From the NCBI RefSeq assembly GCF_014773365.1, contig NZ_JACWUN010000016.1, forward strand, positions 1 through 64,000: a stretch of DNA of 64,000 nt, given 5' to 3'. This DNA is from Pelovirga terrestris. GTDB lineage: Bacteria > Desulfobacterota > Desulfuromonadia > Desulfuromonadales > Geopsychrobacteraceae. Positions 1-64,000 of this stretch are shown one piece after another. Each line of letters starts with the position of its first letter. Position 1 is the first letter of the stretch. Made by a program: the position numbers and the translations under genes. The notes beneath the pieces are model-generated. The model had not been told where the DNA came from and made no database searches. It was given only the letters and a program-made list of their open reading frames with translations.

Positions 1-117
1 GTTCGGCTAGCGGTTCCCGTCATCAGGGTCCGCAGAGGACTTTCACCTCCAAGTCACCATTTGGTCACCACAGCCAAATGGATGGTGCTTGAGCACCACG
101 CGCCCTGCCGGGCGCAC
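1..117 (-). mobile_element. Group II intron (probably class C), 5' end; remainder lies outside the window
   Basis: Read on the minus strand, the sequence starting at 117 begins GTGCGCCCGGCAGGGCGC, matching the GUGYG 5' splice consensus and the start of class C introns such as the Oceanobacillus iheyensis intron. A domain I hairpin with a GUGAAAGUCC core follows, and then CTAGCCGAAC just before the window edge, also a conserved bacterial group II stretch. The junction lies three bases past the T-run of the ssb terminator hairpin. Class C introns are known to insert behind intrinsic terminators, so position and sequence agree. Only about 117 nt are visible; the ribozyme core, any reverse transcriptase and the 3' end are off the left edge, so completeness cannot be judged. 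Confidence 0.75.
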
Positions 118-119
118 AT

Positions 120-157
120 AAAAAAAGCTCAATCCCTTATCGGCAAAGGGATTGAGC
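120..157 (-). terminator. Rho-independent terminator of ssb, also the intron insertion site
   Basis: A perfect 12-bp stem (GCTCAATCCCTT pairing with AAGGGATTGAGC, 7-nt loop) is followed on the minus strand by seven T residues. It sits 43 bases past the ssb stop codon. Confidence 0.85.
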
Positions 158-200
158 CTGCTATGTCAACATTTTTTTAAAAGGGTCGTCTAAAATCTGT

Positions 201-683
201 CTAAAATGGAATTTCATCATCCGGGTTAAACGCCGGCTCTTCAAAATCATCCCTGCTTGTACTGCCTCCTGAAGACTGTTGCCCGCTGCGCTGGGCGGGA
301 GCATTACCCCGGTCCTGCTGCGCAGCGTAACCGCCACCGCCCTGCTGCCCGTCATCCTTGCTGCCGAGCATCTGCATCTGATCAACGACAATCTCGGTGA
401 TATAACGCTTGTTGCCGTCACGATCATCGTAGGAGCGCGTCTGGATTTTTCCCTCAATGTAAACCTGCTTCCCCTTATGCAGGAATTTGCCACAGATTTC
501 TGCCAGTTGCCGCCAGGCGACAATATTGTGCCACTCGGTTTTTTCCTGCCGTTGACCGTCACGATCCTTGTAACGTTCTGTGGTTGCCAACGAAAAAGTC
601 GCCACCGCTGTACCGGACGGGGTATAGCGAAGTTCCGGATCTTTACCGAGATTACCTACCAGAATAACCTTATTAACCGACAT
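201..683 (-). CDS. ssb: Single-stranded DNA-binding protein
   Basis: SSB binds single-stranded DNA as a tetramer in replication, repair and recombination. The 160-residue product opens [19 protein letters not shown], the classic OB-fold start, with the fold over about residues 1-110. A Gly/Gln-rich flexible linker follows, and the acidic tip ends in DDEIPF, the docking peptide for partner proteins. An upstream in-frame start at 719 exists, but 683 is chosen because AAGGAGG lies at the right distance and the conserved N-terminus starts there. The gene has its own terminator and a plausible promoter, so it is probably monocistronic. Confidence 0.95.
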
Positions 684-740
684 AAAAACCTCCTTATGTT
701 GTACATGATAATCACCCACCTACAATGTCATGAATCCGGC

Positions 741-768
741 ATACTACACTGTTGGGAAGCAGACTCAA
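741..768 (-). promoter_or_regulatory. Possible sigma-70 promoter of ssb
   Basis: On the minus strand TTGAGT and TAGTAT are separated by 16 bp. Each box matches four of six consensus positions, and the -10 box lies about 57 bp before the ssb start. It is a by-eye call only. Confidence 0.3.
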
Positions 769-812
769 AGTTCTATTCTAAAAACCACCTCCTGAGACGA
801 AAAAGTCTTCTC

Positions 813-2432
813 CTATGCATTCCAAAATTCCCGCAATAAAATGTCCTTGTTAGCCTCGGTAAAGTGACAATTAAATCGCATCGTATTGCTGCTGGCCTGA
901 TCAATTTCATCAGTGAACATACCGATATGAACCCCCATTGGCTTTAACCCTTCCAGGAGACGGTAGATCTGGGCATTGACTTCATCGCAGGTCAGGTGGC
1001 GGTTATCGACTTGGGATTGCATCTTTCTTTGGTAGAATGACGACTCGGAAGGGTTAATCGAGAGCAGGGTCAGATATTTAATGTCCATATTGTGCAACAG
1101 TTTCTGGGTTCCCTCAATATGCTGTTGCGAAAACTTCAGACCACCCACCCCCGGCATCAACATCGCAGACACCTCGATGCCCACTGCGGCCAATTTTTTC
1201 GACGCTTCAATCATGTCATCGCGGGTGCAATCCTTGTGGATATAATGCAGAATCTCATCAGAACCGCTTTCCAGCCCCCAGTAAATAAGGGACAACCCGG
1301 CTTGCTTGAGTCGGTTCAACTGGTCAGCGGACTTTTCCAGGATTGACGTTGTCCGGCCATACAGGGAAATTTTCTCGGGCTTAAAAACGTCGGTTGCGTA
1401 ACCCAGGCATCGCACCAGCAACCCGGTATCCACCCCCAGGGAATTGCCGCTGCCGATGAACAGCCGCTGGATCCGAGATTTTTCTGAACCAATAATATCA
1501 GCCACCCGGTCGACATGGTCTTTGAATTGATCGAAAGATTTAGTCACTGCGGGCAGGTCAGTATATTCAGAACAAAAGGTGCAGCGATTATAATCACAGC
1601 CGGTGGTTAACTCCAAACGCAAGACGTGGGCTTTGCGCTCGGATGGCGGACAGGACAAGGTTGGAGAACTGAACAGGCTCGGATCCTGGTAGGCTCGATC
1701 GAAGCCGGGAGCAAGCACGGGGAAAATTCGGTCTGGAACACCGACAAGTTCGTCACCATCAACCTTCAGGAAACCCGCATCAAGCAGGAATTGAACAGCG
1801 AGGTTGGAGCTAAAAGAATAGACGGCGGAATCAAGACGGGATTTCATCGACCTTAAAAAGGAATCGTTATAGAAATACAGCGCCACGCCCGGAACATCGC
1901 CGTGCCGCGCAATAAGTTTTTCAACCGTCAACAGCTGAAGATCGTGATCAGCAATCTCGGTTGTAAAGGTGTCAGTGCCATAGGGCCCGGCCGTAAAGTA
2001 AAAGCGGATTCTCGAGGAGCCATTGCATTTTTCGGTGATAAAACCTTCGCTGCCGGGTCTGACATAACGACTGTCACTATCCGGCCGCACGCTGACCCGC
2101 GCCCCTTTTTCCAAGGCAGAAGAATCCTCATCCTCGATAGAACGGATAAGGGTCGGCAGCAATTGATCTTGCAAATCAGCAAAGGCTATTGTGGTTGGAA
2201 AAAGGTCAGAATCAATCTCCCGGTTGATCCTGGCGGCTAAAGCACGAACCGCTTTGTTTAGAACGTCCGTCTTGTCATCATGATGATTGTAGAGTGATTC
2301 GATTCCAGCAGCATATGGCAATAAACTGGACATGCCACGGTTGCTGAATTTACGGATCAGTTCTTCCTGTCTGAATCTTCGACCGTAGACTTGTCTTAAC
2401 ATCCACAGTAGATCATCATGACTTACAAACAT
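813..2432 (-). CDS. Radical SAM protein of unknown substrate
   Basis: The 539-residue protein has an N-terminal region of about 270 residues that I do not recognise, then a radical SAM domain. The iron-sulfur motif CDYNRCTFC (C-x4-C-x2-C, near residue 280) follows LRLELTTG. Further on are YWGLESGSDEILHYIHKDC, typical of the Elp3/MiaB-like TIM barrel, and a glycine-rich MLMPGVGG. This spacing resembles uncharacterised archaeal and deltaproteobacterial radical SAM enzymes. The family uses a 4Fe-4S cluster and S-adenosylmethionine for radical chemistry; the substrate here is unknown. The chosen ATG has no strong Shine-Dalgarno site. It lies upstream of ssb on the same strand, with 129 bp between the genes. 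Confidence 0.8.
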   Translation of the reverse strand: MFVSHDDLLWMLRQVYGRRFRQEELIRKFSNRGMSSLLPYAAGIESLYNHHDDKTDVLNKAVRALAARINREIDSDLFPTTIAFADLQDQLLPTLIRSIEDEDSSALEKGARVSVRPDSDSRYVRPGSEGFITEKCNGSSRIRFYFTAGPYGTDTFTTEIADHDLQLLTVEKLIARHGDVPGVALYFYNDSFLRSMKSRLDSAVYSFSSNLAVQFLLDAGFLKVDGDELVGVPDRIFPVLAPGFDRAYQDPSLFSSPTLSCPPSERKAHVLRLELTTGCDYNRCTFCSEYTDLPAVTKSFDQFKDHVDRVADIIGSEKSRIQRLFIGSGNSLGVDTGLLVRCLGYATDVFKPEKISLYGRTTSILEKSADQLNRLKQAGLSLIYWGLESGSDEILHYIHKDCTRDDMIEASKKLAAVGIEVSAMLMPGVGGLKFSQQHIEGTQKLLHNMDIKYLTLLSINPSESSFYQRKMQSQVDNRHLTCDEVNAQIYRLLEGLKPMGVHIGMFTDEIDQASSNTMRFNCHFTEANKDILLREFWNA

Positions 2433-2492
2433 TGATTCACGGCCTGACAGAAGGTGCAGATTTCTCCCATAGCGATCGCCTTATCATAACCC

Positions 2493-3497
2493 TCAGAATC
2501 GCCAATTCAAGGCGCTGTGGAACACTACGTCAGCGGCGCTACCAACGACAACATCCTCGATGACCGCCAGATCCAGGCTGACTTGCTCGGAAAAATGCAA
2601 TGAACCACCGATCCCCAGCTGCAACGAAGATGTGTTGATCTCGGTTAAATTGCTGTTGTCGTAAAAGGAGGTGTGACCATCAAGCTGCAGCTTGAAATCG
2701 ACCCAGGATAACGGCATCCAGCCGACACCAATCGAGCCAAAGCCGACCCAGCGGCGCTGCTGATCTTCCAGCACATCCCCCTTGCCCAGCCACAAGACCC
2801 CGCCACTGGCGAACAGGGTGGTGTTCCACTCACCCAAGGTCTCGGCATCACTGGCGGTTAACCGCACATGGGCATCCATTGCGCCGCTACTACGTAGACG
2901 GCTGCTGTTGCCGGTCGGTAATTTGATGCCGGTGCGCAGGGCGACACCGCGGCGCGCAGCCGGTTCAGCAGCGAGCAACTGGTAGGAAGCAAACAGGGCG
3001 AGATCACCAACACCGCCGTTACTGCCCGAATAATCGAGGGCGGCCGAATCGTTGCGCTGGTAATAGTACCGCAATTGATCGCGACTGGCACGGTCTCGTC
3101 CCCCTTGCGGCAGACCGAAGAAGTCGTGCCAACCTTCAATGAAACTGTCGAGCATACCACCATCATGGGAGATCATCGGCACATCAACGCCCACCTCCCA
3201 CCTCTGGGCTAAACCATAACGCATGGAGACAATGGCGCGGCTGGTTTCGCCATCGAAAAGAACCGATTCGGCGCCCTTATCATCTTTCGTGTAATGGCTC
3301 GCCACTTCAGCAACAACCCGTAATGACAGTTCCCCCACGGCAGTGAGATCGCCGGCTTCAGCCGCCGGCAGTCCATAAATCTGGATAATCGGTGACATGT
3401 TCGTGGTGTACAAGGGTTTAACCTGAATCAACTCCTGCGCTGAAGCCGACACCGTGCCTGCAAGCAACAGGAACAACATGATCAGAAATATCCGCAT
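2493..3497 (-). CDS. DUF3187 family exported protein, probable outer-membrane beta-barrel
   Basis: 334 residues with a clear signal peptide (hydrophobic core over about residues 3-17, cleavage probably after SASA). The mature part alternates aromatic and polar residues in short strands and ends in HSALNWRF, a C-terminal aromatic typical of outer-membrane barrels. The organisation matches DUF3187, a family of unknown function found in Desulfuromonadales and gammaproteobacteria. The start at 3497 is preceded by GGAGAGCCC. Localisation is inferred; no function can be assigned. Confidence 0.7.
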   Translation of the reverse strand: MRIFLIMLFLLLAGTVSASAQELIQVKPLYTTNMSPIIQIYGLPAAEAGDLTAVGELSLRVVAEVASHYTKDDKGAESVLFDGETSRAIVSMRYGLAQRWEVGVDVPMISHDGGMLDSFIEGWHDFFGLPQGGRDRASRDQLRYYYQRNDSAALDYSGSNGGVGDLALFASYQLLAAEPAARRGVALRTGIKLPTGNSSRLRSSGAMDAHVRLTASDAETLGEWNTTLFASGGVLWLGKGDVLEDQQRRWVGFGSIGVGWMPLSWVDFKLQLDGHTSFYDNSNLTEINTSSLQLGIGGSLHFSEQVSLDLAVIEDVVVGSAADVVFHSALNWRF

Positions 3498-3587
3498 GGG
3501 CTCTCCATTTTAACCGTTAAACGTTGTGTGTCGTGATTCTCACAAACAGGTCCATTGGGCACCGCTTCAGCCTGCTTAGCCGCCCCG

Positions 3588-4238
3588 TTATATAAGTGCC
3601 TTCATCATCACCGGCAACTCACGAATATCGGCAATTTTCAGCGTTGCGGCAGAAAGATCGTGGCTGGCGGTGAACTCATTATGTACAACAATACAGTCAA
3701 CCCCCGCCGCCACGGCGGACTTGAGCCCACGAGCGGAATCCTCGACCACGATCGCCTGATCTGCGGTTACCTGGAACCGCCGCAAAGCACTCAGATAGGG
3801 GTCCGGATAGGGTTTGGCGCGGGGGTAATCTTCAACCGTCAGGATAAAATCCATATAGTCGATTAGCTGTCGGTGGCGGTGAATCAACTCAAAATCTACC
3901 CGGCGGGACGTGGTGACAATCGCCATCCGACAGACAGCGGAAAGCTCTTTGAGGGTTTCGGTGACCCCATCGATCTCGATATCTTCGGTGATCAGGTACT
4001 GTTGATAATAGTTGTCACGCCGGGCTCGGGCGGTAGCGATTTGCTGATCGTCAATTCCGACCGCCTGGGCCAGGGTCCAGACCTTGGTGCCGTCCGCCAT
4101 TAACTCCAGATAGACCGGCAGGGGCAGGTCAATATCCAACTCTGCCAGTGCCCTTTTGTTGGCCAGGTAGTACCAGTGTTCGGTATTGACCAACACCCCG
4201 TCGTGATCAAAAAGGATGATTTTTTTCATGGTCGTCAT
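3588..4238 (-). CDS. HAD superfamily hydrolase (beta-phosphoglucomutase/phosphatase type)
   Basis: A 216-residue cytoplasmic protein of the DxD haloacid dehalogenase family. Motif I is FDHDGVLVNTE (nucleophile Asp near residue 11, acid/base Asp two on). The T/S motif lies in IVTTSR, a Lys in AKPYPDPYL, and motif IV in VVEDSARGL. A helical cap fills residues of about 20-85, as in subfamily I phosphatases that act on small sugar or glycolate phosphates. The substrate is not predictable. ATG at 4229 (MKKIILFDHDG) is an alternative start, as no Shine-Dalgarno site separates the two. Confidence 0.85.
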   Translation of the reverse strand: MTTMKKIILFDHDGVLVNTEHWYYLANKRALAELDIDLPLPVYLELMADGTKVWTLAQAVGIDDQQIATARARRDNYYQQYLITEDIEIDGVTETLKELSAVCRMAIVTTSRRVDFELIHRHRQLIDYMDFILTVEDYPRAKPYPDPYLSALRRFQVTADQAIVVEDSARGLKSAVAAGVDCIVVHNEFTASHDLSAATLKIADIRELPVMMKALI

Positions 4239-4272
4239 TGTAGCAGCTTGCGTTATTGGATAAACATTATTT

Positions 4273-4283
4273 GTAACTATTCA
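4273..4283 (+). repeat. Dispersed 11-bp intergenic motif GTAACTATTCA, copy 1
   Basis: This exact 11-mer also occurs at 33504, 43481 and 62391, always between genes. Here it lies between the HAD gene and the methyltransferase gene. Confidence 0.4.
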
Positions 4284-4428
4284 GCAGCTTATCCATCTAA
4301 ATTGATGCTTTTGCGAAAGCATCACTCCTTGATGTCCTGCCGATTCTGCCACAGGCTTGTCCCGCCGCAAAAATAGTGTTAGAAAAAGCCGCTGGAACCA
4401 CCTGATACCTTTAAACCGACAGAGCTCA

Positions 4429-5106
4429 ATGACTCCTAGACTGCACCAGACATCAATAATTCCACAAGTCTGTCCGCTGTGCCAATCTGATGGCAACAAA
4501 TATCTGATCTTCGAGACCCGCAAAAAACGTCGTTACTGGCACTGCCGCTTTTGTGACCTGGTTTTCGTCGATCGGGATGCCTTACCCACGCTAGAGCAGG
4601 AAAGAGAGATCTACGTACATCATCAGAACAGCCCTGATCATCCAGGCTATGTTGCCTTTTTACAGCGGATCATTCAACCGGCGCAGGCCTATCTGACCCC
4701 GACCATGCGTGGGCTCGACTACGGCTGTGGCCCCGGTCCAACCTTGAGCGTGCTGCTCGGGCGGGAAGGGATTCACTGCCATAACTACGATCCCATTTTT
4801 TTCCCAGAGCGCCCACAAGGGCCGTTTGATTTTATTTTTGCCACCGAGTGTTTCGAGCATTTTCACTCTCCGGCCACCGAATTGTCACGTCTGATAGCGC
4901 TATTGCCGCCGGGGGGATACCTTTTTGTCATGACCGAACGGTGGCATGAACAGATCGATTTTCGCACCTGGTATTATAAAGCCGACCCCACCCACGTCAG
5001 TTTCTATCACCTGCACTCCTTCGATTATATCTGTCGACAATACGGCTTCTCGATTCTCGCCTGCCATGGTTCGCGCATTCTGCTACTGCAGAAAAATAAG
5101 CCGTAG
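4429..5106 (+). CDS. Class I SAM-dependent methyltransferase with N-terminal zinc ribbon
   Basis: A 225-residue protein. The first 50 residues carry two Cys pairs, CPLC and CRFC, a small zinc ribbon. The methyltransferase part has motif I GLDYGCGPGP, then FDFIFATECFEH (post-I and motif IV region) and LLPPGGYLFVMTE (motif V/VI). The layout resembles the CxxC-containing methyltransferases usually annotated as type 11/12; the acceptor is unknown. A TTG start at 4357 would add 24 residues, but ATG 4429 gives the more typical N-terminus. It is the only plus-strand gene in this stretch. Confidence 0.75.
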   Translation: MTPRLHQTSIIPQVCPLCQSDGNKYLIFETRKKRRYWHCRFCDLVFVDRDALPTLEQEREIYVHHQNSPDHPGYVAFLQRIIQPAQAYLTPTMRGLDYGCGPGPTLSVLLGREGIHCHNYDPIFFPERPQGPFDFIFATECFEHFHSPATELSRLIALLPPGGYLFVMTERWHEQIDFRTWYYKADPTHVSFYHLHSFDYICRQYGFSILACHGSRILLLQKNKP

Positions 5107-5109
5107 GGT

Positions 5110-5226
5110 TTATTTCTGCCCCGTCAGCTTGCGCAGACAATAGCCGGAATAGATAGCCCCGAGGGGATTATGGGCAAGGACGCGGTCTTTGACCGCGAAG
5201 CTGGTAACCAATACAGCCCAGTTCAT
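5110..5226 (-). CDS. Possible 38-residue protein behind the DUF151 gene
   Basis: An ATG 12 nt past the DUF151 stop codon is preceded by AGGA at good spacing and opens a 38-codon frame ending in TAA. The product is basic, with a hydrophobic N-terminus ([19 protein letters not shown]) and one Cys. I do not recognise it. It fills most of the gap between the DUF151 gene and the convergent methyltransferase gene, and the close spacing suggests translational coupling. A chance ORF cannot be excluded. Confidence 0.4.
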
Positions 5227-5238
5227 AGGCTTTTTCCT

Positions 5239-5796
5239 TCAAATCCACTCCGTGGGTGGAATCTCTTCTGCCGCCGGCGGGTGGGTTGGCGGCACCAATT
5301 CGTTGCCATCATGACGATAGCCAAGGGCTTCAAGCACCTTGCGTTCGACAACAATCGGCACACCCTGCTTCAATGCCACAGCAATGGCATCGCTGGGGCG
5401 GGCATCAACCCGAATCACCTTGTCGTCGAGGCGGATGACCAGCAGGGCAAAATAGGTGCTGTCACGAAAGTCGCTGACAACAACCCGTTCAAGCTGGCCG
5501 GCAAACACATCCAACAGATTGCTGATCAGGTCATGGGTCATCGGCCGCGGGGTGTACACTCCATCCAGATAGCGGCTTATGGCCCCGGCCTCGGCACTGC
5601 CGATAAAAATCGGCAAGACCCTATTCTCTGCTTGTGCATAAAGCAACACCGCCGCTGACCGGGTCACTGGATTGGTCCCTACTCCACCGACCTCAACCGC
5701 AATCGGATCGGATTCCTGCGCCGCAAGCAGCCCAGCGTTCATAGAAATACCGAACACAACCAGAATGGACAGGATCAGGCTATTGTGTCTCTGCAT
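5239..5796 (-). CDS. DUF151/bifunctional nuclease-domain protein with signal peptide
   Basis: 185 residues. Residues of about 30-165 match the BFN (DUF151) fold: VEVGGVG at the start, RVLPIFIGSAEAGAI, the MTHDL segment, then IRVDARPSDAIAVALKQGVPI, the family's most conserved stretch. BFN domains have been linked to nuclease activity in plants and are common but unexplained in bacteria. The first 26 residues form a good signal peptide ending GLLAAQ, so this version is probably periplasmic. A short Pro-rich tail ends the protein. The Shine-Dalgarno site GGAGAAG precedes the start. Confidence 0.8.
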   Translation of the reverse strand: MQRHNSLILSILVVFGISMNAGLLAAQESDPIAVEVGGVGTNPVTRSAAVLLYAQAENRVLPIFIGSAEAGAISRYLDGVYTPRPMTHDLISNLLDVFAGQLERVVVSDFRDSTYFALLVIRLDDKVIRVDARPSDAIAVALKQGVPIVVERKVLEALGYRHDGNELVPPTHPPAAEEIPPTEWI

Positions 5797-5853
5797 CGTG
5801 CTTCTCCTACGCTAAAACGACAATAATCGCCGAAAAGAGGTGCCCGACCAAGG

Positions 5854-6639
5854 TTACTCAATGTCGGGATGATCGCCGCTGGAGCGCTTGCGATAGAAAG
5901 AAAACATTGCGAACAGTACTCCGCACCCCATGGCGACAGACCCCGCCAGGGCTAGATTGGCACCGGGATCGTAGTTGACGGTCATCAGACTGTAGGTGCG
6001 CAACCGCCCCCCCATCATGACCTGCCCGGCATTCGCCGGAATCACCACCAGCCCACCCCAGGTCAGGGGATGATTGGCGCGGGTCTCCACGCGCTTGAGC
6101 AGTTCATCACCGCGATAGAGGGCCAGGGTGTTGGCCATCTCCATGATGCGCCCTCCAGGGCCTTCTAACGGTTGCACTTCCTCGAGCTTAAGCACAAGCC
6201 CGTGAGGTGGCACTTCAACACTCTGACCGACAAAGATCGGTTGTCCACCGGCGCGATAGCCAGTCAGATTTCCCCATAAAAAAGCGCAGACAATCAGAAA
6301 AAATCCGAAATGGATAAGATATTCGCCACTTTTGCGCCAGCGCACGCGAATGTGCAGCAACCAGTCAATCACGCAGCACAGGGTGTTTAACCCAAGCAGC
6401 AACACCAACACTGCGGCCGTCGGCACCCACCAGGTCAGAAACGGGGATTGGGGGGCAATGTCAACCAGCCAGTCCTTGAGGATCATCTCATCCAGGGGAG
6501 TAAATACCTGCGGGTTTGCCGGCATCAATAATGATCCACCCACAGCTATCAGGGTAGCACAACTGGCCAGAACAATCGCCAGCTTCAACGAACAGAGCAA
6601 CGACCACAAGCTCCCAACCCATGAAGGATTTTTTGACAT
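5854..6639 (-). CDS. resB: ResB-like cytochrome c maturation protein
   Basis: This is the ResB half of a system II (Res/Ccs) haem delivery pair that ligates haem to apocytochromes c outside the membrane. The 261-residue protein has three N-terminal membrane segments (about residues 17-37, 75-95 and 110-128), a periplasmic domain and one C-terminal membrane segment (about 228-248). It is much shorter than the 400-550 residues of Bacillus or plastid ResB/Ccs1, a compact form common in this order. ATG 6639 is chosen over GTG 6645 because GGAGG lies at proper spacing from the ATG. It starts 11 bp after the ccsA-like gene ends, so the two are co-transcribed. Confidence 0.8.
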   Translation of the reverse strand: MSKNPSWVGSLWSLLCSLKLAIVLASCATLIAVGGSLLMPANPQVFTPLDEMILKDWLVDIAPQSPFLTWWVPTAAVLVLLLGLNTLCCVIDWLLHIRVRWRKSGEYLIHFGFFLIVCAFLWGNLTGYRAGGQPIFVGQSVEVPPHGLVLKLEEVQPLEGPGGRIMEMANTLALYRGDELLKRVETRANHPLTWGGLVVIPANAGQVMMGGRLRTYSLMTVNYDPGANLALAGSVAMGCGVLFAMFSFYRKRSSGDHPDIE

Positions 6640-6650
6640 TGTCACCTCCG

Positions 6651-7451
6651 TCAGGTCAGGGGATGGTTACTGCTGAGCAGCACACCAATCCCGATATAGG
6701 TAAACAGAACCAGAGCAAAACCGGCAATCGACAGGATAGCATAACCAGTGCCCTGCCAGCGCCGCACGAACTTGGCGTGACACATACCGCCGTAAAACAA
6801 CCACACCAGACTTGACCAGACCCCCTTGATATTCCAGGAAAAGTAATACCCCCAGGCGACGTAAGCCCAGATCCCGCCAAAGATCAGGCACAGGGTAAAC
6901 AGGCAGAAGCCGAGAAAAACCGCCTCCTCGTTAATTTTTCGCAGTAATTTCAGTTCCGGCAGTAACGAACTACCCACCCAGCGTTGCACCAGGTAGAGGA
7001 CCCCCATGGAAAAGGCCATGGTAAAAAAAGCGTAACCGGCAAAGGAGGTGGTCACATGCAGGGTAAACAGGGGGGTATCCAGCGCTGGAATCAACACGGG
7101 AATAGCCGGGTCGCGGGTCAGCACACTGGCAAACAGCAGCAGACAGCAGAACATGACAAACAGGCCGGCACCGTGGATCCGGTAACGCAATTCGACATAG
7201 AGATAGGTCGCTGCCAGGCACCAGCTGAAAAAGAGCTGGGTATTGAACAGATTGGTGATCGGCAGGTAGCCGGCGATGATCCAGCGCAAGGCCAGGCATA
7301 AGGTCTGTAGCGCAAAACCGAGCAGTACCATGGCAAAAGCGCTGCGCCACAACCAGCTCAGACGCCAGCGAAAGTGACACAGATAAAGAAACACTGCGGC
7401 GACATAGGCGAAAAAAGCCCCATAGATCAGCCCGTGTTGTAGTTCAGACAT
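6651..7451 (-). CDS. ccsA: CcsA/ResC-like cytochrome c assembly protein with altered WWD motif
   Basis: A 266-residue integral membrane protein with about eight hydrophobic segments and His residues in loops (LHVTTSFAGYAFFT), as in the CcmC/CcmF/CcsA haem-handling family. The tryptophan-rich motif, normally WGxYWSWDPKETW, reads WGYYFSWNIKGVW here: Asp, Pro, Glu and Thr are replaced while the Trp residues remain. With resB directly downstream it forms the system II synthetase pair. The gene is divergent from phoB across about 200 bp. Confidence 0.8.
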   Translation of the reverse strand: MSELQHGLIYGAFFAYVAAVFLYLCHFRWRLSWLWRSAFAMVLLGFALQTLCLALRWIIAGYLPITNLFNTQLFFSWCLAATYLYVELRYRIHGAGLFVMFCCLLLFASVLTRDPAIPVLIPALDTPLFTLHVTTSFAGYAFFTMAFSMGVLYLVQRWVGSSLLPELKLLRKINEEAVFLGFCLFTLCLIFGGIWAYVAWGYYFSWNIKGVWSSLVWLFYGGMCHAKFVRRWQGTGYAILSIAGFALVLFTYIGIGVLLSSNHPLT

Positions 7452-7652
7452 AATAAAACCTCTTTCGTTGCCGTCTTAAAAGAACCGTATCCGGACCATT
7501 TTTAGCGTTACCTGCTGACCCTTGGCAAGCCCTATCGGCCCAGGCAGGAAGGAAAAGGTGTCTCACACTTTTTCATTAATTCTCATCAAATCCTAACAGT
7601 ACGATAGTAATTATTGAAAAATTAAGAGAAAATGACAGGTCATGGAGGTGCT

Positions 7653-8351
7653 ATGGGGAAAGAACATATTCTGGTTATTGAAGATGAAGAGGATATCCTC
7701 GCGCTATTGCACTACAACCTGATCAAAGAGGGGTTCAAGGTTAGCTGTGCGCAGACCGGCGAAGAGGGCTTGAATGCCGCCCGCGCCGAGAGCCCCGACC
7801 TGATCGTCCTCGACCTGATGTTACCGGGAATTGATGGGCTGGAAGTCTGCCGTGCGTTAAAAAGCGCCAAAGCAACCGCCGCTATTCCCATCGTCATGCT
7901 CACCGCCAAGGGGGAAGAACACGACATCGTCACCGGGCTCGAACTGGGTGCTGACGACTACGTGACCAAGCCCTTCAGTCCACGGGTGCTGTCATCTCGG
8001 TTAAAGGCGGTGCTGCGGCGCCGCGAGCGCGACCATGACAGCGCCACCGATGAGGGGGAATCGTTGCACATCGGCCCGATCAGCATCCATCCCGGCCGCA
8101 ATGAGGTGCTGGTTAATAATCAGGCAGTCGATCTTACCTTTACCGAGTTCCGCGTTCTTTATCTGCTCGCCCGCCGCCCCGGCTGGGTCTTCACCCGCTA
8201 TCAGATTGTCAATGCGGTGCGTGGGGACGATTATTCGGTCACCGATCGTGCTGTCGATGTCCAGATTGTTGGCCTGCGCAAAAAACTTGGCCCTTCCGGC
8301 AAAATCATCGAGACCGTTCGCGGTGTCGGCTATCGTTTCAAGGATCAATGA
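7653..8351 (+). CDS. phoB: Phosphate regulon response regulator PhoB
   Basis: An OmpR/PhoB-type regulator of 232 residues. The receiver domain opens HILVIEDEEDI (acidic pocket), has the phospho-acceptor Asp in IVLDLMLPG (near residue 52), Thr in VMLTAKG and Lys in DDYVTKPFSPRVL. The C-terminal winged helix carries TFTEFRVLYLLARRPGWVFTR and ETVRGVGYRF. An in-frame ATG at 7632 exists, but 7653 follows GGAGGT and gives the canonical N-terminus. It overlaps phoR by 4 bp. The upstream gap (7452-7652) holds one CTAACA at 7593, the same hexamer that is paired before pstS, but no E. coli-type Pho box. Confidence 0.92.
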   Translation: MGKEHILVIEDEEDILALLHYNLIKEGFKVSCAQTGEEGLNAARAESPDLIVLDLMLPGIDGLEVCRALKSAKATAAIPIVMLTAKGEEHDIVTGLELGADDYVTKPFSPRVLSSRLKAVLRRRERDHDSATDEGESLHIGPISIHPGRNEVLVNNQAVDLTFTEFRVLYLLARRPGWVFTRYQIVNAVRGDDYSVTDRAVDVQIVGLRKKLGPSGKIIETVRGVGYRFKDQ

Positions 8352-10195
8352 TGCGCCTGCGTTTTGTATGGCAGATTCTGCCGGCATTTTTTTCCCTTAT
8401 CCTGCTCACCCTGTTGCTGCTGACCTGGCTTTTTGCGCGCAACTTAAGCACCTTTTACCTGGAAGAAACGGCAGCCGGACTGGAAGCCCGCGCCAGACTC
8501 GCGGCTTTCCAGATTGCCGATTCCTTCGCCCTTGACCACAGCGACCGCCTCGACGAATTAAGCATCCATCTGAGTAGAGAAACAGGAACCCGCTTTACCT
8601 TCGTTCTGCCATCCGGAGCCGTCCTCGCCGACTCACTGGAGAGCCCAGAGCTCATGGAGAACCATGCCCTGCGGCCGGAAGTTGCGATCGCCCTGACCGG
8701 CACAATCGGACAGGCCACCCGCTACAGCAACACCGTCCATAAAAATATGATGTATGTCGCGATTCCGGTCCATCATCAGGACCAGCTGGTTGGCGTTGTT
8801 CGCGCCGCGTTGCCGGTCACCACCATTGATCAGACGCTTGGCATTGTTTATCGGCAGATTATCGTCAGTGGCATTGTTGTTATGCTGATTGCAACCCTGA
8901 TCGGGACCTATATCAGTCGTCGCATCAGTCGTCCCTTAGAAGAGATGCGCCGGGGCGCGGAGCGCTTTGCCCGCGGCGAACTGACCGAGCGGCTGCGCAT
9001 AAAAGGTTCTATTGAGATTACCGCCCTGGCGACGGCCATGAACACCACCGCCTACGAGCTTGACCAGCGCATGCGCACCGTCGTGCGTCAGCACAACGAG
9101 CAGGAAGCGGTGCTGGCGAGCATGGTCGAAGGAGTCCTGGCCGTCGACACCAGCGAGCGCATCATTCGTATTAACCGCGCTGCCGCCACCCTGCTCGGGG
9201 TCTCAGCGGAAGAGGTCAAGGGACGCAGTATTCAGGAATCCATCCGCAAAGCCGATCTGCAGCGTTTTGTCCGGCGGGCGTTGTCAGCTCGTGATCCGGT
9301 TGAGGGCGATATCGTCCTGCACGGCAACGAAGACCTCTATCTCCAGGCCCACGGCTCCCTGTTACGCGGGGAATCAGGACAGGAACTTGGCGCCCTGATC
9401 GTTCTTAACGATGTCACCCGCCTGCGGCGCCTGGAAAATGTCCGCCGTGACTTTGTCGCCAACGTATCCCATGAGCTGAAAACACCCATCACCGCCATCA
9501 AGGGCTTCGTCGAAACCCTGCAGGAAGGTGCCATTGCCGATCCGGACAGCGCCTCGCAATTTCTTGAGATTATGATGCGTCAGGCAGATCGCCTTAATGA
9601 CATCATTGACGATCTACTGATTCTTGCCCGCATCGAGCAGGATAGCGACCAGCAGGAACTCCCCTTGGTCGAAATGTCCCTCGCCCCGGTCATTACCGCT
9701 GCCGTCCAAGCCAGTGCTAACCTGGCGGCAGAGAAACAGCTACAGATCGAGTCCTTCTGCCCCGCCGCCCTTAGGGCCCCGATCAATGCCCCGCTGCTGG
9801 AGCAGGCGTTGATCAACCTGCTGACCAACGCCATCAAATACAGCCCGGAGCAAGGCCGGGTACTGATTGAAACTGCCCAGTCTGACAGATTTGTCACCAT
9901 CAGCGTCCGCGACTGGGGCTGTGGCATCGACAAGGTTCATTTACCACGGTTGTTTGAACGCTTTTATCGTGCCGACAAGGCCCGCAGTCGCAAGCTTGGC
10001 GGAACCGGCCTTGGTCTGGCCATTGTTAAACATATTGCCCAGGCTCACGGCGGTGAGGTTAGCGTTACCAGCACCCCGGGAGAAGGAAGCACTTTCTCCC
10101 TGCAGATCCCCCTTAAGGCCCAGCACCATAACAGCTTGTCGCCGGCGACCACTGTGCAGGCATCACCAAAAACCCCTCCAGACCAAGAGGATTGA
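8348..10195 (+). CDS. phoR: Phosphate regulon sensor histidine kinase PhoR
   Basis: A 615-residue membrane kinase, partner of PhoB. It has a first membrane segment (residues 8-28), a periplasmic region of about 140 residues, a second segment (about 170-190), a HAMP linker (RRISRPLEEM), a PAS domain (about 255-355), and HisKA with the phospho-accepting His in NVSHELKTPITAIKG (near residue 375). The HATPase domain carries NLLTNAIKYSP (N box), DWGCGI (G1), and GGTGLGLAIVKHIAQAHGG (G2). The large periplasmic domain differs from E. coli PhoR and is typical of the longer PhoR/PnpS type. It overlaps phoB by 4 bp, and phoU starts 5 bp after it. Confidence 0.9.
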   Translation: MMRLRFVWQILPAFFSLILLTLLLLTWLFARNLSTFYLEETAAGLEARARLAAFQIADSFALDHSDRLDELSIHLSRETGTRFTFVLPSGAVLADSLESPELMENHALRPEVAIALTGTIGQATRYSNTVHKNMMYVAIPVHHQDQLVGVVRAALPVTTIDQTLGIVYRQIIVSGIVVMLIATLIGTYISRRISRPLEEMRRGAERFARGELTERLRIKGSIEITALATAMNTTAYELDQRMRTVVRQHNEQEAVLASMVEGVLAVDTSERIIRINRAAATLLGVSAEEVKGRSIQESIRKADLQRFVRRALSARDPVEGDIVLHGNEDLYLQAHGSLLRGESGQELGALIVLNDVTRLRRLENVRRDFVANVSHELKTPITAIKGFVETLQEGAIADPDSASQFLEIMMRQADRLNDIIDDLLILARIEQDSDQQELPLVEMSLAPVITAAVQASANLAAEKQLQIESFCPAALRAPINAPLLEQALINLLTNAIKYSPEQGRVLIETAQSDRFVTISVRDWGCGIDKVHLPRLFERFYRADKARSRKLGGTGLGLAIVKHIAQAHGGEVSVTSTPGEGSTFSLQIPLKAQHHNSLSPATTVQASPKTPPDQED

Positions 10196-10200
10196 TCCGC

Positions 10201-10854
10201 ATGCCTTTGTATCTCGAACGCCAGATTGATGATTTGAAAAAACGTATTCTTACCCTTTCAGCGGTAGTGGAAGAGGGCTTTCATCAGGCGATTCACTCCC
10301 TCGAAGAAATGGACACCAGCCTCGCTGAGGCCGTTATTGAACGGGATGTCGAAGTCAACGAGATGGAGGTTGATCTTGAAGAGGAGTGTTTGAAGATCCT
10401 GGCGCTGCACCAACCGGTGGCCATTGATCTGCGTTTTATCGTCTCGGTACTGAAAATCAACAACGATCTTGAGCGCATCTCCGACCTGTCGGTCAATATT
10501 GCGCAGCGTACCCGCGGCCTGGCAGCCTTAAAACCGGCTCCCATACCATTTGCCCTGTTTGCCATGGCCGACAAGGTTGAAAGTATGCTGAAAAAAAGTC
10601 TCGACTCCCTGGTCAATCTGGACATGGAACTGGCCCACGAGGTCTGCCGGCTCGATGATGAAGTCGACGCCATGCACAAAGACAATTACGGCCTGGTCAA
10701 AGATCAGATCCGCCGGCAGCCGGAACAGCTCGATGCCCTGATCGAGTACCTCTCCCTCTCCCGCCACCTCGAACGCATCGCCGATTTAACCACCAACATT
10801 GCCGAAGATGTCCTCTATATGATCGACGGGGAGATTATTCGTCATACCTACTAA
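10201..10854 (+). CDS. phoU: PhoU, paralogue 1 (phoBR operon)
   Basis: A 217-residue all-helical protein with two PhoU repeats. Each repeat carries the metal-binding motif: NNDLERISDLSVNIA in the first and SRHLERIADLTTNIAED in the second. PhoU links Pst transporter status to PhoR and dampens the regulon when phosphate is plentiful. ATG 10201 is chosen over TTG 10192, which would sit on the ribosome site (AAGAGG). It is the last gene of phoB-phoR-phoU and faces the second phoU at 11036. Confidence 0.9.
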   Translation: MPLYLERQIDDLKKRILTLSAVVEEGFHQAIHSLEEMDTSLAEAVIERDVEVNEMEVDLEEECLKILALHQPVAIDLRFIVSVLKINNDLERISDLSVNIAQRTRGLAALKPAPIPFALFAMADKVESMLKKSLDSLVNLDMELAHEVCRLDDEVDAMHKDNYGLVKDQIRRQPEQLDALIEYLSLSRHLERIADLTTNIAEDVLYMIDGEIIRHTY

Positions 10855-10906
10855 AAGCCGATCTTCTTCGCCTGCCATCGAGCTGCTGACACCCTTAAGA
10901 AACCAC

Positions 10907-10946
10907 AAAAAAGGGACAGTCTCTATGATCCTAGAGAAACTGTCCC
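10907..10946 (-). terminator. Terminator of the pst-phoU operon
   Basis: GGGACAGT pairs with ACTGTCCC, and the stem continues CTCTA/TAGAG with one bulged A; on the minus strand it is followed by six T residues. It lies about 90 bp past the stop of the leftward phoU. No T-run follows on the plus strand, so it serves the pst operon mainly. Confidence 0.7.
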
Positions 10947-11035
10947 GGTTGGGTCCTGCTATTCTGGTAGCGACACCCGCTACCTCTGCGCCATCAACGC
11001 CTTAACACGCATTGACGCAGATCCTCTGAAAAAAT

Positions 11036-11698
11036 CTAAAGGGGCGACTCACTGTGGCGGACAATTTCGCCACGGGCGACATAGATCACCTCTTCGGCCA
11101 GATTGGTCGCCAGATCCCCAATTCTCTCCATGTTTCTGGAGATCACCAATTGATGAACCAATGACTCTGCTCGTTCAGGGTTTTTCTTCAGCGCCTGGCG
11201 AATGGTATTGGAGTTGGTTTTGTGCAGACGATTAAGGTTCTTTTCCAGACTGAACACATCAGCGGTTGCTTCGGCGTCAATATCGACCAGGGCCGCCATA
11301 GCCTGATGGAGCATCTGCCGGGCAATGGCCGCCATTTCAGCAAAGTCGTACACCAGTTCGGTATCATTCAGCTCTTTCAATTTGACGGTCCGCTTGGCAA
11401 CATTAGCCGCCAGATCAGCGATGCGCTCCAGATCATTATTAAACTTAAGCACAGCAACCAAAAAACGTAAATCAACAGCAACCGGCTGATGCAGCGCCAG
11501 AATCTTGAAACATTCCTCCTGTAGATCAACCTCGCGCTGATCGATGGCATCATCGGCGGCAAGCACCTTTTTGGCCAGGGTTACGTCCATGCTGAGCAGG
11601 GCCTGTTTAGCCAACCTGACCTGCTCTTCCACCGCTTCACCCTGCTCTAAGAGCAGGGTTTTTAAGCGTTTTATTTCGCGGAAAAAAATCTGAGTCAT
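11036..11698 (-). CDS. phoU: PhoU, paralogue 2 (pst operon)
   Basis: A 220-residue PhoU with both metal-binding repeats: NNDLERIADLAANVAKR and SRNMERIGDLATNLAEEV. It shares the CFKILALHQPVAVDLRF segment closely with the paralogue at 10201, which implies duplication, but the central helices differ. It is the last gene of the leftward pstSCAB-lipoprotein-phoU operon, the usual PhoU position, and probably senses the transporter directly. Confidence 0.9.
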   Translation of the reverse strand: MTQIFFREIKRLKTLLLEQGEAVEEQVRLAKQALLSMDVTLAKKVLAADDAIDQREVDLQEECFKILALHQPVAVDLRFLVAVLKFNNDLERIADLAANVAKRTVKLKELNDTELVYDFAEMAAIARQMLHQAMAALVDIDAEATADVFSLEKNLNRLHKTNSNTIRQALKKNPERAESLVHQLVISRNMERIGDLATNLAEEVIYVARGEIVRHSESPL

Positions 11699-11736
11699 AA
11701 TTCTCTCATCGGCTGATGCAGCTAGGTCTAGCTAAA

Positions 11737-12240
11737 TTACTTGGTCACCAGATAGGCATCGATAGTATCGAATTCGGGGGCACGGATGGTTATACCATTG
11801 GGACCGGCACCCGGGCGCACCACATGTTTAGCAGGCTTGCTTTTAGAGGCAATATAGGCATCAGCCTCTTTGGTTCCTTCCTTGAATACCCACAGGCGGC
11901 CATCTTCAATGCCGGTGACAAATCCGGGTTTTGCCATTAGATAAGCGTCAATAACGTCAAATTCAGGCGCCCGAATCGTCATGCCGTTGGGTCCGGCGCC
12001 GGGGCGGACTACATGTTTAGCCGGTTTGCTCTTGGTGGCGGCATAGGCTTGTCCTTCCTTACTGCCGGCAAGGAAAACCCATAAACGTCCGTCTTCAACA
12101 CCGGTAATAAAACCGGGACGATCATAATTCGACGTTGCTCCATGGTTGGCAGCACTGAGATCTTTTGCAGCACAACCGATGGTGACAACAGCCACCAGAA
12201 CGAGCATTACGAGGGGCACGATATTTTTGAACCTGATCAT
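11737..12240 (-). CDS. Lipoprotein with two tandem copies of a 62-residue domain
   Basis: A 167-residue exported protein: Lys/Arg start, hydrophobic stretch and lipobox VTIGC, so probably lipidated at Cys23. The mature part is two near-identical units (about residues 42-103 and 105-166), each with PGFxTGxEDGRLWVF, KSKPAKHVVRPGAGPNG and TIRAPEFDxIDAYL. I do not recognise the domain. The start at 12240 is set by AAGGAGA; an in-frame ATG at 12306 lacks a ribosome site. Its position between pstB and phoU makes it a phosphate-regulated protein, perhaps a periplasmic phosphate-scavenging or structural partner; that is inference from context. Confidence 0.75.
   Translation of the reverse strand: MIRFKNIVPLVMLVLVAVVTIGCAAKDLSAANHGATSNYDRPGFITGVEDGRLWVFLAGSKEGQAYAATKSKPAKHVVRPGAGPNGMTIRAPEFDVIDAYLMAKPGFVTGIEDGRLWVFKEGTKEADAYIASKSKPAKHVVRPGAGPNGITIRAPEFDTIDAYLVTK
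11743..12117 (-). repeat. Direct tandem duplication, period 189 bp, within the lipoprotein gene
   Basis: The two units (11932-12117 and 11743-11928) encode the duplicated domain. Identity is highest over the KSKPAKHVVRPGAGPNG segment. Silent third-position differences show the duplication is not very recent. Confidence 0.8.
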
Positions 12241-12321
12241 TGTCTGTTTCTCCTTTGTTTTTTTGGTGTTTGAATATCCCGACATCGGGGTCTTATCCGC
12301 TTTCACACGTGCAGACAGCCA

Positions 12322-13227
12322 TCAACCAAAGCGGCCGGAAATATAGTCTTCCGTCTCTTTGAGCTGGGGCTTTTTAAACAGGGATGCTGTGGCACCATAT
12401 TCCACCAACTGTCCCAGATACATAAAGGCGGTGTAATCACTGACTCGCGCCGCCTGTTGCATGTTGTGGGTAACAATCAGAATGGTGTATTCGCCGCGCA
12501 ACTGATCGATCAAATCTTCGATTTTGCCGGTGGCGATGGGGTCAAGAGCGGAGCAGGGTTCATCCATCAGCAACATTTCCGGCTCGGAAGCAATGGCGCG
12601 GGCGACACACAGGCGCTGCTGCTGACCGCCGGACAGACCAAGGGCACTCTGATGCAGACGATCTTTGGCTTCATCCCACAGGGCCGCACCACGCAGGGAG
12701 GTTTCACAGACCTCATCAAGAATCCGACGATCACGGACGCCATCGATCCGCAAGGGATAGATGACATTTTCATAGATCGACATAGGGAAGGGGTTGGGCT
12801 TCTGAGCCACCATGCCCATGCGCTTGCGCAGTTCGATGACATCGACACCTTTGGCATAGATGGAATCTTCGTAGAGGTTCATCTCACCACTGATGCGCAC
12901 TGAATCGACCAGGTCGTTCAGACGATTGACACTGCGCAGCAAGGTTGATTTGCCACAGCCGGAAGGGCCGATCAGGGCGGTGACCTTGGATTTTGGCACC
13001 TTCATCGACACATCAAACAGGGCCTGCGCCTTGCCGTACCAGAGGCAGAAATTCTTTACCGTCAGAACCGGCTCTTCGCGCTCCAACTGGTGATCGACAA
13101 CCGGCGGAAACCATTTGCCGGCAGCAATCTCCTGCAGGCGCCCACGATTTTTGCGTTCGGCGTAGCCGGGATCGGCAGCCGTGCCATTACTACCGTTGGT
13201 TACTCGCGTTGTATCTGTTGTTACCAT
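12322..13227 (-). CDS. pstB: Phosphate ABC transporter ATP-binding protein PstB
   Basis: A 301-residue ATPase of the high-affinity phosphate importer. Walker A is [19 protein letters not shown], followed by the PstB-typical [17 protein letters not shown]-loop, signature [16 protein letters not shown], Walker [20 protein letters not shown], and H-loop [14 protein letters not shown]. It carries about 50 residues before the ABC domain, longer than usual. Start 13227 follows GAGG; the open frame runs upstream to 13320 but without a good start. It follows pstA by 31 bp. Confidence 0.93.
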
Positions 13228-13258
13228 TAATCCAGCCTCTTCTTTGGAATAGTTAAAC

Positions 13259-15055
13259 TTAAACCGCACTGACCACAAATTTGCGCCGCAACCGGTTACG
13301 CAACCAGATCGCCCCGACATTAAGCAAGGTGATGATCAGAATCAGCAGTAAGGTTGTGGTAAAGACCATGGGGATTGCCGCTTCACTGTTCTGGCTCTGG
13401 AACCCCAGATCATAGATATGGAAGCCCAGATGCATAAAGCTGCGTTCCAGGTGGACAAAAGGGGCAATACTGTCGATGGGCAGCTCGGGAGCGAGCTTGA
13501 CCGCACCGACCAGCATCAGCGGAGCGACCTCACCGGCACCCCGCGCCATGGCCAGAATCATCCCGGTCATAATCCCCGGCATCGCTCTTGGCAGCACAAT
13601 GCGTTGGATCGTCTGCCACTTGCTCGCACCCGAGGCATAGGAGCCTTCGCGCATGGAACCGGGAACCGCCGCCAGGGCTTCTTCGGTGGCAACAATCACC
13701 ACCGGCAAGGTCAACAGGGCCAGGGTCAGACTGGCCCACAAAATACCGCCGGTACCAAAGGTCGGATTCGGCAGCTTTTCACTGAAAAACAGCTGATCAA
13801 TGGACCCGCCCACCAGATAGCAGAAGAATCCCAGACCAAAGACCCCGTAAACGATACTGGGCACACCGGCCAGATTGTTCACCGCGATGCGAATGACACT
13901 GACCAACGGTCCGGCTTTGGCATATTCGCGCAGATAGAGGGCCGCCAGCACGCCGAAAGGCACGACAAATACCACCATGATCAGGGTCATTACGACAGTT
14001 CCGAAGATGGCCGGGAAAACACCCCCTTCACTGTTAGCCTCACGCGGATCATCCAGCAGAAACTCTTGCCAGCGATCCAGGTAAACACCTATGCGCCCGA
14101 GCAGGGAAAGCTGATTGGCAGGATAAGCGCGCACTACTTCCGCCATCCCCATGGATTTTTCCTGACCATTCACCGTCATCAGGCGGATCTGATAGCGCTC
14201 ATTCTCCTGATTAAGGGCGACGATCTCTTCGCGAATGTCTGCGTAACGGCGTTCAAACTCGGCTTCAACCTGATTAAAACGTTGCTGCTGTCGTTCAAAT
14301 ACAGCCTGCGCCTGGAGGTATTGTTCTGATCGCACCCCATGATTTAGCCGTGCCTGCTGGGCTGCAATCTCAGCGCCCCGCAGTTCCAGTCGGGCACTTT
14401 CCTGCTGATGGTTGATGCGGCCGATGGCTTTGCTTTCCAGCGTCCGGCGTTGCTGCCAGCGCTTGCGAATATCGCCATGATGGCGCTCAAACTCACGCCA
14501 GACGTCGGCAGGAGTATCGGCAACCAATTCCCCATCGACGTAAAAAGCTGTCGGCACACCGTAGAACCGACCCCAGGTTAAACGCTCCATCACGACAAAC
14601 CATTCCGGCTTCTCCATGCGTTCAATGGTGTAGTTACTCACCCAGGCAAAATGACTGTTATCAAGTTCATAGTTACCGGTACGCACCAGCACCCGCTCAG
14701 CCAGCCCGTCATTGGCAGCAAGCAGTTGGCGCGCTCGCTCCTGGGCCTCCGGCGGTAAAGTGTCGATCAGTTCCGGCCTGGGCTCATAGGTGCTGGAACG
14801 CGTCACTTCTCCAGTCACTATCTGACCGTCAACCGTGTGATAACTGGCAATGGCGCCAGGCCAAAAGGTCGCCATGCCGCGTACTACTACCAGCAAAATC
14901 AATGCGATAATCATGACGCTGCACAAGGCCAGCATGCCACCAGCCAACCACACCATCGGTTGTCCCAACGACGCCACTGAAGTGCCGGTTCCCTGGCGTC
15001 GCCACAGCCGTGTAGTGGCCTTGCTATTGTTATTGTTAGTTGCTTTGTTATCCAT
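13259..15055 (-). CDS. pstA: Phosphate ABC transporter permease PstA with a large periplasmic domain
   Basis: The 598-residue protein is about twice the normal PstA length (280-300). A first membrane segment (about residues 35-60) is followed by some 270 residues outside the membrane, then the permease domain (about 335-595) with five or six segments. The transporter EAA loop reads [26 protein letters not shown], split here by family convention. The extra region includes a predicted coiled coil rich in Glu, Arg and Gln (about 195-300), marked by [22 protein letters not shown] 15076 is an alternative start; ATG 15055 is preferred although its ribosome site is weak. Confidence 0.9.
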
Positions 15056-15113
15056 CGATAGATGCCGTGCCTTCAATGTATGTTACTTCGACGCCACACT
15101 TTTAGCGCTGTGA

Positions 15114-17729
15114 TTACAGCTGAAAAGCCCGTTTGCGGAACCTCTGCCGGATCACTTCGGCAATGGTATTGATAGTAAATGTCAACAAAAACAGGGTCAG
15201 AGCCGCCAGAAACAGAATGCGAAAATGGGTGCCATAGATGATGGCCTCAGGCAGTTCAACGGCGATGTTGGCCGACAGGGTTCGAAAACCGTTAAAAATA
15301 TTCATTTCCATCACCGGCGTGTTGCCCGTCGCCATCAGCACGATCATAGTTTCCCCAACCGCTCGGCCAAGACCGAGCATCACTGCCGAAAACAAGCCAC
15401 TGGCGGCGGTTGGAATAATGATACGGATGGCCGTCTGCCAAGGGCTGGCACCCGCTGACAGGGAACCGGAACGCAGATGCTCCGGGACACTCGACAAAGC
15501 ATCTTCGGCAATCGTGTAAACTGCCGGAATAATGGCAAACCCCATAACAAAGCCAACCACCAGGGCATTGCGCTGAACATAGGTGCCCATAATCTGACCG
15601 GTGAAGGGGAAGTCACCGCGAATATCGATGCCGGCCGCCGTCAACAAGGAGGCGGCGATCCAGGACATGACAACAACAATGACGATGCCACAAATAAACT
15701 TGACAATTTCCGCCATGCCGGTTCCAAAGCGCGTCATACCCGACGTTCTGTTGCGCAACCAGGGATTGACCTTCAGTCCATAGAACAGGATCACGACAAA
15801 ACTGCTTAACGGAAGCAACAACAAAAACCAGCCACCGATGCCCGTACCAATTTGACCGTCGAGCCAGGCCTTGATATCACCGGCAAAGAGCAGGGCTTCA
15901 AGAACCGGTCCGAGTTGGCGCGCTAACAGAATGCCGATGGGCAGGGCCAACAGGGCAATGATGTAAAAACGGAAGCGGGAAAAGCGGACAAATTTATCGA
16001 TGGGCAGCAGCAGAAACAGATATGCCGCCACAACAAAGGCCAAGGGCACCGTGATAAAGGCCGCCAGGACACTGGCTGTCTGCCCCTCAACGAAAACCGC
16101 AAAGACCAGAGCCGCCAAAAACCCGAGAACAACCGTCGGTAGGCTTTCCATCAACTCCACCAGCGGTTTCACCTGGGCTTTGACGCGCTTGTCTTCAAGA
16201 AATTCGCTGGTATAAACAGCCGCCAGCAGCGCCAGCGGGACGCCGAAAAACATGGAAAAAAAGGTGGCCTTAAGGGTGCCGTAAATCAAAGGGATGAGAC
16301 TGTATTTCGGCTCAAAATCGTCGGTTCCCCCGGTTGATTGCCAAACATAGCCCGGCTCATTCATCCCCTCATAATGGACCTTGCCGAACAGGGTGTGCCA
16401 GGTTGCGGTTGGGTGTTTGTTGTCCAGATACCAGCCCATCAGTCCGCTCGGCACCAGGGCGGCGAGCAGATTGTCGCGTGGCGCCAGGGCCACAGCAGCA
16501 ACCGCTCCCTGGCCTGCTCTTTCTTCAACCAGCAGCTGGTCACTGGTGACATGATAGGTGCGCACCGTGCCATCGGCAAAGCCGGCAGCGAGCAGGCGAC
16601 TGCGCGTTGACGGGGCAAGGGCGGTAACTGCCGCCGGACCTTGACCCAGATCATGCACCAGGGTCAGCCTGCTACCGTCGCTGGTCGCTGTTCCTTCAGG
16701 CCGGGTACGGAACCAGGCATTCAGGCGGCCTTGCGAATCACCGGCTACCAGGGTGGTACGACCAATCAGAAACGACAGGGACGTCAGGGTCGCCTTGCCG
16801 TCAGGGATCAGACTGAGTTCTTCAGCGACCGCCAGGGCATTGAAATTGCGACTATCGATACGCAACAGATGGCCATCGCTCCAGGCCAGAAACGCCGTAT
16901 CACCACGACCGGACAGCTCAAGCCACTGCGGCAACCCGCGCCGGTCGAGGTCGAGCTGCAGTGAGCCGCCGGTGACGGTAGTGGTCACTTGCCCCGTGAG
17001 CAGGTTGCGACGCGACACCATCCGCTGGATCCGCAGCACGCCATCTTGCGTCAGATAGGTCAAGACCGGACCGCTGTTGGTATTGATCATGGAAATCAGC
17101 CGGATACCGTCATGCTCTGTCGCAACATGAGCCTCGCTTTCCAGCTCCAGTTTCAACTGCCGCAATTGGCCAATGGGAGTGCGCTGGACAATGCCTTCAT
17201 CCCAGGGCAGTGCTGAGCCGACTTCCATCTCCTGTAAAAATCCAGGCAATACCTGCTCATCAAGCAGAAATCGGGTTCTGAAACCGATGTTTTTCAACTC
17301 GATGCGGCCATCGGCAAAGGCGGCGATCAAGGTTTCCGACAAGGAGTCATAGGCCCAGGCCTGGGGCGTTTCTTCGGCAAAGACAGGTGTCCGCAGCAGG
17401 GTTTCACCATCATTGAGAACAAATGCCCGGGCACTGGCACCGGCGTCTTCCAGGGTCCAGGCGCTGAGCTGAAATTCGTCGACAATCAATAGCGGTGCCT
17501 GTTTGGTCTTATCCTCGATGTTGGAGATCTTCTGGGCCGGGGTCATTTCGGCGGGAGCAAACAGGGGGACAACCACGGATGCCAGAAAAATAAACACCCC
17601 GGCGACCGCAATAATGGTTCCCAGGCCACCGAGGGAAATCATCACCTTTGCTGCTACATCCATAAACTTGATGCTTTTTTTGGTGGTGTAGCGACGTTGA
17701 GTGCCGGTAATTTTTTTCTTCTCTGACAT
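15114..17729 (-). CDS. pstC: Phosphate ABC transporter permease PstC with a beta-propeller-like insert
   Basis: The 871-residue protein is nearly three times a standard PstC. After the first membrane segment (about residues 32-57) comes a region of about 390 residues with repeated motifs such as LIAAFADGRIELKNI, FLAWSDGHLLRIDS, LVAGDSQGRLNAWF and LLAAGFADGTVRTY. These look like blades of a WD40/YVTN-type propeller and would face the periplasm. The permease domain (about residues 470-870) has the EAA loop AEDALSSVPEHLRSGSLSAG. It pairs with the enlarged PstA to form the channel. Long PstC forms occur in related bacteria; the role of the insert is unknown to me. Confidence 0.9.
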   Translation of the reverse strand: MSEKKKITGTQRRYTTKKSIKFMDVAAKVMISLGGLGTIIAVAGVFIFLASVVVPLFAPAEMTPAQKISNIEDKTKQAPLLIVDEFQLSAWTLEDAGASARAFVLNDGETLLRTPVFAEETPQAWAYDSLSETLIAAFADGRIELKNIGFRTRFLLDEQVLPGFLQEMEVGSALPWDEGIVQRTPIGQLRQLKLELESEAHVATEHDGIRLISMINTNSGPVLTYLTQDGVLRIQRMVSRRNLLTGQVTTTVTGGSLQLDLDRRGLPQWLELSGRGDTAFLAWSDGHLLRIDSRNFNALAVAEELSLIPDGKATLTSLSFLIGRTTLVAGDSQGRLNAWFRTRPEGTATSDGSRLTLVHDLGQGPAAVTALAPSTRSRLLAAGFADGTVRTYHVTSDQLLVEERAGQGAVAAVALAPRDNLLAALVPSGLMGWYLDNKHPTATWHTLFGKVHYEGMNEPGYVWQSTGGTDDFEPKYSLIPLIYGTLKATFFSMFFGVPLALLAAVYTSEFLEDKRVKAQVKPLVELMESLPTVVLGFLAALVFAVFVEGQTASVLAAFITVPLAFVVAAYLFLLLPIDKFVRFSRFRFYIIALLALPIGILLARQLGPVLEALLFAGDIKAWLDGQIGTGIGGWFLLLLPLSSFVVILFYGLKVNPWLRNRTSGMTRFGTGMAEIVKFICGIVIVVVMSWIAASLLTAAGIDIRGDFPFTGQIMGTYVQRNALVVGFVMGFAIIPAVYTIAEDALSSVPEHLRSGSLSAGASPWQTAIRIIIPTAASGLFSAVMLGLGRAVGETMIVLMATGNTPVMEMNIFNGFRTLSANIAVELPEAIIYGTHFRILFLAALTLFLLTFTINTIAEVIRQRFRKRAFQL

Positions 17730-17797
17730 TTATTTGACCATCATTTATAAGTTTGGCGACTATTTCACCCTTATTGTTTTTCTCATCTGCCAGTCTT

Positions 17798-17860
17798 GAT
17801 TTCCGCGGTCCCTTCTAGTCCCGACATCAGCATCAAGAGCCAGAAGGGATCGCGGAAATC
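17798..17860 (-). other. Long intergenic hairpin between pstS and pstC
   Basis: Arms 17798-17816 and 17842-17860 pair over 19 bp with one G-T mismatch, around a 25-nt loop. No T-run follows on either strand, so it is not a classical terminator. Such structures often stabilise an upstream message, which would favour pstS over the permease genes; this is inference. Confidence 0.6.
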
Positions 17861-17899
17861 TGCCCGGAAGCGCGACACTAATGTCTACGGTTCCGGGCA
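17861..17899 (-). other. Second intergenic hairpin directly after pstS
   Basis: TGCCCGGAA (17861-17869) pairs perfectly with TTCCGGGCA (17891-17899). It begins 25 bases past the pstS stop codon and abuts the longer hairpin, so the two form a tandem pair in the pstS-pstC gap. Confidence 0.6.
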
Positions 17900-17923
17900 G
17901 CAGGTGTTACCCGTCAAATTGTT

Positions 17924-18898
17924 CTATTTGACTCCCAGTTTCTGCAGTTGCTCCTGAGCAATCACATTGGATACCGGGAAATAGCCATCGCGCACGACAT
18001 CTTCCTGGCCGTTACGGCTGAAGATGTAGCGGGTAAATTCACGACGCAGCGGATCAATAGTGCTGCCCGGCTTGTAGTTGGTATAGACCATGAGGAAGCG
18101 GGCCAGGGGATAATTACCGGTATAGGCGTTCTCTGCTGCTGCCGCATAGCACTGCTCGCCCGGGCCGCCGGCCAGAGGGACGGCGCGCACATCGGCCGTC
18201 ATATAGCCGATACCGGAGTAGCCGATACCGGCCAGCTCGCTGGCAACACCCTGTACGACAGAGGAACTACCCGGCTGTTCTTTCACTTCATCTTTATAGT
18301 CACCACCAAAAAGGGCGTTATCCTTGAAGAAACCATAGGTACCGGAAGCGGAGTTACGTCCGTAAAGACTGATGGGCAGGTTGGCAAACTGACCGGTCAG
18401 GCCAACATCACCCCAGGTGCGAATATTGTCAGCGTTACCACCGCGACGGGTTTTTGAGAAAATAGCGTCGACCTGCTGCAGGGTCAGACATTGGATCGGG
18501 TTGTCCTTGTGGACATAGACGGCCAGCATGTCGATACTGGTGTTGAGCTCGGTCGGCTTGTAACCATAGCGCTTCTCAAAATCATCGAGCTCTTTACCTT
18601 TCATCGGACGGCTCATGGGGCCAAAGTGGGCAGTGCCACTGACCAGGGCGGTCGGCGCCGTACCTGAGCCTTTGCCTTCGATTTCAATCTGGACATTGGG
18701 GTAGAAACTCAAGAATCCTTCGGCCCACAGGGTCATTTCGTTGTTCATGGAGTCGGAACCGATACTCTTCAAGGTCCCGGAAATCCCGGACACCGGGGTG
18801 TAAGGCTTTAAAGCAGGGTCAAGGGCCAGACCAACTGTCGGCAAGCCGACAACCAGCAGGCAGGTTGCAAGAAGTTTGGCTACTTTTTTTCTCATCAT
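17924..18898 (-). CDS. pstS: Periplasmic phosphate-binding protein PstS
   Basis: A 324-residue exported solute-binding protein. The signal peptide ends near GLALD. Phosphate-site segments are SGTLKSIGSDSMNNEMTLWA, GSGTAPTALVSGTAHFGPMSR and GRNSASGTYGFFKD, as expected for the PstS family. It captures phosphate and delivers it to PstCAB. The start follows AAAGGAGAG. It is first in the leftward operon and is separated from pstC by two hairpins; the upstream gap (18899-19174) carries a candidate regulator site. Confidence 0.92.
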   Translation of the reverse strand: MMRKKVAKLLATCLLVVGLPTVGLALDPALKPYTPVSGISGTLKSIGSDSMNNEMTLWAEGFLSFYPNVQIEIEGKGSGTAPTALVSGTAHFGPMSRPMKGKELDDFEKRYGYKPTELNTSIDMLAVYVHKDNPIQCLTLQQVDAIFSKTRRGGNADNIRTWGDVGLTGQFANLPISLYGRNSASGTYGFFKDNALFGGDYKDEVKEQPGSSSVVQGVASELAGIGYSGIGYMTADVRAVPLAGGPGEQCYAAAAENAYTGNYPLARFLMVYTNYKPGSTIDPLRREFTRYIFSRNGQEDVVRDGYFPVSNVIAQEQLQKLGVK

Positions 18899-18987
18899 GA
18901 TTCATCTCTCCTTTTGTTGGTGAAAATGACGTTCTGCAAATGACGTCTTGGTTGCTCATGTAGACGGCGCCATGATCGCGCTTTTTT

Positions 18988-19004
18988 TGTTAGGGCAGTG
19001 TTAG
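18988..19004 (-). promoter_or_regulatory. Candidate PhoB operator upstream of pstS
   Basis: On the minus strand CTAACA occurs twice with 5 bp between (period 11 bp), about 90 bp before the pstS start. An 11-bp direct-repeat period is what PhoB/PhoP dimers recognise, and the hexamer resembles the TTAACA box of Bacillus PhoP. It does not match the E. coli Pho box. A single CTAACA lies before phoB at 7593. Confidence 0.35.
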
Positions 19005-19174
19005 GGTTTGACGATTTTTTGATGAGACTGGTGACTTCACGCTATAACGCGCCGGCGCGTCGGTTGACCGGTTTATCGCTGGTAACCGGCTGCATGAGAA
19101 AAGTTTGACGCTGATACAGCTGTGACAGTAGAATGATCTGCTTTTGTTTTTATACAGGAAGGGGTTATTAACAG

Positions 19175-19885
19175 GTGCTACGCACACTATTTTTTTATCT
19201 GGTTTTCTACCCCTGGACAGTGATTGCCCTGAGCATTGGCGTCTGCCTGTCCCTGTTCGGCCAGAATGTTGTTCACCGCTGGGGGATCCTGTGGGGACGC
19301 AGCTGTCTGTGGCTGGCGGGATTAAAGCTCAAGGTAACAGGAAGCGAAAACCTCACAGGTGATGGGCCGGCAATTTACGTCAGCAATCACCAGAGCAATT
19401 TTGACATCCCCTTGCTCTACGCCGGCCTGCCGATCCAGTTCCGCTGGATGGCCAAACAGGAACTATTCAACATCCCGCTCTTTGGACTGGCAATGAAAAG
19501 TAGTGGTTATATCCCGATTGACCGTTCCAATCGTAAAGAGGCGATGCGCAGCCTGACAGCGGCGGCCAGGCGGATTCGCGACGGGGTCTCCGTCATCATC
19601 TTTCCGGAAGGAACCCGCAGCGCTGACGGCACCCTGCAACCGTTCAAAAAAGGCGCACTGCTGTTGGCCGCCAAAGCCGGGGTACCGATTGTGCCCATGG
19701 CCATCCACGGCAGCCATCAGGTGCAGCCAAAGGGAAGTCTGCGTATCAACCCGACCCCACTGCTGCTGACCATTATGCCCCCGATTACTACTACCGGATT
19801 GAAGATGTCACACATCGATGAACTGACCGATCAGGTCCACGAGCGGATCGCCCGCTGTCTGGAAAGCCATGACCAACCCTGTTGA
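19175..19885 (+). CDS. plsC: 1-acyl-sn-glycerol-3-phosphate acyltransferase
   Basis: Makes phosphatidic acid from lysophosphatidic acid at the inner membrane. The 236-residue protein has an N-terminal membrane segment, the catalytic block NHQSNFD (about residue 70), substrate-binding FPEGTRS (about residue 142) and VPIVPMAIHG, in the order usual for PlsC. It uses a GTG start behind GGAAGGGG. The 3' end overlaps the next gene by 17 bp, so translation is probably coupled. Confidence 0.88.
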   Translation: MLRTLFFYLVFYPWTVIALSIGVCLSLFGQNVVHRWGILWGRSCLWLAGLKLKVTGSENLTGDGPAIYVSNHQSNFDIPLLYAGLPIQFRWMAKQELFNIPLFGLAMKSSGYIPIDRSNRKEAMRSLTAAARRIRDGVSVIIFPEGTRSADGTLQPFKKGALLLAAKAGVPIVPMAIHGSHQVQPKGSLRINPTPLLLTIMPPITTTGLKMSHIDELTDQVHERIARCLESHDQPC

Positions 19886-21557
19886 ACGTACCAGTGAAGA
19901 CGTCCGCCTGCTCCCCTTTGGCGGTTTTGGCGAAATCGGCATGAATCTGCTTGGCATCGAAACGCAGGGTAAAATTCTGCTGATCGATTGCGGATTGATG
20001 TTTCCTGAAGCGTACATGTTCGGCATCGACCTGGTGTTGCCGGACATCAGCGCCCTGGAGGAACGCAGTGCCGACATCATCGCCCTGATCCTGACCCATG
20101 GCCACGAAGACCACATCGGCGCCCTGCCCTTTTTATGGCAACGCCTCGGCTCTCCGGCGGTGTATGGCACCGGTCTGACCCTGGGATTGCTGCAGCGCAA
20201 GCTAAAAGAGCATGACCTCGACCAACGGGTTGAGCTGATTGAAATGATCCCACGCCGGCAGATTGATCTTTCACCCTTTGTGGTTGAACCTTACCGGGCC
20301 GCTCACTCCATCGTTGATGGCGTTGGGCTGGCGATCAGAACTCCGGCGGGGTTGATTGTCCACAGCGGCGACTTCAAGGTTGATCCAACCCCGGTCGACG
20401 GCAAAAACACCGATCTTGCCCGTCTGGCGGAATTTGGCGAGGAGGGCGTTCTGCTGCTGCTGGCTGATTCCACCAATGTCGAGAACGAAGGCTATACCCT
20501 GTCGGAAGGCACCGTCGGTAAGGTGCTGGAAGAAATCATCCCCCGTTGTCCGCAACGGGTTATCCTCTCGACCTTTTCCTCTAACATCCACCGGATCCAG
20601 CAGGTCGCCGATGCGGCCAGGCTGGCCGGGCGCAAACTGCTGATCAACGGGCGCAGCATGGTTGGCAATATCGCCGTTGCCCGCCAGCTCGGCTACCTCA
20701 CGATCCCCAATGAGCAATTTGTCGAGCTGCGCGATCTGCCCCATCTGCCGCCGGAAGAGGTGCTGATTATCACCACCGGCAGCCAGGGGGAGCCATTAAG
20801 TGCCTTGATGCGCATGGCCCTGGGGGATCACAAACAGATCCACATCGAACCGGGGGATACGGTCATCCTCTCCTCTAAATTTATCCCCGGCAATGAGAAG
20901 GCCATCAGCGACCTGATCAATCATCTCTACCGCCGTGGGGCTGAAGTCATTTACGAAAAAACCAGTGAAATCCATGTCTCCGGACACGCCAGTCGGGAAG
21001 AATTGAAGCTCTTGCAAAGCCTGGTCAAGCCGCGCTATTTCGTTCCGCTGCACGGCGAATACCGCCACCTGGTCAAGCACCGCCAACTAGCTATGGAGAT
21101 GGGGGTGGCAGCGGAAAACACCCTGGTCCTCGAAAACGGTCACGAGTTGATCATCAACGCCAGCGAACTCCGCCGTGGCAAACGGTTTGAAAGCGGCCGG
21201 GTGTTTGTCGACGGCAAGGGGGTCGGCGACGTCGGGGTCATGGAACTGCGCGATCGCCGCCATCTGGCCAACCATGGCCTGGTGATCCTGATGCTGGCGA
21301 TTAACCAGTCAACCGGTACAATCATCCAGGGTCCGGACATTTTTTCCAAAGGTTTTATCCCCGAAGAGTCTAACGATGGTGAAGCCTTGCTGGCAGAGGC
21401 CCGACAACGCGTCTGCGATCTGCTTAATGAACACAGCCTGGCCATGGTCGGTGACTGGGAGGAACTGCGGGTCGAAGTCCGCAAGGTACTGCGCCGTTTT
21501 TTCAACCGCACCATCGCCCGGCGTCCACTGATTCTGCCGGTCATTCTGGAACTCTGA
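19869..21557 (+). CDS. rnj: Ribonuclease J
   Basis: A 562-residue metallo-beta-lactamase/beta-CASP RNase. The metal site is LTHGHEDHIGALPF (about residue 74); beta-CASP motifs include DSTNVE, the SQGEPLSAL segment and HVSGHASREELKLLQSLVKP, with HGEYRHL near the C-terminal zinc ligands. RNase J combines 5'-exonuclease and endonuclease action in mRNA decay and rRNA processing. Its presence instead of a visible RNase E fits many deltaproteobacteria. It lies between plsC (17-bp overlap) and ftsK (1-bp gap). Confidence 0.92.
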   Translation: MTNPVERTSEDVRLLPFGGFGEIGMNLLGIETQGKILLIDCGLMFPEAYMFGIDLVLPDISALEERSADIIALILTHGHEDHIGALPFLWQRLGSPAVYGTGLTLGLLQRKLKEHDLDQRVELIEMIPRRQIDLSPFVVEPYRAAHSIVDGVGLAIRTPAGLIVHSGDFKVDPTPVDGKNTDLARLAEFGEEGVLLLLADSTNVENEGYTLSEGTVGKVLEEIIPRCPQRVILSTFSSNIHRIQQVADAARLAGRKLLINGRSMVGNIAVARQLGYLTIPNEQFVELRDLPHLPPEEVLIITTGSQGEPLSALMRMALGDHKQIHIEPGDTVILSSKFIPGNEKAISDLINHLYRRGAEVIYEKTSEIHVSGHASREELKLLQSLVKPRYFVPLHGEYRHLVKHRQLAMEMGVAAENTLVLENGHELIINASELRRGKRFESGRVFVDGKGVGDVGVMELRDRRHLANHGLVILMLAINQSTGTIIQGPDIFSKGFIPEESNDGEALLAEARQRVCDLLNEHSLAMVGDWEELRVEVRKVLRRFFNRTIARRPLILPVILEL

Positions 21558-21558
21558 T

Positions 21559-23838
21559 ATGAACGATAGAGAAACAACCGCTTTGACCGAGAACCGAATG
21601 CGTAAGGAGATCCTCGGCCTGGTGTGGCTGGCCTTAGGGATTTTTCTGTTGATCTGCCTGCTCAGTTACAGCAATGACGATCCTTCGTTCAATAACAACC
21701 TGCATCCGGAGCAGGTACAGAATCTGATCGGCGTCTTTGGTGCCCACCTGGCCGACCTGATGTACCAGACCTTTGGCCTGACCGCTTTGTTATGGCCGCT
21801 GGGCTGTCTGCATCTGGCGTGGCGCTGGCTCAAATTGAATGATATCCATTTTCGTATCACTCGCCTGATCGCTTTTCTGCTGATGCAGATCACCTTAGGG
21901 GCCTTGCTCGCCCTGCGTTTCAACAGTGTCCCGCTGTTTGGCCAGCGAATCGATGAAGCCGGCGGCACCCTGGGGCGGATACTGGTGCAGATATTGACCC
22001 ACTATCTCAATGTCGGTGGTGCGGCAATTGTGCTGATTGTTTTTTTCCTGGTGGCGCTGATCCTCTCGACCCGTTTTTCCTTTGTGCTGTTTATTGACGG
22101 CTTTCTCGATCGCTGGGGACGTCGGCTGGAGATGCGCCGGGAAGCACGGCGCGCACGCAGGGAACTGACAAATAAAAACCGCCAACAACGTGAGGAGAAA
22201 GGGCCGGCCATCATCACCAATGAGCCGAAAAACCTGACCCCATTGGCGCCGGGCAAAAAATCCAAAAAAAGAGTAGACGATAAAGAAGACCCTCAGGTCG
22301 CTTTTTCTTTTTTGGAAGCCAGTGGCGACTACCGCATGCCATCGGCCTCCCTGCTTGAGCACGATGGTGCTCCGGCCAAACCGATTGATCGCAACAGCCT
22401 GACCATGGCCGCGCGGATGCTGGAGAAAAAACTTCTCGATTTCGGGGTCGAAGGGGATGTGGTTGAGGTCAAACCGGGACCGGTGGTCACCATGTACGAA
22501 TTCTCCCCGGCGCCCGGCGTCAAGGTCAACAAGATCTCCAACCTCCAGGACGACCTGGCGATGGCGCTTCAGGCGGTCTCCATCCGGATCGTCGCCCCGA
22601 TTCCGGGCCGGGGCGTCGTCGGGATCGAAATCCCCAACAAGGACCGCGAAACCGTTTATCTTAAGGAAATCATCGACTCTGAAGCCTTCAACAAGCACGG
22701 TGGCAAGCTCCCCATGGCGCTGGGTAAGGATATCTTCGGCCAGGTGGTGGTATCCGATCTGTCACGCATGCCCCACCTGCTGGTCGCCGGTTCCACCGGT
22801 AGCGGCAAGTCGGTTTCCATCAATACCATGATCCTGTCCCTGCTCTACCGTGCCGCCCCTGAGGATGTCCGGCTGATTATGATCGACCCGAAAATGCTGG
22901 AATTGTCGATCTATGAAGGCATCCCCCATCTGCTCCTGCCGGTGGTGACCAACCCGAAAAAAGCCGCCTTGGCCCTGAACTGGGCGGTGCGCGAGATGGA
23001 ACGTCGGTACCAGCTGATGGCGGCCAAAGGGGTCCGCAATATCGATGGCTACAACCGTAAGCTCATCAAGGAGGCCAAGGATGCGGAAAGCCGCGGTCCC
23101 GAGCCGGAGCCGCAACTGGACCCCAACGAGCTGATGGACGAGCTGCCCCCCATCACCGCAGAAATCCCGCCGGAGGAGCTGGAACACGGCCACCTCCCCT
23201 ATATCGTCGTGATTGTTGATGAGCTGGCCGATTTGATGATGGTCGCCGGGCGCGACATCGAAGAATCCATCGCCCGTCTGGCGCAGATGGCGCGCGCAGC
23301 CGGGATCCATCTGATTCTCGCCACCCAGCGCCCGAGCGTCGATGTTATCACCGGTCTGATCAAGGCCAACTTTCCAACCCGGATTTCGTTCAAGGTGTTT
23401 TCCCGTATCGACTCGCGCACCATCCTCGATTCCATGGGCGCTGAAGCCCTCCTCGGTATGGGCGATATGCTCTTTCTCCCCCCCGGGGTCGGTTACCTGC
23501 AACGGGTCCACGGCGCCTTTGTTTCCGAACTGGAGGTGCAGCGCGTGGTAGAATTTCTCTCGCGCCAGGGCAAGCCCGAATATGACAAATCGATCCTCAC
23601 CACCCCGCCGGCTGCCAGCGAGCAGGCCGGCGAAGAGGACTACGACGACCTCTGGGATGATGCCCTTAAAATCGTCAGCGACACGCGTCAGGCTTCCATC
23701 TCCATGATTCAACGGCGTTTACGCGTCGGCTATAACCGCGCCGCCCGCATGATTGAAAAAATGGAGCAGGAAGGCATCGTCGGCCCCTCCGACGGCAGCG
23801 GCAAGCCCCGCGAGGTTCTCATCAGCAAGATCGAGTAG
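21559..23838 (+). CDS. ftsK: DNA translocase FtsK/SpoIIIE
   Basis: A 759-residue septal DNA pump. The N-terminus has four to five membrane segments (residues 20-180), followed by a short basic linker (RREARRARRELTNKNRQQR). The motor has Walker A VAGSTGSGKSVSINTM and Walker B YIVVIVDELADLMM, separated by an acidic, proline-rich loop (PEPEPQLDPNELMDELPP). The C-terminal gamma winged helix that reads KOPS sites is present (ASISMIQRRLRVGYNRAARM). The linker is much shorter than in E. coli FtsK, so this is the compact SpoIIIE-like form. Confidence 0.93.
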   Translation: MNDRETTALTENRMRKEILGLVWLALGIFLLICLLSYSNDDPSFNNNLHPEQVQNLIGVFGAHLADLMYQTFGLTALLWPLGCLHLAWRWLKLNDIHFRITRLIAFLLMQITLGALLALRFNSVPLFGQRIDEAGGTLGRILVQILTHYLNVGGAAIVLIVFFLVALILSTRFSFVLFIDGFLDRWGRRLEMRREARRARRELTNKNRQQREEKGPAIITNEPKNLTPLAPGKKSKKRVDDKEDPQVAFSFLEASGDYRMPSASLLEHDGAPAKPIDRNSLTMAARMLEKKLLDFGVEGDVVEVKPGPVVTMYEFSPAPGVKVNKISNLQDDLAMALQAVSIRIVAPIPGRGVVGIEIPNKDRETVYLKEIIDSEAFNKHGGKLPMALGKDIFGQVVVSDLSRMPHLLVAGSTGSGKSVSINTMILSLLYRAAPEDVRLIMIDPKMLELSIYEGIPHLLLPVVTNPKKAALALNWAVREMERRYQLMAAKGVRNIDGYNRKLIKEAKDAESRGPEPEPQLDPNELMDELPPITAEIPPEELEHGHLPYIVVIVDELADLMMVAGRDIEESIARLAQMARAAGIHLILATQRPSVDVITGLIKANFPTRISFKVFSRIDSRTILDSMGAEALLGMGDMLFLPPGVGYLQRVHGAFVSELEVQRVVEFLSRQGKPEYDKSILTTPPAASEQAGEEDYDDLWDDALKIVSDTRQASISMIQRRLRVGYNRAARMIEKMEQEGIVGPSDGSGKPREVLISKIE

Positions 23839-23955
23839 GGGCACGGCGCGCCCTGCCCCAGGTGCTCCGCCTTGACAGGGCAACGCATTTCTGCCAACTT
23901 CACAGACAATGAACAAAAGACTATAGTGAACGGCATTCATCAGTATGAGGTTTCT

Positions 23956-25020
23956 ATGCCACGCAAACCCCGCCTGGAAGACGATCAAATCATCTATAAC
24001 AGCATGCAGGCCATCCGCGGTATCCCCCAGGCCAAAATCGAATTCATGATGCAGAAAATCGGTGGGCCCTTCGCTGGAGCGTTCCGTCTGTCCGGCCCCT
24101 GGGGTGAGCGCTACTACTATATCAAGGTGGTACCACGCTTGACCGCCGATATCGCTGATCTGGTCATCCATCAACTCAAAACCTCGCCGGCGCCACAGAA
24201 TGCCGCACCGCTACTGGTCAGCAATTACATTTCCGCCAACCTGGCGGCAAAACTGCGCAAGAGCAAGATCGAGCACGCCGATTGTGCCGGCAATGTCTAT
24301 CTTGACCAGATGCCATTATACATCGATATCAGTGGCCGCAAGCATACGCCCAAACCGCCGACCGTCGATCGCCTGTTTCGTGCCAGCGGCTTGAAGCTGA
24401 TCTATCTGTTACTGCGCAACCGCAAAGCAGTCAACGCTACCTACCGGGCCCTGGCCGATGATGCCGGCATCGCTCTGGGAGCCATCGGCAGCCTGTTTGG
24501 CGAATTGGAAAAACGCGGCAACTTAATCCTGGACGAACAGGGTAAACGGCAACTGACTGCCGTCGAGGAGTTGTTACAACGCTGGCAGCTGGGTTACATC
24601 GAAACCCTGCGCCCGCGCCTGTTCCTGCAACGCTGCCGACTGGCTGCCGGTGACACGCCGGTCAGTCTGGCCCAACGGCTGAAACAGCTGAACGTCAGTT
24701 CGCAGATATTCATTGGCGGCGAGTTAGGTGCCGCTCTGATGACCCGGGGGTTTCAACCGCAATCGGCGGTGCTCTATCTGGAACCGGAGCAACAGCTCAA
24801 AACCATGCTGCAACTGCATCTGTCCGCCGACCCAGAGGGCGAAGTTACCCTGCTACAGACCTTTGGGCGCCAGTGCCGTTGGACCGGATTGCAACCGGAG
24901 GGACTGACCCTGGCCGACCCCTTGTTGACCTTTGCTGAACTCAATGATTGGTGCGATGATCAGCTGGCCATCCGGCTCTATCAGCAATATCTGACCCCGC
25001 GCTTTAACGATGACAAATGA
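23956..25020 (+). CDS. AbiEi-like winged-helix protein (type IV antitoxin-like family)
   Basis: A 354-residue protein whose middle part (ADCAGNVYLDQMPLYIDISG, then GLKLIYLLL and the wHTH-like YRALADDAGIALGAIGSL) resembles COG4861, a family annotated as AbiEi-like antitoxin. The C-terminal region (residues of about 225-350) would correspond to the AbiEi C-domain. ATG 23956 has GAGG at good spacing; an earlier in-frame start at 23872 lacks one. The normal partner, an AbiEii nucleotidyltransferase toxin, is absent; instead the gene overlaps a RuvC-like nuclease gene by 4 bp. Assignment rests on motif recall. Confidence 0.6.
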   Translation: MPRKPRLEDDQIIYNSMQAIRGIPQAKIEFMMQKIGGPFAGAFRLSGPWGERYYYIKVVPRLTADIADLVIHQLKTSPAPQNAAPLLVSNYISANLAAKLRKSKIEHADCAGNVYLDQMPLYIDISGRKHTPKPPTVDRLFRASGLKLIYLLLRNRKAVNATYRALADDAGIALGAIGSLFGELEKRGNLILDEQGKRQLTAVEELLQRWQLGYIETLRPRLFLQRCRLAAGDTPVSLAQRLKQLNVSSQIFIGGELGAALMTRGFQPQSAVLYLEPEQQLKTMLQLHLSADPEGEVTLLQTFGRQCRWTGLQPEGLTLADPLLTFAELNDWCDDQLAIRLYQQYLTPRFNDDK

Positions 25021-25520
25021 TCGAGAAGCGACCTGTGTCCTCTACCGATCGGCCGGCCCCGCATCTACTGGCCGTTGATGTCGGCCTGCACACTGGGCTT
25101 GCGCTATACCGTCACGACAGCCGGCTGCTGTGGTATCGTTCCCACCATCTGGCGGACCAGCAGAAACTGAAACGCCTGATCGCCACATTATTGCGCAGCA
25201 CCCCCCTGCCTACCCATATTTATCTGGAAGGCGGCGGCCCTCTGGCCGAACTCTGGCAACGCGAAGCCCTCAAACTGGAGTGCGTTTTTGTCCAATTGGA
25301 TGCCGGCCAATGGCGCAAACAACTCTTTTATGACCGGCAGCATCCAAGCGGTCGCGTCGCCAAACAGCAGGCACTGAAAATGGCGATTGAGGTTATCAAC
25401 CGGTTAAGTCACAAAAAACCAACGGCACTGCGGCACGATACCGCTGAGGCGATTCTGATCGGGCTCTATGGATTACTTGATCTGGGCTGGCTTACCCACT
25501 GGCCCCCGAAAAAGGAGTAA
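25017..25520 (+). CDS. RuvC/RNase H-fold nuclease-like protein
   Basis: A 167-residue protein of no named family that I can give. It shows the RNase H-fold layout: first strand LLAVDVGLHTGLALY (Asp, then the Gly-x-x-Thr-Gly turn), second acidic site in IYLEGGGPLAELW, and a last helix HDTAEAILIGLYGL whose His-Asp/Glu resembles the HDxADA end of RuvC resolvases. A Lys/Gln-rich helix (KQQALKMAIEVINRL) lies between, again RuvC-like. The start overlaps the stop of the AbiEi-like gene (ATGA), implying coupled expression. An active nuclease is likely but unproven. Confidence 0.6.
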   Translation: MIEKRPVSSTDRPAPHLLAVDVGLHTGLALYRHDSRLLWYRSHHLADQQKLKRLIATLLRSTPLPTHIYLEGGGPLAELWQREALKLECVFVQLDAGQWRKQLFYDRQHPSGRVAKQQALKMAIEVINRLSHKKPTALRHDTAEAILIGLYGLLDLGWLTHWPPKKE

Positions 25521-25525
25521 CATTG

Positions 25526-26722
25526 ATGGCACAATATGATTTTATTGTTATTGGTGGTGGCATTATCGGTCTGGCCACCGCCCGCCAGTTGCAGCAGGAT
25601 CATCCTGGGAGCACAATCGCGGTTCTGGAAAAAGAATCCCGGCTGGCCCTCCATCAGACCGGGCGCAACAGCGGCGTTATCCATGCCGGGGTCTATTACA
25701 CGCCGGGCAGCCTCAAAGCAAAGTTCTGTCGTGAAGGAAACCTGGCCACCAAGGAATTCTGCCGCGAACATAAGATCCCTTTTCGTGAAACCGGCAAGCT
25801 CTTGGTGGCGACGACGCATGCCGAACTGGGGCGGATGCAGGACCTGCTCGAACGCTGCCGCCAGAACGATATTCCCACTGAGGTGCTCAATCAGCAGCAG
25901 TTGCAGGAGAAGGAACCCAATGTCGTCGGCCTGGGGGCAACCTGGGTGCCGTCAACCGGGATCGTCGACTATGCCCGGATCACTCACCAGCTGGCAGCAC
26001 TGTTTACCTCGGCCGGGGGGGAGATTCACACCAACTGCCAGGTGATCGGCATCAGGGAGAATCAAGGTGTGGAGATCACATCCAGCATCGGTCGTTTTTC
26101 CGCCCAATTTGTCGTGGGTTGCGCTGGTCTGCACTCCGACCGTCTGATCCGCATGCTGGGCAAGGAGCCGGAGTTTCGGATTTTGCCGTTTCGTGGCGAA
26201 TACTTCCAACTGCCGGTCGATAAACGCCGGATCGTCAGCCATCCGATCTACCCGATCCCCAATCCGGAATTGCCCTTCTTAGGCATTCACCTAACCCCGA
26301 TGAGCGACGGCTCCCTCACTGTCGGCCCTAACGCCACCCTGGCGTTGGCCCGCGAAGGCTACAGCCGCTGGTCAATGAACCTGCGCGACCTGATCGACAT
26401 GTTCAGCTACGCTGGGCTCTACCGCCTGATTGGGACATATCCCGGGCCAACCCTGAGCGAGCTGAAAAATTCCCTCTATCGCCCCGGCTACCTCAAACTG
26501 GCTCAGCGCTACTGTCCGCAGATTGAGCTCAAAGATCTCTGCCCCTACCCGTCGGGGGTTCGCGCCCAGGCGGTTCGCGCCGACGGCAAAACCCTCGATG
26601 ATTTTCTCTTTGTCAAAGGAGAGCACAGTCTGATTGTCGGCAACGCTCCGTCCCCCGCGGCGACCTCGGCCCTGCCCATCGCTCGTCACATCTGCGAGCA
26701 GGTTAAAGAACTGCTTGGCTGA
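25526..26722 (+). CDS. lhgO: L-2-hydroxyglutarate oxidase/dehydrogenase (LhgO type)
   Basis: A 398-residue FAD oxidoreductase of the DAO family. The dinucleotide fold is DFIVIGGGIIGLATARQL; the LhgO hallmark HQTGRNSGVIHAGVYYTPGS follows, then a second conserved block in PFLGIHLTPMSDGSLTVGPN, with RAQAVRADGKTLDDFLF near the C-terminus. It oxidises L-2-hydroxyglutarate, passing electrons to quinone or oxygen. ATG 25526 is chosen since AAAGGAG lies 8 bp ahead. It probably shares a transcript with the two genes before it (5-bp gap). Confidence 0.88.
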   Translation: MAQYDFIVIGGGIIGLATARQLQQDHPGSTIAVLEKESRLALHQTGRNSGVIHAGVYYTPGSLKAKFCREGNLATKEFCREHKIPFRETGKLLVATTHAELGRMQDLLERCRQNDIPTEVLNQQQLQEKEPNVVGLGATWVPSTGIVDYARITHQLAALFTSAGGEIHTNCQVIGIRENQGVEITSSIGRFSAQFVVGCAGLHSDRLIRMLGKEPEFRILPFRGEYFQLPVDKRRIVSHPIYPIPNPELPFLGIHLTPMSDGSLTVGPNATLALAREGYSRWSMNLRDLIDMFSYAGLYRLIGTYPGPTLSELKNSLYRPGYLKLAQRYCPQIELKDLCPYPSGVRAQAVRADGKTLDDFLFVKGEHSLIVGNAPSPAATSALPIARHICEQVKELLG

Positions 26723-26776
26723 CAGTGACACGCCCCGGACAACAGCAGGCGGGAGGAGAAGAACGATCTGGAAGGA

Positions 26777-29215
26777 TTAGGTCAGGGGAATAATCTGATC
26801 GGTAATTTCGGTAAAAGCGACATCATGGCTGATCAAAAACAACTGATCGTACCAGTGTTCGGTGACCTCTTCCTTACCGACATCAATAGCCCTGAAGGCG
26901 TGGGCCAGGTTTTCCCGGCGGGTGACATCGAGGTTGGACGTTGGTTCGTCAAAGAAAGCAATACGGGCGCCGATCGTCTGCAACATGGCCAAACGCAGAG
27001 CCACCACGGCACTCATGATCTGACCGCCCGAGAGCTGATCATCGGCTCGTTCACGCAGATCATCATCGACCATATCGCGTAGCACAATCTGATAGTTGTC
27101 ACCCCAGGCCAGCTCCTCATCGACTTCGGAGATGATTCGATAGATTCGATTGGCGCGCTGGCTGATTTCCTCCCGGAAGCGTTCAGAGAGGTGCCCGGAG
27201 ACATTCCGAAACACCCGGTTACGCAGGAATTTGACCAGTTCATCCTTCTCCTTATAGGTTGTAATCTGACCCCGTTTGGCGGTGATTTCCCCTTCAATGT
27301 TCCTGAGCTTGTCGACCTCAACGGCAAGACGAGCGACATCTACGACCAGTCCCTTTATCTTCTGGCCGAGGGCGCTGACCCCACCCCAGAGGGTCTCTTT
27401 CTGCCGGCGCAGCCTTTCATGTTCGGCGGCATCATACTCCCTAACCGCCTCACTGAAGGCCGTTTCTTTTGCCGCCAGATCATCCTGCAACTGCTTGAGA
27501 TGCTTGGTGAATTTTTCCAGATCAGTCCGGCGATGAGCCAGCTCATGCGCCTGCTGCTGATTGGCCAGATAACGATCACGATCTTCCTGGTAGTGTGCCT
27601 TGTTTTTCTCGGCCTCTTCAATATCTGATTGTAACCGGCGGTAGGTATCCAACACCTTTTGTTTTTCATCGAGTTGCTGCTGCGCGGCGGTTTGTTCCTG
27701 TTGCCATCCCGCCAGACTTGCAGCCTTGAGCTCGTTTACTGTGCGACGTTCCGCCAGCTTGACCAGCTGCGAATCCAGCCCTTCCAGTCTGACCGCAACC
27801 GCCTTGAGCTGATCGTTGGCATCACTGGCCGTCTTCTCTTCCCGTTCGAGCCTGAGAACGTCGTCCTGAAGACTTTGGCGCTCCTGGTCAAGTCGAGAGA
27901 ACTTGGCTGAGAACAGATCGGCTGGAGGGCTTGTGGCGATATTGAGACAGGGCTCCTGGAAGAAAGGGCATACCCCCTCAGCAAGTTTTTCGCTCCCCTC
28001 CTCCAGTGCCACCCGGCGTCCTTCGAGTAGCCCAAGCTGCTTGCGCACCCCTTCGAGGTTCACCTGGATGGCAGGCAGTCGCTGCGCCAGGGCCTTTTGC
28101 TGATCATCGAGGGACAGCGCCTTCCGGCTTGCGGTCAGCGCCTGTTCTTCGGCAGCCAGTTCTTCGCGAGTTCGTTGGGTCGTAAGGGTCTCAATCTTTA
28201 ACCGTTCGGTTAACCTGGCAAGCTGGTTTTTGAGATCAGCGGCTTCGTGTTCCTGTTGCCGCTGAATCTTGACCTTCTCCCGCAGTTCATTCAGCTGCTT
28301 CTCGACCTGTTCGTAGGCTTTTTTGCCGGGGGTGGTCTCTGCGATGATCTTGTGAGCTTTTTCCGCCTCGTCGACCAACAGCTTCTGCTTGCCGATCATC
28401 TCGTTACCGTTACTGATCCGTTCCTTGAGGTTTTCGACCTCTTTTTCAAGCCCCTTGATATCCTTTTCACGCTGATCCACCGTAAGGAGAACCCCTTCAA
28501 GGTCGTTGAGCTGTTGCTGCTGCAACGCCAGTTCCTGCTCGGCCTGCACCAGATCCTGCTGCGCCGCTTGATGTTCCTCCCTTTTTGCCGGCAGCTCAGC
28601 CACCTGGCTTTGAAGCGGGGCGATAGCGCTTTCCAGGGCCTCCACCCTGGCGTTGATGGCACTGGTCAAGGCCTTGGTCTCGTTGAAGGTCTTACGCCAG
28701 GTATCAATGCCGAGAATCTCGTCAAACTTGTCACGCCGCCGGGAGGGCTGTTTGATGACAAAAGGACCAAGGAAGTCGTGCTGGAATGGGCCGATCACCA
28801 GTTCAAACTGTTCTGCCAGCGACCGGACCGATCTCAGCTCCAACAACTCCTTGAGGCGCCCTTCAGTCTCTTTACTGTCTTTGTGTTCCTCCACTTCAAA
28901 AACGCCTCCGACCTCTTTGGCCAGGAGCCACTTAGACGGCGCACCGACGGTGCGGCTGACACGATAGCGTTCGGCAGCCGCGCTTTGAAAGACAACGGCA
29001 ATTTCTCCCCGCCTGGCCCCGATGGTCACAAAGCGCTCGACATTGCCGACAAAGCTTTGCGCATCGACCCCGAAAAGGGTATAACCGATCGCTTCAAAGA
29101 TGGTGCTTTTGCCCACCCCATTGGGACCGGAAAGGACGTTGATACCGGAGGAGAAGGTCAGCTCGGTGTCGCGGTGCGACTTGATATTTTTAAGATGGAT
29201 GGAGAGAATCTGCAT
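26777..29215 (-). CDS. SbcC/Rad50-like DNA-repair ATPase
   Basis: An 812-residue SMC-like ATPase. Walker A GPNGVGKSTIFEAIGYTLFG lies near residue 31; long coiled coils fill the middle; the C-terminal lobe has the ABC signature LSGGQ (about 727) and Walker B AFFDEPTSNLD. At the apex (about residues 408-416) is CPFFQEPC, in the place of the Rad50 zinc hook but with six residues between the cysteines instead of two. With SbcD it would open and trim DNA ends or hairpins. It overlaps the SbcD-like gene by one base. Shorter than E. coli SbcC (1048 residues). Confidence 0.8.
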   Translation of the reverse strand: MQILSIHLKNIKSHRDTELTFSSGINVLSGPNGVGKSTIFEAIGYTLFGVDAQSFVGNVERFVTIGARRGEIAVVFQSAAAERYRVSRTVGAPSKWLLAKEVGGVFEVEEHKDSKETEGRLKELLELRSVRSLAEQFELVIGPFQHDFLGPFVIKQPSRRRDKFDEILGIDTWRKTFNETKALTSAINARVEALESAIAPLQSQVAELPAKREEHQAAQQDLVQAEQELALQQQQLNDLEGVLLTVDQREKDIKGLEKEVENLKERISNGNEMIGKQKLLVDEAEKAHKIIAETTPGKKAYEQVEKQLNELREKVKIQRQQEHEAADLKNQLARLTERLKIETLTTQRTREELAAEEQALTASRKALSLDDQQKALAQRLPAIQVNLEGVRKQLGLLEGRRVALEEGSEKLAEGVCPFFQEPCLNIATSPPADLFSAKFSRLDQERQSLQDDVLRLEREEKTASDANDQLKAVAVRLEGLDSQLVKLAERRTVNELKAASLAGWQQEQTAAQQQLDEKQKVLDTYRRLQSDIEEAEKNKAHYQEDRDRYLANQQQAHELAHRRTDLEKFTKHLKQLQDDLAAKETAFSEAVREYDAAEHERLRRQKETLWGGVSALGQKIKGLVVDVARLAVEVDKLRNIEGEITAKRGQITTYKEKDELVKFLRNRVFRNVSGHLSERFREEISQRANRIYRIISEVDEELAWGDNYQIVLRDMVDDDLRERADDQLSGGQIMSAVVALRLAMLQTIGARIAFFDEPTSNLDVTRRENLAHAFRAIDVGKEEVTEHWYDQLFLISHDVAFTEITDQIIPLT

Positions 29216-30462
29216 CAGTTGCCCTCCGGATCAAGCAGGGCCAGCAATTCATCACCGTCGACATCACCTTTCTGCACCGCATTCTTCAGGGCGATGGCGA
29301 GCCTAATCAGCTCTTCCTCACGCCCCTGGTATTCGCTGCCGGACGTGATCAGACCATGCAGAACCTCCTGTTCGATCTCTTCCAAGCTTTTATTGACTCC
29401 GTTCACCTCGTCGGAGCTGCTGACGAGGGAGAGATGGTTCTTGATCTCGACATGCAATGGGGCGACCAATTCTTCCAGCACCAATTTTAACCGTTCACGC
29501 CCCAACTCAAAGGGATGAAACCCGACGCGACCCACCAGCTTTAACTCGAGCAGCGGTTGACGTTCATCACCGGAATGGTTAACCCTGGCGACAATCTGTT
29601 CGCAGACCCCGGCGAGGGCCTGATTAACATTCTCCGCTCCGCCCAGATCAATCGTTTCAACCAGCATCGGGCGCGGCGAGGTGTTTCTGAAGGTGGGGAT
29701 AAACTCGCCGTTCTCGAACGAGACATGGTAGTACCCCTTAGGGTACTTCTCTTCACCAAAATTGACACGTTCAGGAGATCCGGGATTAAAGGCGTATGGC
29801 TTGCCCCCTGCAGTTTCGATGACATAGGGCTTGTGACCGTGACCGAGGGCGACATAGCCGAACCTTTCGGCCAGAGGAAGAGCCTCTTCCAGTTTCATGT
29901 TACCGATCTCGACCGGGGAATATTTCCAGATGCCGACATGGAAAAGCAGCAGGTTGTTCACGGTAGTAACCGCAGTGCAGATCCGCTCCACATGATGACC
30001 GGCCTGGGCACCGATATAGCCAAGACCATAAATATTGACCCCGTCAATCTCGATATGCCCGCCCATACCGGTCGTTTCATCGAAGGGATCGAAACGGTAG
30101 GCGCCATCAGCGGTGCGCGCAGGCCGCAGCAGCTTGATGTAGCCCATCTGCGACAAGGCTTCCATCCACGAAATATTATCGCGGCGGTGAATCCAGTCGT
30201 GGTTACCTTCGATGGCGATACAGGGGATGCCGGCATCCTTAAGGGGCTGAAGGGTTTCAATGGTGCGGGCAAAGGTTTTCGGCAGAATCTGACCGACATG
30301 GAACAGATCGCCACCAATCACCAGCGCATCGACCTGCTCGGTGATGGTGTCGGCACAAATACCCGCCAAACAGGCAAAGAAGTCGTCGTAACGTACACTC
30401 TCAGCGGGAGAATTTCGGTAACTTTTCCCCAGGTGAATATCGGATGTGTGGATAAATTTCAT
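29215..30462 (-). CDS. SbcD/Mre11-like DNA-repair phosphoesterase
   Basis: A 415-residue calcineurin-like nuclease. Metal ligands appear in order: FIHTSDIHLGKSY, VIGGDLFHVG, IEGNHDW, LLFHVGIW and ALGHGHKP. The C-terminal part (about residues 300-415) is the Mre11/SbcD capping and ATPase-binding region. The start at 30462 precedes the conserved first strand; a 5' extension to 30495 is in frame but lacks a ribosome site. It is followed by the SbcC-like gene with a TGATG overlap, giving the standard nuclease-ATPase pair. Confidence 0.85.
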   Translation of the reverse strand: MKFIHTSDIHLGKSYRNSPAESVRYDDFFACLAGICADTITEQVDALVIGGDLFHVGQILPKTFARTIETLQPLKDAGIPCIAIEGNHDWIHRRDNISWMEALSQMGYIKLLRPARTADGAYRFDPFDETTGMGGHIEIDGVNIYGLGYIGAQAGHHVERICTAVTTVNNLLLFHVGIWKYSPVEIGNMKLEEALPLAERFGYVALGHGHKPYVIETAGGKPYAFNPGSPERVNFGEEKYPKGYYHVSFENGEFIPTFRNTSPRPMLVETIDLGGAENVNQALAGVCEQIVARVNHSGDERQPLLELKLVGRVGFHPFELGRERLKLVLEELVAPLHVEIKNHLSLVSSSDEVNGVNKSLEEIEQEVLHGLITSGSEYQGREEELIRLAIALKNAVQKGDVDGDELLALLDPEGN

Positions 30463-30639
30463 GGTACCTGCAGCGTGGTAAGAGGGGATCCTCATCAGAA
30501 AGGCAGGGTATCATCTGCCCGCTACTGGTGCAATTCATTGCTGAACGCGCACACTTGAAAGTCCTTTCTAACCAAACAACGATTTAATACAAGGACTGCG
30601 GTTAGATCTTGCGATCGTGAAAGGATTTTTCATTAAAAC

Positions 30640-30668
30640 TTGATCTTGCGTAAAAAACCCGTTATTCT
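30640..30668 (+). promoter_or_regulatory. Probable sigma-70 promoter of the cytochrome gene
   Basis: TTGATC and TATTCT are separated by exactly 17 bp, each matching four of six consensus positions, in an AT-rich stretch 55 bp before the start codon. Confidence 0.5.
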
Positions 30669-30722
30669 ACGTACAATTATTTTATTGAAGTTCATTTTTA
30701 TCAACTGAAAAGGAGAGAATGC

Positions 30723-31214
30723 ATGTTGAAAAGAAAAATTTTGCTGTTGGCTACCGTTGCGAGTTTTATCACCCTGGGCTTTTCCGGTCTTGTTATCGCC
30801 GCCGGTCACGGCTCAGCCCCCACCTGGAGAAACGCCATTGCGCCCATGGTAGAGGCAAAATGTGCCATGTGCCATGGGGACCATGCTCCCGAGGTCAACG
30901 AATGGAACCTGCTCGGTGAGGAACGCAAAACCACTGCCCCGCGCATGAACACCTACCCCCATTTCATGAGCTTTGTCGTCTGGCCGGAAACCGGCGCCAT
31001 GATGAGACGCCTTGACGATGGCAGCGCATCCGGCGGCAAACCCGGCAATATGTATCAATACTTAGGCAGCAATGATGAGGAACGCGCCAAAAACCTGCAG
31101 ACCATCAAAACATGGATGGGTGAAGGTGCCTGGAATCTGAATCGCTTTAATGCCAGGGGCGACACTCCGGGAATCAGCAAGGAACAACTGGCCAAGATTA
31201 AAGCTCCCTACTAA
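30723..31214 (+). CDS. Small monoheme c-type cytochrome
   Basis: 163 residues with a signal peptide (MLKRK start, hydrophobic core, cleavage near VIAAG). One haem-binding site, CAMCH, lies near residue 47. The rest (MNTYPHFMSFVVWPETGAMM, then GKPGNMYQYLG and WMGEGAWNLNRFN) is Met- and Trp-rich and offers axial Met candidates. It resembles small periplasmic cytochromes of Desulfuromonadales; its redox partner is unknown. AAAGGAGAG precedes the start, and a strong hairpin follows, so it is monocistronic. Confidence 0.85.
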   Translation: MLKRKILLLATVASFITLGFSGLVIAAGHGSAPTWRNAIAPMVEAKCAMCHGDHAPEVNEWNLLGEERKTTAPRMNTYPHFMSFVVWPETGAMMRRLDDGSASGGKPGNMYQYLGSNDEERAKNLQTIKTWMGEGAWNLNRFNARGDTPGISKEQLAKIKAPY

Positions 31215-31269
31215 CCAACAAAGCAATTGCCTGACCTGCGTCAGACCGACCTAGATCAACATTAATACA

Positions 31270-31310
31270 TAAACAACAGCCACCCTGATGTTAACGGTGG
31301 CTGTTGTTTA
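31270..31310. terminator. Bidirectional hairpin terminator between the cytochrome gene and darP
   Basis: A perfect 15-bp stem (arms 31270-31284 and 31296-31310) with an 11-nt loop, AT-rich at its base (TAAACAAC/GTTGTTTA). It sits between two convergent genes and can serve both. Confidence 0.75.
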
Positions 31311-31348
31311 TAGGCAAAAAAACCATATAGCCGGCAATTAAATACTGA

Positions 31349-31846
31349 TCAGGCCATCCCTTCCCGCAGCCGCTTGAAAATGTCGCGATAAGCGCGCTTG
31401 TCACCATGCTGATGAACGGAGTGTGCCAGGCGCCTGATGGTTTTCACATCAAGATGCGGTGCTCGATCCTGCAGCTCCAAAAAAGCCTGATCAAACTGCT
31501 GTGGATCACAAAGACGATCACGCATCTGTTCTAAAGAATGAAACTGCTTTTTGTCGCTGCGATCAACCTGATCCATCCCCTCCAGCTGTACCCTTAGGGA
31601 TTCAACGGCATCGGGATCTTCCCGCAACAACCCCGCCAGATATTTCAATTGCCGTTTGTGTGATCCGCGGCCGCCGGTCTGGCGCACCGTCTGGGCTTCG
31701 GCAACAATCTCAGTGGGCAGGTCAATGCGTCCGAAGCGATTATCCGACAACTCACACAGCTGCCCGGCCAGCTCGGCAATCTGCTGTGCCTGCTGTTTCT
31801 TCTTGGTTCTGCTCAAGGGCAGATCGTCGTTAACAGCCATCATCAT
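31349..31846 (-). CDS. darP: Ribosome-associated protein DarP (YjgA, DUF615)
   Basis: A 165-residue basic, helical protein. LSRTKKKQQAQQIAELAGQL at the N-terminus, the GRGSHKRQLKYLAGLLR segment and the C-terminal RRLAHSVHQHGDKRAYRDIFKRL fit the YjgA family, which assists late 50S subunit assembly near the peptidyl-transferase centre. Three consecutive ATG codons (31846, 31843, 31840) are possible starts. Convergent with the cytochrome gene. Confidence 0.85.
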   Translation of the reverse strand: MMMAVNDDLPLSRTKKKQQAQQIAELAGQLCELSDNRFGRIDLPTEIVAEAQTVRQTGGRGSHKRQLKYLAGLLREDPDAVESLRVQLEGMDQVDRSDKKQFHSLEQMRDRLCDPQQFDQAFLELQDRAPHLDVKTIRRLAHSVHQHGDKRAYRDIFKRLREGMA

Positions 31847-32001
31847 TTAATTTCCCGTTCACAGTAAAAGGCATTTCCGGCAAACTACTGCGCGTCCCAA
31901 GCACAAGTCAACGCTTGTTGCGAGCATGCTGGTTGTTTTGGCAACACTGAAGAGTTTTTGCTATGATGTCCTGCCGATATCACTAATATGGAGCCCAAAA
32001 A

Positions 32002-32568
32002 ATGGATTATGGTATTTCCCGCGCACGCGCTCTTGACCTGCTGAAGCAATATGTCAACCAACCCAACCTGCGCAACCACAGCCTGGCCTCTGAGGCGGTG
32101 ATGGGCAAACTGGCTCGCCATCTGGGCGCTGATGAAACCCTGTGGCGCCTGACCGGTCTGCTGCACGACCTGGACGCCGAACTGACCAAGGACGACATGC
32201 ACCGTCATACCCATGAAACAGCCCGCATCCTGCGCGAAGAAGGGGTTACCGAAGAGATCATCGAGGCCATCTGCCTGCACAATGAACATGCTCATGAGCA
32301 ACGGCGCAGCCAGCCGCTCCACCACGCCCTTGCTGCCGCAGAAACCATCACCGGCCTGATCACCGCTACCGCCCTGGTCTATCCTGACAAAAAACTGGCC
32401 GGCGTCAAACCCAAATCGGTCCGCAAACGCTTCAAGGAAAAACTCTTTGCTGCGGGAGCTAACCGGGACATCATCAGCGAGTGTGAAAAAATCGGCGTCA
32501 GCATCCCGGATTTTTGTGACTTAAGTCTCGAAGCCATGCAGGACATAGCCCCTGAGCTGGGATTGTAA
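32002..32568 (+). CDS. HD-domain phosphohydrolase
   Basis: 188 residues. An HD-type metal site is visible as LRNHSLASEAVMG (His), TGLLHDLDAE (His-Asp) and then RHTHETARILREEG, followed by HNEHAHEQ. This matches the HDIG-like subgroup annotated as hydrolases; the substrate is not predictable. The C-terminal third is basic (KPKSVRKRFKEK). It lies 21 bp before larB and probably shares its transcript. Confidence 0.8.
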   Translation: MDYGISRARALDLLKQYVNQPNLRNHSLASEAVMGKLARHLGADETLWRLTGLLHDLDAELTKDDMHRHTHETARILREEGVTEEIIEAICLHNEHAHEQRRSQPLHHALAAAETITGLITATALVYPDKKLAGVKPKSVRKRFKEKLFAAGANRDIISECEKIGVSIPDFCDLSLEAMQDIAPELGL

Positions 32569-32589
32569 CCCCCGGCAGAAACTATTTCT

Positions 32590-33345
32590 ATGAATCAGAA
32601 CCAATTGACCACCCTGCTGGAGCAACTTGTTTCCGGCAATCTCAGTGTCAGCGATGCGGTCAACCAGCTTAAGCATCTGCCGTACGAAGATCTGGGCGTT
32701 GCCCGCATTGATCATCACCGCGAGTTACGCCAGGGCGTGGCCGAAATCATCCTCGGTCAGAGCAAAACCCTCGATCAGTTGAGCACTATCATCACCGCCC
32801 TGGATGATAGACAACGCAATGTTCTGGTCACCCGCCTTGATCAGCATAAAGGAGAAACCCTGACCCGGCAGTTTCCTGGCGGAGAATACGATGAACTGGC
32901 CCGCACCTTCTGCCTGGTCCATCAGCCTGCCGTCAACCAGGGGCGAGGCAAGATTCTGGTCATCTGTGCCGGCACTTCAGACCTGCCGGTAGCCCGGGAG
33001 GCGGTCATCACCGCACGCATGCTTGGTAACGACGTGGAAGAACTGGTTGATGTCGGGGTGGCCGGTATCCACCGGTTGCTGAGCTGTCAGGAACAGCTGC
33101 ATCAGGCCGCAGTAGTGATTGTCGTTGCCGGAATGGAAGGGGCGCTGCCTTCGGTGGTCGGCGGCCTGGTGGCAGTACCAGTCATTGCGGTGCCGACATC
33201 GGTCGGTTACGGTGCCGCCTTTGGCGGCGTTGCCGCCCTGCTCGGCATGCTCAACTCCTGTGCCTCCGGCGTCACCGTGGTCAACATCGACAACGGCTTT
33301 GGCGCCGCCTTTGCTGCCAACCGTATTAATCGGACAAAGAGCTGA
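32590..33345 (+). CDS. larB: Nickel-pincer cofactor biosynthesis protein LarB
   Basis: 251 residues, close to the usual LarB length. LarB carboxylates and hydrolyses nicotinic acid adenine dinucleotide, the first step of the nickel-pincer cofactor of lactate racemase. The N-terminal helical part is followed by a PurE-like domain: ILVICAGTSDLPVAREA, DVGVAGIHRLL, VVIVVAGMEGALPSVVGGL and VIAVPTSVGYGAAFGG. LarC, the later enzyme, lies 8.4 kb away at 41802 on the same strand, with the restriction island between. Confidence 0.92.
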   Translation: MNQNQLTTLLEQLVSGNLSVSDAVNQLKHLPYEDLGVARIDHHRELRQGVAEIILGQSKTLDQLSTIITALDDRQRNVLVTRLDQHKGETLTRQFPGGEYDELARTFCLVHQPAVNQGRGKILVICAGTSDLPVAREAVITARMLGNDVEELVDVGVAGIHRLLSCQEQLHQAAVVIVVAGMEGALPSVVGGLVAVPVIAVPTSVGYGAAFGGVAALLGMLNSCASGVTVVNIDNGFGAAFAANRINRTKS

Positions 33346-33375
33346 TGCTTATCTCCCAGTAACTGTTGGGTATCT

Positions 33376-33427
33376 CTGCAGGAGCCGCTTTAACGACGAT
33401 CATCGTGCCTGAAGACGACTCCTGCAG
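33376..33427 (+). other. Palindrome after larB
   Basis: CTGCAGGAG (33376-33384) pairs perfectly with CTCCTGCAG (33419-33427) around a 34-nt interval. It sits just ahead of a terminator-like hairpin in the 192-bp gap between larB and hsdM. Confidence 0.45.
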
Positions 33428-33458
33428 CGGTCTGATTTTTCGCCGTTAAACGTCGTAG

Positions 33459-33493
33459 ATCCCCGACGAGATCATTCGGGGATGACGTTTTTT
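33459..33493 (+). terminator. Probable terminator separating larB from the restriction island
   Basis: ATCCCCGA pairs perfectly with TCGGGGAT (9-nt loop), followed by GACG and six T residues. It may also be one end of a dispersed palindromic repeat. Confidence 0.6.
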
Positions 33494-33503
33494 GGACGAC
33501 AGA

Positions 33504-33514
33504 TGAATAGTTAC
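33504..33514 (-). repeat. Dispersed 11-bp motif GTAACTATTCA, copy 2
   Basis: Lies 24 bp before hsdM. On the minus strand it is followed within 20 bp by a GTCATC-type stretch and the palindromic hairpin, similar in layout to copy 3. Confidence 0.4.
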
Positions 33515-33537
33515 TGTTCAAATCAAGGAACAACACC

Positions 33538-35088
33538 ATGACAAGCACCCAACAACGCGCCGCCCTGCAACGCCAGATCTGGTCAATCGCCAATGATGTC
33601 CGTGGCTCAGTCGATGGCTGGGATTTTAAACAATACGTGCTTGGCACCCTCTTTTACCGCTTTATCAGCGAAAATTTTGCTGACTACATCGAAGCCGATG
33701 ACGACAGTATCAACTACGCCCAGCTCCCCGACAACGTCATCACCCCTGAGATCAAGGACGACGCCATCAAAACCAAGGGTTATTTCATCTACCCGAGCCA
33801 GTTGTTTGTCAATATCGTCAAACATGCTAACAACAACGACAGCTTGAACACCGATCTGGCCGCCATTTTTGCCGCCATTCAAGCTTCCGCCAACGGCTAC
33901 CCGTCGGAAGGGGACATCAAAGGCCTGTTTGCCGATTTCGACACCACCAGCAACCGCCTCGGCAATACCGTAAAGGATAAAAACACCCGCCTGGCCGCCG
34001 TGCTTAAAGGCGTAGCCGGGCTGAACTTCGGTGATTTTCATGGCAGCCAGATCGACCTGTTCGGCGATGCCTACGAATTCCTCATTTCCAATTACGCCGC
34101 CAATGCCGGCAAATCCGGTGGCGAGTTTTTCACCCCGCAACATGTCTCCAGACTGATCGCCCAGCTGGCCATGCACAAGCAAACCAACGTCAACAAGATT
34201 TACGACCCCGCCTGCGGTTCCGGGTCACTGCTGCTGCAAGCGAAAAAACATTTCGACGCCCACATCATCGAAGAGGGCTTCTACGGCCAGGAGATCAACC
34301 ACACCACCTACAACCTGGCGCGGATGAACATGTTTTTGCACAACATCAACTACGACAAGTTCAACATCCAGCTGGGCAACACCCTGATCGACCCGCATTT
34401 TAGTGATGAAAAACCCTTTGACGCCATCGTCTCCAATCCGCCCTACTCGGTGAAATGGATCGGCTCGGATGACCCGACCCTGATCAACGACGACCGTTTT
34501 GCCCCGGCTGGTGTCCTGGCGCCCAAATCCAAGGCCGATTTTGCCTTTGTGCTGCATGCGCTCAGCTACCTGTCCAGCAAGGGGCGCGCCGCCATCGTCT
34601 GCTTCCCCGGCATTTTCTATCGTGGCGGCGCCGAGCAGAAAATCCGCCAGTACCTGGTGGATAACAACTATGTGGAAACCGTCATCTCGCTGGCCCCCAA
34701 CCTGTTTTACGGCACCACCATCGCCGTGAATATCCTGGTGCTCGCCAAACACAAAACCGACACCACCACCCAGTTCATCGACGCCAGCGGTCTGTTCAAA
34801 AAGGAAACCAACAACAATCTCCTCACCGACACCCACATCGAGCAGATCATACAGGCCTTCGACAGCAAGGCAGATACTGACCACTTTGCTCGCGCTGTGC
34901 CCTTTGAAGAGATCGCCGCCAACGACTACAACCTGTCGGTCAGCAGCTATGTCGACGCCAAAGACACCCGCGAACAGGTCAACATCACCCAGCTCAATGC
35001 CGAACTGAAAACCACCGTCGCCAGAATCGAGCAACTGCGCTCAGAAATTGACTTGATCGTGGCAGAAATCGAAGGTGAATCTGTGTGA
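33538..35088 (+). CDS. hsdM: Type I restriction-modification DNA methyltransferase HsdM
   Basis: A 516-residue N6-adenine methyltransferase subunit. The N-terminal HsdM helical domain ([21 protein letters not shown]) is followed by [23 protein letters not shown] motif [13 protein letters not shown] (about residue 223) and catalytic NPPYSVKW (about 300). Length and motifs fit the EcoR124I (type IC) family. With HsdS it modifies host DNA; with HsdR the trimer cuts unmodified DNA. It is the first gene of the island and follows AAGGA. Confidence 0.94.
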
Positions 35089-35173
35089 AAACACCTAAGC
35101 GCTTATCTTTTTCTTCGGCAATTATGGCGATTTCGCCACAATTAAAATCGTGGCAACACCAAGGAGCGTGCTG

Positions 35174-35458
35174 ATGGCCAAAAACAAAAAAATACAGGTG
35201 CAGGGCAGCGAAATATCCTTCTTTCAAATGGATCAGCAGGATTATATTTCGCTGACTGATATCGCCAAGCATAAGACGGATGACAGCAGTGCAACCATTG
35301 GCAATTGGATGCGCAACCGCAACACCATCGAGTTTCTTGGTATTTGGGAAACCTTGTACAACCCGAATTTCAAACCCCTCGAATTCGAGGGGTTTAGAAA
35401 ACAGGCTGGACTGAATGCCTTTACACTGTCGCCCCAGAAAAAACTGAGAAGGACTTGA
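35174..35458 (+). CDS. KilA-N domain protein, C-terminally truncated
   Basis: A 94-residue product with the start of a KilA-N DNA-binding domain: QDYISLTDIAKHK, IGNWMRNRNTIEFLGIWE and AGLNAFTLSPQK. In intact relatives of about 270 residues found in type I loci, the frame continues with a conserved Trp-rich helix. Here it turns into KLRRT and stops, so more than half of the protein is missing. It is probably a remnant, though the DNA-binding part could fold alone. The ribosome site AAGGAG is intact. The stop is 1 bp before the next ATG. Confidence 0.65.
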   Translation: MAKNKKIQVQGSEISFFQMDQQDYISLTDIAKHKTDDSSATIGNWMRNRNTIEFLGIWETLYNPNFKPLEFEGFRKQAGLNAFTLSPQKKLRRT

Positions 35459-35459
35459 A

Positions 35460-36500
35460 ATGGCCGATCAACCCATCGCCTTAACCCCGCGACCGGAAGG
35501 CTACAGCACCTGGCTGGCGGATCTCAAAACCCGCATTCACCAGGCTCAGCAACGTGCCACGCTGGCGGTGAATCGTGAGTTGCTGCTGCTTTACTGGCAA
35601 ATTGGCAGGGATATTTTAGAGCGACAAGCTCAACAGGGCTGGGGGGCGAAAGTCATCGAACAGTTGGCACAGGATCTGCGTCAGCATTTCCCTGAGATGA
35701 AAGGCTTTTCGGCGCGTAACCTGAAATACATGCGAGCCTTTGCCGAAGCCTGGCCGGATGCTAAATTTGTGCAAGAGGTGCTTGCACAATTGCCCTGGTA
35801 TCACCAACTGGCTTTGCTCGATAAGTTGAAGAGCAAGGAAATGCGCACTTGGTATGCCCAAAAAACCATAGAAAACCACTGGTCGCGCAATGTGCTGGTG
35901 ATGCAGATCGAAAGCCGCCTGCATCAACGCCAAGGCAGTGCCGTCACCAACTTTGAACAACGCCTGCCCAAGGTTCAGTCTGATCTGGCGCGTGAATCCC
36001 TCAAAGATCCCTATCGCTTCGATTTTTTAAACCTGGGGCAAGAAGCCCAGGAGCGGGATATTGAAGCGGCACTGATGCGCCATGTCACTGATTTTTTACT
36101 GGAACTGGGCGCGGGTTTTGCCTTGGTGGGCAGGCAGGTGCCTTTGGAAGTGGGTGGCGATGATTTTTATCTGGATCTGCTGTTTTATCACCTGAAACTG
36201 CGCTGTTATGTAGTGATTGAACTGAAAGCAGGCGACTTTAAGCCCGAACACCTGGGGCAACTGGGCTTTTACCTTACCGCAGTGGATCGCCAGATCAAAA
36301 GCGAACACGACCATCCGACCCTGGGCCTCTTGTTGTGCAAGAGCAAAAACAAGATCGTCGCTGAATACGCCCTCAGCGACAAAAGCCAACCCATGGGCAT
36401 CGCCGAATACAAACTACAGCAAGCCCTGCCTGAACAGCTGGAAACCAACTTACCCAGCATTGAACAAATCGAGCGGGAATTGCAGGGGAACGACGAATGA
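35460..36500 (+). CDS. DUF1016 (YhcG-type) PDDEXK nuclease
   Basis: 346 residues. An N-terminal DUF1016_N domain (residues 15-165, marked by LLLLYWQIGRDILERQ and KGFSARNLKYMRAFAEAWP) is joined to a C-terminal PDDEXK domain with the acidic residue in FYLDLLFYH and VIELKAGDFKPEHLGQL (Glu-x-Lys), as expected for this fold. The family often sits in type I restriction loci and is thought to act in defence or DNA processing; the mechanism is unsettled. It starts 2 bp after the KilA-N remnant and overlaps hsdS by 4 bp. Confidence 0.85.
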   Translation: MADQPIALTPRPEGYSTWLADLKTRIHQAQQRATLAVNRELLLLYWQIGRDILERQAQQGWGAKVIEQLAQDLRQHFPEMKGFSARNLKYMRAFAEAWPDAKFVQEVLAQLPWYHQLALLDKLKSKEMRTWYAQKTIENHWSRNVLVMQIESRLHQRQGSAVTNFEQRLPKVQSDLARESLKDPYRFDFLNLGQEAQERDIEAALMRHVTDFLLELGAGFALVGRQVPLEVGGDDFYLDLLFYHLKLRCYVVIELKAGDFKPEHLGQLGFYLTAVDRQIKSEHDHPTLGLLLCKSKNKIVAEYALSDKSQPMGIAEYKLQQALPEQLETNLPSIEQIERELQGNDE

Positions 36501-37699
36501 ATGAACTGAGTTTTATGGACAAGCTGCTGGATGGCGTTGAGGTGGAGTGGAAGGCGTTAGGGGAAGTGGCAACATTGCGGCGCGGTCGTGTCATGTCAAA
36601 AGGCTATTTCATTGATAATGCAGGAGACTATCCTGTTTATAGCTCCCAAACCGCAAATAACGGAATGATTGGCAGAATTGATACGTTTGATTTTGACGGG
36701 GAGTTTATTAGCTGGACAACTGATGGTGCCAATGCCGGCACGGTCTTTTATCGAACTGGGAAATTCTCGATTACGAATGTCTGTGGATTGATAAACATCA
36801 ACAATCAATCAAACTTGAATTATAAATATTTATTTTACTGGTTATCGATCGTAGCAAAAAATCACGTTTATTCTGGCATGGGTAATCCTAAACTGATGAG
36901 TCATCAGGTTGAAAAAATCCCTATCCCCATCCCCTGCCCGGATAACCCCGAAAAATCGCTGGCGATTCAGGCCGAAATCGTCCGTATTCTGGACGCATTC
37001 ACCGCCATGACCACCGAGCTGACCACCGAGCTGACCACCGAGTTTAACCTGCGTAAAAAGCAATACAACCACTACCGTGACCAGTTGTTGCGTTTTGAAG
37101 AAGGGGAAGTGGAGTGGAAGACGCTGGGGGAGGTTGCCGAGTATTCAAAGACACGCATTAGTCATACTAAACTATTCGGGAGCAATTATGTTGGTGTTGA
37201 AAGTTTGTTACAGAATCGCGCCGGCAAAATAGACTCTACACGTACTCCAGATAGTGGAAATCTTACACAATACAACGTAGGTGATACCTTGATAGGGAAT
37301 ATACGGCCTTATCTAAAGAAAATTTGGCATGCAGATCGAATTGGCGGCACTAATGGCGATGTTCTTGTAGTTCATCCTACTGACAGTGCTCTTAATCCAC
37401 GATACCTATATCAAGTTTTAGCGGATGACAAGTTCTTCGAATACAATATGCAGCATGCCAAGGGCGCCAAAATGCCGCGCGGCAATAAAGATAAAATTAT
37501 GGAATATAAAATCCCTGTTCCATTCTCGGATAACCCTGAAAAGTCGCTTTCCGAACAAGCCTGCATCGTCGCCATCCTCGACAAATTCGACGCCCTAACC
37601 AACTCCATTAGCGAAGGCTTGCCCCGCGAAATTGCGTTGCGCCGGAAGCAGTACGAATTTTATCGGGATCAATTGTTGAATTTCCCCAGACCATCGTAG
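36497..37699 (+). CDS. hsdS: Type I restriction specificity subunit HsdS
   Basis: A 400-residue subunit with two target-recognition domains. TRD1 (about residues 12-150) and TRD2 (about 210-360) are each followed by a helical spacer, FNLRKKQYNHYRDQLLRFE and LRRKQYEFYRDQLLNF, that dock to HsdM. The central spacer carries TTELTTELTTEF, the counterpart of the TAEL repeat in EcoR124I, where one extra copy lengthens the gap in the recognition site by one base. TRD DNA is more AT-rich than its surroundings, consistent with exchange. The recognition sequence cannot be read by eye. Confidence 0.92.
   Translation: MNELSFMDKLLDGVEVEWKALGEVATLRRGRVMSKGYFIDNAGDYPVYSSQTANNGMIGRIDTFDFDGEFISWTTDGANAGTVFYRTGKFSITNVCGLININNQSNLNYKYLFYWLSIVAKNHVYSGMGNPKLMSHQVEKIPIPIPCPDNPEKSLAIQAEIVRILDAFTAMTTELTTELTTEFNLRKKQYNHYRDQLLRFEEGEVEWKTLGEVAEYSKTRISHTKLFGSNYVGVESLLQNRAGKIDSTRTPDSGNLTQYNVGDTLIGNIRPYLKKIWHADRIGGTNGDVLVVHPTDSALNPRYLYQVLADDKFFEYNMQHAKGAKMPRGNKDKIMEYKIPVPFSDNPEKSLSEQACIVAILDKFDALTNSISEGLPREIALRRKQYEFYRDQLLNFPRPS
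37010..37042 (+). repeat. 12-bp tandem repeat in the hsdS spacer
   Basis: ACCACCGAGCTG is repeated exactly twice and then once more as ACCACCGAG. Each unit encodes four residues (TTEL), so copy changes keep the reading frame. Confidence 0.85.
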
Positions 37700-37831
37700 G
37701 GGCAGACCTATGTGTCTGCCCGAATGGGATCTGCCCGAATGGGATCTGCCCGAATGGGATCTGCCCGAATGGGGTTTGTCCGGATGGTGACGGCAATTCA
37801 AACATGGGCGAACACGCAGGTTCGCCCCTAC
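37696..37831 (+). repeat. REP-like composite element, copy 1
   Basis: Starts GTAGGGGCAGAC, forms hairpin GGGCAGAC/GTCTGCCC, and ends with a second hairpin GGGCGAAC/GTTCGCCC and the inverted terminus GCCCCTAC. The inner part is enlarged by a 15-bp tandem array. Lies 2 bp into the spacer right after hsdS. Confidence 0.8.
37711..37785 (+). repeat. 15-bp tandem array inside REP copy 1
   Basis: GGGATCTGCCCGAAT occurs three times exactly (37726-37770), flanked by two variant units. It looks like an amplified half-hairpin of the REP element. Units abut with no spacers, so it is not a CRISPR array. Confidence 0.8.
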
Positions 37832-37921
37832 GAAACGAAAAACGGAACATTGGGCGGGGAATCGGACGCGTGCCCACCCGAATGGTTGATTCACGAAAAC
37901 GGATGAAACGGGACGACCATC

Positions 37922-38012
37922 GTAGGGGCAGACCTATGTGTCTGCCCGAATGGGGTTTGCCCGAATGATGAGGACAATACAAACCAGGGCGAACACGCAG
38001 GTTCGCCCCTAC
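37922..38012 (+). repeat. REP-like composite element, copy 2
   Basis: A 91-bp unit with the same ends (GTAGGGGCAGAC and GTTCGCCCCTAC) and the same two hairpins as copy 1 but without the tandem array. It stops 8 bp before the start of the RAYT gene, the expected site of a REP that is linked to its transposase. Confidence 0.8.
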
Positions 38013-38020
38013 GATACACG

Positions 38021-38657
38021 ATGAATAAAATGTCATTTAATCCTGAAATTCATCATCGTCGATCAATACGATTGCGTGGATATGACTATGCCCAATGTGG
38101 GGCGTATTTTGTGACCATCTCCACCCAAAATGGTGAATGTCTGTTTGGCGATATCGTCGATGGGATCATGGGTTTAAATGATGCCGGTCACATGATTGAA
38201 CGATGGTATTGGGAATTGGAACAGAAATTCCCGGATATACAATGTGGCAATTTTATCTGTATGCCCAACCATGTCCATTTTATCGTAATCAACGTAGGCG
38301 CTGTAGGGGCAGACCTATGTGTCTGCCCCTACAATGTCTGCCCGAATGGTGACGGCAATTCAAACATGGGCGAACACACAGGTTCGCCCCTACGAAACGA
38401 AAAAACGGGTGAACCAGGGCGAACACGCAGGTTCGCCCCTACCACGGGTTGTGCAATGGTTTAAAACCATGACCACCAATGCGTATATTGATGGTGTCAA
38501 ACATCATCATTGGCAACCCTTTCATAAACGCTTATGGCAACGCAATTATTACGAGCATATTGTGCGTAATGAGGATGACTTAAACCGCATTCAACACTAC
38601 ATTAACGACAATCCTCTTCGCTGGCAGCAGGTTCAATTGCACCCTGAACAAGGATGA
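38021..38657 (+). pseudogene. REP-associated tyrosine transposase (RAYT, IS200-like), frameshifted
   Basis: The first frame (38021-38464) encodes a Y1/HUH transposase start: RRSIRLRGYDYAQCGAYFVT, then MPNHVHFIVI with the HVH metal pair near residue 84. From 38303 it runs through an internal REP copy and ends early. A second frame (readable to 38657) carries the missing end: VVQWFKTMTTNAYI and LWQRNYYEHIVRNEDDLNRI, which holds the presumed nucleophilic Tyr. The HUH and Tyr parts are therefore in different frames, so a normal protein cannot be made unless a frameshift occurs. The stop of the second frame overlaps the ATG at 38654. It lies between hsdS and hsdR. Confidence 0.8.
38303..38442 (+). 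repeat. REP-like composite element, copy 3, inside the RAYT gene
   Basis: Begins with a perfect 12-bp palindromic hairpin (38303-38332) and has two successive GGGCGAAC/GTTCGCCCCTAC half-units ending at 38393 and 38442. It accounts for the odd translated stretch and the frame change of the transposase gene. Confidence 0.8.
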
Positions 38658-38659
38658 AA

Positions 38660-41600
38660 ATGACTGACTACAAACCCATCGCCGAAACCAACCGTTTTAT
38701 CGTGCTCGAAAGGTACACGAGGGAATGGCAGGTTGCTGAAAGCTATCAGAGCGAATACGATCTGGAGCGGGAGTTTATCGCTGATCTGGAACATCAGGGT
38801 TATGAATACCTGCGCAATTTAAGCACCCCGGAAGCCCTGCTGGCCAATGTGCGCAGCCAACTGCAAACCTTGAACAAGGTGCAGTTTTCTGACGGCGAAT
38901 GGCTGCGCTTTGGGGAAATCTTTCTGGACAGACCCAGTGAAGGCATCGTCGATAAAGCCCGCAAGATTCACGATGACTATATCCACGATTTCGTCTTTGA
39001 CGATGGCCGTATTCAGAACATCTACCTGCTGGACAAAAAGAACCTGGCCCGCAACAAGGTACAGGTGATCAAGCAGTTCGAGCAACCCGGCAGCCAAGCC
39101 AACCGCTACGACGTCACCATCCTCGTCAACGGCCTGCCGCTGGTCCAGGTGGAACTGAAAAGGCGCGGCGTGGCCATTCGTGAGGCCTTTAATCAGGTGC
39201 ATCGTTACAGTAAGGAGAGCTTCAACAGCGAGCACTCCCTGTTCAAATACCTGCAGCTGTTTGTTATCTCCAACGGCACTGATACCCGTTATTTTGCTAA
39301 TACCACCCGGCGCGACAAGAACAGCTTTGACTTCACCATGCACTGGGCGCAGGCCGATAACGGCCTGATCAGGGATTTGAAGGACTTTACCGCCACCTTC
39401 TTTCAGAAAAACACCCTGCTGGAAGTGCTGCTCAAGTATTCGGTGTTTGACGTCAGCAACACCCTGCTGGTGATGCGCCCCTATCAGATTGCCGCCACCG
39501 AGCGCATTTTGTGGAAGATCAACAGCTCCCATACCGCCAAAAACTGGAGCAATCCGGAAAGCGGTGGCTATGTGTGGCACACCACCGGTTCCGGTAAAAC
39601 CCTGACCAGTTTCAAGGCGGCGCGCCTGGCCACTGAGTTGGACTTTATCGACAAGGTTTTTTTTGTGGTGGATCGCAAGGATCTGGACTACCAGACCATG
39701 AAGGAGTACCAGCGCTTTTCACCTGAGAGTGTCAACGGCTCAGACTCTACCTCCGGCCTCAAACGTAATCTGGATAAGGACGACAACAAGATCCTTGTCA
39801 CCACGATCCAGAAGCTTAACAACCTGATGAAGAGCGAAGGGGAGCTGCCAATTTATGCCAGACAGGTGGTGTTTATCTTTGACGAATGCCACCGCAGCCA
39901 GTTTGGTGAGGCACAGAAGAATCTGAAGAAGAAGTTCAAAAGGTTCTATCAGTTCGGTTTTACCGGCACGCCGATCTTTCCGCAGAACGCCCTGGGCGCG
40001 GAAACCACCGCCAGCGTGTTTGGCCGTGAACTGCATTCCTATGTGATCACCGATGCCATTCGCGATGAGAAGGTGCTCAAATTCAAGGTCGACTACAACG
40101 CTGTGCGCCCTCAGTTCAAGGCACTTGAAACCGAGCAGGATGTACAGAAACTGACCGCTGCGGAGAATCGCCAGGCCCTGCTGCATCCCGAACGTATCCG
40201 CGAAATATCCCAATACATTCTGAATCACTACCGGCAGAAAACCCACCGTTTGCAGCCAGGCGGCAAGGGATTTAACGCCATGTTCGCGGTCAGCAACGTG
40301 GATGCGGCAAAATGCTATTACGAAGCGCTGAACAGGCTGCAGGCTGATTGCGACAAACCGCTGAACATTGCCACCATCTTTTCCTTTGCCGCCAACGAGG
40401 AGCAGGATGCGGTTGGCGACATTGCCGATGAGAGCTTTGATGTGGCTGCCATGAACAGCAGTGCCAAGGAGTTTTTGAGCGCGGCGATTGCTGATTACAA
40501 CGCCCTTTTTAAGACCAGTTTCAGCGTTGACAGCAAGGGGTTTCAAAACTACTACCGCGACCTGGCCAAACAGGTTAAAGCCAAGGAGATCGACCTGCTG
40601 ATCGTGGTGGGAATGTTTTTGACAGGCTTTGACGCACCGACACTCAACACGCTGTTTGTGGACAAGAACCTGCGCTACCACGGACTGATACAAGCCTATT
40701 CACGCACCAACCGAATTTATGATGCCACCAAAACTTTTGGCAATATCATCACCTTTCGCGATCTGGAGCAGGCCACCATCGACGCCATCACCTTGTTTGG
40801 TGATAAGAACACCAAGAACGTGGTGCTGGAGAAGAGTTATAAGGAGTATCTGGAAGGCTTTACCGACATTGTCACCGGCGAAGCGCGGCGTGGTTTTATG
40901 GAGGTAGTAAGCGAGCTGGAGCAGCGTTTTCCCGACCCCTCGGTTATCGAAAAGGAGTCGGGCAAAAAAGACTTTGCAAAGCTTTTTGGCGAATACCTGC
41001 GGATTGAGAACATCCTGCAAAACTACGATGAATTTGCCGCGTTAAAAGCCCTGCAATCCGTTGACCGCAATGACCCGGAGGCGATCGAGGTCTTCAAAAC
41101 GCAACATCACCTAAGCGATGATGATCTTGCCATACTGCAGGCAACCCGGATACCATCTGAGCGCAAGGTTCAGGATTACCGCTCTACCTATAACGATATC
41201 CGTGACTGGCTACGGCGTGAAAAATCAGCCAACGAGCAAGACCAGTCCACCCTCGACTGGGATGACGTGGTGTTTGAGGTGGACCTGCTCAAGTCACAGG
41301 AGATCAATCTGGATTACATCCTGGAGCTGATTTTTGAGCACAACAAGAAAAACAAGGGCAAGGCCGAATTGATTGATGAAGTACGGCGCCTGATTCGTGG
41401 CAGCCTTGGCAATCGCGCCAAGGAAAGCCTGGTAGTGGATTTTATCAACCAGGCGAATCTTGATGAGATCCCTGACAAGGCAAGCGTGATTGATGCCTTT
41501 TTCACTTTTGCCCGAGGGGAGCAACAACGTGATGCAGAGGAGCTCATTCATAGCGAACAGCTCAATGCCGATGCGGCCAGACGCTATATCGCCATCTCGT

Positions 41601-41758
41601 TAAAGCGGGAATTCGCCAGCGACAACGGCACCGAGCTGAACACCATTCTGCCGAAGATGAGTCCGCTCAATCCACAGTATCTGACGATGAAACAAAGCGT
41701 CTTCCAGAAAATTGCCGCCTTTGTTGAGAAGTTTAAAGGCGTAGGGGGGCAGATATGA
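38660..41758 (+). CDS. hsdR: Type I restriction endonuclease subunit HsdR
   Basis: A 1032-residue motor-nuclease subunit. The N-terminal PDDEXK nuclease has [21 protein letters not shown] (Asp, then Glu-x-Lys). The SF2 helicase has Walker [12 protein letters not shown] (about residue 310), DECHRS (about 407) and FGFTGTP; later motifs include the YSRTNRIYD segment. The protein ends KFKGVGGQI, a typical HsdR tail. Start 38660 is preferred over ATG 38654 because AAGG lies 6 bp ahead and MTDYKPIAE follows. It appears intact, so the system could be functional despite the RAYT insertion upstream. Confidence 0.93.
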
Positions 41759-41801
41759 TTCCTGATGTTATGGCAGCCCTCAATTTTTAAGGATCAACTG
41801 A

Positions 41802-43001
41802 ATGAAAACCCTTTATCTTGATACCTTCTCCGGCATCTCCGGCGACATGTTTTTGGGTCTGCTCTGTGACCTGGGTCTTGATGTGGAGCAACTTAAAGCC
41901 GAACTGGCCAAACTGCCGGTCAGCGATTACCAGGTCAACATCAAACGTGAGCGACGGCACGGGATTGAAGGGTGCCGCTTTAGCGTTAACCACCAGGAAG
42001 ATCACCACCATCGCAGCTGGAGCCACATTGATCAGATGCTGGCCGAGAGCCACCTAAGTGAGCGCAGCAAGGAACTGGCTCGGCGCTTTTTCCGCCGCCT
42101 CGGGGAAGCCGAAGCCAAAGTTCATGGTATCAGTATTGATGAGGTTCACTTTCATGAAGTCGGCGCCGTCGACGCCATCGTGGATCTCACCGGAGCGGCC
42201 ATCGGCATCGATCTGCTTGGCATCAACAAAGTCTTCTGCTCACCACTGCCCCTGTCGCGCGGCATCGGTCAATGTGCCCACGGCGCTCTTCCCTTACCGG
42301 CACCGGCAACAGTGGAGATCCTGCAAGGGCGGCCGGTCTACGACAGTGGCTGTGACAAGGAACTGGTCACCCCCACCGGCGCCACCCTTGTCAGGGAGTT
42401 GGCAGAGTTCACACCCTTGCCCGACCGGGCCGTGGGGCGGGTCGGCTACGGGGTCGGCGGCTGGGAGCTTGCCGATCGCCCCAACCTGCTGCGTGGCATT
42501 CTTTATGCGCAGGAGCACCAGCCGACAACGTCCGACGCGGTGGAGTTGCTTGAATCCCATATCGATGACAGCACCCCGGAACAGCTCGGCGACCTGCTCG
42601 AACGACTCTTTGAAGCTGGTGCTCTGGATGCTGCTTACGTTCCCCTGCAGATGAAAAAAAACCGCCCGGGACAACTTCTCAAGGTGGTCTGTCAACCGGC
42701 GCACAGCCAGACGCTGGCGACCCTGATCATGCACCACAGCAGCGCCATCGGCGTTCGCTCTCAGCCGTGCCACCGCTATCGATTGCAGCGCCACGAGGTC
42801 ACCATTGCAACCACCCTCGGTACAGCGGGCGTTAAGCTGCTGTTCGACCATGACCAATTTCTGCGCCTGAGTGCCGAGTACGACGATTGCCGGCGGCTGG
42901 CCCGGCAGCACAATCTACCCTTGCAACAGGTCTATCGCCTGGTTGAAAATAGCGCTTACGACCAGCTGCCACAGCTCCTTAAGGAGACGAACCATGACTG
43001 A
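41802..43001 (+). CDS. larC: Nickel insertion protein LarC (nickel-pincer cofactor)
   Basis: A 399-residue LarC that inserts nickel into the pincer precursor using CTP. Family motifs are the start TLYLDTFSGISGDMFLGLL, DEVHFHEVGAVDAIVDLTG, the LPLPAPATVEIL stretch and TPTGATLVREL, with a His-rich patch HQEDHHHRSWSHI (residues of about 65-80) suited to nickel binding. No programmed-frameshift break is seen, so it is a single-chain LarC. It follows the restriction island and overlaps pgpA by 8 bp. LarE is not in the window. Confidence 0.92.
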   Translation: MKTLYLDTFSGISGDMFLGLLCDLGLDVEQLKAELAKLPVSDYQVNIKRERRHGIEGCRFSVNHQEDHHHRSWSHIDQMLAESHLSERSKELARRFFRRLGEAEAKVHGISIDEVHFHEVGAVDAIVDLTGAAIGIDLLGINKVFCSPLPLSRGIGQCAHGALPLPAPATVEILQGRPVYDSGCDKELVTPTGATLVRELAEFTPLPDRAVGRVGYGVGGWELADRPNLLRGILYAQEHQPTTSDAVELLESHIDDSTPEQLGDLLERLFEAGALDAAYVPLQMKKNRPGQLLKVVCQPAHSQTLATLIMHHSSAIGVRSQPCHRYRLQRHEVTIATTLGTAGVKLLFDHDQFLRLSAEYDDCRRLARQHNLPLQQVYRLVENSAYDQLPQLLKETNHD

Positions 43002-43473
43002 TTCAGCACCCCAACGTCGCAAAAACTGCGCAACCATCTTTTTTGCGACCAATGGTGGGCTAGGCTACGCCCCGCTTGCCCCCGGCACCTTCGGCACCCT
43101 GGCGGGGATTCCAGCCTTCTATTACCTGTCGTTATTGCCCGGCTTGCTCCAGCTTGTTGTTCTCGTCGTGGTCATCGCTTTTTGTGTCTACATATGCCAA
43201 CACGCCGGCACGTATTTCGGTGAAGCCGACGACGGGCGCATCGTGATTGACGAACTCACCGGTTATCTGGTTACCGTCGCCTTCCTGCCCTTTACCTGGG
43301 GAACGGCGCTACTGGCCTTTTTCTGGTTTCGCCTGTTTGATATTTTAAAGCCACCGCCCATCGGCCACATTGATCGCAATTTTAAAAACGGTTTTGGTGT
43401 CACCTTTGATGATGTCCTGGCCGGAGTTTACGCTGCCATTGCGGTGCGCCTGTGCCTCGCCCTGTTCAGCTGA
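42994..43473 (+). CDS. pgpA: Phosphatidylglycerophosphatase A
   Basis: Dephosphorylates phosphatidylglycerol-3-phosphate at the inner membrane. 159 residues with hydrophobic segments at about 50-75 and 90-110, NGGLGYAPLAPGTFGTLAGI at the start, DDGRIVIDELTGYLVT and the later RNFKNGFGVTFDDVLAG acidic site, all PgpA hallmarks. Start 42994 follows AAGGAG; the long in-frame extension upstream lies inside larC and is not expected to be used. It overlaps larC by 8 bp. Confidence 0.9.
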   Translation: MTDSAPQRRKNCATIFFATNGGLGYAPLAPGTFGTLAGIPAFYYLSLLPGLLQLVVLVVVIAFCVYICQHAGTYFGEADDGRIVIDELTGYLVTVAFLPFTWGTALLAFFWFRLFDILKPPPIGHIDRNFKNGFGVTFDDVLAGVYAAIAVRLCLALFS

Positions 43474-43480
43474 TTTTTTC

Positions 43481-43491
43481 GTAACTATTCA
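43481..43491 (+). repeat. Dispersed 11-bp motif GTAACTATTCA, copy 3
   Basis: Begins 7 bp after the pgpA stop and lies 17 bp before a palindromic element, in the same order as copy 2 on the other strand. Confidence 0.4.
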
Positions 43492-43507
43492 CCACTGTCA
43501 TTGCGCA

Positions 43508-43620
43508 GGGTCGGGATTCCTGTGGCAAGGGTGTTTGTCGCCATGGACGGCGACAACAAGCGATCATGGATGACCCAACGGGAAACCATCGCGTCCCTTG
43601 ACATAGGATTCCCGATCCAG
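43508..43620. repeat. Palindromic, MITE-like intergenic element
   Basis: About 113 bp with imperfect inverted ends (GGGTCGGGATTCCTG at 43508 and AGGATTCCCGATCC at 43605) and an inner perfect hairpin TTGTCGCC/GGCGACAA at 43535-43556. No ORF. It fills most of the pgpA-cinA gap. Confidence 0.5.
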
Positions 43621-43659
43621 TGCTGAACAGATACACTTTTTCTTTGCTGGAAACTATCT

Positions 43660-44907
43660 ATGCCCAGTTTTGATATTGCTATCCTGACCACCGCAGAAGA
43701 TCTGCTCAGCGGCGACTCCACCAATTCCATCAGTGCTGTCGTCGTTGATCTGCTCACCCGACATGGCTACCGCCCACGTTGCTCTCTGGCAGTTTCGGAC
43801 AATGAAAAGGAGATCTTTGCGGCGCTCAACTACCTTTCCCGGCAGGCGCGTTTTGTCATTACCAGTGGCGGCCTGGGACCCGGCAGCAACGCCCTGACCG
43901 CCCGCGCAGCGGCCCGCGCCCTCGGCTTGCCCCTGGTTATTCATGAGGAAGCTCTGGAAATGGTCCGCACCTGGTGTCACAACCACCACCAGTCGTTTAA
44001 CCCTGCCAATGAACGCGTGGCGCTGCTACCCCAAACGGCGCAACTGCTGGTAAATCCCCACGGGATGACGCCGGGCTTTTCCCTTCACCACAACCAGTGC
44101 CGGATGTTTTTCCTGCCCGCTGAAGCGATGGAACTGCGTACCATGCTGGAACAGTCCGTTCTGCCTCAACTCAAACAGGACTATCCGGAGGAGCAACGCT
44201 TGCATCGCCGCACCCTGAAGCTGTTCGGTCTGTCCGAGGTACGTATTCGTACCATGATTCCCGGCGGACGCCTGCCGGAAGGGGTCAGTATCAATTACAG
44301 CCACGACTTTCCCCTGGTGCTGGTGCACCTGAAGGCCCACGGAGAAGAGGCCGACGAACGTCTGGATCAAGCCGAAGCACTGCTGCTCCAGGTTCTCGGT
44401 GATCACCTGATGGCGCGGGAGGGTCAAACCGCCGAAGGCAACGTCGGGCAACTGTTGACCCAGGCTGGACTGACCTTATCCCTGGCAGAATCCTGTACCG
44501 GTGGACTCCTCAGCAGCATGCTGACCCGAGATCCCGGCGCCTCAGCCTTTCTCAATCGTGCCGGGGTCACCTATGCTGATGCTGCCAAGCAGCACTGGCT
44601 GAAAGTACCGCAGGCAATCCTGCTGCAGCATGGGGCGGTCAGTGAACCCTGTGCCCGGGCCATGGCCGGCGGTCTGCGCCATGAAAGTGGCACCGATCTG
44701 GCCCTGGCGATTACCGGCATTGCCGGCCCGAATGGCGGCACCCCGGACAAACCGGTGGGCACGGTCTACCTCGCCCTGGCCAGTGACGCCGGGGTTCACG
44801 CCCAACGTTATCTGTTTGCTGGTGATCGGTCCCGGGTTCAGCGCATGAGTGCTTTTATGGCGCTGGAGTGGCTTCGACGCTTTGCCTTGCAACGGTTAGC
44901 TGATTAA
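43660..44907 (+). CDS. cinA: CinA-like protein with degenerate N-terminal domain
   Basis: 415 residues. The C-terminal half (from about residue 265) is a full nicotinamide-nucleotide amidase domain: LAESCTGGLLSSMLT with the catalytic Ser, and ALAITGIAGPNGGTPDKPVGTV. The N-terminal COG1058 half has lost its hallmark residues: the usual GGLGPTxDD reads GGLGPGSNA, and the LPGVPxEM motif reads LPAEAMEL. It probably keeps NMN deamidase activity, used in NAD recycling, while the ADP-ribose pyrophosphatase half is likely inactive. It lies upstream of recA, a common arrangement. Confidence 0.85.
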   Translation: MPSFDIAILTTAEDLLSGDSTNSISAVVVDLLTRHGYRPRCSLAVSDNEKEIFAALNYLSRQARFVITSGGLGPGSNALTARAAARALGLPLVIHEEALEMVRTWCHNHHQSFNPANERVALLPQTAQLLVNPHGMTPGFSLHHNQCRMFFLPAEAMELRTMLEQSVLPQLKQDYPEEQRLHRRTLKLFGLSEVRIRTMIPGGRLPEGVSINYSHDFPLVLVHLKAHGEEADERLDQAEALLLQVLGDHLMAREGQTAEGNVGQLLTQAGLTLSLAESCTGGLLSSMLTRDPGASAFLNRAGVTYADAAKQHWLKVPQAILLQHGAVSEPCARAMAGGLRHESGTDLALAITGIAGPNGGTPDKPVGTVYLALASDAGVHAQRYLFAGDRSRVQRMSAFMALEWLRRFALQRLAD

Positions 44908-45137
44908 GCTCTCGACAGCGGCGGGCCAATCGTTTTACTCTTGCTCGGCAGAGGTCAGAATATAGAAATCAGTAGTCGGAAAAGAATTACCATTTCAGCA
45001 GTTTTCATTCTGTATTCATTATTCTGTCTGCTGTTTTTTTTGCAACGAACGCAGCAAACGACAAAGATCAGGGTTTGCTTATGACTAAAAAATCACCTCC
45101 GCTACCATAACGACTTATTATGTCACACGGAGAGGGG

Positions 45138-45160
45138 AAGATTGGATGAACACCAATCTT
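45138..45160 (+). promoter_or_regulatory. Perfect inverted repeat in the recA leader
   Basis: AAGATTGG and CCAATCTT flank 7 bp, ending 43 bp before the recA start. It overlaps a 7-codon frame (ATG at 45146, ending TGA) that has a purine-rich ribosome site, so it could be an operator or a leader structure. The whole 44908-45203 gap holds no larger gene and no LexA box that I recognise. Confidence 0.4.
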
Positions 45161-45203
45161 GATAGCTGACATTAACGTTTTTTTGCATTTAAGGAGTCCT
45201 CAC

Positions 45204-46232
45204 ATGTCTGATCAAAACCGCAACCGCGCCCTCGAACTGGCCATGGGGCAGATAGAAAAACAATTTGGTAAAGGGAGCATCATGCGCCTTGGCTCTGATT
45301 ACCAGATGCCCGCCATCGCTACCATTCCCACCGGCTCCTTGAGTCTTGATCTGGCCCTCGGCGTTGGCGGTATCCCCAAGGGTCGCATTATCGAAATTTT
45401 CGGGCCGGAATCATCGGGCAAAACCACCCTGGCCCTGCATATTCTGGCTGAAGTCCAGAAGCAGGGGGGCGTGGCAGCTTTTATCGACGCCGAACATGCC
45501 CTCGATATCCAGTATGCCCAGAACCTTGGGGTTAAAGCTGATGACCTGCTGGTCAGCCAGCCGGACACCGGTGAACAGGCGTTGGAGATCACCGAAATGC
45601 TGGTACGCAGCGGCGCCATCGACCTGCTCGTTGTCGATTCCGTTGCCGCCCTGACGCCACGCGCCGAAATTGAAGGAGAAATGGGGGATTCCCACATGGG
45701 GCTGCAGGCCCGTCTCATGTCTCAGGCCCTGCGCAAACTAACCGGTATCGTCAGCAAATCCAACTGCAGCATCATCTTTATCAATCAGATCAGGATGAAG
45801 ATTGGTGTCATGTTCGGCAACCCGGAAACCACCACCGGTGGTAACGCCCTGAAATTCTATTGCTCGATCCGCCTGGACATCCGTCGAATCGCCGCACTGA
45901 AGCAGGGACAGGACGTCATCGGCGGCAGAACCCGGGTCAAGGTGGTCAAAAACAAGGTAGCGCCACCGTTCAAACAGGCTGAATTCGACATCATGTATGG
46001 CCTCGGCATCTCACGTGAGGGAGATATCCTTGATCTCGGGGTCGATAACGACATTGTCGAAAAAAGTGGCTCCTGGTTTTCCTACAAAGGGGAGCGGGTA
46101 GGTCAGGGACGCGAGAACGCCAAACAATACCTGCAGGAACATCCCGAAATGACCAACGAGATTGAAGCGACCCTGCGCGAACTCTACGGGGTTGGTGGGG
46201 CCAAGTTGAAGAGTGCCGCTGACGACGAATAA
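45204..46232 (+). CDS. recA: Recombinase A
   Basis: A 342-residue RecA that forms the strand-exchange filament and triggers the SOS response. [15 protein letters not shown], Walker [34 protein letters not shown], the L2 loop [20 protein letters not shown] and [14 protein letters not shown] are all intact. Start 45204 follows AAGGAG, and the codons upstream in frame are not conserved. It is followed by pilT (27-bp gap) and recX. Confidence 0.97.
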
Positions 46233-46259
46233 ATGCCAACGGAAAAGTGAGGAAATACG

Positions 46260-47447
46260 ATGGAACTGAACCAGATTCTCGGCCTGGCATTAAAAGCCAA
46301 TACCTCGGATATTCACCTCAAAGCCGGCCTGCCCCCGGTATTCCGGGTTGACGGCAGCCTGCGTCCCCTGCCCAAAGCGCCACGGCTGACCGCTGATGAT
46401 CTGCGCATGATGTGCGAAGGGATCATGAATGAAAAGCAACGGGTGCGCTTTGAGGAAAACAACGAAGTTGACCTGGCCTATGGCGTCCCCGGTCTCGGGC
46501 GCTTTCGCGTCAATGTCTTTATGCAGCGCAATTCCGTCTCAGCTGTTTTTCGCGCAATTCCCTACAAAGTGGCAACCCTCGATGAACTGTTGATGCCCAA
46601 GGTGCTGAAAAAAATTGCTGAAGAACAGCGTGGTCTGGTGCTGGTCACCGGGGCCACCGGGTCGGGAAAATCGACCACTCTGGCAGCGTTGATCGACCAT
46701 ATCAACTGCAACCGTACCGCCCATATTGTTACCGTTGAAGATCCGATTGAATACCTCCACCGCGATCGCAAATGTATCATCAACCAGCGTGAAGTGGGTT
46801 TCGATACCATCGGTTTCGCTCCAGCGTTGAAAAGCGCCCTGCGTCAGGATCCTGATGTCATTCTGGTGGGCGAGATGCGCGACCTGGTAACCACAGAAAC
46901 GGCGCTGGCGGCCGCTGAAACCGGCCACCTGGTCCTCTCGACCCTGCATACCATCGACGCCACTGAAACCATCGCCCGGATTGTTTCCATGTTCCCCCCA
47001 CACCAGCAGCGTCATGTTCGCCTGCAACTTTCCAATGTCTTGCGGGCAGTCGTTTCCCAGCGCCTGATTCCACGGGCAGAAGGCAAGGGACGGGTTGCTG
47101 CGGTTGAAGTCATGCTCACCACCGCACGCGTTCGTGAACTGATCGATGACCGCGAAAAAACCGTTCTGCTTAAGGACACTATTGCTCAAGGGTACACCAC
47201 CTATGGCATGCAGACCTTTGACCAGGCGCTGATGGATCTGGTCAAACGCAACATCATCACCTACGAAGAGGCCCTGCGCCAAAGCTCCAACCCCGACGAC
47301 TTCAAGCTCAAGTTCTCCGGCATCGACTCGACATCCGATTCTTCCTGGAGTGATTTTGAACGCGGTAAAGAGCAGGAAGACAGCAAAGCCGCTGAAGCAG
47401 CAGCGGAAAACGAGAAGAATGACGATTCCCCCTTCCAGCGCTTCTGA
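46260..47447 (+). CDS. pilT: Type IV pilus retraction ATPase PilT
   Basis: A 395-residue secretion ATPase. An N-terminal PAS-like domain is followed by Walker A VLVTGATGSGKSTTLAALID, the Asp box TVEDPIEYLHRDRKCII, Walker B ALRQDPDVILVGEMRD, and the His box HLVLSTLHTIDATETIARI. Retraction powers twitching motility and DNA uptake. The acidic C-terminal tail (residues of about 355-395, rich in Ser, Glu and Lys) is longer than in standard PilT. The 3' end overlaps recX by 29 bp, which places it in the recA-recX operon. Confidence 0.9.
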   Translation: MELNQILGLALKANTSDIHLKAGLPPVFRVDGSLRPLPKAPRLTADDLRMMCEGIMNEKQRVRFEENNEVDLAYGVPGLGRFRVNVFMQRNSVSAVFRAIPYKVATLDELLMPKVLKKIAEEQRGLVLVTGATGSGKSTTLAALIDHINCNRTAHIVTVEDPIEYLHRDRKCIINQREVGFDTIGFAPALKSALRQDPDVILVGEMRDLVTTETALAAAETGHLVLSTLHTIDATETIARIVSMFPPHQQRHVRLQLSNVLRAVVSQRLIPRAEGKGRVAAVEVMLTTARVRELIDDREKTVLLKDTIAQGYTTYGMQTFDQALMDLVKRNIITYEEALRQSSNPDDFKLKFSGIDSTSDSSWSDFERGKEQEDSKAAEAAAENEKNDDSPFQRF

Positions 47448-47904
47448 TGCCTTCAGCGTCGCCCTACGCCTGCTCGGGCGCTGTGATCGCAGCGAAGCAC
47501 AGATCCGTGAAAAGCTGAAGCAACGCGGTTTTTCCAGCAGCGCCATCGCCACAGCCATTGAACGCTGTTACGATTACCGTTACCTCGATGACCGCCGTTA
47601 TGCCCTGGGGCGGGCGCGTTCCCTGATGTGCAACGGCAAAGGTGTGGGGGGACGCATCCTTGCCGATTTGCGCCAACGCGGAATCACTGATGAGCTGGCG
47701 CGGGCGGCACTGGACGAAGTCAGCAGCGAGTTCCGTCTGGAAGACCTTTTTCATCAGGAACTGTCCCGCCGCTTTCCCAACTTCTGCTATGGCTCTGCGA
47801 GCGCAAACGAACGCCGGCGGTTGATCAACTATTTTCAACGCCGCGGCTTTGCCCTCTGCGATATATTCACCTGGCTGCAACAAACCTCTGTTTCTGATCG
47901 ATAA
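47419..47904 (+). CDS. recX: Regulatory protein RecX
   Basis: A 161-residue helical modulator of RecA filaments. Family features are ALRLLGRCDRSEAQIREKL, YLDDRRYALGRARSLMCNGKG and the repeat-like GGRILADLRQRGITDELARAAL. It starts within the end of pilT (29-bp overlap), chosen for the GAGAAG site. The order recA-pilT-recX-alaS differs from the usual recA-recX-alaS by the pilT insertion. Confidence 0.88.
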   Translation: MTIPPSSASDAFSVALRLLGRCDRSEAQIREKLKQRGFSSSAIATAIERCYDYRYLDDRRYALGRARSLMCNGKGVGGRILADLRQRGITDELARAALDEVSSEFRLEDLFHQELSRRFPNFCYGSASANERRRLINYFQRRGFALCDIFTWLQQTSVSDR

Positions 47905-48056
47905 GCCCTTTTCAAATCCAGCTACTTCCATTAGAATTTCGAGTCCAGCACAATTCATCGCCAAACAACCGATGAATTATCTGCCGACGATCAGAGGTCG
48001 CGGCAGCAACATAACCAAGAACAGTGACCACATCCTGACTGAAAGGTTGATCCATC

Positions 48057-50705
48057 ATGCTCACCGGAAACGCCATCCGCGCCCGTTTTCTCAAATTTTT
48101 TGCCGATCGTGATCACACCATTGTCACGTCGTCGTCGCTGGTTCCCCACAACGATCCAACCCTGTTGTTTACCAATGCCGGCATGAACCAGTTCAAAGAC
48201 TGCTTTTTAGGTGATGAAAAACGTGCATACGTGCGCGCCGCCTCATCGCAAAAATGTGTGCGCGCCGGAGGCAAACACAACGATCTGGAAAATGTCGGCC
48301 GCACCGCCCGCCATCACACCTTTTTTGAAATGCTCGGCAACTTTTCCTTTGGTGACTACTTCAAAAAAGAAGCGATTGCTTATGCCTGGGACTTTCTTAC
48401 CAGGGATATGGGCCTCGATAAGGAGCGTCTCTATGTCTCGGTCTACACCGATGACGATGAGGCCGCGGACATCTGGCATCACCAGGAAGGAGTGCCGCGC
48501 GAACGGATTTTTCGTTTTGAGGAAGACAACTTCTGGGCGATGGGAGATACCGGACCCTGTGGTCCCTGTTCGGAAATCTTCTATGACAATGGCCCTGAGG
48601 TTGGCTGCGACAGCCCCGACTGTACAGTGGGCTGTGACTGTGACCGCTATATGGAAATCTGGAACAATGTCTTCATGCAGTTTGATCGCAAGGCGGACGG
48701 CACCCTGGTGCCGCTACCGAAACCGGCCGTCGATACCGGCATGGGGCTGGAACGGATTACTACTGTCATGCAGGGGGTTCAGTCCAACTATGACACCGAT
48801 CTGTTGCGTAACATCATTGCTTTTATTGAGCAGTTGTGTGGCAAAAGCTACGGCGAAGATAATGAGAATGATGTTTCCATGCGCGTCATTGCCGATCACA
48901 GTCGCGCCGCCGCCTATCTGATTGCCGATGGCGTGCTCCCCTCGAATGAAGGGCGCGGCTATGTGCTGCGCCGGATCATGCGCCGCGCTATGCGCCATGC
49001 CAAGATGCTTGGTCTCGATGATCCGGTACTCCATAAAACGGCAGTTTTTGTCCTCACTTCAATGGCCGAAGCCTACCCGGAAGAGGCCGCGCGCAAAGAT
49101 TTTGTCGCCCGTGTTGTCCTCAATGAAGAAGAACGCTTCATCCAGACCCTGGGCAACGGACTGCGAATACTGCAGGAGGAGGTTGCCCGCCTGGCGGGTA
49201 GCCCCGGCAAAACGATTCCAGGTGAAACGGTTTTCAAATTGTACGATACCTACGGATTTCCGCTTGATCTGACCGCCGACATCGTCGAAAAAGACGGGTA
49301 CAGCATCGACGAGCCCGGCTTCGAGGCATGCATGAAGGAGCAGCGTAACAAGGCCCGCGAACACTGGAAGGGTTCAGGTGAAGAAGCCGTTGCCGCTATC
49401 TATAAACGCCTGGTCGATCAGGGGGTAAAAACCACCTTCAGCGGCTATCTCAAGCTCGAAGACCAGGGCAACGTCCTGGCCCTGATTCGCGCCGGCGAAC
49501 CGGTCACCGAGGCCACGCATGGTGATATTGTCGAGGTGATTACCGCAACCACCCCCTGCTATGGCGAATCGGGTGGACAGACCGGTGATACCGGCGAAAT
49601 CACTGCAGAGAGCGTCCAGCTGCGGATTCTCGACACCAAAAAACCTCTTGATCACCTGCATGTCCATCTGTGTGAAGTGGTCACGGGTTCGATTCATACC
49701 GGCGACCTGGTCACCTTAAAGGTTGATGGCGATCAGCGCCAGCGGACGGTGATCAACCACACGGCGACCCACCTGCTGCAGGCAGCCTTACAGCGCATCC
49801 TTGGTGATCATGTCAAACAAGCCGGTTCGCTGGTAACACCAGAGCGCCTGCGTTTCGATTTTACCCATTTTTCTCCCGTTACGACCGCTGAACTGCTGCA
49901 GATCGAGGAAGAGGTCAACCGTCAGATCCGAACCAACGCCGCAGTACAGAGTCGCGAAATGGCGGCAGAAGCTGCCCAGGCGTCAGGTGCCACCGCGCTG
50001 TTTGGTGAAAAATATGGTGATGTCGTGCGGGTCATCAGTGTCGGTGATTACAGCATGGAGCTCTGCGGCGGCACCCATGCCAAGGCGGCCGGTGATCTTG
50101 GTCTGTTCCGGATCTTAAGTGAAACCGGGATCGCTGCCGGAGTGCGGCGCATTGAAGCGGTCACCGGGGAAGCAGCCCTGGCGTTAAGCCAGCAACAGCA
50201 ACAGACCCTGCAGCGCCTGGCCGATCTGGTTAAAAGTGACCCACAGAAACTCGAGCAGCGGATTCAGAAAATCCTTGAACAACAGAAGAATCTGGAACGT
50301 GAGCTTGAACAGATTCAGGCTAAAATCAATGTCCAGCGCAGCGGCGAGTTGATTGATCAGGTGCAGCAGGTTGGCAATGTTTCCCTGCTGGCGGTCAAGG
50401 TTGCCGGGGTCGACGGCAAGAGTCTGCGCGAATTTTCCGATTCCCTGCGCGACAAGCTTGGTTCCGGGGTTTTGGTCCTGGCTACCGAAGCTGACGGCAA
50501 GGTGGCCCTGCTGGTCGCCGTCACCAAGGACCTGACCACCCAGGTGAAGGCCGGCGAGCTGATCAAACCCCTGGCGGCAATCGTCGGTGGACGCGGCGGC
50601 GGACGCCCCGAATTGGCCCAGGCCGGCGGCCCCTTGACGGACAAGCTGGATGAACTGATTGCAGCGGCACCGCAGCAACTGAAATCGTTACTGGAAAGCG
50701 CCTGA
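48057..50705 (+). CDS. alaS: Alanyl-tRNA synthetase
   Basis: An 882-residue class II synthetase, near the usual 875. Motif 1 region [19 protein letters not shown], motif 2 [18 protein letters not shown], and motif 3 GMGLERI are present. The editing domain has the zinc ligands HTATHLLQ and [13 protein letters not shown], and the C-terminal oligomerisation helix and C-Ala domain ([15 protein letters not shown]) are complete. A 152-bp gap with no gene separates it from recX. Confidence 0.97.
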
Positions 50706-50706
50706 T

Positions 50707-51822
50707 ATGCCTGCAGGCGGCAACGGCCATTCGCCCAAAAAACTGCTGATTGTTGATGACGAACCGCTGATCCGCGATCTTTGCGCCGGCGTTTTTGATA
50801 CCTACAAGGTGCTGCAGGCGGAAGACGGTTTCGACGCGTTGAGGTTTCTCAGCCACGAAGATGTCGACATCGTGCTGACTGACGTCAATATGCCCAACAT
50901 TGACGGCCTGGAGTTTCTGCGGATCATCCGCCAGGAACAGCCTGATCTTCCCGTCATTCTGATGACCGGCTATTCCGATAAAGAACTGATCCTTGATGCC
51001 CTTAAAGCTGGAGCAGATGATTTCATCACCAAACCGATCAGCGTCCTGCAATTAAGCACAACCGTGGAAAAAGTTCTCGAGCGTCATGCCCTGCGCGGCG
51101 AACTTGCTGATTTGCGCCATATTGACCGCTTGAAAAACGATTTTTTGGGATTGATCTCCCACAAACTTAAAACCCCCACCGCCGCCATCTCCCTGTTTAT
51201 CCAGAATCTTGCCGAAGGGGTAGAGAGTCCGACGGATGAAAACTTTCTTCAGATTTTAACCATGGTCCAGGCGGAAACCACCTATCTGGAAAAACTGATT
51301 CAGGATCTGCTCTATTTCAGCGAGGCCACCCTGCACAAAGATGAGATGACTCTGGAACTAACCGATCTCGGCCAGGTTGCCAGACAGGTCATTGAGGAGC
51401 TTCAACCCACGGCCCAAGGCAAAGCCCAACAGATAAACGCCCGGATTCCGAGCCCCATGTCAGAGCGCTTGTTATTGTTGCAGCCGCAAAAAATACATTT
51501 TGCGGTCCGCGCCCTGCTCGACAACGCGATCAAATTTACCCCACGACAAGGAATTATTGAGGTACGTGGTGTCCAACAGGGGGATCGGGTCAGACTCACC
51601 ATCCAGGACAGCGGCATGGGGATTCCCGAACCGGAACTGGCTAAAATCTTCAATAAGTTTTATCAGTTTGATCCCCATAGCACCGGGCAGGTGCGCGGTT
51701 TCGGCTTAGGCCTCTACTATGCCCGTGACTTTATTCGCGCCATGGGCGGGCAGCTGCAAATCGACAGCCAACCCGAGATCGGGACAACAGCGACCATTGA
51801 GTTTCCTCTGCCGGGAAAATGA
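50707..51822 (+). CDS. Response regulator-histidine kinase fusion protein
   Basis: 371 residues, cytoplasmic. The receiver domain (about residues 10-125) has KKLLIVDDEPLIRDL, the phospho-acceptor Asp in IVLTDVNMPN, Thr in ILMTGYS and Lys in FITKPISVLQL. HisKA follows with FLGLISHKLKTPTAAIS, where His is the likely phospho-site, and HATPase_c with LLDNAIKFTPRQG, QDSGMGIPE and GFGLGLYYARDFIRAMGG. No input domain or membrane segment, so it is a relay or soluble sensor. It starts 1 bp after alaS ends; the target is unknown. Confidence 0.88.
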   Translation: MPAGGNGHSPKKLLIVDDEPLIRDLCAGVFDTYKVLQAEDGFDALRFLSHEDVDIVLTDVNMPNIDGLEFLRIIRQEQPDLPVILMTGYSDKELILDALKAGADDFITKPISVLQLSTTVEKVLERHALRGELADLRHIDRLKNDFLGLISHKLKTPTAAISLFIQNLAEGVESPTDENFLQILTMVQAETTYLEKLIQDLLYFSEATLHKDEMTLELTDLGQVARQVIEELQPTAQGKAQQINARIPSPMSERLLLLQPQKIHFAVRALLDNAIKFTPRQGIIEVRGVQQGDRVRLTIQDSGMGIPEPELAKIFNKFYQFDPHSTGQVRGFGLGLYYARDFIRAMGGQLQIDSQPEIGTTATIEFPLPGK

Positions 51823-52025
51823 CCAAAAGAAAACCAGTCTAACCTTACTGCAACAGTGGCAATAATCGTATTTCAGCAGCCTGCCAAAATCCCTATTAAA
51901 GCCCTGTGTTCAGGCGACATTGCCCTTTTTAATTGGAGCGTTTCTGTGTTATGGTGCATCTTTTGTTTGTCACCGTAATCGCCTGTTTTCTACTGTCATT
52001 CTGACTCGTTTTGATGGAGCAATTC

Positions 52026-52556
52026 ATGTTTAAAGGCACAACCATCTGTTCTGTTCGCTACAACCATCAGGTTGCCCTGGGAGGCGACGGGCAGGTCAGC
52101 CTCGGTAATACGGTGATGAAACACGGCGCCCGTAAAATCAGACGTCTTTATGAAGACAAGGTGTTGGCAGGCTTTGCCGGCAGCACCGCCGATGCCTTTA
52201 CCCTGTTTGAAAAATTTGAGGCCAAGCTGCAGGAATTTCGCGGCAACCTGCCCCGCGCCGCCGTTGCCCTGGCCAAGGACTGGCGCACCGACCGTATTCT
52301 CCGCCGACTGGAAGCCTTGCTGATTGTCGCTGACAAGGATGTCACCCTGATCATCTCCGGCGCCGGTGATGTCATTGAACCTGATGACGGAGTCGCCGCT
52401 ATCGGTTCCGGTGGCAGCTTTGCCCTCGCTGCGGCGCGTGGGATGATCGCCCATTCTACTCTTGATGCCGCAAAAATTACCGAAGAAGCACTCAAAATCG
52501 CCGCTGATATCTGCATTTATACTAACGACCGGATTGCAATCGAGGTACTTTCTTGA
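52026..52556 (+). CDS. hslV: ATP-dependent protease subunit HslV
   Basis: The peptidase of the HslVU complex. 176 residues begin [13 protein letters not shown], so the N-terminal Thr nucleophile is exposed by processing before [22 protein letters not shown], the [20 protein letters not shown] block and ALAAARGMI are typical. GGAG precedes the start. The gene ends by overlapping hslU by 4 bp. A 203-bp gap with no gene lies upstream. Confidence 0.95.
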
Positions 52557-53881
52557 ACAACTTTACCCCCCGCGAAATTGTCTCTGAACTGGATCGCTAC
52601 ATCATCGGCCAGAAGGACGCCAAGCGAGCCGTCGCTGTGGCCTTACGCAACCGCTGGCGCCGTCAACAGGTGCCCGCCGAACTGCGCGATGAGATTGCGC
52701 CGAAAAATATCATTATGATCGGACCGACCGGCGTCGGCAAAACTGAAATCGCCCGACGCCTGGCCAAACTCGCTCAGGCTCCATTCATCAAGGTGGAAGC
52801 CAGTAAATTTACCGAGGTTGGTTATGTCGGTCGTGATGTCGAAAGCATGGTGCGTGATCTGCTCGAACTGGCCATTAATATGGTCAAGGCAGAAGAAACG
52901 GCAAAAATGCAGATCAAGGCCGAGGCCAATGCCGAAGAACGGCTGCTGGACCTGCTGCTGCCGGGAGAGGCTGACCGTTCGCCCGACAAGGAAGAGCAAC
53001 GCCAGGGCACCCGGGACCGACTGCGCAAACTGCTGCGCCTGGGGGAACTGGATGAGCGTTTTGTTGAACTGGATGTTGAAGTCAGCAACATGCCTGCCAT
53101 GGGAGTCTTCACGCCCCAGGGAAATGAAGAGCTGGGACTCAACATCAAGGAGATGTTCGGCAACCTCTTCCCGAAAAGTGCCAAGCGCAAACGGGTCAAG
53201 GTCAGCGAAGCCCGCGAGATCCTCACCACAAGTGAAGCGGAAAAACTGGTCGACATGGAAAACGTTACGGCTCTGGCCAAAGAGCGGGCCGAGCAGAGCG
53301 GGATTATCTTTATTGACGAAATCGACAAAATTGCCAGCCGCGAGGGAGTACACGGGCCGGAAGTATCCCGCGAGGGGGTTCAGCGTGACATCCTGCCGAT
53401 TGTCGAAGGCAGCACGGTCAATACCAAGCACGGTTCCATCAAAACCGATCACATTCTGTTTATTGCTGCTGGTGCCTTCCACATGGCAAAACCCTCGGAT
53501 CTGATTCCTGAACTTCAGGGACGGTTCCCGATCCGGGTCGAACTCGACAGCCTTGACGAGGACGACTTTTACCGGATCTTAACTGAGCCCAAAAATGCCC
53601 TGATCCGCCAGTACCGTGAGTTGATGAAGACCGAATCGATCGACTTGCACTTTGACGATGCCGCTATCCGCGAAATAGCTAAAATCGCCAAAACGGTCAA
53701 TGACCACACAGAAAATATCGGCGCCCGGCGCCTCCACACGATTATGGAAAAACTGCTGGAAGACCTCTCCTTCAACGCACCCGAGCGTTCCGGCGACAAG
53801 GTGATGATCGGCGCGGAGCAGGTACAGGAACGCCTGGCAAAAATCAGCCAGGATGAAGACTTGTCTCGTTATATCTTGTAA
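52553..53881 (+). CDS. hslU: ATPase subunit HslU
   Basis: A 442-residue AAA+ unfoldase that feeds HslV. Walker [16 protein letters not shown], the pore segment in [18 protein letters not shown], the I-domain with [19 protein letters not shown], Walker [13 protein letters not shown] and sensor 2 ([13 protein letters not shown]) are complete, as is the C-terminal [12 protein letters not shown] tail that docks in HslV. It starts with TTG, with GAGG upstream, overlapping the hslV stop. argB begins 12 bp after it. Confidence 0.95.
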
Positions 53882-54780
<899 letters not shown>

Positions 54781-54781
<1 letters not shown>

Positions 54782-55995
54782 TGACGTCAACCCAACAATG
54801 GATTGATCAGGGGCTGACCACTGTTGCCGGGACGTACGGGCGCTACCCACTGGTGGCAGTGCGGGGCGAAGGCTGCCGGTTGATCGACAACGATGGCAAG
54901 CAGTACCTCGACTTTCTCGCCGGTGTTGCCGTTAATAACCTCGGCCATTGTCATCCGGCGGTGGTCGCCGCCATTCGTGAACAGGCCGGCACCCTGATAC
55001 ACTGCTCCAACTTTTATCACATCCCGACCCAGATCGAACTGTCACGTCTGCTGTGCGAGAGTTCCTTCGGCAACCGCGTCTTTTTCTGTAATTCCGGCGC
55101 TGAAGCCAACGAGGCCGCACTTAAGCTGGCACGCAAATGGAGCGGTGACAAGTTCGGTCCCCAGCGCCACGAAATTATCTCTGCTACCGCCTCTTTTCAT
55201 GGGCGGACCCTGGCAACCGTCAGCGCTACCGGTCAGGAAAAAGTCCAGGCAGGTTTTGCCCCGCTGCTCCCCGGCTTCAAACACGTTGCCTTTGGAGACA
55301 TTGAGGCCCTGCGCCAGGCGGTTGGGCCAAACACCTGCGCTGTCATGCTCGAGCCAATCCAGGGCGAAGGGGGCATTCGTATTCCACCACCCGGCTACCT
55401 CAAAGCGGTTCGCGAACTCTGTAACGACCACCAGCTGTTGTTGATACTCGACGAAATCCAGACCGGTCTGGGACGTACCGGCACCCTGTTTGCCTATCAG
55501 CAGGAAGACATCGAGCCCGACGTGATGACCCTGGCCAAGGCTCTTGGCGGCGGGGTTCCGATTGGCGCCATGGTTGCTCGTGATCCCTATTCCGACGTCC
55601 TCGGATCGGGCACCCACGGCTCAACCTTCGGCGGCAATCCCCTGGCCACCGCTGCGGCTATTGCAGCGTTTAATGAGCTGAACAACCCGGAATTGCTGCA
55701 TCAGTGTCGCGCAACCGGGACCTTTTTCATGGCTCAACTCGAACAACTCAAAGGACGTCACCCGCTTATCCTGGGCGTTCGCGGTCGCGGGCTGATGATC
55801 GGAGTCGAACTGGGCTGCGAAGGGGCTCCGATTGTCAACAAGGCCCTGGAGCGCGGTCTTTTGATCAACTGTACCGCCGGCAATGTGTTACGTTTTGTCC
55901 CACCGCTGATTGTCAGCCATGCCGAGATCAGTCAACTGATCGACATTCTGGATTCTATTTTCAGTGAACATAATGCAGGAGTAACAACCGCATGA
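54781..55995 (+). CDS. argD: Acetylornithine aminotransferase
   Basis: A 404-residue PLP enzyme of class III. CNSGAEANEAALKLARKWSG, SFHGRTLATVSATGQEK, LEPIQGEGGIRIP, LLILDEIQTGLGRTG and MTLAKALGGGVPIGAMV (Lys that binds PLP) are all present. It converts N-acetylglutamate semialdehyde to acetylornithine and may also act on other diamines. It starts on the last base of argB and overlaps argF by 4 bp. Confidence 0.95.
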
Positions 55996-56903
55996 AAAAA
56001 GATTTTCTCTCCCTCTCCGACTGGTCATTAGCCGACCTTGAGGGCATATTTGCCCTGACCCGTGAGCTGAAAACCAAACAGCAGCAGCGTATACCTCATC
56101 GCCTGCTGGAGGGGAAAACCCTGGCGATGATCTTCGAAAAAAGTTCCACCCGTACCCGGGTCTCCTTCGAGGCCGGTATGTTTCAACTGGGTGGTCATGC
56201 CCTGTTTCTCCATTCCGGCAATACCCAGATGGGGCGCGGCGAACCGATCCGCGACAGTGCCAAGGTGATGGCGCGCTACTGCGACGGCGTGATGATCCGC
56301 ACTTTTGCCCATTCCATTGTTGAAGAATTTGCTGCCCATAGCAGTGTGCCGATCATTAATGGTCTGACCGACCTGAACCACCCCTGTCAATTGATGGCCG
56401 ATCTCTTTACCGTCAGCGAACATCGCCCCAATTACCGCCAACTGGTTTATTGCTGGATCGGCGATGGCAATAATATGGCTAACAGCTGGATCAATGCTGC
56501 CTCAGTGTTCGGCTTTGAACTGCGGATTGCCACCCCGCCCGGTTATGGACCTGATCCCGGGATTGTCGACCAGGCTCTTAAGGCCGGGGCGCGACTGATC
56601 CTGACCAACGATCCTCGCGAAGCGGCAGCCGGCGCTGACATTCTCAACACCGATGTCTGGGCCAGCATGGGGCAGGAGGAGGAACAACAGATCCGCGCCA
56701 AAGCGTTTGCCGACTTCCAGATCAACAGCGAGTTGCTGAGCAGCGCAAACCAGGATGCTCTGGTGATGCATTGCCTGCCTGCTCACCGCGACGAAGAAAT
56801 CACCAACGAAGTGATGGAAGGGCCTCAATCGATCATCTTTGACGAGGCGGAAAACCGTCTCCACGTACAGAAGGCCATCATGGCCACCTTGATGGCGGAT
56901 TAA
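55992..56903 (+). CDS. argF: Ornithine carbamoyltransferase
   Basis: A 303-residue cytoplasmic enzyme making citrulline. Carbamoyl-phosphate loop FEKSSTRTRVSFEAGM, HSIVEEFAAH, LNHPCQLMADL, the ornithine site in DVWASMGQEEE and HCLPAHRDEEIT are intact. AGGAG precedes the start, and the ATGA overlap with argD implies coupling. The next gene (RDD protein) starts 4 bp after the stop. Confidence 0.95.
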   Translation: MKKDFLSLSDWSLADLEGIFALTRELKTKQQQRIPHRLLEGKTLAMIFEKSSTRTRVSFEAGMFQLGGHALFLHSGNTQMGRGEPIRDSAKVMARYCDGVMIRTFAHSIVEEFAAHSSVPIINGLTDLNHPCQLMADLFTVSEHRPNYRQLVYCWIGDGNNMANSWINAASVFGFELRIATPPGYGPDPGIVDQALKAGARLILTNDPREAAAGADILNTDVWASMGQEEEQQIRAKAFADFQINSELLSSANQDALVMHCLPAHRDEEITNEVMEGPQSIIFDEAENRLHVQKAIMATLMAD

Positions 56904-56907
56904 CATC

Positions 56908-57645
56908 ATGAAATTAACCTGTCCCCACTGTGAATACAGCCGCTCCATCGATCCCGAACAAATCCCACCGGGAACGGTCAGAGTCAAATGTCCCTTGTGT
57001 ACCAAAGCCTTTGATCTGCCGCAGCCACAGGATCAGCAGGAGAAAAACGCACCTGTCAGCGACAGCGAACCGGTCGGTGCTGCCGAGCAACCGCAAACGC
57101 CACGGCAACAGACCACAGATCCCTCGCCGGTGACTCCACCGCAGCCACCGGAAGAGATCCAGACCGAGACCCCACCGCGGCCGCCCATGCCCGGGGTATA
57201 CTCTAATCCGATGGATGCGGTGCCCAAAGCGACCTTCTGGATGCGTGCCGTGGCCACCCTGGTAGATGCTGCCATTGTTTTCGGCCTACAGATGATCCTT
57301 GGCGGACTGCTGGCCCTCGCCGGCACCGTGACCGTGGTTGGCAATGATGGCGGCGCCGGCGAAACCGCTTTTATCGTCCACTTTTTCAGTTACCTGATCA
57401 GCTTTACCTATTACATCTTTTTCACCGGCTATTGCGGGCAGACCCCCGGCAAGATGGTCCTGCGTATCAAGGTAGTTCGTCAGGACGGCTCCCCGATCAG
57501 CTATGGACGTGCGGCTTTTCGTGAAGTCCCGGCGAAGTTTCTTTCCGGCATTATTTTCGGCGTCGGCTATCTGATGGTAATTTTTGACGACCAGAAACGC
57601 GCCCTGCATGATCGCATGTCCGACACCTACGTTATCAAATTATAG
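56908..57645 (+). CDS. Zinc-ribbon and RDD-domain membrane protein
   Basis: 245 residues. The N-terminus is a small MJ0042-like zinc ribbon, [12 protein letters not shown] and [13 protein letters not shown], two CxxC pairs 23 residues apart. A Pro/Gln/Thr-rich linker (about residues 40-100) follows. The C-terminal RDD domain (about 108-245) has membrane segments and ends in [21 protein letters not shown], the RDD C-terminal motif, with [15 protein letters not shown] earlier. RDD proteins are thought to be transporters or membrane scaffolds; role unknown. It sits between argF and argG and is co-directional. Confidence 0.8.
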
Positions 57646-57688
57646 CGGTGGAACCTTCCACCCTTTTTCACGCACAGGAGTATCTACA

Positions 57689-58909
57689 ATGAGCAAAAAA
57701 GGACAGGTTAAAAAAGCGGTTCTGGCTTATTCGGGGGGCCTTGACACCTCCATCATTCTCAAGTGGCTGGTAGAGGAATACGGCTGCGAAGTCGTTGCCT
57801 ATTGCGCCGATCTTGGTCAGGGGGAAGAGCTTGATCATGTCCCGGAGAAAGCCAAAAAAACCGGCGCATCTTCCTGCCATATCGTCGATTTGAAAGAAGA
57901 GTTTGCCCGCGATTTTGTTTTCCCCATGTTCCGTGCCAACGCCATCTACGAGGGCCGTTACTTCCTCGGGACCTCAATTGCCCGCCCGCTGATTTCCAAG
58001 GCGCAGATGGAGATTGCTGCCAAAGAAGGAGCCGACGCTGTTTCCCATGGTGCCACCGGCAAGGGCAATGACCAGGTGCGTTTTGAAATTTCCTATTATC
58101 ACTTTGATCCGGCGATCAAGGTCATCGCTCCCTGGCGTGAATGGGATATGAAGAGCCGTACCGCACTGGAAGCATACGCCAAAAAACACGGCATCGAAGT
58201 GCCGACCAGCAAAAAGTTCCCCTGGAGTTCCGACCGCAACTTGCTTCACATCTCCTTTGAAGGGGATATCCTGGAGAACCCCTGGGCCGAAGCTCCGGAG
58301 GAGATGTACGTGCTGACCGTACGCCCGGAAGATGCACCCGATCAGCCGGAATTTGTCGACATCGAGTTTGAAAAAGGGGATGCTGTCGCGGTTAATGGTG
58401 AGCGCCTCTCACCGGCCAAGCTGATGGCCAAACTCAATGAACTGGGCGGCAAGCACGGCATCGGCCGCGTCGATCTGATGGAAAATCGCTATGTCGGCAT
58501 GAAGAGCCGCGGCGTCTATGAAACCCCCGGCGGTACCATCCTCGAAGAGGCCCACCGGGCGGTGGAGTCGATCACCATGGACCGCGAAGTCATGCACCTG
58601 CGCGACTCCCTGGTACCGCGCTATGCCGCCATGATCTACAACGGCTACTGGTTCGCTCCTGAGCGTCTGGCCCTGCAGGCCCTGATCGATAATACCCAGC
58701 AGACCGTCAACGGCAAGGCGCGGATCAAGCTCTACAAAGGACACTGCCGTGTTGTCGGCCGCGATTCAGCCACTGACAGTCTGTTCAATGTCGACTTTGC
58801 TACCTTTGAGGCCGATGAGGTCTACAACCAGGCCGATGCAGAAGGCTTCATCAAACTCAATGCCTTGCGTTTGCGCATTGCCGCCATTCAGCGGTCAGCT
58901 AAAAAATAA
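57689..58909 (+). CDS. argG: Argininosuccinate synthase
   Basis: A 406-residue enzyme joining citrulline and aspartate. ATP loop [49 protein letters not shown] and [18 protein letters not shown] are intact. ATG 57689 is chosen since CAGGAG lies 8 bp before it; a longer in-frame reading begins inside the RDD gene and is not credible. A long inverted repeat separates it from argH. Confidence 0.95.
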
Positions 58910-58920
58910 TAAGTCACGTT

Positions 58921-58993
58921 GCCACCAAGGCACCAAGGACTCCAAGAAAACCAAATGGGATTGCCCCCTTGGTGCGCTTGGTGCCTTGGTGGC
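58921..58993. repeat. Long inverted repeat between argG and argH
   Basis: A perfect 17-bp arm pair (GCCACCAAGGCACCAAG, 58921-58937, and its complement, 58977-58993) flanks a 39-bp loop. A short GTTTTTG follows, so it could weaken transcription into argH, but the same kind of CCACCAAGG palindrome is known as a dispersed repeat in many genomes. Confidence 0.6.
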
Positions 58994-59024
58994 TGAGTTT
59001 TTGTCCAGCAAGAAAGAGTGAAAA

Positions 59025-60401
59025 ATGAGCAGCAAACTATGGGGTGGTCGTTTCACCCAACCGACGGATAAATTCGTGGAAGAATTTACGGCATCGATTG
59101 AATTCGATCAGCGTCTGTATCGCTACGATATTCAGGGTTCAAAGGCCCACGCCGAGATGCTCGGCCGCCAGGAGATTATTGCTGTCGATGAAGCGCAGCA
59201 GATCATCGCCGGCCTTGACGCGATCCTTGCCGAGATTGAGGCCGGCAAGATGGAATTTTCCGTTGCCCTCGAAGACATCCACATGAACATCGAGGCGCGG
59301 TTGATCGAACGGATTGGTCCGGTCGGTGGCAAACTACACACCGGTCGCAGCCGCAACGACCAGGTGGCGCTCGATATCCGCCTCTATCTGCGGGATGAAA
59401 TTGACACGATTCTGGTCTATCTGGGCAAACTTGAGCAATCGCTGATCCACCAGGCGCAGAACCATCTGGATGTCATCATGCCCGGCTATACCCATCTGCA
59501 AACCGCCCAGCCGGTACTCTACAGCCATCACCTGCTCGCCTATCGTGAGATGATCGCCCGTGATACCAGCCGCCTGCAGGATCTGCGCAAGCGCTTTAAT
59601 GTTCTACCCCTGGGCGCGGGTGCTTTGGCCGGCACCACCTTCCCTATCGACCGTGAGTGGGTGGCACAGCAGCTGGACTTTGACGGGGTAACGCGCAACA
59701 GCCTCGACAGCGTATCTGATCGCGACTTTGCCATCGAGTTCTGTGCTGTTGCCGGAATCCTGATGATGCACCTGTCGCGGCTATCGGAAGAACTGATCCT
59801 CTGGTCGAGCGCCGATTTCAACTTTATTGAACTGTCGGATGCTTTTTGTACCGGCAGTTCGATCATGCCACAAAAGAAAAATCCAGATGTACCGGAACTG
59901 GTGCGCGGCAAAACCGGCCGGGTTTACGGCAACCTGATCGCCCTCTTGACCCTGATGAAATCCCTGCCGCTGGCCTATAACAAGGATATGCAGGAAGACA
60001 AGGAACCCCTGTTCGATACCATCGACACGGTCAAAGGAAGTTTGAAGGTATTTGCTGACATGATCGCCCAGATGCGGGTCAAAGGCGACAATATGCGCAT
60101 TGCGGCAGCGCGGGGATTTTCTACCGCAACCGATGTTGCTGATTACTGTGTGCGCAAAGGGATGCCCTTCCGTCAAGCCCACGAAGTGGTGGGCAAGACG
60201 GTGCGCTATTGCGTGGAGACCGGCAAGGATATCCCTGAGTTGACCCTGGAAGAATTTCGCAGTTTTTCTGATGTGATCGACCAGGATATTTATGATTTTG
60301 TCACGTTAGAAGCCTCGGTCAACGCCCGCAAGGCCATCGGCGGCACCGCCCGCACGGCGGTGGAGCGGGAACTGGCACGACTGAACAACGAGGCTGTCTG
60401 A
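59025..60401 (+). CDS. argH: Argininosuccinate lyase
   Basis: A 458-residue lyase of the fumarase/aspartase family; last step of arginine synthesis. KLWGGRF at the start, [35 protein letters not shown] and the signature [16 protein letters not shown] are all intact. Its stop overlaps the start of the small lipoprotein gene by one base. Confidence 0.96.
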
Positions 60402-60559
60402 TGCGCATTCAATCCATCCTGATTCTGATCATCACGGCTCTGCTCCTGTCAGCCTGCGGCAAAAAAGGGCCGGTTCGCCCAATCACCAACATCGCGGTTG
60501 AACAGCCGGCTGCGATCCCTGGGGCAGCAACAAACGAGTCGGAAGAAAAGCCTAACTAA
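60401..60559 (+). CDS. lptM: LptM-like small lipoprotein
   Basis: A 52-residue lipoprotein. A hydrophobic signal peptide ends in the lipobox LLLSAC with Cys19, followed by GKKGPVRP, which is the LptM (YifL) hallmark. LptM is known in Enterobacteria to help assemble the LptDE lipopolysaccharide export complex. It starts on the last base of argH, so expression is coupled. LptM often lies next to lysA/dap genes, as here, but lysA itself is not between it and dapA. Confidence 0.75.
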   Translation: MRIQSILILIITALLLSACGKKGPVRPITNIAVEQPAAIPGAATNESEEKPN

Positions 60560-60665
60560 TTGTTTTTTAGGTTTTTTATTGTTCTGTCAAGGGCTGCCAC
60601 CCTTTACTTTAAGCGGACAGTATGTTAGCAATAGCGCCTTGCACTTATCTTTTTGGGAGGAGAAT

Positions 60666-61541
60666 ATGTTTCACGGATCAATGACCGCCATCATCACCCC
60701 CTTCGATCAACAGGGGAACGTTGATGAGGAAAGCTATCGCCAACTGATCGAATTCCAGATCGACAACGGCACCGATGTGATCGTCCCCTGTGGGACGACC
60801 GGTGAGTCCGCGACCCTCAACTATCATGAACACAATCGGGTGATCGATATCTGCATAGAGCAGGTCAACAAACGGGTCCCGGTTGTTGCCGGTACCGGCT
60901 CCAACTCCACCGCCGAGGCGATTGAGATCTCACGCCATGCCAAAGAAGCCGGCGCTGACGGTTTGCTGCTGGTATCCCCCTACTACAACAAACCATCCCA
61001 GGAAGGGATCTTCCAACACTATAAGGCGCTGGCCGAGCAGGTTGCCCTGCCGCAGATCCTTTACAATGTGCCGGGCCGTACCGGCAGCAACATGACTGCT
61101 GCGACCACCATCCGCCTGGCTGAATTCAAGCAGATTGTCGCCATTAAAGAAGCCTCAGGTGATGTTACCCAGGCCAGCGAAATTATTGCCAAAGCCGGGG
61201 ACAAGATCGATGTGTTATCAGGAGATGACTTCCTGGCTCTGCCGCTGATGGCCTGTGGCGCCAAAGGGGTGATTTCCGTATCTGCCAACATTATTCCCAG
61301 GCAGGTCAAGCAGATGGTCGTGGCCGCGCAGGAAAACCGCTGGGACGATGCCAGAAAACTACACCTGCAACTGCTTGATGTCCATCAGGCCATGTTCATT
61401 GAAGCCAACCCGGTACCAGTCAAAACCGCCGCTTCGTTGATGGGGAAATGTCGTCCCGGGGTGCGACTGCCACTGGTTGATCTGCAACCGGAAAACCTGA
61501 CCAGGCTAAAAGCGGTGCTGAGCAAGCACCAGCTGATTTGA
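60666..61541 (+). CDS. dapA: 4-hydroxy-tetrahydrodipicolinate synthase
   Basis: A 291-residue aldolase-type enzyme making the first ring compound of lysine and peptidoglycan DAP synthesis. GSMTAIITPFD at the start, PCGTTGESATL, LLLVSPYYNKPSQEGI (catalytic Tyr), the YNVPGRTG stretch and VAIKEASGD, where the Lys forms the Schiff base, are all intact. ATG 60666 follows GGAGGAG; the open frame runs upstream to 60498 but includes the lptM end and is not used. A 106-bp AT-rich gap lies upstream. Confidence 0.96.
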   Translation: MFHGSMTAIITPFDQQGNVDEESYRQLIEFQIDNGTDVIVPCGTTGESATLNYHEHNRVIDICIEQVNKRVPVVAGTGSNSTAEAIEISRHAKEAGADGLLLVSPYYNKPSQEGIFQHYKALAEQVALPQILYNVPGRTGSNMTAATTIRLAEFKQIVAIKEASGDVTQASEIIAKAGDKIDVLSGDDFLALPLMACGAKGVISVSANIIPRQVKQMVVAAQENRWDDARKLHLQLLDVHQAMFIEANPVPVKTAASLMGKCRPGVRLPLVDLQPENLTRLKAVLSKHQLI

Positions 61542-61569
61542 ACCGTTTAGTAACGCAAGGAAAATTATC

Positions 61570-62370
61570 ATGAATGTTGCCATTATCGGCGCTGCCGGAC
61601 GCATGGGCACCCGCCTGATCCACGCGGTGTGCGAAACCAAGGGACTGACCCTGTCAACGGCGGTAGAGCGGGATGGGCACCCCCAACTGGGGATGGATGC
61701 CGGTCTGATTGCCGGCGCAGGTGAACTTGGGGTCCCCTTAACCAGCGACCTTGATGCCGCCGTTGCTGCGGCCGACGTTCTCATCGACTTTACCTTCCCC
61801 GAAGTGACCCTGAATAATCTGGCGGTCTGCGCCCGCCACGGCAAGATGCTGGTCAGCGGTTCTACCGGTTTTACCCCCGAGCAGAAACACCAGGTCGAGG
61901 AGTTTGCCAAAACAATTCCGGTGGTGCTGGCGCCCAACATGAGCATCGGCGTCAATGCCTGTTTCAAGCTGCTCAAAGAAGCGGCCAGGATTCTTGGGGA
62001 TGATTTCGATGTCGAAGTTGTCGAACTGCACCACAACAGGAAAAAAGACTCCCCTTCCGGCACGGCAGTACGGATGGGCGAAGTGGTGGCCGAAGTCCTC
62101 GGGCGCGACTACAATCAGGTTGCCAATTACCACCGTGAAGGAATGTGCGGTGAACGCACCCACGCCGAAATCGGCATGCAGACCGTACGTGGCGGTGATA
62201 TCGTCGGTGAACACACGGTCTATTTTATCGGCATGGGAGAACGCATCGAGATCAGCCACCGCGCCATGAGCCGCGACATGTTCGCCCGCGGCGCTGCCCG
62301 CGCCTGTGTCTGGCTGCAAGGCCAACCGCCGGGTCTGTATGATATGCAGGATGTGCTGGGGCTGAGCTAA
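61570..62370 (+). CDS. dapB: 4-hydroxy-tetrahydrodipicolinate reductase
   Basis: A 266-residue reductase. Nucleotide-binding NVAIIGAAGRMG, IDFTFPE, STGFTPEQ, the ELHHNRKKDSPSGTAVRMGE active-site block (His and Lys) and the late HRAMSRDMFARGAARA are intact. A 28-bp gap follows dapA, so the two are co-transcribed. Confidence 0.95.
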   Translation: MNVAIIGAAGRMGTRLIHAVCETKGLTLSTAVERDGHPQLGMDAGLIAGAGELGVPLTSDLDAAVAAADVLIDFTFPEVTLNNLAVCARHGKMLVSGSTGFTPEQKHQVEEFAKTIPVVLAPNMSIGVNACFKLLKEAARILGDDFDVEVVELHHNRKKDSPSGTAVRMGEVVAEVLGRDYNQVANYHREGMCGERTHAEIGMQTVRGGDIVGEHTVYFIGMGERIEISHRAMSRDMFARGAARACVWLQGQPPGLYDMQDVLGLS

Positions 62371-62390
62371 GACAATCATTTCATTCTATT

Positions 62391-62401
62391 TGAATAGTTA
62401 C
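62391..62401 (-). repeat. Dispersed 11-bp motif GTAACTATTCA, copy 4
   Basis: Lies in the 50-bp dapB-dapL gap, ending just before the AAGGAG of dapL, and reads on the minus strand like copy 2. Confidence 0.35.
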
Positions 62402-62420
62402 CAAGGAGATGTAGAGAAAA

Positions 62421-63656
62421 ATGGCACGTATCAACGATCACTATCTGAAACTTAAAGCCGGCTATCTGTTCCCTGAAATTGGTCGCCGTGTCACTGAATT
62501 CACCAAAGCCAACCCGCAAGCCAAGGTTATTCGCTTAGGGATAGGCGATGTCACCCGTCCCCTCGCGCCGGCGGTTATTCAAGCTTTTCATCAGGCCATT
62601 GATGATCTTGGCACAACAGAAAACTTTGCCGGTTACGGTCCGGAGCAAGGCTATGAATGGCTGTCACAGGTGATTATCGATAAAAGCTACAAACCCTTAG
62701 GTGTTGAGCTGACCACTAACGAAATCTTCATTTCTGACGGTTCCAAGTGTGACTGTGCCAATATCCTTGACATCTTTGCCCTGGACAATGTTGTTGCCAT
62801 TGGCGATCCGGTCTATCCGGTCTACAACGACACCAACGTCATGGTGGGACGCACCGGTGAGGCTGATGAAAAAGGCTACTATAAAGGGATTGTCTACATG
62901 CCCTTTACCGCCGACAATAACTTTATCCCTGATCTCCCCAAAGAAGAGGTCGATATTATCTACCTGTGTTATCCTAACAACCCAACCGGCACTGTAGCCT
63001 CCAAGGAAGAGCTGAAAAAATGGGTCGATTACGCCCGTGCGAATGATGCCGTGATCTTCTTTGATGCCGCCTACGAAGCCTTTATCACCACCCCCGGCAT
63101 TCCTCACTCCATCTATGAGATTGAGGGCGCTAAGGAATGCGCCATTGAATTCCGCTCCTTTTCTAAAACCGCCGGGTTTACCGGGGTGCGCTGTGGCCTG
63201 GTCGTAGTCCCGGAGCAGTTAACCGGAACAACCGCAAGCGGTGAGAAGTACAACCTCAACAGGCTCTGGAAGCGGCGCGTTACAACCAAGTTCAACGGAG
63301 CCTCCTATCCGGTCCAACGCGCTGCCGCAGCGGTGTATTCGGATGAAGGATGGCAGCAGACCCGTGACATCATCGCTTATTACATGAAAAATGCCCGGAT
63401 CATCCGGGAAGGGCTGCAGGCCGCCGGGGTTGAATGCTACGGCGGCGTCGATGCTCCCTATATCTGGTTAAAAACACCGAAAGGGATGAACAGTTGGGAG
63501 TTTTTTGATAAACTCTTGAACGAATGCCATGTTGTCGGCACCCCGGGTAGCGGTTTTGGCCCCAGCGGTGAAGGTTATTTCCGCCTTTCTGCTTTTGGTG
63601 AACGCAGTAATGTTGAAACCGCCGTACAACGGATTCGTAACACCTGGGGCAAGTAA
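62421..63656 (+). CDS. dapL: LL-diaminopimelate aminotransferase
   Basis: A 411-residue fold-type I PLP enzyme that converts tetrahydrodipicolinate to LL-DAP in one step, bypassing DapD/C/E. DapL features are [47 protein letters not shown] and [15 protein letters not shown] with the PLP Lys. The gap to dapB is 50 bp; AAGGAG lies upstream. Presence of dapL next to dapA and dapB indicates the aminotransferase lysine route, usual in Desulfuromonadales. Confidence 0.95.
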
Positions 63657-63692
63657 GTAAGTCCCTTGACAACCAACTAAGGAGATTCTGTT

Positions 63693-64000
63693 ATGCATGA
63701 AAAAAGCATCGTTTTACTGAACCAGGCCGTGGCCGAAGAAGTGACTGCACTGCACCAGTATATGTATTTTCACTTTCACTGCGACGATCAGGGCTATGAC
63801 CTGCTCGCCGGGCTGTTCAAAAAAATCGCCATTGAAGAAATGATGCATGTTGAAAACCTGGCCGAGCGCATCCTCTTTTTGGGCGGCGACGTCGAGATGA
63901 AGGCATCTCAAGATGTGAAAAAGATCACGAAGGTTGAGGAAATGCTGCAACTGGCCAAGGCGATGGAAGAGCAGAGTGCCCTTGACTACAACCGCTGGGC
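63693..64000 (+). CDS. Bacterioferritin-like protein, 3' end outside the window
   Basis: The first 102 codons encode a ferritin-like four-helix bundle: KSIVLLNQAVAEEVTALHQY, YDLLAGLFKKIAIEEMMH and the later AERILFLGGDVEM. Glu at the first helix and Glu-x-x-His at the second are di-iron ligands. Bacterioferritins store iron and detoxify peroxide. The start follows AAGGAG. It is cut by the window end, so the last helices and any haem-ligand Met cannot be checked. No terminator separates it from dapL. Confidence 0.8.
   Translation, partial: MHEKSIVLLNQAVAEEVTALHQYMYFHFHCDDQGYDLLAGLFKKIAIEEMMHVENLAERILFLGGDVEMKASQDVKKITKVEEMLQLAKAMEEQSALDYNRW

Follow-up and report, generated by a model that had tools for sequence, protein, structure and literature searches.

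The described systems that come closest to the two genes considered here are, on one side, the AbiE type IV toxin-antitoxin systems, in which AbiEi is the antitoxin and AbiEii the toxin; for the branch made up of COG4861 and COG4849, the former is described as going together with the latter (PMC3985639, excerpts). On the other side stand the nucleases and related proteins of the RNase H fold, among them RuvC, the poxvirus and MOC1 Holliday junction resolvases, and RuvX/YqgF. In MOC1 the metals are bound by D115, D117, E174 and E257, K229 is critical and is said to be conserved in RuvC, and an aspartate stands at the position of H253 in some RuvCs (excerpts of PMC11183143). According to a survey from 2005, no more than seven of the genomes that it covered are without YqgF (PMC1193525).

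The window, by which we mean the whole 64,000 nucleotide stretch of Pelovirga terrestris DNA that was analysed, carries two adjoining genes, here called A and B. A sequence-only reading of this DNA had described them as overlapping by 4 bp, and the coordinates bear this out, both genes lying on the + strand in the following surroundings.

21559-23838, + strand: ftsK, upstream of gene A (PF01580, E-value 5.5e-73)
23839-23955, + strand: space between ftsK and gene A, with a sigma-70-like match at 23899-23927 and a 12 nt palindrome at 23839-23858
23956-25020, + strand: gene A, 354 amino acids, ATG start
25017-25020, + strand: ATGA overlap of 4 bp, gene A stop and gene B start (from the sequence)
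25017-25520, + strand: gene B, 167 amino acids, ATG start
25526-26722, + strand: lhgO, L-2-hydroxyglutarate oxidase, 5 bp downstream of gene B (NF008726, above the cut-off)

We think it likely that A and B are separate units that were brought together by gene loss, gene B being an accessory junction-type nuclease and gene A an orphan AbiEi-type protein. Purifying selection acts on both genes in the genus (dN/dS is 0.04-0.06 for gene A and 0.10-0.17 for gene B, with several of the dS values near or above 1), and their open frames are thus not a matter of chance. The 4 bp overlap means little when taken alone, since packing is equally tight elsewhere in the window, both in the run of genes at 19175-23838 and in the pair at 26777-30495. 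At most, the overlap may couple translation of gene B to that of gene A, in one genus. A homologue of lhgO also lies directly 3′ of gene B in three sister genomes (L041, L042 and L044), and gene B is packed as tightly with lhgO as it is with gene A. The space upstream of gene A allows no conclusion about a regulator site, since the palindrome, which directly follows ftsK, is a lone one in DNA for which the four members of the genus give a poor alignment, and the promoter match is at the level of chance (one sigma-70-like match in 23700-26850, with a mean of 1.2 in shuffled sequences). Scans of the window for tRNAs and Rfam families gave no match. The pair at 26777-30495, just downstream of lhgO and on the - strand, encodes SbcC/Rad50-like and SbcD/Mre11-like proteins, and its two genes overlap by 1 base.

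The association of A and B was followed through 277 genomes of the class (300 had been asked for), where matches at an E-value of about 1e-74 or better were counted as A type, and 20 more genomes have remote A-like matches. The A type is present in 63 genomes and gene B in 47, with both in 19, A only in 44 and B only in 28; co-occurrence is thus rare, yet it is above chance (odds ratio 2.9, P 0.002, kinship ignored). The two genes touch in four of the 19 genomes that have both, and these are the four of the window's genus and no others. In five further genomes they lie 3.6-4.0 kb apart, so that they are within 4 kb of each other in 9 of the 19, all from one family. The remaining ten have them on different contigs (nine genomes with fragmented assemblies, in some of which, at least G105 and G107, linkage may be masked by contig ends) or 1.08 Mb apart (one genome). 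Gene B stands beside gene A in 4 of the 37 relatives with gene A.

The five sister genomes share the order A, PF09818 ATPase, ClC channel, B, and the window's genus has no strong PF09818 match in any of its four genomes; in two of these there are matches elsewhere with E-values of about 6e-4. Since an ATPase and a ClC channel stand between A and B in the sister genomes, gene loss is the most likely origin of the overlap, and the simplest history would be one in which both intervening genes were lost in the window's genus. On that history the case shows that a 4 bp overlap can come from the loss of intervening genes and need not signal a functional pair. The tight pairing of a regulator with a nuclease, as the sequence-only reading had it, is not supported by this distribution, given that both genes occur together in only 19 of the 277 genomes, are adjacent in the window's genus only and are parted by two genes in five sisters; they are most likely not a matched toxin-antitoxin pair. 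They may share a role in family f1, where both sit in an operon-like run.

It is conceivable that gene A is the transcriptional regulator of a family operon consisting of A, the PF09818 ATPase, the ClC channel, B and lhgO, and that B serves the process of that operon. Gene A does adjoin the ATPase in 15 of the 60 relatives (15 of the 37 that have gene A), with gene B following in five of these, but gene B is missing from the other 10, the window's genus is without the ATPase and the channel at this place, lhgO follows gene B in some genomes only, and no shared process is apparent for the gene products. We therefore consider this arrangement an unlikely explanation and keep to that of separate units.

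Gene A matches the AbiEi_2 profile PF09952, which we take to correspond to COG4861, at residues 199-327 (E-value 4.8e-10, 40.4 bits, cut-off 21), and this antitoxin domain was found in all 13 of the aligned orthologues. The predicted model (pLDDT 85.7, built from 13 sequences) contains a winged helix at about residues 137-213 (fold match with Z up to 8.5), so that the earlier description of an AbiEi-like winged-helix protein holds. A fold match of the N-terminal part (residues 9-117) to XisH, a protein with a restriction-endonuclease-like fold and a Glu-x-Lys-type motif, is weak (Z 7.1) and, being middling, serves as a lead. When the model was compared with the PDB by Foldseek no match at an E-value of 0.001 or better was obtained, and the PADLOC scan of gene A matched no described defence protein. 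Residues 232-353, the AbiEi_2 end of the model, resemble the aminoglycoside nucleotidyltransferase ANT(2'')-Ia (Z 7.8, 121 residues, 7 % identity; likewise middling and a lead), an enzyme of the same general class as the AbiEii toxin.

The AbiEii toxin is missing beside gene A, as had been noted from the sequence: none is found in the window, and the sole PF08843 match of the genome is on another contig (C42). By eye, no AbiEii neighbour of gene A was seen in 17 loci from 17 genomes, nor was PF08843 found near gene A orthologues among the 60 relatives (a by-eye comparison of contigs, in which some may have been missed at contig ends). As a positive control, remote A-like proteins were taken with their flanks in 14 regions; the neighbours of ten were scanned and all ten had PF08843 AbiEii, nine of them above the cut-off. 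The neighbour of the A-like protein in L155 resembles that in L154 (by eye), L153 and L156 showed no AbiEii neighbour, and in L157 the A-like protein was missing from the gene calls. The region G000:C42:100000-106000 (L145) of this genome holds what looks like an ordinary AbiE pair, an AbiEii gene next to one that is AbiEi-like by eye.

Gene A is thus like the AbiE systems of the COG4861/COG4849 branch in having an AbiEi_2 domain and in aligning, for the greater part of its length, with proteins found next to AbiEii in related genomes, and unlike them in that no AbiEii was found adjoining it. It also lacks a Glu-x-Lys motif that is present in the N-terminal part of 7 of the 11 toxin-linked A-like relatives, namely the following.

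L143:2274-3323: A-like antitoxin with Glu-x-Lys, beside AbiEii
L144:1498-2544: A-like antitoxin with Glu-x-Lys, beside AbiEii
L149:2373-3446: A-like antitoxin with Glu-x-Lys, beside AbiEii
L151:2404-3489: A-like antitoxin with Glu-x-Lys, beside AbiEii
L152:2048-3169: A-like antitoxin with Glu-x-Lys, beside AbiEii
L154:2386-3438: A-like antitoxin with Glu-x-Lys, beside AbiEii
L155:1970-3019: A-like antitoxin with Glu-x-Lys, beside AbiEii

Gene A is retained widely in its family and is found in 37 of the 60 relatives. It is probably a domesticated antitoxin, looking like an antitoxin-family protein whose toxin has been lost and which is now a retained chromosomal gene; DNA binding by the predicted winged helix has probably persisted, and the protein may regulate its own operon. 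The ftsK gene is upstream of gene A in 9 of the 17 loci, directly in the window, L040, L057 and L058 and within about 4 kb in L037, L038, L045, L053 and L055; in the remaining loci ftsK is not upstream or the contig ends. In three other families gene A is accompanied by larB or by pgpA-cinA (L057, L058 and L060; names assigned by eye). In three genomes an AbiEi-AbiEii pair is directly followed by an SRAP/YedK-like gene (L149:4291-4959, L150:4419-5096 and L151:4334-5002, by eye).

Gene B has no match in Pfam, NCBIfam or PADLOC at E-values up to 1. The canonical RuvC profile PF02075 matched neither gene B nor any of the 14 aligned members at E-values up to 1, and the same was found for the RuvX/YqgF profile PF03652. 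There is a weak match to the phage Holliday-junction-resolvase family PHROG 1770 (E-value 0.0049), and 7 of the 14 aligned proteins likewise match this phage family weakly (best E-value 0.0011). A phmmer and a profile search of the PDB sequences returned unrelated weak matches and no resolvase, and so gave no sequence link to the solved resolvases. Weak Pfam matches of single relatives of gene B (YAcAr at E-value 0.031, the best, and OrfB_IS605 at 0.09) were taken as chance.

The AlphaFold2 model of gene B, built from 14 sequences, has a mean pLDDT of 87.1 and a pTM of 0.84. With VIA-align the highest score is to the fowlpox Holliday junction resolvase (Z 16.2, 129 residues, 1.9 A), followed by maize MOC1 (ZmMOC1, 15.1), Deinococcus radiodurans RuvC (14.9) and E. 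coli RuvC (14.6); the lowest resolvase ahead of the first non-resolvase is Ydc2 (12.8), after which comes the mitochondrial elongation factor TEFM (12.4), with RuvX at 10.5. The resolvase matches thus have Z 12.8-16.2 over 120-139 residues, and the best Foldseek match is D. radiodurans RuvC (E-value 4.8e-7). On this model we are confident that gene B has a RuvC-type RNase H fold, in agreement with the RuvC-like layout recognized earlier.

The putative active-site residues were placed by motif and by order along the sequence, not by residue-level superposition. Among the homologues with a residue at the site, Asp21 is conserved in 47 of 47, Glu71 in 50 of 50, Lys116 in 47 of 47 and Asp141 in 46 of 46, and Glu144 is conserved in 46 of 47, with aspartate in the other, so that the acidic residues on which the sequence-only reading relied are kept in relatives. 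Its terminal His-Asp helix also stands, in that His140 and Asp141 open a helix at 140-156, although His140 is less conserved (43 of 46) than its neighbour. The D-x-x-E at 141-144 resembles the D-x-x-D in the last helix of RuvC, and an hhalign comparison of gene B with canonical RuvC pairs these two motifs in an alignment that is not significant (probability 1 %, E-value 0.053, 36 columns). The second aspartate of MOC1, D117, answers to Gly23 in gene B by position after the first aspartate (excerpts of PMC11183143). Canonical RuvCs of this group, like gene B, carry glycine two places after the first aspartate. Gene B is therefore like the RuvC, poxvirus and MOC1 resolvases, to which its highest fold scores belong, in consisting of one RNase H-fold domain, about 150 residues long, whose conserved acidic residues and lysine follow the expected order; unlike them, it has a conserved Glu-Gly-x-Gly...Trp run from Glu71, has no PF02075 or meaningful Pfam match and is found in addition to a canonical RuvC.

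We propose that gene B is a lineage-specific chromosomal nuclease of the RuvC/RNase H superfamily, most likely cutting branched DNA (junctions, forks) in recombination or repair. Catalysis would follow the usual metal-ion mechanism, in which Asp21, Glu71, Asp141 and Glu144 hold the metals while Lys116 lies close to the scissile phosphate; cleavage of junctions, dimerisation and a role in repair are what the model would lead one to expect. Gene B probably represents a family that is new, though its fold is a known one and so, probably, is its function class (DNA processing, by prediction). The toxin-antitoxin, defence or DNA-processing unit that had been suggested for the pair thus survives as predicted DNA processing by gene B alone, and the paired toxin-antitoxin reading is not supported. 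The gene defines a family of RuvC-fold nucleases with a conserved active site that is unnamed in Pfam, NCBIfam and PADLOC; in the literature covered no prior description of it was found, nor any report of a RuvC-like Holliday junction resolvase in Desulfuromonas.

Gene B is present in 15 of the 60 relatives, 47 of the 277 class genomes and 15 of 395 genomes drawn from the phylum (400 asked for), one of the last being a weak match with eight stops. It is not the canonical RuvC of its genome, since 57 of the 60 relatives, among them all 15 carriers of gene B and this genome (G000:C6), have a PF02075 match at another place; gene B is accessory, carried besides the canonical RuvC. A single-sequence scan of named genomes found four near relatives, in metagenome-assembled genomes titled Geobacteraceae, Deltaproteobacteria and Desulfuromonadales. 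Single-sequence searches did not find the gene in plasmids or phages, and IMG/VR yielded no relative (19 stretches matched a pattern and none was confirmed); the possibility that it is a mobile-element gene was set aside on these grounds.

In the gene B tree (47 rows, 17 of 44 inner branches well supported) the family labels require 18 changes, as against 32.6 when shuffled and a minimum of 14, a pattern in keeping with descent that was mostly vertical and marked by many losses. L050, which belongs to the window's family, stands on a long branch outside that family's clade, and remnants of gene B with stop codons are seen in G111, in G076 and as a second match in G238. Gene B has no constant neighbour, there being 35 clusters upstream and 37 downstream among 48 loci each; 51 loci entered the counts, some of them fragments, and G028 and G247 each supplied two.

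RuvX/YqgF offers another possible connection, since PF03652 was found in none of the 277 class genomes, this one included, as against 214 of the 395 phylum-draw genomes and 10 of 14 control genomes; the literature covered held no paper on the absence of YqgF in deltaproteobacteria. The gene B family is thus carried besides RuvC in bacteria where RuvX/YqgF was not found, and gene B could be a partial stand-in for it in rRNA maturation or junction processing, RuvX/YqgF being, as gene B is, a small single-domain RNase H-fold protein. In the phylum draw RuvX is present in 3 of 14 gene B carriers and in 211 of the 381 others (P 0.012, kinship ignored), and the families that carry gene B outside the class are two without RuvX (f46 and f33) and one with it (f26). 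The avoidance outside the class is, however, not significant (RuvX in 3 of 8 carriers, P 0.23, leaving out the weak stop-ridden match in G533, which has RuvX), and 230 of the 277 class genomes have neither gene, so gene B is not a required replacement. The fold of gene B is, moreover, nearer to RuvC and the pox resolvase (Z up to 16.2) than to RuvX (Z 10.5), and gene B differs from RuvX in having no PF03652 match and in its patchy distribution. It is very unlikely that gene B acts as such a stand-in, and the wider proposal, that it takes over part of the RuvX/YqgF work in a class that has lost RuvX as a third kind of bacterial RuvC-fold resolvase, is equally unlikely.

Also very unlikely is a new toxin-antitoxin or defence module in which B is a nuclease toxin that replaces AbiEii and A its antitoxin or repressor, for although A and B are adjacent or overlapping in all four genomes of the genus, A belongs to an antitoxin family and B has conserved nuclease residues, 28 of the 47 class genomes with gene B are without the A type and 24 without any A-like protein, the neighbours of gene B shift, two other genes part A and B in sister genomes, and there is no PADLOC match and no occurrence of gene B in plasmids, phages or IMG/VR (scans that a novel system could still escape), and we set it aside on linkage, on the occurrence of gene B without A and on the intervening genes.

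Separate units, with gene B acting on branched DNA, remain the preferred explanation; a point against it is that gene B, in loci read by eye, lies near recombination or repair genes in some lineages only: the order is ftsK-B-larB in L113 and B-larB-larC-pgpA-cinA in L046, with recA beyond, recD2 and SRAP genes are near gene B in L098 and L103, and dinB-like genes in L098 and L131. Genes at the neighbour loci were called with purpose-written callers, which in G+C-rich loci missed or misoriented some genes; examples of genes so affected are the PF09818 ATPase in L042 and in L053 and gene B in L037, L047 and L048. Genome G247 has gene B in two almost identical copies on two contigs (L105:6389-6856 and L106:6413-6880), each with a similar reading frame downstream.
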